A stretch of DNA of 32,125 nt from a virus. The DNA lies in the IMG/VR virus record IMGVR_UViG_3300007513_000122, positions 1 to 32,125 of that record. One strand, given 5' to 3'. Position numbers and translations under genes: made by a program. Under the pieces are notes generated by a model. The model was not told the origin of the DNA. It saw only the letters and a program-made list of their open reading frames with translations, and made no database searches. Shown piece after piece: positions 1 through 32,125 of this stretch (its first letter is position 1; every line of letters begins with the position of its first letter).

Positions 1-3
1 GGC

Positions 4-9
4 TCTCCT
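4..9 (-). promoter_or_regulatory. Ribosome binding site for the next gene beyond the left edge
   Basis: The minus strand reads AGGAGA just after the gp16 stop codon (15-13), a few bases before the window ends. This is a good Shine-Dalgarno match and implies a start codon just outside the window. By T4 gene order the expected gene is the large terminase gp17. The gene identity is inference; only the site is visible. Confidence 0.6.
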
Positions 10-12
10 GAA

Positions 13-417
13 CTACTCATCCTTCTTTCCCTTCAGAAGTTTTTGCAATTCTGCCGTGCTACCAACAAACAATGCATTTGTAACTTTCTCAGGAACATTT
101 TTGACTTCTTTTGTAATGTCTTTGACTTGTTGATGAAGATTCAATAGATTATTATTTTGTTCCCCAATAACTTTAATGAGTTGACCAACAACTTCATACA
201 TTCTTGCATTACCATTTTCTTTTGCTTCCATGAGTAATTCATCAAGAGCATCATGCCCACGTTCAATCACATTGTAATAATTTTCTCTTGCATATTGATA
301 GTCTGTGTCTAATTCATCATCACTTTTACGAGGTTCAATCTTTGGTGGTTTCTCTCGTTCAATCACCGCATTTTCTGCAACATTTAATATCTTGTCTAAA
401 TCTTCAAATCCACTCAT
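13..417 (-). CDS. 16: Small terminase subunit, gp16-like
   Basis: 134 aa; T4 gp16 is about 164 aa. In T4 this protein recognises concatemeric DNA and regulates the large terminase during packaging. The match is by recalled pattern. The N terminus (MSGFEDLDKILNV) has an acidic DTDYQYAREN segment near residue 38. A long helical middle includes QVKDITKEV near residues 97-105, corresponding to T4 HKDMKDITSE. The tail NALFVGSTAELQKLL (114-128) corresponds to T4 NATVFMGSPTELMDEI. The helical, charged composition fits the coiled-coil oligomer of small terminases. Its ATG overlaps the gp15 stop as ATGA, so translation is probably coupled. It follows gp15 and precedes the expected gp17, exactly as in T4. 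Confidence 0.85.
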   Translation of the reverse strand: MSGFEDLDKILNVAENAVIEREKPPKIEPRKSDDELDTDYQYARENYYNVIERGHDALDELLMEAKENGNARMYEVVGQLIKVIGEQNNNLLNLHQQVKDITKEVKNVPEKVTNALFVGSTAELQKLLKGKKDE

Positions 418-1367
418 GAGTCTACTCCTGTTTCTGGGTCACTATCTATTGCAGGATTAAATATTGTGATAGTTGTATTAGCATCAAACTCACCTGATGG
501 ATCTACATTTGCATCTTTACCTCCTACAGGTGTAATATTGATTCTGCTTATTGTATCACCCTGAACATCGCCTGTTTCAAGAAGAAAATTATCTCCATTT
601 GTAGAACTATCAAGTGTTCCATCTTCTAATCGTATATAATCTGTATTCATTATGGTACTAGATTCAAGTCTTAATTTATCAAGTTCTGGTATTGTATCAC
701 CCAAACTATCAAATTCATGAAAGTCAACTTGTACACTTTTGATAATTTTACCACCACCTTTGATATCAGGATATAAAAATCCTTTCATAAAAAAATCTAT
801 TGTCCATATCAGTGTTCTTCTTGTGCCAAACTCACCATCAAATGTATCTTCCAGTGAAGCAGAATTTATTGAAATTGGTACGTCTAATTTTATTCCTAAA
901 TCAGAAACAGCATTAATCGAGACATTAAACTCAGGTGTAAAAAATGGTAAAATCTGTTCCAATATTTGAGTGCCGTCTTCGGCATTATCTACAAAAACGA
1001 ATAATTGAAAATCCATATTATATGGAACAGGATTAAACATTTTTCTAAGTGTGCTTCCACCTTCTGATGCCGTTGCTCTACCCAAAATTTTACCAACAGA
1101 ATTTAATTTTCTTATAGGATCATATGTAAGAGATGTCAATTCAAAACCCATACGTGGTAATTGTATGGCGACCTGTCTATTAATATTTGGATCTTGTCTT
1201 ATTCGTGTAAGAAATTTTTGTTTTGGACCGTATGCAATAGGAACTTTTTGTCTAGATACAACATCACCAGACGAATTCTTCTTTTCTATGTTTAGATCAT
1301 TAAACAAAGTTCCAAAAAGAACTACGTACTTTCTAATCGTCTGATGGTAATAGGTTTGTCCTAGCAT
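414..1367 (-). CDS. 15: Tail completion / sheath terminator protein, gp15-like
   Basis: 317 aa against 272 in T4. In T4, gp15 caps the tail tube and sheath and joins the tail to the neck. The N terminus MLGQTYYHQTIRKYVVLFGTLF has the spacing of T4 MFGYFYNSSFRRYATLMGDLF. Further T4-like segments are KVPIAYGPKQKF (41-52), FNPVPYNMDF (111-120), ILEQILPFFTPEFN (135-148) and the DFFMKGFLYPD segment near 191-201. The extra length is C-terminal: residues 241-266 carry an IRLEDG...FLLETGD element of the same type as repeats in the gp7-like protein. Upstream is a 25-bp gap holding a palindromic TATAAATA box (1383-1376 on this strand), 8 bases before the ATG. There is no clear Shine-Dalgarno site. Confidence 0.88.
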   Translation of the reverse strand: MLGQTYYHQTIRKYVVLFGTLFNDLNIEKKNSSGDVVSRQKVPIAYGPKQKFLTRIRQDPNINRQVAIQLPRMGFELTSLTYDPIRKLNSVGKILGRATASEGGSTLRKMFNPVPYNMDFQLFVFVDNAEDGTQILEQILPFFTPEFNVSINAVSDLGIKLDVPISINSASLEDTFDGEFGTRRTLIWTIDFFMKGFLYPDIKGGGKIIKSVQVDFHEFDSLGDTIPELDKLRLESSTIMNTDYIRLEDGTLDSSTNGDNFLLETGDVQGDTISRINITPVGGKDANVDPSGEFDANTTITIFNPAIDSDPETGVDS

Positions 1368-1375
1368 AGTAAATA

Positions 1376-1387
1376 TATTTATAAATA
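1376..1387. promoter_or_regulatory. Palindromic, bidirectional T4-type late promoter box
   Basis: The 12-mer TATTTATAAATA is a perfect palindrome, so the T4 late consensus TATAAATA is present on plus (1380-1387) and on minus (1383-1376). It lies in the 25-bp gap between the divergent gp15 (ATG at 1367) and the plus-strand 114-aa gene (ATG at 1393). The spacer to ATG is 5 bases on plus and 8 on minus. T4 late transcription needs only this box, read by the gp55-type sigma factor with the sliding clamp. The sequence match is direct; promoter activity is inference. Confidence 0.65.
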
Positions 1388-1392
1388 GTAGT

Positions 1393-1737
1393 ATGGCCTT
1401 ATCTATAAAAAAACAAGGTATTAATTTTGAAATTGATCAGGGTTGTACCTTCTCAAAAACTATTACCGCAAAAAATGCAAATAATGCAAATGTAACGATT
1501 ACTGCAGGTTCAATTGCGGCCAGAATGCAGAAATCATATGATACGTCAAACACATCATTAAGATTAGATTTCACAACTGCAACTGAAGGATCTAACGTTA
1601 CTATTTCGGCAACCGCTACTCAAACAAATTCTATGGCTCATGGTCGTTACTATTATGATATCGAATGGACACATGACACGGTAGAAGTGGAAAGAATTGC
1701 GGAGGGCATCATTACTCTATCACCTGGAGTGACTTAA
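1393..1737 (+). CDS. Small beta-rich phage protein, the only plus-strand gene
   Basis: 114 aa. The pattern resembles a widespread small phage protein seen near head or tail genes in many tailed phages, although I cannot name a family with certainty. The N-terminal half has FEIDQGCTFSKTI (13-25) and AARMQKSYD (42-50). The C-terminal part has GRYYYDIEW followed by an ERIAEGIITLSPGVT ending (about 84-114). Predicted character is all-beta with no signal peptide or membrane segment. It is divergent from gp15 across the palindromic promoter and convergent with gp14. Both stops come from one TTAA (1734-1737), so the two genes overlap by 4 bases. The ATG sits 5 bases after TATAAATA with no Shine-Dalgarno site, so a leaderless mRNA is possible. 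It could be a virion decoration protein; function unknown. Confidence 0.8.
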   Translation: MALSIKKQGINFEIDQGCTFSKTITAKNANNANVTITAGSIAARMQKSYDTSNTSLRLDFTTATEGSNVTISATATQTNSMAHGRYYYDIEWTHDTVEVERIAEGIITLSPGVT

Positions 1738-2594
1738 AAATTACTTTCACTGAATGGATTAGATTCAGAAAAGTCTATAATTGAATCTGCTTCAGTTTCG
1801 ATTATAACATTATTTGCAGAAACATCATTGGTAAAAACTTGTGTATCTGGTGTTGTACTTAAACTATAATATGCACCACTTGAATCTCCTACAATATTTG
1901 AAGTCGCACCAAAAGTGCCAACAATATCTGTTATTTTTAAAGTCTTATCAGTAGAATTCCAAGATACAACTCTTGCTTTTGTGTTTGCAGATGCTAAATT
2001 ATCACCAACATATACTGTCTCATCATCTACATAAGCACCTGATCCTGTACCCATAGAAAGATTAATTGAATATGCAAGTGTATCTTCTATCTCATCTATA
2101 TCGTCAACTCCAGTATCAATTCTTTGATCATCATATTGAAACAATTCACATGTCAAATCAAAGATTGGAAGTTTACCAAATTGATAAAACATAGATTCAT
2201 GTTCTACAAATCTTATCTCATATAATTTTTTGTTTAATGGAAAAAATATTACATCACCCTCTAATGGTCTGTTTTGTTCTGTGATGTCCAAATTATCAAA
2301 TCGTCTTCTTGCTACTGAAAATACAACTTGATCTCGTATTTCTAATCCGAACCTAGATACAAAATCCCCTTCACCTTCAAATCCATCAACAGATTTGACA
2401 TACATTTCTATTAAATGTGCTTGATTAAATTCTGATATAGTATCTTCACCATATAGCAAATCTTCATTAACATATTTTCTAGGTAGATAATAAACATCTA
2501 TACCATAGTTTTTGATTGCTTCTATGATGAGATCTTGATGTAGATTTTGCTCTGGTGTGCTTTCAATATGATTGAAATATACGCTTGTGGTCAT
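1734..2594 (-). CDS. 14: Neck protein gp14-like
   Basis: 286 aa against 256 in T4. gp14 with gp13 forms the neck that closes the head and receives the tail. The N-terminal 150 residues closely follow T4: YFNHIESTPEQNL (6-18), DVYYLPRKYVNEDLLYGED (33-51), IEMYVKSVDGFEGEGDF (62-78) and VARRRFD (94-100). The C terminus ends in a DFSESNPF segment. Residues about 180-248 (GSGAYVDDETVYVGD... IVGTFGATSNIVGDSSGAYYSL) look inserted and match the dispersed GE/TSGA module described in the findings. The start is the 1-base TAATG overlap with the gp13 stop. Its stop overlaps that of the plus-strand 114-aa gene. Confidence 0.92.
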   Translation of the reverse strand: MTTSVYFNHIESTPEQNLHQDLIIEAIKNYGIDVYYLPRKYVNEDLLYGEDTISEFNQAHLIEMYVKSVDGFEGEGDFVSRFGLEIRDQVVFSVARRRFDNLDITEQNRPLEGDVIFFPLNKKLYEIRFVEHESMFYQFGKLPIFDLTCELFQYDDQRIDTGVDDIDEIEDTLAYSINLSMGTGSGAYVDDETVYVGDNLASANTKARVVSWNSTDKTLKITDIVGTFGATSNIVGDSSGAYYSLSTTPDTQVFTNDVSANNVIIETEADSIIDFSESNPFSESNF

Positions 2595-3598
2595 TAGAAA
2601 GGTCCTGCCCCAATCATCATGTCAACAGGAAGTTCATTACGCAATTGCATATCTTCCTCAATCTGATTAAGTTCTGTGATGGCGTCTTCAAATAATTGTC
2701 TACCATTTAGATTGACACCACCTGGTAATTGTACACCATCATACTTAATTAAATTTGCTCCCCATTGTCTTTTGAAAAGTGCAGTTACATATTTCTTTAA
2801 GAATATATCGTTATAAACATCTGTAAATGAATCAGGATTTACAACTGCATAACATTCCGCCACCACAAACTCATCAATCTTAACATCATCGTTTGCCCAA
2901 TCTAAATCAAGATATAAACGATTTTGATGTCTATTAAACCGTATGGGTTTTTTACCAACAAATATATCCTGCATTAATTGTAGATGAGATTGGGTCATTT
3001 GATAATGAGCAATAGATCCTCCAGTAAGAAAAGGCATTTCATTTAGATGGAATTGATATCTAAAATTAAACATGTTGGCAGAAGTTTGTCCACCTGCCGC
3101 ATCATGTATATCAAAAATGTTTACTACGCCTATAATTCTATCGTCTATTGGAATAAAATGATTATCTATATCACCAAATGTGACGGTGCCTGCCGTAGCA
3201 GTTGCACTCGATTGAGATCCAGTAATCGTTTCGCTACTTGTGAACGTAGAAGATGTGTTATTATTTTGTACACCTGTACCGTCTTTATGTTCTTTGAATG
3301 TTATTACACTTGAATTGGCGGCATGTACTATTGCGGTTGCGTTTGATGAGCCTCCTGTAATTTTTTCACCCTTTTCAAAATCTCCAACAACGCTTGAAAC
3401 GGTTATAGTAGAACCTGTTATTTTATGTCTCAAATAAGTTTTTTCTACACCGTCAAAATGATATTCTTGAAAATATTGTAAACCCTCATCAATACGATCT
3501 TCTAATTGATCATCGTCAACATTTACTTCAACGACTGGCTTACCTAACATTCTTAGGCTATATTGTTTTAGTGCTTCTCGTGAACTAGGTTTTGCCAT
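2594..3598 (-). CDS. 13: Neck protein gp13-like
   Basis: 334 aa against 309 in T4. It is a partner of gp14 in the head-completion neck. T4-like features are the N-terminal helix with LRMLGKPVVEVNV (15-27), QLEDRIDEGLQYFQEYHFDG (31-50), and the later IPIDDRIIGVVNIFDI (149-164) and NDIFLKKYVTALFKRQWGANL segments. Between them, residues about 62-140 hold two tandem copies of the dispersed module: FEKGEKITGGSSNATAIV, then FTSSETITGSQSSATATAG. T4 gp13 has nothing comparable there as far as I recall. A weak AAGAGA precedes the ATG, overlapping the fibre stop (3609-3607). It is transcribed after the fibre gene and coupled to gp14 by TAATG. Confidence 0.9.
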   Translation of the reverse strand: MAKPSSREALKQYSLRMLGKPVVEVNVDDDQLEDRIDEGLQYFQEYHFDGVEKTYLRHKITGSTITVSSVVGDFEKGEKITGGSSNATAIVHAANSSVITFKEHKDGTGVQNNNTSSTFTSSETITGSQSSATATAGTVTFGDIDNHFIPIDDRIIGVVNIFDIHDAAGGQTSANMFNFRYQFHLNEMPFLTGGSIAHYQMTQSHLQLMQDIFVGKKPIRFNRHQNRLYLDLDWANDDVKIDEFVVAECYAVVNPDSFTDVYNDIFLKKYVTALFKRQWGANLIKYDGVQLPGGVNLNGRQLFEDAITELNQIEEDMQLRNELPVDMMIGAGPF

Positions 3599-3606
3599 TT
3601 ATTCTC

Positions 3607-6087
3607 TTAACATGTGTTGAGTAAAGTTCCATCCGCATCTTCTATTCTTATCGCACATTGTACACCATCAGCACATACAGAAGCACCTGTTACAACTAAA
3701 CTACCAGTAACTTTAGTACCTGTGTCTGTTGTTTCAAATTTTTTACTTCCGTTGTAATACAAATTTGTCGTACTCTCACTCATGTATAGTTGACGAGTAT
3801 CATTAGTGAAAAAGTCTATTATACCTTTATTGGCGTGAAATTCCATGTAGGTATCGGTATCGTCATTATGTTTAAGACGATAGCCTATTCTCACATCGTC
3901 ACCAAATGTTTGAGTTCCTGTAGTGGCAGTAAGACTATCACCTACGGTAAGAGTGCTATCAAAATCAACCGCTCCTCCAACATTTAATTTTTTATTAATA
4001 CCTACTCCACCATCAACTTGTAATGCACCTGCATCATTACCTGTCGATTGCGTATCATCTGTTATATGAGTTACACCCTTAAGCGTTGTGGCTCCCGTAA
4101 CTGATAAAGTGCTACCAAAATCAACCGCTCCTCCAACATTTAATTTTTTATTAATACCTACTCCACCATCAACTTGTAATGCACCTGCATCTGTTGCAAC
4201 AACGGTTCCATCTTCATTACCTGTCGATTGCGTATCATCTGTTATATGAGTTACACCTGCAATTGTTGTGGTTCCTCCAACATGTAAGTTTTTATTAATA
4301 CCTACTCCACCATCAACTTGTAAGGCACCTGCATCATTACCTGACGATTGCGTATCATCTGTTATTTTAACAACACCAGTTGACCTTAGTGTACCATTTA
4401 CATCTAATTTATAAGTTGGTGTAGTATCGTTAATTCCAATGTTGCCGTTAGCAGATACAGAGAACATATCTGATCCTGTGTTTGCAACGGTTAATATTTT
4501 AGGCGGAGTGCCGTGATTATTCCATTTACCTTGTACATATAAAGTTTCAGCAGATGTATTTGCATTTTGAACAAAACTTACTAATTTTTTGTTCATATAA
4601 TTTCCTAAGCCTGAACCTCCACTTCCAGTAATATCCAATGCAATTTTATTATTGGCGGCATGGTTTATAACCTGTGATGCACAATTTGTCGTGTCAATTT
4701 GAAGTGCTTTTGCACCTGATGCATCATTATGCGTGACTTTTATGTGTACAAGTTCTCTTCCCCCAGAACTATCTGAATTATCATCAACAAAAATTGCTGA
4801 ACCTTCTGTCAATTCATCTGCCTGTATTTCAAATATATTTGCGGTTGTTTGTTCACCATCAATTAACATTGCTTTTTGGTCAGCCTGATCGGCATCTAAA
4901 AATATGCCTGTGGTTCCATCAGACGATCCAACGGTAACTTGAAACTTTGCGGATTGAGTTGCAACTGTGTCTCCCCCAACAACTTGCATATATCCACCAA
5001 ACTCATTACCCATAACAACTGTATTGGCTCCATCAGTATTAAAATGCATACTTTCAGTAGAATGATTATAAATTATGCTACCAATGTCACTTTCAGCAGG
5101 ATGTCCAAATAAAACATATGCATTTGATGTTGCACTACTCAAAAATGTCATGCCAACATCTGTATTTCCCTCTAATATTAATTCATCCGCAGATGTATTT
5201 GCAGTAAAAGATGTAAGTGTTCCACTCGAACTGTCCCAGTTGGTATATTCATTATCGGCGGCATATTCAGTTCTCATGTGAATACGACCTTTAGACGATG
5301 TTGGTCTTTTTTCAGTTTCTATTGTGGTAGATACTTCCGTAAATTTACCAATACCAACATTAGCAGTATGAGCATCGTCTCCTGTAATAATATTATCAAC
5401 TGCAAGTGCCACACTATTTGTTGTCGCTAAAAATCCATCACCATTAGCAACAACATTCGAATTTTGTATTCCACTTCCTGTCATTGAAATTGTATTCATT
5501 GATGCACCATTTACAGTAGCACCCTCAAATTCATGAACACCTGCTGAAATGGTCAACCCTCCAACGTCACCGCTATTAACAAGTATTGATGGATTAGTTA
5601 AAACAACGTCATCATTTTCAATAGCCTCACTTGTAAATTTTGCTACTGCACCAAGATTTGTTACTGTTGCACCTTCTAAATCTATTTCAGAGGCACCACT
5701 AACAAGTTTTTGACCATTTAGATTTATTTTACTATTATAAATAAATGTATTTGAAATAGATGTGTCAGCATTAACAGGAAGTGATACGTCAATTGCAGTA
5801 CCACCTAGAATATGTGTTTGATGAACATTTCCAAGTGATTGTGTATTAGCAGATGTAAAATTTATATTACCACCAGTAAAGATAAGTTTTGTACCAGAAA
5901 CCGTAGTTCCTGTAACCACTCCGGACACAACTTCATTAACTTGAAATCCCGATGAAGAATTAGCAAAAACGATGGCACTTGTAGGGTCTACACTATTAGC
6001 ATCATTTATTTCTGAAATAACATCATTAGTTCTATTACGCCAATCGTCAAATGTATTTGTTAATTCTACTACGCTTACATTAGGCAT
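3607..6087 (-). CDS. Tail fibre-like protein with collagen-free beta repeats
   Basis: 826 aa, Asn/Thr/Gly-rich and beta-repetitive, typical of marine T4-like phage fibres. The N terminus MPNVSVVELTNTFDDWRNRTN is a plausible baseplate-attachment segment, followed by one dispersed module (FQVNEVVSG..., about 49-80). The middle is shallow beta repeats. Residues about 580-715 hold three copies of a DDTQSTGN...DAGALQVDGGVGINKKLNVGG unit, two nearly identical in DNA. The extreme C terminus has three cysteines in its last 24 residues (CADGVQC...TC), unusual in a protein otherwise almost free of Cys. No S74 peptidase chaperone is visible. It probably contacts the host or forms a short fibre. The start overlaps the 69-aa gene by 8 bases, with a GAGAGGG site upstream. 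It sits where T4 has 9-12 and wac; no fibritin was recognised. Confidence 0.75.
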   Translation of the reverse strand: MPNVSVVELTNTFDDWRNRTNDVISEINDANSVDPTSAIVFANSSSGFQVNEVVSGVVTGTTVSGTKLIFTGGNINFTSANTQSLGNVHQTHILGGTAIDVSLPVNADTSISNTFIYNSKINLNGQKLVSGASEIDLEGATVTNLGAVAKFTSEAIENDDVVLTNPSILVNSGDVGGLTISAGVHEFEGATVNGASMNTISMTGSGIQNSNVVANGDGFLATTNSVALAVDNIITGDDAHTANVGIGKFTEVSTTIETEKRPTSSKGRIHMRTEYAADNEYTNWDSSSGTLTSFTANTSADELILEGNTDVGMTFLSSATSNAYVLFGHPAESDIGSIIYNHSTESMHFNTDGANTVVMGNEFGGYMQVVGGDTVATQSAKFQVTVGSSDGTTGIFLDADQADQKAMLIDGEQTTANIFEIQADELTEGSAIFVDDNSDSSGGRELVHIKVTHNDASGAKALQIDTTNCASQVINHAANNKIALDITGSGGSGLGNYMNKKLVSFVQNANTSAETLYVQGKWNNHGTPPKILTVANTGSDMFSVSANGNIGINDTTPTYKLDVNGTLRSTGVVKITDDTQSSGNDAGALQVDGGVGINKNLHVGGTTTIAGVTHITDDTQSTGNEDGTVVATDAGALQVDGGVGINKKLNVGGAVDFGSTLSVTGATTLKGVTHITDDTQSTGNDAGALQVDGGVGINKKLNVGGAVDFDSTLTVGDSLTATTGTQTFGDDVRIGYRLKHNDDTDTYMEFHANKGIIDFFTNDTRQLYMSESTTNLYYNGSKKFETTDTGTKVTGSLVVTGASVCADGVQCAIRIEDADGTLLNTC
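3961..4335. repeat. Direct repeats inside the fibre gene
   Basis: A 75-bp segment is repeated exactly at 3961-4035 and 4117-4191. A 44-bp segment is repeated exactly at 4034-4077 and 4214-4257. A third, diverged copy spans about 4269-4335 and continues to about 4366. The copies encode the GALQVDGGVGINKKLNVGG units. The middle copy carries an in-frame insertion coding EDGTVVAT. The lengths were counted by eye from the sequence. Confidence 0.9.
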
Positions 6088-6289
6088 TAGACCCTCTCAT
6101 ATCTTGTAGATGATATAATATTAAATCTACTTTGTTTTTTAATTCGTTCATTTCTGATCTCAAATTATTTATTTGTTGCGACTCTGATATTTTTTTTCTG
6201 TGATTTATTAGTGCTTGTCTATCATGAGCAAGAATAGCACTATTTGATAAATCTTTTACATAATTAGGATTATCTGTTTTAACTTTCAT
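6080..6289 (-). CDS. Small coiled-coil protein, function unknown
   Basis: 69 aa. Residues 28-62 are strongly helical and heptad-like (HRKKISESQQINNLRSEMNE, then LKNKVDLILYHLQDM), so a coiled-coil oligomer is likely. There is no signal peptide or membrane span. The ATG overlaps the stop of the 2285-aa gene as TAATG, and the end overlaps the fibre start by 8 bases, so it is translationally tied to both. The position suggests a fibre-attachment adaptor or fibre-assembly chaperone. That role is inference from context and not from homology. A GAGAGGG inside its 3' end serves the fibre gene. Confidence 0.75.
   Translation of the reverse strand: MKVKTDNPNYVKDLSNSAILAHDRQALINHRKKISESQQINNLRSEMNELKNKVDLILYHLQDMRGSNA
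6092..6098 (-). promoter_or_regulatory. Ribosome binding site for the fibre gene
   Basis: The minus strand reads GAGAGGG, 4 bases before the fibre ATG at 6087. It lies inside the coding end of the 69-aa gene. The close purine-rich match supports the fibre start chosen. Confidence 0.6.
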
Positions 6290-9200
6290 TATGGATTACC
6301 CACACTATCTAAAGCAATTGCTTTTAAATCTGCTATCTTAGGTATTCCAATAAAGGTTGTTTGTGTGTTTAAATCCTTAGTAAATACAATCTTTAATGCA
6401 AAGGTTCTAAAATTCGTAAAGACTGTTGTGCCATCATTTGAGGTATAGTTAATTTTTTCATCTACAGTCTTATATGTGTATTGTTTGAAATCATCTTCAT
6501 TTAATGAAAAAAGTGCGGCAGAAGTATCCTGCTCCATTAATACGTAAGGTTTATCATCAAAATTTTCATTATCTTCGGCCGATAAAACTTTATAGTAAAT
6601 GTATATATTTGAACCTCTCGGTTTATAGGCATTTAAATAAACCCTAATATCAGATGCATCAAATCCTTCTTCTAATGTCACTCTTCTAGAAATGTATTTT
6701 GCAGTTAAGTTACCACCTCTTGAATGTGAAGTATTCGCAGAGAGCATGTTTGCGCCATTAGAACCCTCACCAATTATTCTAATGACTGGATCAGTACCAG
6801 ATAAAGCACTTGCTACTGTAACTGTAGGATTTGTAAGATAACCACTACCAGGATTTACAACTTTTACTTCATTTATTTTCCCATCAGAGCCTACATTAGC
6901 CGCAATAGTTGCAGTGTTTGATCCGACATCAGGAGCAGAAACAGTAAAAGCACTTGTGTTACCATCTACCGCATTTTTTGAAGCATATCGACCAGTATCA
7001 CCACCGTATTCAGATTGCAATAGATTAGACCCAGAACTTATTATTAATATATTTGAATTTTTTATACCAGCATTATTAACATCATTTTCGATTGAAATTA
7101 CACCTGATCTAGTTTCATCGAAAACAGGACTAATGATAGTATTAGCCGATGTAAAATAAACATTTAATTGAAATGAATTAGCATAGGCATCAACAAGTGT
7201 GTCTGTTTCATATGTAACTTGTTGTTGAGTTTTTAAATTAATATTTTTGTTGATCGTAAATTGTACGGCATCACTTTTTATAGTTGCATCTTTCGATGTA
7301 GAATAATAATGATATATAGATCCTGTATTTGCAAATTCCATAATATCTGCAACGACTTTCATGCTTTCCATAATAGAGTTTGATGTTGCATTACCAGAAG
7401 ATGTTGTAGAATTAGTTAATCGTGCATGACCTAAATCGGATGAAAAATTACATCTATTAATTTTGAACATCAAACCCTCAGTAGACAAAGGTTCTCTACC
7501 ATCAGCATTAGATGATTTGAACAATTTTCCCACGAATGGTTGTTGTGTTATTTTTCTATCTGTTCCAGAGTGTTTAGCACCTAATTCAAATGCATATAAT
7601 TCATATTCAGATGTAACACTTGAAAGAGCAAATGCATATTCACCTGGGTTTAAGAAAACAGGAAAATCAAATTTAAATATTGTTCTCGATCCAACATTAT
7701 TACCTTGTTTATTTGCAGTTAAACTATTACCTACAGTAGCCGATGGAAAACCACCTGAAGTATTTGCTACTGGAGTGCTTGTGTTTGCGGTCACACGACC
7801 TGGTGACAGTGTAACTTGAGAACCAGGTATGATAGTTGATGGACTTGGTGCACCATCAATCATAGGTCTAATATCTAGTGTAATAGAATTTTTAGATCCT
7901 GGAGATGATTCTTTTTTTCTGAAATATAATTCTATGCTATCTAAGAAAACTCCTGATGGATAATTATCTTCCGAGACAAAAAACGATTGTGCTAAAGGTG
8001 CAAAAAATTTATTTGACTCGGATCTTCTAGGTGTCGTATAACTCTTTACAATTTTTTCTGATGAAATGTCATCACGCTTTTTTATGAGTGGTCTTACTGA
8101 AACTACATTATCTTCCCTATTCGAGTCAATTGCGCCTTTTGAATGAAACATACTTTCAGCAACCGATGTTGTACTTGCTAAAATATTATCTGAATCGTCT
8201 GTCAATCTAAATAGAGTTTCTCCTGATATAAATTTATCTGATGGTACGTTAAATATGCCTGCGGTTGCACCTTCGTTATTCACTAAAATCTGACCATCAG
8301 ATAAATTGTAATTTGTTACAGATGAAATTGTTCCATTAGCACCAGTATCTTGCCCTTGTACGACTGAACCGAGATTGAAAGCACTTTCACTCGTTTGATT
8401 AATAATCATTATCGAGCATGAATTAACATCATTTCTATCTGACATGTAAACAACTTTGGCTGTATTTCCTGCACTACTTCCAGACCCTGTAATAGAAATC
8501 GTTTCAAAATTTGATGATGTTGTTCTAAAAACATTAGACGTACTTACGTTTGATAAACCTAAAAGAGTTGCTTGTTTACAAAAACTCGTTACTTTTGTGT
8601 CATCAAAATAAGCATATACATTTTTATTAGGTTTTAATCCTTTTGCAAGAAAGGTTATTGTTTGAGGTCTTATTTTTGGTAGAACTGAAACATTAACGAC
8701 TTTATTACCAATCGTTTTAAGAATTTTTTCAGGAACATTACCCTTTTTCAAACCTGTTAACGTTTTATTTTGTCCTGTAGTTTTTGCTCTTCTGTCATTA
8801 CTAGCAACATCACCTGCATCTCTTGTTCCAGATTTCACATCTTCTATAACTTGAACACCTGACCATATTTCTTCCCAATCGTTATAGTGTGATCCATGAC
8901 CATTATTGGTTGGAATATATTTCCAATTATCATATTGACCTTCAAGATTCACTACAATTTGAGTTCTAATATTTGTATCGTACCAATTGTCTGTAGGAGG
9001 ATCTAGATCAAGTGTTCCAATATAATTCTGAAATGAAAATGGGTTAACAGATATTTTCTTTTGTATATTTTTTCCAAGTAGGTTTCCAGTTAATGGCTGA
9101 TCGAGAAAAGGACTCGATGCAAATGGTAATGTCAAAATTCCGCCGTTATTTACTAATGTACTATTTTGTGTATTGGCATCAAAGTCGAGTCTATGCAAAT

Positions 9201-12200
9201 CCGATTTAAAAGGAGGACGTAAATGTTTATTATTAAAATCAACCGATGCATTAAAATCTGTATTGAAAACATCACTAATACTATGTCCTGCAAAAGGATC
9301 TACTAAAATACCATTCTTAAATCTATCGTTATCATTAACATCTGTAATTGTCAATCCATCCGCTTCTTTTTCAAGTAAATTTAAAGAAACGTAATATTCA
9401 AGATTTTCAATTCTTTTTTCGAGAGTTCCAATATCTCTCATAGTAAATTTTTTATTATCAATATATCTTGCTTGAATATCATTTGGATTAAATGTATACG
9501 CAGGTATTTCCATCGAATATAATGTCATACTATCTTCATCATCTGCAGGTAAAACTGGAGCAATATCAGAAACACCTTTGATAACTTTAAAATTTCTATC
9601 TCTCGTAAGAACTACTTTGTCTTTTCTTGGAAGATAATGTGCATAGTCTGTATCAAAAGTATAATCGAAATCCGGCAATATCTTACCATGAAAGACATTT
9701 GCGGTAGTAGTTATATCATTTGTATAAGAATATCCATCAGTGTTTGCGGTATCGATACCAATTCTTTTGGGTCTAAAATCAACAACATCTCTCAATTGAA
9801 ATTTGTTTCCTGTTACAGGTGATGTAAATGCTGGTATTTCCGTATAAGGTGTATTTGCCGAACCACTATACGTGTATGAGTCAACTGTAAATGGTCCAGA
9901 ACCACTGTGAGTATAATAATCTACAATTGCCATTACTTGTCCTACTGGTTTATCTTCACCAGGTTTTAATGATATTTTTCCATAATCATAATAATTATCT
10001 TTTTGTCCAGTATCAAATTCAAATCTTGAAGTTATATTATGTTGATTTGCGGAGTCAGCAATAGATGCAGTTACCATAGCGGTTTTTACATTAGCATCAG
10101 GATTTAAAGAATCAATTACTGCAACCAATTTTTTCACATCAGAAATTTTTAATGAATTGTTCGCACCAGGTTCAGTATTCATAGACGTACCTAATACTAT
10201 TTGTCCTGAATCTGCCTGTATCGTATTTGAAGAATTATAGTCTACATTTGCAACTGTTGTATTTCCCGTAACAAGTAGTTTCTTTGCAATTTGAGATCCG
10301 GCACCACTATTTGTAGCATTAGATCTCTCCATAGTTGCTATGATTTGTACTTGATGAGATGACAAATCTGGAGCACCAGTAGCATCAGAACGTGCTTGTA
10401 TTGATAGGGCACCGCCATTATTTTCAAGAGAAAGACTTCTAGTGTAAGAAGAACCTCCATTTAAAGCAGTACCAGAAGTGTTAGAAAATTCTATCACTTT
10501 TCCATCATGGACACCACTAATGGCTGTTATAATATAATTTGCATCTGCTTCTGATTCAGATAAAGTTTTTGTTGTTGCTGGATAAAATGCTTCTCCTGAT
10601 GGAGCAGTGGCAGTTCCAGTTTGATCGGCAGTCAAATTAACTATAAATGTTCTCTTAAATCTATAAGTTGTTGAACTTGAACCTGTTGGATTTAGATTTG
10701 CTACTGTAGAATTTTGTAATGGAAAAATTAAACTTCTTTCTTCGTCATTTGCTTTATAGAGTATGGTATCACCAGTTTCTACACCACCTACTTTACCACT
10801 TGGATCAATATTAAACGCATCAGTAATAGCATTAGAATCTATTTTTACACCAGATCTTACGTTTTTTACAGAAAAATTTAGACTGTATGTTGAGTCATCT
10901 ATGGTTGGTTGTGACAATGGACTATCTAAACGTGCCCTATATGAACTGTTCATTGGTGAACTATAATTACTGATCGCACCAGTCCATTCAATAATTCTAC
11001 GTGTATCTGATGTTGTTACACCAAGAAAAGATGTATTTACAGTTACCTCTACACCATATAATGTATTGGCAGTACCAAATTTATTTGTATTCAAATCTAT
11101 TTGACTTGTGTTTGCATTACCTCTTCCGGATCCAACCGTACCTGTTGTTTTATTAAATCTAAAATCAAATAAGTGTGCATCATAGATTGAATGAAAAATT
11201 CTGTGTGCGGTACTTGCCTCTGTACTTGCATTAGGGTCGCTATCATCATATAATACTGTTACAGAACTATCTCTTCCTCCTCTATAATCAAGTTGGCGTA
11301 TTCTTGCAGTACCTATTTTTGTATGATCACTTGTTGGATCGATACCAACAAAATCAATATTATTATTTGTTGAATTAGATTGATCTCCTGAAATTAAAAT
11401 AGATCTATCTTCACTATTAATTGCATCTGTGGATGGCCATTTGACACAATGCAATTCAATAAGATCCATACCGGCGGCACCTGTGGTGTCCCCCATTGCT
11501 CCAGTATCAACACCAAGATCAAAACCAACTTTTTGATATAAATCTGTCACCTTTAAAAATGGTCCAAAGTCTGTACCTTGTTGCTCACCACTAACAGTTC
11601 TTGTATCTCGTCCTTTATCAATATCAACAAAAGATGTTGTGACTGTTTCAAATTCATAACCTTTAACATATGCTTTGCCTGGATTGAGTGATGCAGTAAC
11701 TTTTGTGTCAACACCTATTTTTTGATCATCACTACCATCACCTAATGATGTGCCTGATGATAATGTCAAAGATGTATTGTTTGCAATTGTAGAAATTGTG
11801 GCAGTTTTGTTTGTATTTCCTGAAAGAAAGATTGTATCTCCATCTACTAATTGAGAAACAAACCCTGTTCCTGCACCTGTAAAATTTGTACACGCATTTG
11901 CTGTTGTTCTTGCAGAAGCAACACCTGCTATTTTGTGTGTTTCAAATGCTAATGAAAACGGTTTTACTGTAAAGTCACCGGATTGATCAAATGTTCTTCT
12001 TGCCAGAACATCACCTATTGCACCATACAAAGGACTCGAAACTTGTTTGACTATAATTCCATTTTCAACTCTTAACAATTCAATAAAGTCTACATCAGAC
12101 CTTGCTTCAAGAGGATCAGTAATTACTTTTGTATACTCAGGTGTTCCTGTCGCAGGAGTCGTTGGTTTTCCAGCAACGAAAACTGTAAAAGTAGTGCCAC

Positions 12201-13146
12201 TGGTGACATTTGCTATAGGAAATCTACCATTAAATTCAGATTGATTTGCGCCACTTATTACAACAATATCCCCGTTATTTAAGTTATGATCAGTCGATGT
12301 TGTTATTGTAGCAGTATTAGATGAAGCAGTAAAAGTTAGTCCAGAAGATACTATAGGTACACCACTTTGAAAAATTTCTTTTTTAGATAAAGTTAAATCA
12401 ACTTTATATCGATTTGCACCAGGTGCGGTATAGTTTGGTGTTCCTAATGCATTATCTAACAAACTTGTATCATCAACACTAGATACGATGCTTTCAACAA
12501 TTTGCAATCCTATTCTATAAGTAGGTGCATTTTTATATAAATCAAGAGCAATAGTTTGTGGAGACACATAAACAAAATATCCTCCAACATAAAACACACC
12601 TTCTTCTATCGATACAATCGATCCAGGTTGAGATGCTACTGAAGTTGTTAGAGTTGTAACATCTGCCAAACCCTCTTCTTCTCCTGCAACGTTTGCAAAA
12701 TATGTTGTGCCTGTATCTACTGTTTGAATAATTTCATCATCTAAAAATACCTTTTCATCGAGATAGGTTATCATTAAAGTATTTAATGTTGTTTGTGTAA
12801 ATTTTTCTGCCTTTACTACCGTTGCTCTTGCTCCAGACGTATTGCCTTCAATTATTCTTCCATCAAAATTTGCTATGACAACTTCTACACTTGCATAATT
12901 TGTTTTTATTTTAAGAGAATTAATTTTTGTATTAAGAGAAACTTCACAACCATATACTCTGTCACCATCTGAGAAATTATAATCGCCTAATTGTTCGATT
13001 TGATTTTGTAAAATTGATTGCATCTGCGAAAGTTCTCTTGCTTGCACAGAATATGCAGGACGATACAATATTTTGAAAAATTTTTTCGACTGATCAAAAT
13101 CATCAAAGTATGGCGTTACATTAAAGTCGGTAGTTAATTTAGGCAT
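6289..13146 (-). CDS. Giant baseplate/fibre-adaptor structural protein with DUF4815-type N terminus
   Basis: 2285 aa, the largest gene here. The N terminus FNVTPYFDDFDQSKKFFKIL, then RPAYSVQARELSQMQSILQNQIEQLG (about 8-53), is the signature of DUF4815-type phage tail proteins. Further family-like segments are NPGKAYVKGYEFET, RDVVDFRPKR, FTMRDIGTLEKRIENLEYYVSL (about 1230) and APLAQSFFVSEDNYPSGVFLDSIELYFRKK (about 1710-1740). Dispersed modules sit at about 90-153 and 1584-1670 (GE/TSGA type), 267-339 (HNL...NG type), an IGDGS-like unit after the HKIAG segment, and 2092-2135 (PGSGY type). It occupies the T4 gp9-gp12 interval between gp8 and the fibre, so it likely extends the outer wedge and anchors fibres. 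AAGGAA precedes the ATG. The exact role is inferred. Confidence 0.8.
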   Translation of the reverse strand: MPKLTTDFNVTPYFDDFDQSKKFFKILYRPAYSVQARELSQMQSILQNQIEQLGDYNFSDGDRVYGCEVSLNTKINSLKIKTNYASVEVVIANFDGRIIEGNTSGARATVVKAEKFTQTTLNTLMITYLDEKVFLDDEIIQTVDTGTTYFANVAGEEEGLADVTTLTTSVASQPGSIVSIEEGVFYVGGYFVYVSPQTIALDLYKNAPTYRIGLQIVESIVSSVDDTSLLDNALGTPNYTAPGANRYKVDLTLSKKEIFQSGVPIVSSGLTFTASSNTATITTSTDHNLNNGDIVVISGANQSEFNGRFPIANVTSGTTFTVFVAGKPTTPATGTPEYTKVITDPLEARSDVDFIELLRVENGIIVKQVSSPLYGAIGDVLARRTFDQSGDFTVKPFSLAFETHKIAGVASARTTANACTNFTGAGTGFVSQLVDGDTIFLSGNTNKTATISTIANNTSLTLSSGTSLGDGSDDQKIGVDTKVTASLNPGKAYVKGYEFETVTTSFVDIDKGRDTRTVSGEQQGTDFGPFLKVTDLYQKVGFDLGVDTGAMGDTTGAAGMDLIELHCVKWPSTDAINSEDRSILISGDQSNSTNNNIDFVGIDPTSDHTKIGTARIRQLDYRGGRDSSVTVLYDDSDPNASTEASTAHRIFHSIYDAHLFDFRFNKTTGTVGSGRGNANTSQIDLNTNKFGTANTLYGVEVTVNTSFLGVTTSDTRRIIEWTGAISNYSSPMNSSYRARLDSPLSQPTIDDSTYSLNFSVKNVRSGVKIDSNAITDAFNIDPSGKVGGVETGDTILYKANDEERSLIFPLQNSTVANLNPTGSSSTTYRFKRTFIVNLTADQTGTATAPSGEAFYPATTKTLSESEADANYIITAISGVHDGKVIEFSNTSGTALNGGSSYTRSLSLENNGGALSIQARSDATGAPDLSSHQVQIIATMERSNATNSGAGSQIAKKLLVTGNTTVANVDYNSSNTIQADSGQIVLGTSMNTEPGANNSLKISDVKKLVAVIDSLNPDANVKTAMVTASIADSANQHNITSRFEFDTGQKDNYYDYGKISLKPGEDKPVGQVMAIVDYYTHSGSGPFTVDSYTYSGSANTPYTEIPAFTSPVTGNKFQLRDVVDFRPKRIGIDTANTDGYSYTNDITTTANVFHGKILPDFDYTFDTDYAHYLPRKDKVVLTRDRNFKVIKGVSDIAPVLPADDEDSMTLYSMEIPAYTFNPNDIQARYIDNKKFTMRDIGTLEKRIENLEYYVSLNLLEKEADGLTITDVNDNDRFKNGILVDPFAGHSISDVFNTDFNASVDFNNKHLRPPFKSDLHRLDFDANTQNSTLVNNGGILTLPFASSPFLDQPLTGNLLGKNIQKKISVNPFSFQNYIGTLDLDPPTDNWYDTNIRTQIVVNLEGQYDNWKYIPTNNGHGSHYNDWEEIWSGVQVIEDVKSGTRDAGDVASNDRRAKTTGQNKTLTGLKKGNVPEKILKTIGNKVVNVSVLPKIRPQTITFLAKGLKPNKNVYAYFDDTKVTSFCKQATLLGLSNVSTSNVFRTTSSNFETISITGSGSSAGNTAKVVYMSDRNDVNSCSIMIINQTSESAFNLGSVVQGQDTGANGTISSVTNYNLSDGQILVNNEGATAGIFNVPSDKFISGETLFRLTDDSDNILASTTSVAESMFHSKGAIDSNREDNVVSVRPLIKKRDDISSEKIVKSYTTPRRSESNKFFAPLAQSFFVSEDNYPSGVFLDSIELYFRKKESSPGSKNSITLDIRPMIDGAPSPSTIIPGSQVTLSPGRVTANTSTPVANTSGGFPSATVGNSLTANKQGNNVGSRTIFKFDFPVFLNPGEYAFALSSVTSEYELYAFELGAKHSGTDRKITQQPFVGKLFKSSNADGREPLSTEGLMFKINRCNFSSDLGHARLTNSTTSSGNATSNSIMESMKVVADIMEFANTGSIYHYYSTSKDATIKSDAVQFTINKNINLKTQQQVTYETDTLVDAYANSFQLNVYFTSANTIISPVFDETRSGVISIENDVNNAGIKNSNILIISSGSNLLQSEYGGDTGRYASKNAVDGNTSAFTVSAPDVGSNTATIAANVGSDGKINEVKVVNPGSGYLTNPTVTVASALSGTDPVIRIIGEGSNGANMLSANTSHSRGGNLTAKYISRRVTLEEGFDASDIRVYLNAYKPRGSNIYIYYKVLSAEDNENFDDKPYVLMEQDTSAALFSLNEDDFKQYTYKTVDEKINYTSNDGTTVFTNFRTFALKIVFTKDLNTQTTFIGIPKIADLKAIALDSVGNP

Positions 13147-13151
13147 TACTA

Positions 13152-13157
13152 TTCCTT
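13152..13157 (-). promoter_or_regulatory. Ribosome binding site for the 2285-aa gene
   Basis: The minus strand reads AAGGAA, 5 bases before the ATG at 13146. It overlaps the gp8 stop (13158-13156). It supports the start at 13146. Confidence 0.6.
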
Positions 13158-14958
13158 AAAACTCAAGAACAATCTTGAAATCCTCGATTTGATTTGTTGC
13201 TCTGGTTACATTTGTTCTATTTTCAATATACAAAATATCTCCACTATAAGGTTTCATGTCTGCATTTGATACACCATTATTTACAATAATTGCAGTTGAT
13301 CCTGAGGTGGTTCCTGTTATTGAATTTACTGTAGAATTTGATACGAAAGTTCCTGATACTTGATTTATTCTTACTTTATTATTATTTAGAAAATCAATTA
13401 CTACTCCATTAGCCGTACTATTCGCAAGTGTATCTCCTTGAAATATAACCTCATCTGCCTGAAAAGTTCCAGCAACCTCTCGTACTGTAATTTTTGTTGA
13501 TTGATCTGCCAAATCACTTGTATAAAAAGCATTTGCATTAGCACTTTGAAGAGGATCTCTTACAAGTCCAACCTGTCTAAACTCATTATCGGTTGTGAAA
13601 AACCCAGATTCATTTCCAGTAATTCTGGAGTCCACCAAAACTCTATTACCTGCAAGTTCTTCAATAGCATTAAATCCATGACCGCCAACAGGACCAATAA
13701 CTACTTCTGCATTTGCTCCTGTACCGTGAGATCCATTAGCAGTGATTGTAACGCTTGCAGTCGTATAATTCAATCCCTTATTTGTAACTAATATTTCTTG
13801 CACTCCAAAACTTGAATTTCCTATTGATCTTACTTTAGCATTAATACCATCTCCGCTAATGGTGATTGTTGGTGAAATTGTATATCCTGAACTGGTATTA
13901 GGAGTAATTGTAAATGCATTTTGAACTGTAACTCTCCTAAGGGCCGCATCATAAGCAGAAATAACAGATTGCTCTCCTCGACCTGCATTATTTGTGATAT
14001 ACAAGGTTGAACCAACATAAACACTATCTGAAGTTGTGTTTGCATCTTTTGCCAATTGTAGAACTGTTGTGCTTGTAACTGATGTAAAAGTGTTTTGCTC
14101 AAATTTGTAAGTTGACATTATATCTGCACTAAGAGTCGCTTGTGCTCCTGAAGTATTACCTACAACTATTTCAGAACTTGTAAATAAAGCATTAGCGTTT
14201 GGAAAATATGTAAGCGTATTTGCACCAGAAGAATATGTAATTACGACACCTTTATTACCGGATGTCTGACCAGTTAAAACTTCACCAACTACAAAATCTC
14301 GTACCTCAACACCTGTACTATCAGTTGGTGTCGCAGAAAATTGTGCAAGAAAATCACCATTAGATGTTCGATTAATAACGTCTATTGCTCCATCCACGGC
14401 TGATTGTTCTATCGTATATTGATTAGAACCATCATTAATTGATCCTATCTTTTTAACAGGAATATATTCTGATGTTGTAAATTTAAGAGTATCTTGAGGT
14501 GAAATAGTATACATATATTTCCACTTATAACCATCACTTAATTCAATTAAACCAGTACCAGTACCAGTTGGTTTAAATGTAGAAGCACCATTCGCAACAT
14601 TATTTTGCAAGCATTTGTAAACATTTAATTGATCGGTTACAACATAGAAATTATTTGCCGATTGTTCATTATTGCTTTGTCTATGTGCCGTATAAGCAGT
14701 ATTTGATTCCCAATTAACTCTGGGTATAATATGACTAACATCAGCAGACGTAATTTTTTTAGCAGATGTCATAGATCTCCAATATTCAAATGATGTATTG
14801 GCAATCGAATCGGTTGGTGCTGGCGGATTATTTTCATCACTCCATGCATTTATTTTACCTATAAACAGATAAAGATTTGTAGCAGAAGTTTCTGATAATG
14901 ACTCTATAAATTGTTCAGCATTGTGTATTTTAAATTTATTTGTAACTAGATTAGGCAT
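13156..14958 (-). CDS. 8: Baseplate wedge protein gp8-like, with two large insertions
   Basis: 600 aa against 334 in T4. gp8 is a wedge subunit bound to gp6, gp7 and gp10. The T4 core is recognisable in three blocks. Residues 1-170 include APTDSI, IIPRVNW, VYKCL, LSDGYKWKYMYTISPQD and SEYIPVKK. Residues about 428-470 include FRQVGLVRDPLQ, matching T4 FRQISIITNPLE. Residues 566-600 include YSGDILYIENR and the ending IEDFKIVLEF, matching T4 HSGEMIYMENR and EEINILFTF. The inserts are about 215-425 (two GE/TSGA modules, then a GYTISPTITISGDG / GLNYTTASVTITANG pair) and about 483-562 (two more GE/TSGA modules). CATAAATA lies 5 bases upstream of the ATG, with no Shine-Dalgarno site. Confidence 0.9.
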   Translation of the reverse strand: MPNLVTNKFKIHNAEQFIESLSETSATNLYLFIGKINAWSDENNPPAPTDSIANTSFEYWRSMTSAKKITSADVSHIIPRVNWESNTAYTAHRQSNNEQSANNFYVVTDQLNVYKCLQNNVANGASTFKPTGTGTGLIELSDGYKWKYMYTISPQDTLKFTTSEYIPVKKIGSINDGSNQYTIEQSAVDGAIDVINRTSNGDFLAQFSATPTDSTGVEVRDFVVGEVLTGQTSGNKGVVITYSSGANTLTYFPNANALFTSSEIVVGNTSGAQATLSADIMSTYKFEQNTFTSVTSTTVLQLAKDANTTSDSVYVGSTLYITNNAGRGEQSVISAYDAALRRVTVQNAFTITPNTSSGYTISPTITISGDGINAKVRSIGNSSFGVQEILVTNKGLNYTTASVTITANGSHGTGANAEVVIGPVGGHGFNAIEELAGNRVLVDSRITGNESGFFTTDNEFRQVGLVRDPLQSANANAFYTSDLADQSTKITVREVAGTFQADEVIFQGDTLANSTANGVVIDFLNNNKVRINQVSGTFVSNSTVNSITGTTSGSTAIIVNNGVSNADMKPYSGDILYIENRTNVTRATNQIEDFKIVLEF

Positions 14959-14963
14959 ATTAT

Positions 14964-14971
14964 TATTTATG
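14964..14971 (-). promoter_or_regulatory. Candidate late promoter box for gp8
   Basis: CATAAATA differs at one base from the T4 late consensus TATAAATA. It ends 5 bases before the gp8 ATG and overlaps the gp7 stop TAA (14969-14967). The 15 bases ATAAATAATAATATG are identical upstream of gp25. AT-rich DNA makes chance matches easy, hence low confidence. Confidence 0.35.
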
Positions 14972-17900
14972 ATGAAACGATGATTTTTGGTTCTACATTT
15001 GAAAATGGAGACAATTCTTCCATTTGCAATTTACCAGAAGATGAATTTGATGTTTGATATAGAACATTAAGTAATCCAACACCATCTTCTAAATGAATGA
15101 AACCAGAACCACTACTATCTGTTAAACCCATAAAATTATTCGTTCCTTCATATTTATTAGATAAAGTTACGGTTAATTCAGATGGCTCTAAATCCATATT
15201 TCTAGACACCTTTAGATCAATTGAAACATTAGACGACCCATCACCTATGACGGTATTAGTCACTATGGCTGTACTGTTTATTATTGAGGTAACTTGTGCT
15301 TTAATTGCAGTGTTTGTTGCTAAACAAATAATGTCACCAACTAATAAATCTTCATCAAAAAATGAATTTTCTCCAATTACAGTTGTATTGCCGTCACTAA
15401 TACCGTTCGCAGATGTTGTACCTCTTAAAGTTGTTTCTAGCATAAGATGTTCAACAAGATTATTATCAAATTTGAGAGTTGATCCATCACCTATTGTTGT
15501 ATTACAAATTATAGCGGTAGAATTCAAAATACTTAAAACCTGCATCTGTTCCGTTCCACCTTGTAATGTAATCACATCATTAATTGAAAGGTCGTCTTCA
15601 AAATTAGTATCAACACCAATAATTAAATTTTTATCAAAACTCGTTATGTTTGCAGTTGCTTCTGATGTTACACCATTAGCATTTGAAGATAATGAAAAAC
15701 TATTTGCTCCAGTTGAATGTAATATCAAAATTTTATTATTAGATGCATCTGTTGAATATTCTTGAACTGTACCATTTGAAGTTGTGTTTTGTACTTCAAG
15801 AAAAAGAATATCAGAAACACTTGAGTTTGAACTTTCTAATAATATATCACCTGTATTTGGTTGAAACGGATCAGCAGTTGATTCTAGTAATGATAGTGAG
15901 TTGTCTTCGTAAACAAATTTTGTTCCTGTTTCAAGCGTTAAAAAATGCGAAACTATATTTGCAGAATTTGTTCCATTGTCACTATTAAGAATAAAACTAT
16001 CTCTATCCCCCTGAAAAACTTCTTCACCAACTGTAAAAGATGCACTAGCATTACCTAAAACAAAATATGAAAGAACGTTAGATGATGAACAATTTAGGGT
16101 ACCAGACAAAGTTTTTTCCAATAATAATTCTCCATATGTGATTTCAAATGCTTGCTCATCGTCTATAATAATTTTAGATCCTTCAGGAAAATTTTCTGGA
16201 AAATCAGTTGATATAAAACCGGTTTCTAATAAAAAGTTATCGAAGGTTTCTAATATCATAACACCAGTATCATCTTCTAATGTCATTTCATCAGTAAGAC
16301 TTTCATCAGACGTAATAACATCCGAATTACCTGTAATTGAAATTGTACGGCCTGTACCACCAGCAGATAAAGTTTGCAATTTATTTAAATTGATACTATG
16401 AGATGGTTCAAGATATTGTTCCATTAAAATATTATCACCATCTTCAAGAATTAAAATTCCACCATCTTCATTCGCTAGAAGATGATCAAACCCCATTTGT
16501 AGAGTAGGAGGGGCCGGCCTAAACTCTCCAAACAATTTTGAACCTACTGGATGTAATAAGTCATTTATCGTTTCTTCGTATTCAGAAACTTGTTTTGACG
16601 ATCTAAGTGAATAACTATAATCTTGATAATATTCACTATCAGAAAGTTTTTTTATAGAACTTGGTCTACCATCTTCATTCAAATATTCGCCTGTCTTTTC
16701 ACCTACGGCACCAATATTTGCTGTAAGTAAAGCATTACCTCCGCCTTTAAGTGCTAACGATAATGTTGGAGCACTCGTAAACCCAACACCAAAGTTTATA
16801 AGATCAATATCTCGTACAGATCCTGCGGCTAATCCAGCAACATCAATCACTGCATTATTACCCCTAATACCACCATCGGCAATTGCCGTACCTGTATTTA
16901 CAGTTGCGTTTGCAGATGTTGTAAAACCTGTAATTTTTTCATTTGATGTAAAATCAATAGCAGAAAATAAAAATCTATCATCATCTTTATGTCCTTTTGG
17001 AAGCGTAAATTTAACTGCTACATTTTCGTCATATACTATTGTACCTGATGCTGGTGTAGAAGGAGAACCAGATATCGTAAAAGTAAAAGTCGTGTCATCT
17101 GTTACTGAAATTGTTTTTTCACCATTATAACCTGCTGGAGATGCCCCACTTAAAATAACTTTTTGTCCATCATCAAGTCCATGCTTTACTGGAGTTATAA
17201 CAGTTGCGGTTGTACTAGACCTAGTAACACTTGTAATAGGAAATTGTAATGTTTGAAATGCGCCTGTGATAGACATAGATGTAGAAGTATATTCAATGGT
17301 TGTGTCTGTATTTGTTGATTCTGTTACACTGGAGGCATTTACTCCTCTACGAAAAACAAAAGTATTTGTATCTTCTAAACCGTTTGTTGTTGTCGGAGCA
17401 TTAAATTGTACGTCATAAACTGTGGGTATTGTAGAGTTAATATAATTTGAAGTATTAATTGTTAAATCATTTCGGCCTACACCAAAAGTACCAGTATACA
17501 ATACAGGCCTTGCACGAAATCTAGCAGGATCATTTAAGGTTGAAGTATTACTCACCAATCCTAAAAATGTTCCTACCTTATTACCAGAATTAGATGTAAT
17601 TCGTTCACCTGTTTTAAATGTTCCTGATATTGCATTTGTCTCACTAATTTCATCAGGATCTTCATTTAGATTAATTATTCCAACTGCAGGATCATTAAAT
17701 TTTACAACATTATCCTGAACAACTGTTATTATTGGAGATAATTCATATCCAGAACCCAATCCAATAGCTCTTACGTTTGCTATCGTACCAATTTGAAGAG
17801 CCGAAAACCCTAAAGCATCAACTAACCTTGTAGATTTTATAGTTGTTTCTTGTCCAGATAAATTATAGTTAGAATCATCAAAAACCACAGTTGTAAAATT

Positions 17901-19169
17901 ACCAATAATATCTTCGTTAATTGAAAAAGTAAACGTATGTGCAATATTACTTACATCACCAGATACTCCTGTACCACTAGTAGCAAAATTATTAACAGTT
18001 AATACGGCTGTATTCACATAACCATCACCACCATCAAAAATTGTAAAACCTGTAATTGCACCGGTTCCAATTTGAGATACCCTGGCGGCGGCATCTTGTC
18101 CACCTCCTCCAGTAATTGTAATAGTATCACCAATTTTATAGTTCGTACCTGCACTCACAATATTGATATTTGTTATTACACCTTGTGCAGTTCCGCTTCC
18201 TGTTGTTTCTTCAAATTCAGATGACGTAATATTTTCACCTACAACAAACGTACCAACAATATTGGTTAAGAATAATTCTGTTACAGTTAATGCTCCAGAC
18301 TGAAAATTTTCTACTCTATCGACTGTAGCAGTTGCAGAAGATGATTGACCTGTAATAATCCTAGATTCAAATTTATCATTAGTATCACTTGTAATAATCC
18401 TAAGTGTTTTCTCTCTTCTAAAATCACCGAATGAGGGTTTTAATAAATCAATTTTTGGTCTATAAACCTCAAGATCTTGTACGTTAAAAAAAGATTTAAA
18501 AAATAAATCAAAGGAATATACAGTACCTTTTGATCTATACAGATTAAAAATTCGTTTGAAAAAATCTCTCTTCTCTGTTAAAATATTTGTATCGGATGTT
18601 GTTGCAAATTCTTTTCGAAATAACTCAATTATATTATCACCAACTAAATCTATATCTCTTTCCGATAAAAGACTTTTAGATGCAAACAATGGATTTTTTG
18701 AGAATGATGTAACCGTAGCATTTGTTCTATTATTTTCGCCTATTATTTCCTCATCTCTTATAAACTTATTTCTTTCCAAACCAGTAACATAAATTTTAGT
18801 ATTTGATGTTGTCATATCTCGATCAACAATACCAACGGCACCAGATGCTTGTCCTACAATCTTTTCATTTTTTTCAAATGAACTGAGTATTGATGTATTA
18901 CTGGTCTCTCGTGTACTTTCAAGCGTAAGAGTTGAACCATCCTCCAGTACTAAATTTGTATTTTCATCTTCTAACGTAAGTCTATATTCGTTCTGAATTA
19001 CATCTGTTATTGTTAGTTCACTAGACTCCATCCATTTGTAATACTCTTTCATAAAGTTTATGAAAGTTGGTGCATCTTCTCGAATAAATTCAGGAAATTG
19101 TTGTTCTAAGAGAGGAACAATAGAATTTATAATCTTATTATTTTTTTCGTCAGTTAGATATACAGTCAT
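14967..19169 (-). CDS. 7: Baseplate wedge protein, gp7-like, heavily module-rich
   Basis: 1400 aa against 1032 in T4. The gp7 assignment rests on the gp6-X-gp8 position and on similarity to the C-terminal third of T4 gp7. FPEFIREDAPTFINFMKEYYKWM (24-46) fits the T4 LQDSNFEAFCEAYIQYL region. ILTEKRDFFKRIFNLYRSKGTVYSF...FFNVQDLEVY (about 196-240) fits T4 DKRDAVARFFESRSYDFYSTKGIEASYKFLFKVLYNEEVEIE. LLHPVG (about 873) fits T4 FVHPVG. The large N-terminal half of T4 gp7 is absent. Between the blocks and after HPVG lie repeat modules: GE/TSGA, GSGY, HGL...NG, LEDG and a tandem pair of IGDGS units. No Shine-Dalgarno site is evident; the start is 1 base after the gp6 stop. Confidence 0.75.
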   Translation of the reverse strand: MTVYLTDEKNNKIINSIVPLLEQQFPEFIREDAPTFINFMKEYYKWMESSELTITDVIQNEYRLTLEDENTNLVLEDGSTLTLESTRETSNTSILSSFEKNEKIVGQASGAVGIVDRDMTTSNTKIYVTGLERNKFIRDEEIIGENNRTNATVTSFSKNPLFASKSLLSERDIDLVGDNIIELFRKEFATTSDTNILTEKRDFFKRIFNLYRSKGTVYSFDLFFKSFFNVQDLEVYRPKIDLLKPSFGDFRREKTLRIITSDTNDKFESRIITGQSSSATATVDRVENFQSGALTVTELFLTNIVGTFVVGENITSSEFEETTGSGTAQGVITNINIVSAGTNYKIGDTITITGGGGQDAAARVSQIGTGAITGFTIFDGGDGYVNTAVLTVNNFATSGTGVSGDVSNIAHTFTFSINEDIIGNFTTVVFDDSNYNLSGQETTIKSTRLVDALGFSALQIGTIANVRAIGLGSGYELSPIITVVQDNVVKFNDPAVGIINLNEDPDEISETNAISGTFKTGERITSNSGNKVGTFLGLVSNTSTLNDPARFRARPVLYTGTFGVGRNDLTINTSNYINSTIPTVYDVQFNAPTTTNGLEDTNTFVFRRGVNASSVTESTNTDTTIEYTSTSMSITGAFQTLQFPITSVTRSSTTATVITPVKHGLDDGQKVILSGASPAGYNGEKTISVTDDTTFTFTISGSPSTPASGTIVYDENVAVKFTLPKGHKDDDRFLFSAIDFTSNEKITGFTTSANATVNTGTAIADGGIRGNNAVIDVAGLAAGSVRDIDLINFGVGFTSAPTLSLALKGGGNALLTANIGAVGEKTGEYLNEDGRPSSIKKLSDSEYYQDYSYSLRSSKQVSEYEETINDLLHPVGSKLFGEFRPAPPTLQMGFDHLLANEDGGILILEDGDNILMEQYLEPSHSINLNKLQTLSAGGTGRTISITGNSDVITSDESLTDEMTLEDDTGVMILETFDNFLLETGFISTDFPENFPEGSKIIIDDEQAFEITYGELLLEKTLSGTLNCSSSNVLSYFVLGNASASFTVGEEVFQGDRDSFILNSDNGTNSANIVSHFLTLETGTKFVYEDNSLSLLESTADPFQPNTGDILLESSNSSVSDILFLEVQNTTSNGTVQEYSTDASNNKILILHSTGANSFSLSSNANGVTSEATANITSFDKNLIIGVDTNFEDDLSINDVITLQGGTEQMQVLSILNSTAIICNTTIGDGSTLKFDNNLVEHLMLETTLRGTTSANGISDGNTTVIGENSFFDEDLLVGDIICLATNTAIKAQVTSIINSTAIVTNTVIGDGSSNVSIDLKVSRNMDLEPSELTVTLSNKYEGTNNFMGLTDSSGSGFIHLEDGVGLLNVLYQTSNSSSGKLQMEELSPFSNVEPKIIVSS

Positions 19170-19170
19170 T

Positions 19171-21003
19171 TTAAGATGTAGAGGTTTGCGTGGTTGTTGT
19201 CAAACCTGTCCTCACACTTGAAACATCATTCATCGTTATATTAACATTCGATTCTGAAATTAATACAACTTGTTCTCTTAATGGTTGAACATCTTGATTT
19301 AGAGGGTTGACAATAATATCTAAGGTTGATCCCACATATGCCGTTGGATTAAAAAGACTTAAAAGAATTTCACCTTTATCATAATCAATTGTTCCTTGAT
19401 TTTTATAAATGATTTTTTTAGCACCATCGACAATTCTGAAAATTCTAATTACACCATCCATATCATCAAATTTACATCCACTTCTGGATATGTTTTCACC
19501 GTCTAATATTGTAAATTCAGTTGATGTGATTGCGCCTATATAATCAGCATAAGGATGATAAATAGGATTACTAAAACGTATGGTATAATTTAACTTTTGA
19601 TTTAATGTAGGATTAAAAGATTTTTTTAATTTTAATGAAAGTTCATTACCGACAATAGAATTATTTGTATCATCAATAGATCTAGTGAGTTTTGATACTC
19701 TTAACTGTTTTGAAAATTCTTGCAATTCATTAGTAGAATAAGACGTTAAAGAATTTAAAACATCTCGTCTAAGAACGGACGTAGTTTTATTTGTAAATCG
19801 TGAATCATAATTTACTGTTAAAGTCAATATTGGATATATGTAATCTATGTCTACAAACTCAGGTGTTATCGAACCAACATTATATTTTTTCAAAACATCT
19901 CTAATAAAATCTTTGACCGATGTCGTAATTGCCAAACCTGATTTTGGTTTTACACCTATAAACACTTTTCCAAATTGAGGAGGATCAGCATTCTCACCTC
20001 CATAAACAATAACCGATTCTGCTTGAGGATATTCTCTTGATATTATTCTTTTATAATCGTTTGCCGTAACGGCTCTATTTTGCACCTCATAATGTTTTGG
20101 TGCGTTAAATCTTATATTATCATTTGTCTCTTCATTTGATCCTCCAACAGAAGATGATATAGTTGTAACAGTTGCTCCTGCATACCCTCCAACAGTAGAG
20201 ACTGGACTAAAAATTCTTGCTCCATTACCTAAAACACCACTTGTTATATTATATCCTATAATGACAATATTACCTGTCTTTTCCTTTCTTCCTAATATTC
20301 CATCCCCAAATTTTACTTGAAAAGTATCGTCTGCATCTGGCTCTATAAAAAATACGTTTGATGTAGGATTAATATCCAATAGATCCGTAGCGAGTGTATA
20401 AGAACTTCGAGTAGTGTTTTCATCAGATTCTTGTAACGTTACGGTTATTGAATCTGTATCAATACCAGTATTCGGTATTTTGTACTTTATTGAATTATCA
20501 GATGTATTAGCAGTGTATCTAAATGTCAATGGTTCACCTTGAACCAGTTTTATATTTGGAAGAGTTACTGTTGAATTCCCATTTGCTACTGCCGAATAAG
20601 ATTGATCTGTGACGAATGTAAAAGTAATACCATTAATATCAGATTTAAATCTTGTATTTTTTGCTATGGTTATATTTGAAGGATTGTCAGTAGGTGTTAC
20701 GGATACAGTTACATTTGCATACGAACTTTTTCTAGATTTTGGTAAATACCCTAACATTTTTGACAAAGACATAATTGAATTTCTGTTTATTGCAGTATCC
20801 AAAAACATCTCATTTGCGACCATATTTAAATAAAAGGCATTTAAATGTGTATTATATGCAAGCACATCAAGAAGAATTGAAAATGCAGATCCGGTCGAAT
20901 CATAATCTGTAAATTCATTTTGAGTCGCCAGATAATTTTTAAAGTTATCTTTGAGTTCATCAAAGTCTAGTCCTGTTAATTTCAAGTTTGATGGAGATGC
21001 CAT
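19171..21003 (-). CDS. 6: Baseplate wedge protein gp6-like
   Basis: 610 aa against 660 in T4. gp6 forms the inner wedge ring that links the wedges into the hexagonal baseplate. It belongs to the broader J-type baseplate family. The N terminus LTGLDFDELKDNFKNYLATQ, then DYDSTGSAFSILLDVLAYNTHLNAFYLNMVANEMFLDTA (about 10-72), is the strong signature. It is followed by SIMSLSKMLGYLPKSRKSS. A middle segment with VQNRAVTANDYKRIISREYPQAESVIVYGGEN is typical of J-like proteins. No dispersed module was seen in it, unlike its neighbours. AAGGA (21014-21010) precedes the ATG, overlapping the gp25 stop region. Confidence 0.93.
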   Translation of the reverse strand: MASPSNLKLTGLDFDELKDNFKNYLATQNEFTDYDSTGSAFSILLDVLAYNTHLNAFYLNMVANEMFLDTAINRNSIMSLSKMLGYLPKSRKSSYANVTVSVTPTDNPSNITIAKNTRFKSDINGITFTFVTDQSYSAVANGNSTVTLPNIKLVQGEPLTFRYTANTSDNSIKYKIPNTGIDTDSITVTLQESDENTTRSSYTLATDLLDINPTSNVFFIEPDADDTFQVKFGDGILGRKEKTGNIVIIGYNITSGVLGNGARIFSPVSTVGGYAGATVTTISSSVGGSNEETNDNIRFNAPKHYEVQNRAVTANDYKRIISREYPQAESVIVYGGENADPPQFGKVFIGVKPKSGLAITTSVKDFIRDVLKKYNVGSITPEFVDIDYIYPILTLTVNYDSRFTNKTTSVLRRDVLNSLTSYSTNELQEFSKQLRVSKLTRSIDDTNNSIVGNELSLKLKKSFNPTLNQKLNYTIRFSNPIYHPYADYIGAITSTEFTILDGENISRSGCKFDDMDGVIRIFRIVDGAKKIIYKNQGTIDYDKGEILLSLFNPTAYVGSTLDIIVNPLNQDVQPLREQVVLISESNVNITMNDVSSVRTGLTTTTQTSTS

Positions 21004-21006
21004 AAA

Positions 21007-21492
21007 TTATCCTTGATTCGTTTCTAAAAAAGTCGTAAAAGTTACTGGGCTATCACTTCCTTTTATAGCAAAAACAATTGTTACATCATAACCTAATCCA
21101 TCTCTGACAGACTTTACATCAACATTTTTAACTATTGCTCTTTTTTCATGTATTTTAATAGTTTCTGTAATAAGTTCTTTTATTCTTATTTCCGTAATTC
21201 GATTCGATGGTTCAAACAATAGTTTTGTCAGATCACATCCAACATCCGGTCTCAAATATCTTTCAAATCTATTTGTTCGAATTAGATTTTTGACACACTG
21301 CTTTACTGCATTGTCTCCTCGCAAAATTGCTATATCATTCGTATTTGGGTTTTTGTTAAATTTTACACCAAAGTCTACGTATTGTGTCGCTTTTAATCTT
21401 TTATCTAAATAATCTTTTGCTACATCATCAAAAGAGTTGTACTTATCACTCTGAGAAATGTAGTATTGTCTTGTTGTATCTGCGGTAGCCAT
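21007..21492 (-). CDS. 25: Baseplate wedge protein gp25-like (GPW/gp25 family)
   Basis: 161 aa against 132 in T4. gp25 ties the baseplate wedge to the first sheath ring and is conserved in nearly all contractile tails. Family features are DFGVKFNKNPNTNDIAILRG (about 41-60), AVKQCVKNLIRTNRFERYLRPDVGCDLTKLLFEP (about 63-96) and a helical RIKELITETIKIHEKRAIVKNVDV segment. It is compact with no inserted modules. It sits directly before gp6, which is not its T4 location; I recall this linkage in marine T4-like phages. The 14 bases before the ATG are TAATAAATAATAAT, without a Shine-Dalgarno site. Confidence 0.93.
   Translation of the reverse strand: MATADTTRQYYISQSDKYNSFDDVAKDYLDKRLKATQYVDFGVKFNKNPNTNDIAILRGDNAVKQCVKNLIRTNRFERYLRPDVGCDLTKLLFEPSNRITEIRIKELITETIKIHEKRAIVKNVDVKSVRDGLGYDVTIVFAIKGSDSPVTFTTFLETNQG
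21010..21014 (-). promoter_or_regulatory. Ribosome binding site for gp6
   Basis: The minus strand reads AAGGA, 6 bases before the gp6 ATG at 21003. It spans the last codons of gp25. Confidence 0.6.
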
Positions 21493-21497
21493 ATTAT

Positions 21498-21505
21498 TAT
21501 TTATT
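21498..21505 (-). promoter_or_regulatory. Candidate late promoter box for gp25
   Basis: AATAAATA is one base off TATAAATA. It ends 5 bases before the gp25 ATG, with the same spacing and the same 15-base string (ATAAATAATAATATG) as at gp8. It overlaps the stop of the preceding small gene. Chance occurrence cannot be excluded. Confidence 0.3.
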
Positions 21506-21779
21506 AAGAAAGTGTGCCAGTTCCTGTGCCTGTAACGGTTGCAGGAGCAGTTATTGGACCTGGAACAGGAGGAGCAGGCGGAGCAAGTACACTTGCATTA
21601 ACACCTCCACTAGCAACTCCTGTAACAGTTGTTGAAACAGTTGCTTGAATTAAATAATTATAAATTGCTTGTGCTAAAGCATTACACAATGTTGTTTGTG
21701 ATGCGGGAGAAGGATCTGCTTGTGATGCTTTAAATGCATTCTCAATTTCAGTCGCTAATGTCGCTTTATTTAGTGCCAT
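21504..21779 (-). CDS. Small Gly/Thr/Pro-tailed protein, paralogue 2
   Basis: 91 aa when started at the ATG at 21779, which forms a TAATG overlap with the previous stop. An upstream ATG at 21857 is in frame but lies inside the preceding gene and its extra residues look like shadow sequence. Residues 1-45 are helical (MALNKATLATEIENAFKASQ, then ADPSPASQTTL). They are followed by ATVSTTVTGVASGGV and a Pro/Ala/Gly tail ending in TVTGTGTGTLS. It is clearly a tandem duplicate of the next gene upstream. The function is unknown. The position between the Ig-repeat protein and gp25 suggests a small virion or baseplate component. Confidence 0.8.
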   Translation of the reverse strand: MALNKATLATEIENAFKASQADPSPASQTTLCNALAQAIYNYLIQATVSTTVTGVASGGVNASVLAPPAPPVPGPITAPATVTGTGTGTLS

Positions 21780-22036
21780 TAACTTAATCCTGTCCCTGGT
21801 GCTCCTGTTCCAGTTCCTGTGACAGTTGCACCTGCTACTGGTCCAGTTGGAGTACACACTCCACCAACCGCAGTGCCAGTTACAGTTGTTGTTACAGTTG
21901 CAGTTTTGACAAATGTATCAATTGCCGTAGCCATGTCCTGTGCTAATTTTGTTTGTGATGCAGGACTTGGATCTGATTGTGATGTTTTCAGGGCGGCTTC
22001 AAGTTGGCTCGCTAATGTTGCTGGTACTAATGCCAT
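21779..22036 (-). CDS. Small Gly/Thr-tailed protein, paralogue 1
   Basis: 85 aa. It has the same plan as its neighbour. A helical N terminus (MALVPATLASQLEAALKTSQ, then SDPSPASQTKLAQDMATAIDTFV) is followed by TATVTTTVTGTAVGGV and a low-complexity tail TVTGTGTGAPGTGLS. Similar small proteins with a TTVTG motif occur near tail genes of other phages as far as I recall, without an assigned function. AAGGAG (22046-22041), the best Shine-Dalgarno site in the window, precedes the ATG and suggests high expression. That would fit a multi-copy virion component, which is inference. Confidence 0.8.
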   Translation of the reverse strand: MALVPATLASQLEAALKTSQSDPSPASQTKLAQDMATAIDTFVKTATVTTTVTGTAVGGVCTPTGPVAGATVTGTGTGAPGTGLS

Positions 22037-22040
22037 TATT

Positions 22041-22046
22041 CTCCTT
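22041..22046 (-). promoter_or_regulatory. Strong ribosome binding site before the paralogue pair
   Basis: The minus strand reads AAGGAG, 4 bases before the ATG at 22036, just after the stop of the 1215-aa gene (22047-22045). It supports the chosen start and suggests efficient translation. Confidence 0.7.
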
Positions 22047-25000
22047 ATGATGCAGTCGTAAAAGAACCAAATTCTTGTGCAGTAGATATAGCACGTCCAC
22101 CATCATTTGAACCTCCAGAATTTGCTTTAACGTAATAACGTGTTCCTGCACTTAATGCGGATGATGGAGTTGCTATAATTTGATTTCCAAATCTTCCTGA
22201 TTTCGATAGTGTAACCGTAATTGGGGATGCAAAATTCGAATTATTATCTATCAAAATTTCAGCACCAGCACTAGAAGCAAAGGCCGATATATTCACCGCT
22301 TCACTATAATGAAAAATTATTGGACTATTTACTGATGCAGAACTTGTTTTACTATTATTATTTTCTGTGCCTAAAATTACTTCTGTCCCATCTGTGTTAA
22401 ATACTGTTGCATTTATACCTTTAAAATCAGGCGATATTCCTGTTCCTATTCTTGCACTTGAAGACGTATATTCCGAGGCAGTGTTTTTTGCGCCTTTTGT
22501 TTTTGCATCTCTCGTAACTTTTACATAGTAATAATCATTTTGTGATAGTCTTAAACTTGTATTGGCAAGAATTACTGGTTTGAATTCGTACTTTGATCCA
22601 TTCTCAGTAATTGTTGGATTTGGCAACAATGGTATACAATTTGTAAAACTGCTATCTTTTGATAATATAACGGTATCTGATGAATTAACTTGATTATCAG
22701 TTGAATTTACGATAATAGTATCAGTATTCATAGTTTGACTAAATTTTATTATAACATTCGAATCATGATCAATACCTGTTCTGCTTGATGATAATTCCAA
22801 TAATGTATCAGAAGTATTTCTCATAAACGATGTTACACTCAAGGCAGTGGATTGAGTAGAAAATCCAGTATTAGTTATTGCCGTCATCGTGCCTTTAACA
22901 CCTGATGTAACACCTGTCAAAATACCGTCAGTAGTGTCAAATGCGATTGAAGTATTCGAATGTCTAATTCTTAAACTTGGATCACTAAAATTTAAAACCA
23001 CACCAGAGGCGGCTGGCGTTATGGATGCACTTGATGTAGTTATTGTTTCGCCAGATGAGAGTCCCACTAATACTTCACCTGGTAGAAACTCTTTGACTGT
23101 TTCATCTTCGCTTGCTATCTCAGTGTATTCTATCGATGTAAGAGTTCCACTACCAGGAGTATGAGTCCTTAATATACCTTTTGCCAGAGATGTTGTTCCT
23201 AATAAAGTTTCATTTAAAGTTACGGCTCCACTATTTGCTCCCACACTTGCGGTTCTTGTTCCAATAACTGTTTCTCCTGTTGTAAATGATCCAGATACAC
23301 TTCCAACAGTTAAAGTTTTTGAAGAAGAAACATTATCCTTTACTAGAAAATTTTGATTTGGTGATTCATCTGCAACACCTTTTGTAACTTTTACTACATA
23401 TGCTACATTTGACGAAACATTATCTACAGGACTAAATGTGAATGTATCATTTCTTTCGTTTGTTGTTGAAACGGCTGGTTGAGCATCCATTTGAATGACT
23501 GTGTTAAAATCATCAGCCGAAATTTGTATTGTACCAAAAGGATCTGTATTAGTAGAATTGACATTAACCGTTTCAACGTTCATAGATTCATTAAATTGCA
23601 CAACAAAGTTATCTGTAAAATTCACTGCTACACCAGTAGGTGATGCAGAAATTTCTTCAACATTTGAACTTTCTAGCACATTTGATCCTAAACTTATTTT
23701 TTCTATTATTGGAGGTATGCTATCGACAAAAACAAGTTCTTTACCAGTTAATGGATCATAACTTTTTATACCAGTCGAAAAAGTGTCAGCGGTGATGTAA
23801 TTTACATCTGTATTTGTATCACCAAGATCTCTAACATTTGTTGTGACTTTCACTTTATATGACTTACTACGTAATAGTGTTTCTGGAACTATTGTAAATA
23901 AAGAATTTCCTGTATTTGCTGATATAGATTTGCAATTCACTAAACCAGTTGATGTAGCAAAATTATCATCTGACAATTGAATAGTGGCTGCCGTTTTGTC
24001 ATAACCAGTAGTTGAAGAAGTGCCATTCGCATAAATGAAATGTGAAGCATTTGCCACACATATCGTACTTGTATTCATAGATTGACTAAAACGAACCTGA
24101 AAAGCAGTTGCTTGTAATGCAGGAGTATCGCCTGTCTTTAAATTAATTTTGCCTGTTAAAGGAGTTGCAGGCGATCTCGGTTCATTTGCAACTTCATATG
24201 TAAATCTAAAAGAATCGATAACAGTTTGTACAGTTGCAGAAATATTATAATCAGTTTCATTACAACCCTCTATTTTTATTGAGTCACCTATGTTTAACGC
24301 ATGAATTGAATTCGTAAAAACTGTTGCGGTCGTACCGCTCCTTGTAATTTCAATTACTTCTAAATGTCTTGTTATCGCATCATTCGCATTTGGCACAAAA
24401 TCTGTTACCGTAGGTGCAGATGTGTTAAATGGGTGTGTGTTATGAGTAGGATTTGTGTTTGCACTCACAAACATAGTGATTGTGCCTTGCTTTAAAATAA
24501 TATTATTTGCGAAATTATCAGTTGATTTAATAATATTTGATTCTGAACCAGTCACTGGAACATAACTTAGTTGATTATTTGTGTCATCAAATCTTATACT
24601 CTTCGCAAAATTTTTAGTAGTGGTCGTTGGTAAAAATTGTTGTATTTCTTTATTTAATTCTATATCAACAAAATTTTTTCTTGGGTTTGAGGTTGCTTTT
24701 ATTTGTATATTGTTTGTTCTTTCTGTAGAAACAATCTCATCATCAGCAGAAAAATCAACGTAAAAATTTATTCTACCAGCAATACCATGTAAATTATTGA
24801 CACCATCTAATGTTATAGTAGTTGTTCCTACGCTTGATATTGAGTAAGTTCTTTTTGATAATCCACTACCACTCACTATATCATATATTGTAATTTTATT
24901 ATCAGCAAATAATCCGTGAGCAGATGGTGTTGTTATTACGCATGGACTGGCGGCGGTAAATGCAACATTTATGAAGTAACAAACTGGATTTAGATTATAG

Positions 25001-25692
25001 GTTAATATTGAAACCTCATCGTGTTCAAAAACAGTTGCTACTGGTAGATTTCTTCCAGATTTTTTAACAACTTCATCTTTTTCAAACTTTAATTCATTAT
25101 CCGAGGGTAAATTAATGATGTGACCATTAAAAGGTCTAGAACTTAAAATTACACTTCTAGTATTGTCCGTGACAAAACCTGTACCAACGGTAAACGAGGT
25201 TTCGCTACCATCGTTGTCTTGAACATCTTTAGTCACATTAAAAATGTATGTAGAATTACTGGCTAAATTAACTACTGGTTCAAAAGAAAATGTAGCGTTT
25301 GCATTTGATATAACTGGTTGTGATAACATTTCTACTTCAATAGTAGCATCTTGATCTTTTATCAACGTACCAGGAGAAGAAGATATAACAAAAGGAGGGC
25401 TACTCGTACCTTTTTTTAATCTTAAATTTAAAGAATCGGCATCAGAACCAAGTCCTGGATCACCAACACAAGATAACTGCACAGAACCTCTTTTACCTCT
25501 TTCGCTTACATCTATGTCTGTATTATTTGTATGAAGAGATATTGTTTCAGAATCCATTAGATCATCAAAAGTAAGTATAAATGATTTCTCTATAGGTACA
25601 AAGATAGTATTATTTGAGAAATTATTTTGATTGATTTCATCAACATCAAAATCACTTGCAGTTGAATCAATTTGTTCTCTATTAAATGCCAT
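22045..25692 (-). CDS. Large tail protein with tandem SbsA-type Ig-like repeats
   Basis: 1215 aa, nearly all beta. At least five Ig-like units share a signature near F-S/N-x-S/x-M-N-x-x-T. They begin at about residues 35 (FILTFDDLMDSETI), 532 (FSQSMNTSTICV), 697 (FNESMNVETVNV), 984 (FSQTMNTDTIIV) and 1128 (HYSEAVNIS). Each is followed by a strand pair such as IQLSDDNF and a YYVKVT-type edge (YKVKVTTNVRD, YVVKVTKGVAD, YYVKVTRDAK). This is the pattern of SbsA/Big_5-type domains. Other modules lie between: HGL type at about 245-310 and 442-520, and GE/TSGA type at about 795-885. It probably decorates the virion surface and may bind host polysaccharide. It overlaps the 1243-aa gene as TAATG. I recognise no T4 counterpart. 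Confidence 0.75.
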   Translation of the reverse strand: MAFNREQIDSTASDFDVDEINQNNFSNNTIFVPIEKSFILTFDDLMDSETISLHTNNTDIDVSERGKRGSVQLSCVGDPGLGSDADSLNLRLKKGTSSPPFVISSSPGTLIKDQDATIEVEMLSQPVISNANATFSFEPVVNLASNSTYIFNVTKDVQDNDGSETSFTVGTGFVTDNTRSVILSSRPFNGHIINLPSDNELKFEKDEVVKKSGRNLPVATVFEHDEVSILTYNLNPVCYFINVAFTAASPCVITTPSAHGLFADNKITIYDIVSGSGLSKRTYSISSVGTTTITLDGVNNLHGIAGRINFYVDFSADDEIVSTERTNNIQIKATSNPRKNFVDIELNKEIQQFLPTTTTKNFAKSIRFDDTNNQLSYVPVTGSESNIIKSTDNFANNIILKQGTITMFVSANTNPTHNTHPFNTSAPTVTDFVPNANDAITRHLEVIEITRSGTTATVFTNSIHALNIGDSIKIEGCNETDYNISATVQTVIDSFRFTYEVANEPRSPATPLTGKINLKTGDTPALQATAFQVRFSQSMNTSTICVANASHFIYANGTSSTTGYDKTAATIQLSDDNFATSTGLVNCKSISANTGNSLFTIVPETLLRSKSYKVKVTTNVRDLGDTNTDVNYITADTFSTGIKSYDPLTGKELVFVDSIPPIIEKISLGSNVLESSNVEEISASPTGVAVNFTDNFVVQFNESMNVETVNVNSTNTDPFGTIQISADDFNTVIQMDAQPAVSTTNERNDTFTFSPVDNVSSNVAYVVKVTKGVADESPNQNFLVKDNVSSSKTLTVGSVSGSFTTGETVIGTRTASVGANSGAVTLNETLLGTTSLAKGILRTHTPGSGTLTSIEYTEIASEDETVKEFLPGEVLVGLSSGETITTSSASITPAASGVVLNFSDPSLRIRHSNTSIAFDTTDGILTGVTSGVKGTMTAITNTGFSTQSTALSVTSFMRNTSDTLLELSSSRTGIDHDSNVIIKFSQTMNTDTIIVNSTDNQVNSSDTVILSKDSSFTNCIPLLPNPTITENGSKYEFKPVILANTSLRLSQNDYYYVKVTRDAKTKGAKNTASEYTSSSARIGTGISPDFKGINATVFNTDGTEVILGTENNNSKTSSASVNSPIIFHYSEAVNISAFASSAGAEILIDNNSNFASPITVTLSKSGRFGNQIIATPSSALSAGTRYYVKANSGGSNDGGRAISTAQEFGSFTTAS

Positions 25693-28600
25693 TATAGTAA
25701 TCCAATATCAATTATTGTAGTTGGCGATGTTGTAAATCCTAAAGTCATCTCAAACCCCTCTTTGAGTTGTTGATTACTTTTATTTAATATGGATTTTTTT
25801 ATTTTAAGTTTAAAGTTTGTTTTTGATTCTAGTTTATCTTGTGGTTTAATAATAACTGATTTTATAACTTCTATCTCTTGTTCGTTTACAGTTATAGTTT
25901 CCCTAATTGGTTGTACTGAATAATTTAATGGTGTTGAGGTTACAAAATTATCATTTGATAATATTACATTTCCCCCATCAGCATTTGTCGATCTTGTGGG
26001 GATCATTGACCCATAGTTTATATCGACATCAAAAATAAAATCATTTCCTTTTGCATCTTTTATTAATTGTTTTTCACCATCAGTCAAAGATTTGCTATCA
26101 TTTTTGAACGTAATTTTTATTTGGGTGTCTTTTCTAACAAGTTCGGCACCCTCTGCTTGTATAAAAACATTATCATTTATAGATCCTGCTTGTTTTATTT
26201 CAATCTTATCAACCTCTGGCTGTACTTTTTCAAGTAAAGATTTCACTGATGTATCATCAGTTGTTGTTTTTTCTGATTGAGGATTTTCTTTTTCTTCTAC
26301 TTTCTTCAAACCACTCGTTAATAAAAATTTCTCTAATAGTTTAGTATCGTTTCCTTGTGCATAGAAAACAAACCCTCCACTATATTTTAAAGAGTCGAGA
26401 TCTGACCAATTAATCAATTGTTCACCCACGCTTTCAGGGTTTTCTTTTTGTACAAGTTTTAATACTTCTGCTTGAACTTCTTCACCATCACCTCCAATTC
26501 TATTTACTACGACAGGTTCAAGAGAAAATTCTTTAACCGGTTCAAGATTGACGTTTTTTATTTTTGCACTAGAAAGACTTCTTTTAAAACCGTTGACGCC
26601 ATCATTACCAGAAAAACTTGCAAAATACAACCCTGATTTATCCAATCCTGATGCTAAAAATTGAAGCAGATTTTGTATTTCTTTGTTTAATGTTTTTAAA
26701 TCTCGTACAAGATCCTCAAAATATTGAATCCATTTGTTTATGTCTTCTAATGAACCAGAAGCCAAATCTTTTGCAAATTCCAATTTATCTATTATACGAT
26801 CTAAAACTTTTCCGTATACTGGAAAAATATCTTGTATTCGTGTAAACTTCCAATTTGGAATACTTGATCTTGTGGCAGTTGTTTTATGTAAAGTCAACGG
26901 CACATCAAGAAATGCATTATTAACGACTTTATTCGGTACTATCACATCCTTAGAATTATATGGTTCAATCTCACCAGACTTCGTAAGTCTACCAAGTTCG
27001 ATTGTAATTTCATACATACTTTCATATTCAATATCTTTTGAAGAAGAAGATTTTTTTCTAGTTTTAAATAATTGTGTTTTTATATCTTGTTTTTTAAGTT
27101 CTGTCCCATTTATTAAAACCTTTCTGATACATGGTGTTAATCCCATACCAGGAAATAAAGTCCACCCCAATCTGTCAAAAGGATTTACAGGAATGTTCAT
27201 TTCAGATACAGATGATGAAACTATAAAATTATGCGTGATTGGAGACCCAATAGTAAGATTTTCTACAAAATTTTCCATCATAACTTGAAAAGATAATTTA
27301 CTAATCAAATTTTGATCAGTATAGATATCGGTGACGGTTAAAGGATCATCTTGTGCAGTACCTGTTGAGTTATATTTAATAAATTCATCATTAACTGGTA
27401 AAACTGTTCTTAAAATATTACTTTCGGTATGCATAGTTGCTTTAATTTTTAAAGCAGGCTGTAATTCAGGAACATCAGGATTAGTTGGAGCAAACATAGG
27501 AAAATTCAAAGAATCTTTTGCCCCTTGAACACCTTGACCCGTTTTCAAAATACCAAATGAATCTAATTGTTTTCCATCTAATGCAATAATCGGAGGGACA
27601 TTAATTTGTTGCATAGGTGAACTTGTATTATGTTTAATATTTCCTCTGACTTTTCTTACTTTTAATTTATTACTAATAACATGTCCATCTTTAACTCGTA
27701 TCTCTACGTGTCTGACAACTTCTGCGGTGAAATCATTAAATACATGACCCTGTTGAATTAATGTGCCCTCCGCAAACATTGGTATTGTCACACCATTATG
27801 CGTATTATTTTTAGGAGTAAATATTTTTTCTTCTGTTATTGCGGACAAATCTCTCATCGATGTATTATCTAAGGTATAGAATTTTTCTTGTAAAACCGTT
27901 GTATCGAGACTAATATTGTTTCTCTTTTTTTCTAGTGCATTTCTTTTTGCTTGAATTTGCTTCACCTTTTCTATTTTATCATTAAAATTTGATTGTAAAT
28001 TATTTGCTTCAGCAGTTGCATTGGCTAAATGTCTTCCGTATTCCTGTTGTGTAATTAATTCGGCTCTAACATTTTCAGATGCCTTTGTTGCTAAGTTTGA
28101 TAAACGAGCAATCTCTTGTTCTATTGATACTGTATCTGGTGAAGTTAATAATTGTTGTTGTAAATCATTTATTTGAGTTGAATAGTTGGCCACTTCGCTA
28201 AATGCATTTGTGTATCGTTCTCTGGATTTTTTTAAGTTTCCTTTATATTTTTTAATATTTTCAGAATTTGCACCAAAAAGTAATTCTACTCCTGCTTCAT
28301 TTTCAGCATCTTGTGCATCAGAGATTTCATTTGCAACATCTACTATTTCACTATCGGCCGCACTTATAGCATTTTTTGTTTCTAGTAATAAATCAGTCTC
28401 TAATCCAGCAATTACTAATGGGTGTCCTAATTCGATATCTGTAATTTTATCATCTTGTAGATCAGGTATGTTTTTCAAAAAATTCGCAAAAAATTTAAGA
28501 AGTGAATTAATCATATCTCTCAAAGCATGATGAGTTGGTAACGCAAAAAAACCTACAAATGCTATATAATCACCGCTACCAATAGGTCTTCCTGGATCAT

Positions 28601-29423
28601 TAGAGTCATCAAATGAACTACTAACTTCTGAAACAAATTGTGAAGGAGTTAATGTTCTTATCTGAAATGATTCGTTTAATGAATTTATAAAACGTTTTGT
28701 TGCATTATCACCTTCTTCCCATTCTTTTGGATTTAAATAATTGTAAATTGTATTTAAAGTATTATTAACAAATGTTTTATCTAAATTTTTTGTCTCAATA
28801 GTTCGACCCTCATCGTCTGTTGAGATTGATACCTGCTCAAAAGCCGAAAAACCAAATGGTTGAGTATCTAAAGATTCTGCTCCTTGTTGTTGTAACTCAT
28901 CACTTGCTTCATCCTCATTCCAAGTATTATCATCCGCTACAAGTGCATCTAGAAAAGATTGGTCCGCACCAGCATCTAACATTTCCTGATTTGTTACTCC
29001 ATCACCTAAGACAGTTACGGATTGAAATTGATTTGTTCTAGGATCCCATTTTAAATTGTCAGGCTCAATATCGTTTAATGCAACAATTAGTGACTGTATG
29101 GCCTCTAATGCCTTAGTAGAATCAATGCCACTTTCTACCTGCCCAACTTCCCATGGCCATACAGATAACGTACCAAATCCAATATTTTTTAAATCTTCAA
29201 TCGCTTCAATCAATTGATCTATTGCAGGTATTAATATTAATGCTATTGGATCAGCAATTGCCTTTAAATAAATTTTAGTTAGATTTAAAAATTCAACTAA
29301 GGTACCTAGTCCACCAGAAACATCACTTGCAAACGTTGCAATATTTGTTAATACTGCATTTAGCAAAGGATCGTTTTGATCAAATAATTTTTTCTGGTCA
29401 AATAATACAGGTGCTTCAGCCAT
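25692..29423 (-). CDS. Large virion/tail protein with central coiled coil and C-terminal Ig-like domain
   Basis: 1243 aa, with no T4 counterpart recognised. Residues 1-130 are helical and hydrophobic (KIYLKAIADPIALILIPAID near 50-69), resembling tail-internal helices and not a signal peptide. Residues about 345-518 form a long charged helical, coiled-coil-like region. Residues 530-900 are beta-rich, with a conserved-looking NPFDRLGWTLFPGMGLTP. A second helical stretch (IIDKLEFAKDLASGSLEDIN through LLQFLASGLDKSGLYF) follows. The last 150 residues resemble one Ig-like unit of the adjacent 1215-aa protein. I recall large structural proteins of this type next to gp5 in marine T4-like phages. The start is inside the 52-aa gene (8-base overlap). 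The role in the baseplate periphery is inferred. Confidence 0.7.
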   Translation of the reverse strand: MAEAPVLFDQKKLFDQNDPLLNAVLTNIATFASDVSGGLGTLVEFLNLTKIYLKAIADPIALILIPAIDQLIEAIEDLKNIGFGTLSVWPWEVGQVESGIDSTKALEAIQSLIVALNDIEPDNLKWDPRTNQFQSVTVLGDGVTNQEMLDAGADQSFLDALVADDNTWNEDEASDELQQQGAESLDTQPFGFSAFEQVSISTDDEGRTIETKNLDKTFVNNTLNTIYNYLNPKEWEEGDNATKRFINSLNESFQIRTLTPSQFVSEVSSSFDDSNDPGRPIGSGDYIAFVGFFALPTHHALRDMINSLLKFFANFLKNIPDLQDDKITDIELGHPLVIAGLETDLLLETKNAISAADSEIVDVANEISDAQDAENEAGVELLFGANSENIKKYKGNLKKSRERYTNAFSEVANYSTQINDLQQQLLTSPDTVSIEQEIARLSNLATKASENVRAELITQQEYGRHLANATAEANNLQSNFNDKIEKVKQIQAKRNALEKKRNNISLDTTVLQEKFYTLDNTSMRDLSAITEEKIFTPKNNTHNGVTIPMFAEGTLIQQGHVFNDFTAEVVRHVEIRVKDGHVISNKLKVRKVRGNIKHNTSSPMQQINVPPIIALDGKQLDSFGILKTGQGVQGAKDSLNFPMFAPTNPDVPELQPALKIKATMHTESNILRTVLPVNDEFIKYNSTGTAQDDPLTVTDIYTDQNLISKLSFQVMMENFVENLTIGSPITHNFIVSSSVSEMNIPVNPFDRLGWTLFPGMGLTPCIRKVLINGTELKKQDIKTQLFKTRKKSSSSKDIEYESMYEITIELGRLTKSGEIEPYNSKDVIVPNKVVNNAFLDVPLTLHKTTATRSSIPNWKFTRIQDIFPVYGKVLDRIIDKLEFAKDLASGSLEDINKWIQYFEDLVRDLKTLNKEIQNLLQFLASGLDKSGLYFASFSGNDGVNGFKRSLSSAKIKNVNLEPVKEFSLEPVVVNRIGGDGEEVQAEVLKLVQKENPESVGEQLINWSDLDSLKYSGGFVFYAQGNDTKLLEKFLLTSGLKKVEEKENPQSEKTTTDDTSVKSLLEKVQPEVDKIEIKQAGSINDNVFIQAEGAELVRKDTQIKITFKNDSKSLTDGEKQLIKDAKGNDFIFDVDINYGSMIPTRSTNADGGNVILSNDNFVTSTPLNYSVQPIRETITVNEQEIEVIKSVIIKPQDKLESKTNFKLKIKKSILNKSNQQLKEGFEMTLGFTTSPTTIIDIGLL

Positions 29424-29574
29424 TCTTTAACTCATCTCTATTTTGTCTCATTTCTTTTAACTTATTCTCTAAGAAATCCAAATATTGGATATTAAAATCT
29501 AATGTTTTTTGTAAAACATTTTCTAATTTATGATTTCTAATTTTCTGTTCTTCAAATATTACGTCTTCTGTCAT
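29416..29574 (-). CDS. 52-aa coiled-coil mini-gene between gp5 and the large tail protein
   Basis: This is a short ORF of 52 codons plus stop: MTEDVIFEEQKIRNHKLENV, then LQKTLDFNIQYLDFLENKLK and a charged end. Its ATG overlaps the gp5 stop as ATGA (29574-29571), and its TGA lies 8 bases inside the 1243-aa gene. Without it there would be a 147-base gap in an operon where genes otherwise abut. The composition is strongly helical, and a coiled coil is likely. The double overlap is typical of translational coupling and supports it being real. The function is unknown; a hub or tail assembly chaperone is possible. Confidence 0.75.
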   Translation of the reverse strand: MTEDVIFEEQKIRNHKLENVLQKTLDFNIQYLDFLENKLKEMRQNRDELKNG

Positions 29575-31679
29575 GCTAATAATGCCTTTAATTTGACTTG
29601 TACTGCCGTTAAAGCAGGTGCGTTTATTGGAGGTCCACTCGGACCAACGCCAGTCGGTACGTTTAATTGCAAAAGTGCCTGCATCAATTCATCTAATATA
29701 GCACCCAATGAACCAATCTTATTTTCTATTGTTATTTTGCCTATTGCACCTACACTTATGGTGGCTAACAAATTTTCTATCGTTAAACTACCAAGAGTGC
29801 TAGAAATGCTTACAGGTCCTAATGTTGACATATCCATTTTTACCTTAGCACTTAACGAATACTTACCTAATGTTGAAAAATCAAAGCCTAATGCATTCAT
29901 AGACGATGAAGTAAGTGAACCTACAGGACCAACATTTACATCAAAACCTCCTAATGGATTAATAGAATTGACTTCCATTTTACCTCCAAGAATATTAACT
30001 TGCTTTCCTATGTTAAATTCTCCAGGAAAACCAAACGTGAGTAATCCATTTATAGTTTCTTTTGAACCAAATGTTGCAGACATTTTAATAGATTTATTCG
30101 CATTAATTGTATAATCTCCTGTCACAATATTGTGATTTGAAGAATTCATTTGTATGGCGCCCTCAGATTTATAATTCATAGACTTGGATCTCAAATCTAT
30201 TTGGCCCATATTAAAACCTTTTAAATTATAATTGTCTAATCCAAAAGATTTTTGATCTATAGGTTTACCATCACCTGATGTAAAAACAACATCAGTACCC
30301 TTTAATATCACTCTACCATTACCACCTGCAACAATATTAATATCACCATTTTCAGTAACAATTGATGCATTACCCGATCCTATTTTGACATTATATGCAT
30401 TTGTAGAAGTGCTATCATTAAGACTAGGAGATACTGTTTTAGCACTTCCGTTTACGTATAGATCATAAAACCCATTTATATTTGTAAATGAATTGCCTAA
30501 AGCATGAGTATTAATATTTGAGTCAACCATATCAAACTTTTCACCTACGGTATTATCAACCCTATCACCGTCTTGTAAAAATTCTAAATATGATGTTGAT
30601 CGATGCATAAGTCTCATACGTTCTTTATTTGGAGTATCATCCATTTCAAAAAGATGTCCACTTTCAGAATATGTCACATGATTAAATGGATATGAAGGCT
30701 CACCTAAAGTTCCTGTACTTCCAGGTTGGCTGATTTTTTTGTCAGGGTTTGTAGTCTCAATATTTGTATGTAACGCAACTCTATAATCTTCTAGTTCTAG
30801 ATTGATACGATGGGTTCTGAATATAACACTCGTGAATGGATTTTTTTGATCTATAAATTTGTCTTTATTTTTTTGCTTTGCGGACGCAAGAATATTGGTT
30901 GTTGGTAAACTGTATTCTAAAAAACCATTCTCATTAAATGATGTTCTATTTTCATTTGGATGTGCAGAAAAATTAATATAAGACCCTAATCTTACATTTT
31001 CGGTATTATCAGGAACATATGCAGTTGTGTAGTCATTTGTATTGATAGGTCTTCTCAAACCTTTGATGACAATTTCTGCTTTTTGTGCTATGTCATCTCT
31101 TGATAATTCTAAAAATGATTTATGTTTTGCCCACGAACTTGCACCATGTATTTCATGAAGTTTTGTACCGTCCTTAATGTTTTGTGAAAACACAGGGAAA
31201 TGATTTATTATCTTTGTTTTCTCTGGTGATTTCGTTCTTTCAATAAAAAGTGGGGGAAACGGATCTTGTTCTCTCTGTTCAGGTGTTCTTGGATCAAAAA
31301 ACCCTCTTTCTGGATTTGACAATCTTTCAGGGACACCATTCAACGTACCAAGTACAACAGGTTCTTGTGCTTCATTTGCATCTCTAAAAAATCCAAACAC
31401 ATGTGTACCAGGAACCATACCTGTAGGAGATCGTCCAATACCTGACATAGAAGCAGAGGTTATTGGATTGATCACATCTGCCCACGGTAAATCTTCTGTA
31501 GGTATACCAGAGCCAGGAGTTTTATCATCAGTATGCCAACCAATGCATCTAACTTTAACACGACCAAGATATAGTGGATCGTGACGATCTTCTACAACAC
31601 CGTAGAACCATACAAAACCATTTTTACCCATAAAAGATTGGGTATCAAATTCTTTAAATGCTTGAGCAAAATTTTCCAT
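29571..31679 (-). CDS. 5: Baseplate hub protein gp5-like (OB fold and beta-helix, no lysozyme domain)
   Basis: 702 aa; T4 gp5 is 575 aa. Residues 22-118 are the gp5 OB fold: FVWFYGVVEDRHDPLYLGRV, then KVRCIGWHTDDKT, TEDLPWADVINPITSASMSGIG and GFFRDANEAQEPVVLGTLNG, very close to T4. In T4 a lysozyme domain follows and then a triple beta-helix spike. Here no lysozyme-like E...D/T motif region was recognised. Residues 120-410 are mixed (SSWAKHKSFLELSRDD, NHVTYSESGHLFEMDDTPNKERMRLMH). From about 420 on there are beta-helix-like repeats (GNASIVTENGDINIVAGGNG, RVILKG). The C terminus is helical and Pro-rich. It starts by TAATG overlap with the upstream partial gene. The spike likely pierces the outer membrane without its own muramidase. 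Confidence 0.88.
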   Translation of the reverse strand: MENFAQAFKEFDTQSFMGKNGFVWFYGVVEDRHDPLYLGRVKVRCIGWHTDDKTPGSGIPTEDLPWADVINPITSASMSGIGRSPTGMVPGTHVFGFFRDANEAQEPVVLGTLNGVPERLSNPERGFFDPRTPEQREQDPFPPLFIERTKSPEKTKIINHFPVFSQNIKDGTKLHEIHGASSWAKHKSFLELSRDDIAQKAEIVIKGLRRPINTNDYTTAYVPDNTENVRLGSYINFSAHPNENRTSFNENGFLEYSLPTTNILASAKQKNKDKFIDQKNPFTSVIFRTHRINLELEDYRVALHTNIETTNPDKKISQPGSTGTLGEPSYPFNHVTYSESGHLFEMDDTPNKERMRLMHRSTSYLEFLQDGDRVDNTVGEKFDMVDSNINTHALGNSFTNINGFYDLYVNGSAKTVSPSLNDSTSTNAYNVKIGSGNASIVTENGDINIVAGGNGRVILKGTDVVFTSGDGKPIDQKSFGLDNYNLKGFNMGQIDLRSKSMNYKSEGAIQMNSSNHNIVTGDYTINANKSIKMSATFGSKETINGLLTFGFPGEFNIGKQVNILGGKMEVNSINPLGGFDVNVGPVGSLTSSSMNALGFDFSTLGKYSLSAKVKMDMSTLGPVSISSTLGSLTIENLLATISVGAIGKITIENKIGSLGAILDELMQALLQLNVPTGVGPSGPPINAPALTAVQVKLKALLA

Positions 31680-32125
31680 TAGGCACTAAGTCTCTGTTTT
31701 ATTCTTCTACCGATACCAAATTTTTCAACATCTTTTGGGTCTCTTGTTGCTTTTGTAGGATCTTTAACTATGATACCTTCTTTGTTTCTAAAAAGATCTA
31801 TAAGTTTTACGTTTCTAGGTATGTTACTTTTCACCCATGTCATTACTTTTTCAAGTGCTTTTTCAGAAGTATCAATACGTTGTCCTTCTCGTTTTATTCT
31901 AAAATATTCAAAGTCTTGAACATTCTCAATTTCTTTATCTTGTGCAAATGCACTACTCTTAAATTTAACCGTATTATTTTTATTATTCAAAACAATATTC
32001 ACCTGTCCATCAACACCTCTTGGTAAATTGCCTTTAATGACATTATACATAGATGTAGCGGCACCTGTATGCGTAGCAATCATAATATCATCTGGTACAA
32101 TTCTATCTCGTTCTTTATTTTGCTT
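31679..32125 (-). CDS. Partial gene of unknown function upstream of gp5 (5' end outside window)
   Basis: 148 codons are visible and open to the right edge, so the true start is outside. The ATG at 32083 is internal, since 14 sense codons (KQNKERDRIVPDDI) precede it in frame. The middle reads HTGAATSMYNVIKGNLPRGVDGQ, IENVQDFEYFRIKREGQRIDTSEKALE. The C terminus is basic (GIGRRIKQRLSA). In T4 this slot belongs to gp53, but I see no convincing gp53 resemblance in this part. No signal peptide or membrane span is visible in the part seen. It is coupled to gp5 by TAATG. A baseplate or tail-assembly role is possible from position only. Confidence 0.7.
   Translation of the reverse strand, partial: KQNKERDRIVPDDIMIATHTGAATSMYNVIKGNLPRGVDGQVNIVLNNKNNTVKFKSSAFAQDKEIENVQDFEYFRIKREGQRIDTSEKALEKVMTWVKSNIPRNVKLIDLFRNKEGIIVKDPTKATRDPKDVEKFGIGRRIKQRLSA

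Follow-up and report, generated by a model that had tools for sequence, protein, structure and literature searches.

The 12 bp palindrome TATTTATAAATA, which lies in the short gap between gp15 and a gene on the opposite strand, is very probably a bidirectional late promoter of the gp55 type in a pelagiphage-like relative of T4, serving two leaderless or nearly leaderless mRNAs and firing in either direction, but not in both at once. The window, that is the whole stretch of 32,125 nt analysed here, is a 32-kb virus record whose minus strand encodes gp13, gp14, gp15, gp16 and baseplate proteins of a T4-like phage. The record is probably a fragment and holds no gp55 gene. The features at the junction are:

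414–1367, minus strand: gp15, tail sheath stabiliser (Pfam PF16724, T4-gp15_tss, 5e-72; phrog_227, 8e-79, matched from residue 1)
1376–1387: candidate palindromic bidirectional late box TATTTATAAATA, a perfect palindrome, invariant in 15 sequences
1376–1383, minus strand: putative late box TATAAATA for gp15, 8 nt upstream of the ATG
1380–1387, plus strand: putative late box TATAAATA for the plus-strand gene, 5 nt upstream of the ATG
1393–1737, plus strand: gene of 114 aa, L-shaped tail fibre assembly-like (phrog_1084, 2e-19, matched from residue 6)
1734–2594, minus strand: gp14, head closure Hc2, its stop overlapping the stop of the plus-strand gene by 4 bp

The 114-aa gene sits antisense between gp14 and gp15. 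Homology backs the starts of both gp15 and this gene, and misassigned start codons were rejected on that ground. Genes resembling phrog_1084 are found at further positions. One relative lies among the tail-fibre and baseplate genes of HTVC008M, another is reversed beside gp13 (L041), and a distant homologue of the window gene (29% identity, phrog_1084) has a palindromic box, TATTTATATAAATA, and adjoins gp13–gp17 (L269). Such a gene seems to move around the structural module.

The gap between the start codons of gp15 (1367, minus strand) and the plus-strand gene (ATG at 1393) measures 25 bp (1368–1392). According to the original prediction it should contain a palindrome with an identical box on both strands and a 4-base overlap; this was confirmed at 1376–1387, where positions 1380–1383 are common to both copies of TATAAATA. 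The spacing from box to ATG is unequal, with 5 nt on the plus and 8 nt on the minus strand. The 8-mer alone is unremarkable (three copies in the window versus 5.2 expected). The 12-mer occurs once versus 0.02 times expected from dinucleotide shuffles, and the chance of finding it inside a 25-bp gap is approximately 1.4e-5 under an order-1 Markov model. This rarity, together with a conservation exceeding that of 4-fold degenerate sites (see below), rules out a chance origin of the palindrome. A terminator or a structured RNA was rejected as well, since no terminator was found and the fold z-scores were +1.2 and -1.0. A Shine-Dalgarno (SD) sequence upstream of gp15 or of the plus-strand gene is absent on either side of the gap.

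Searching with gp15 yielded 23 related loci, among which 14 close environmental relatives extend across the junction. All 14 retain the palindrome together with both spacings, so that, counting the window, the box is kept in 15 of 15 sequences with the same gene order, as would be expected of the promoter originally predicted. Mean identity is 97% across the 25-bp gap, compared with 64% at the 4-fold degenerate sites of gp15 and 57% at those of the plus-strand gene. In more distant contigs (L016–L020) the antisense gene is absent; there gp14 runs into gp15, and gp15 has an SD sequence. One further locus (L043) has the same gene order and a plus-strand gene with 56% identity; its 47-bp gap contains a separate late-type box for each gene. 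Here TATAAATA stands exactly 5 nt before the ATG of the plus-strand gene, and on the minus strand gp15 is preceded by CTAAATA and then by a leader with GGAG. The putative late boxes are separate for each gene in the L043 arrangement and form one palindrome in the clade of the window.

In T4, the late box spans positions -13 to -6 (PMC2988020). Since it begins at -13, initiation takes place 6 nt past the box. Transferred to the window, this numbering predicts two starts which are 23 bp apart:

1370, minus strand: predicted transcription start (an A), leaving a 3-nt leader ACU before the gp15 AUG (T4 numbering, PMC2988020)
1393, plus strand: predicted transcription start at the A of the ATG, leaderless (T4 numbering, PMC2988020)

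Both predicted mRNAs should be leaderless or nearly so. The distance from box to ATG fits such an initiation and SD sequences are absent at both genes, the 5' ends themselves being predictions from the sequence only. What counts against this reading is the gp15 side, where 8 nt instead of 5 would result in the 3-nt leader.

To see how common this register is, we surveyed the distance from the relaxed consensus NATAAATA to the ATG of ORFs of at least 40 aa. In HTVC008M, a cultured Pelagibacter phage, 9 of 45 boxes are located at exactly 5 nt, with at most two at any other distance; in Mosig, another such phage, it is 7 of 56, with at most four at any other distance. The 50 kb examined of each of three other phages gave 1/20 for Melnitz, 0/12 for Syn9 and 0/30 for T4, where the commonest distance is 28. 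A putative late box 5 nt before the ATG is a rule in pelagiphage-like T4 relatives (HTVC008M, Mosig). The original prediction had missed this regularity as well as the (nearly) leaderless character of both predicted transcripts. Two more boxes in the window have the same 5-nt register:

14964–14971, minus strand: late-type box CATAAATA, 5 nt before the baseplate wedge gene in the gp8 position
21498–21505, minus strand: late-type box AATAAATA, 5 nt before gp25

For gp25 the distance is 5 nt also in HTVC008M and 8 nt in Mosig; this speaks for the gp15 spacing of 8 nt as a second permitted register. At the 5-nt register the two bases following ATAAA are TA in 100 of 104 cases from environmental T4-like loci, and further counts gave 8/8, 6/6 and 7/7. 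This near fixation indicates that the full 8-bp late box is selected and not merely a sigma-70 hexamer. With the palindromic sites excluded, boxes in the environmental T4-like loci still peak sharply at 5 nt (65/425), box densities in these loci being biased, as they were picked for holding the palindrome, and only those of the cultured phages being unbiased. As a separate observation, an SD-like sequence is present at only approximately 15% of the predicted gene starts in T4-like IMG/VR loci, whereas the T4 late region has 76%. Translation without SD sequences may thus be general in these IMG/VR loci.

Exact-pattern scans of IMG/VR were used to look for the same design elsewhere. Two ORFs were counted when each had at least 50 aa or ran off the contig and, IMG/VR being redundant, the family and not the stretch was taken as the unit of independence. 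The pattern CAT-N5-TATTTATAAATA-N5-ATG matched 113 stretches. In 101 of these it is flanked by two ORFs, and these cases fall into 15 families without detectable protein similarity to one another. The corresponding pattern with TATTTATATAAATA gave 33 stretches, 26 with two ORFs, in nine families. With a 6/6 spacing only 12 stretches were obtained (two with two ORFs), and with the permuted palindrome ATATTTAAATAT five (none with two ORFs). The 5/5 pattern had 37 matches in bacterial and archaeal genomes (257 Gb), none of which separates two ORFs. In 63 of the 113 loci, T4-type core genes, including gp17, gp18, gp23 and gp55, lie no more than a few kb away. Among the genes at recurrent sites are gp14 opposite the portal gene gp20 (L101), gp25 (L111), gp13 (L216, 8/5 spacing) and gp3 (L244). 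A scan with the 8/5 spacing was mixed and returned the family of the window, other families and a recurrent match inside long ORFs.

The 4/4 spacing turned out to be unfit as a negative control, since 37 of its 46 stretches separate two ORFs; the 6/6 spacing, the permuted palindrome and the bacterial genomes served instead. The 4/4 stretches constitute a second class of 11 families unrelated to the proteins of the 5/5 class (L273–L318), some with T4-like genes and several on contigs of 300–500 kb (jumbo-phage); an endolysin-like and a gp25-like gene are included. The existence of this class shows the preferred register to be clade-specific rather than universal. In three loci gp4 is found beside the palindromic 4/4 box CTATTTATAAATAG (L276, 2780–2805; L280, 6308–6333; L292, 4577–4602), where the frame of the opposite ATG soon runs into stops. 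Cultured phages have comparable sites. In HTVC008M, gp2 and gp4 are separated by a 26-bp divergent gap (L045, 18917–18942) with TATTTATATCTAAATA, two abutting late-type boxes at 5 nt from each ATG, and Mosig has TATTTATATAAATA 5 nt from a plus-strand ATG (60955–60989). The putative two-way design is widespread in T4-like phages, which the original prediction did not foresee. Its central idea, a compact late promoter working both ways, gains support from at least 15 unrelated gene pairs, from the dependence on register and from the lack of any match between ORF pairs in bacterial genomes.

Different explanations for the palindrome were weighed against this reading. It is improbable that the box is a one-way late promoter for one of the genes, the second TATAAATA having arisen through AT-richness and the other gene owing its transcription to an operon upstream or to an internal promoter. 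Indeed, AT-rich boxes easily find a partial match on the opposite strand, and read-through from gp14 across the antisense gene could reach gp15. However, a one-way box needs 8 bp and all 12 are invariant in the 15 sequences, neither gene has an SD sequence, and in L043 each gene possesses its own late-type box. The flanking by two ORFs in 101/113 stretches at the 5/5 spacing, versus 2/12 at 6/6 and 0/37 in bacterial genomes, is likewise at odds with one direction only. Selection for ribosome access instead of transcription would make the gap an AU-rich, SD-free translation start region. Unstructured AU-rich leaders aid initiation without SD, and the folds at this site are unstable, as the z-scores above indicate. 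We nevertheless consider this highly unlikely, because it is the exact 8-mer in its exact register that is selected (113 stretches versus 5 for the permuted palindrome and 12 for the 6/6 spacing), because the last two box positions are fixed as TA, and because this sequence is already known as the late promoter element of T4 (PMC2988020).

There is also very little probability that the palindrome is the operator of a dimeric regulator or a bidirectional promoter for host sigma-70 and not a gp55 late promoter. Palindromes often bind dimers, but the half-element also stands by itself, in the same register, ahead of single genes in the window as well as in HTVC008M and Mosig. TATAAA is similar to a -10 hexamer, but a sigma-70-like hexamer pair or a -35-like element was not found at the palindrome site and the two positions past the hexamer are fixed as TA; on these grounds a sigma-70 promoter was rejected. 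Moreover, no match to the pattern in bacterial genomes lies between two ORFs.

A bidirectional late promoter of the gp55 type remains the preferred reading. According to previous work, gp55 recognises the late box alone, a -35 element being absent from T4 late promoters (PMC2988020, PMC7892883), so that a palindromic box could in principle be a complete promoter in both directions. HTVC008M and Mosig both encode gp55, a gp33-like late factor and gp45. We suggest that a gp55-type sigma factor would recognise the 8-bp late box TATAAATA without needing a -35 element and that, the box being overlapped head-to-head with its own complement, the late polymerase could bind in either orientation. RNA synthesis would start 6 nt downstream, at the A of the AUG of the plus-strand gene or 3 nt before the AUG of gp15, and the resulting (nearly) leaderless mRNAs would not need an SD sequence. 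Such an initiation may explain both the missing SD sequences and the very short gap. As the two boxes share 4 bp, presumably one polymerase at a time could occupy the site.

The likeness to the T4 late promoter, which depends on gp55, gp33 and gp45, comprises the identical 8-bp box, the lack of a -35 element and the position before virion genes (in the window gp13–gp16 and baseplate genes). It does not extend to the spacing, as the T4 boxes examined lie 13–35 nt before the ATG. The junction of T4 genes 4 and 53 (L048, 17339–17385) differs in having two separate opposed boxes in a 47-bp gap and an SD leader for each gene; it is the leadered counterpart of the compact palindromic design. Late promoters of the cyanophages S-PM2 and Syn9 share the relaxed consensus NATAAATA (PMC2984593); in the 50 kb of Syn9, however, no box stands in the 5-nt register. 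Another resemblance is to the symmetric bidirectional promoters of bacteria and archaea described by Warman, Grainger and colleagues, with overlapping -10 elements on opposite strands and an expected steric exclusion (PMC12825309, PMC10268837). In these, both directions depend on a single (pseudo)symmetric -10 element, and the starts are 7–25 bp apart (PMC10268837); in E. coli, 23 bp is among the usual start separations, and opposing polymerases exclude each other (PMC12825309). The palindrome with its predicted starts falls within this range. The bacterial and archaeal examples, however, consist of a housekeeping -10 element of imperfect symmetry and often one of the two RNAs is non-coding, whereas the window has a perfect palindrome of a phage late element between two protein genes with predicted (nearly) leaderless mRNAs. 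The T4 late promoter would here be combined with a second known element, the symmetric bidirectional promoter, and with leaderless mRNAs on both sides, a reading that the sequence evidence supports well.

Clamp loading has strand polarity, and so does T4 late activation. The orientation of the clamp reaching the box could therefore decide which gene fires and thus the direction of transcription at the palindrome. That T4-like phages of several lineages repeatedly evolved one palindromic late box for two divergent genes via leaderless mRNAs, with the orientation of the replication clamp choosing the gene and thereby tying gene choice to the direction of replication, is a tentative and rather doubtful extension. 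In view of the strand polarity of late activation, a palindromic late box offers a clean test of whether the direction of replication selects the direction of transcription.

Among open-licence papers (subscription papers were outside the search) we found no description of bidirectional phage late promoters or of leaderless T4-like late mRNAs. The palindromic two-way late box seems to be a genuine means of making gene control compact, and one that has been overlooked: a perfectly symmetric putative promoter, unchanged in 15 sequences, is flanked by two protein genes, and the design occurs at many unrelated gene pairs. Leaderless late genes would be poorly handled by gene finders and promoter annotation that rely on Shine-Dalgarno leaders. 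For the marine T4-like phages, the finding implies that late genes may commonly be translated from leaderless mRNAs.
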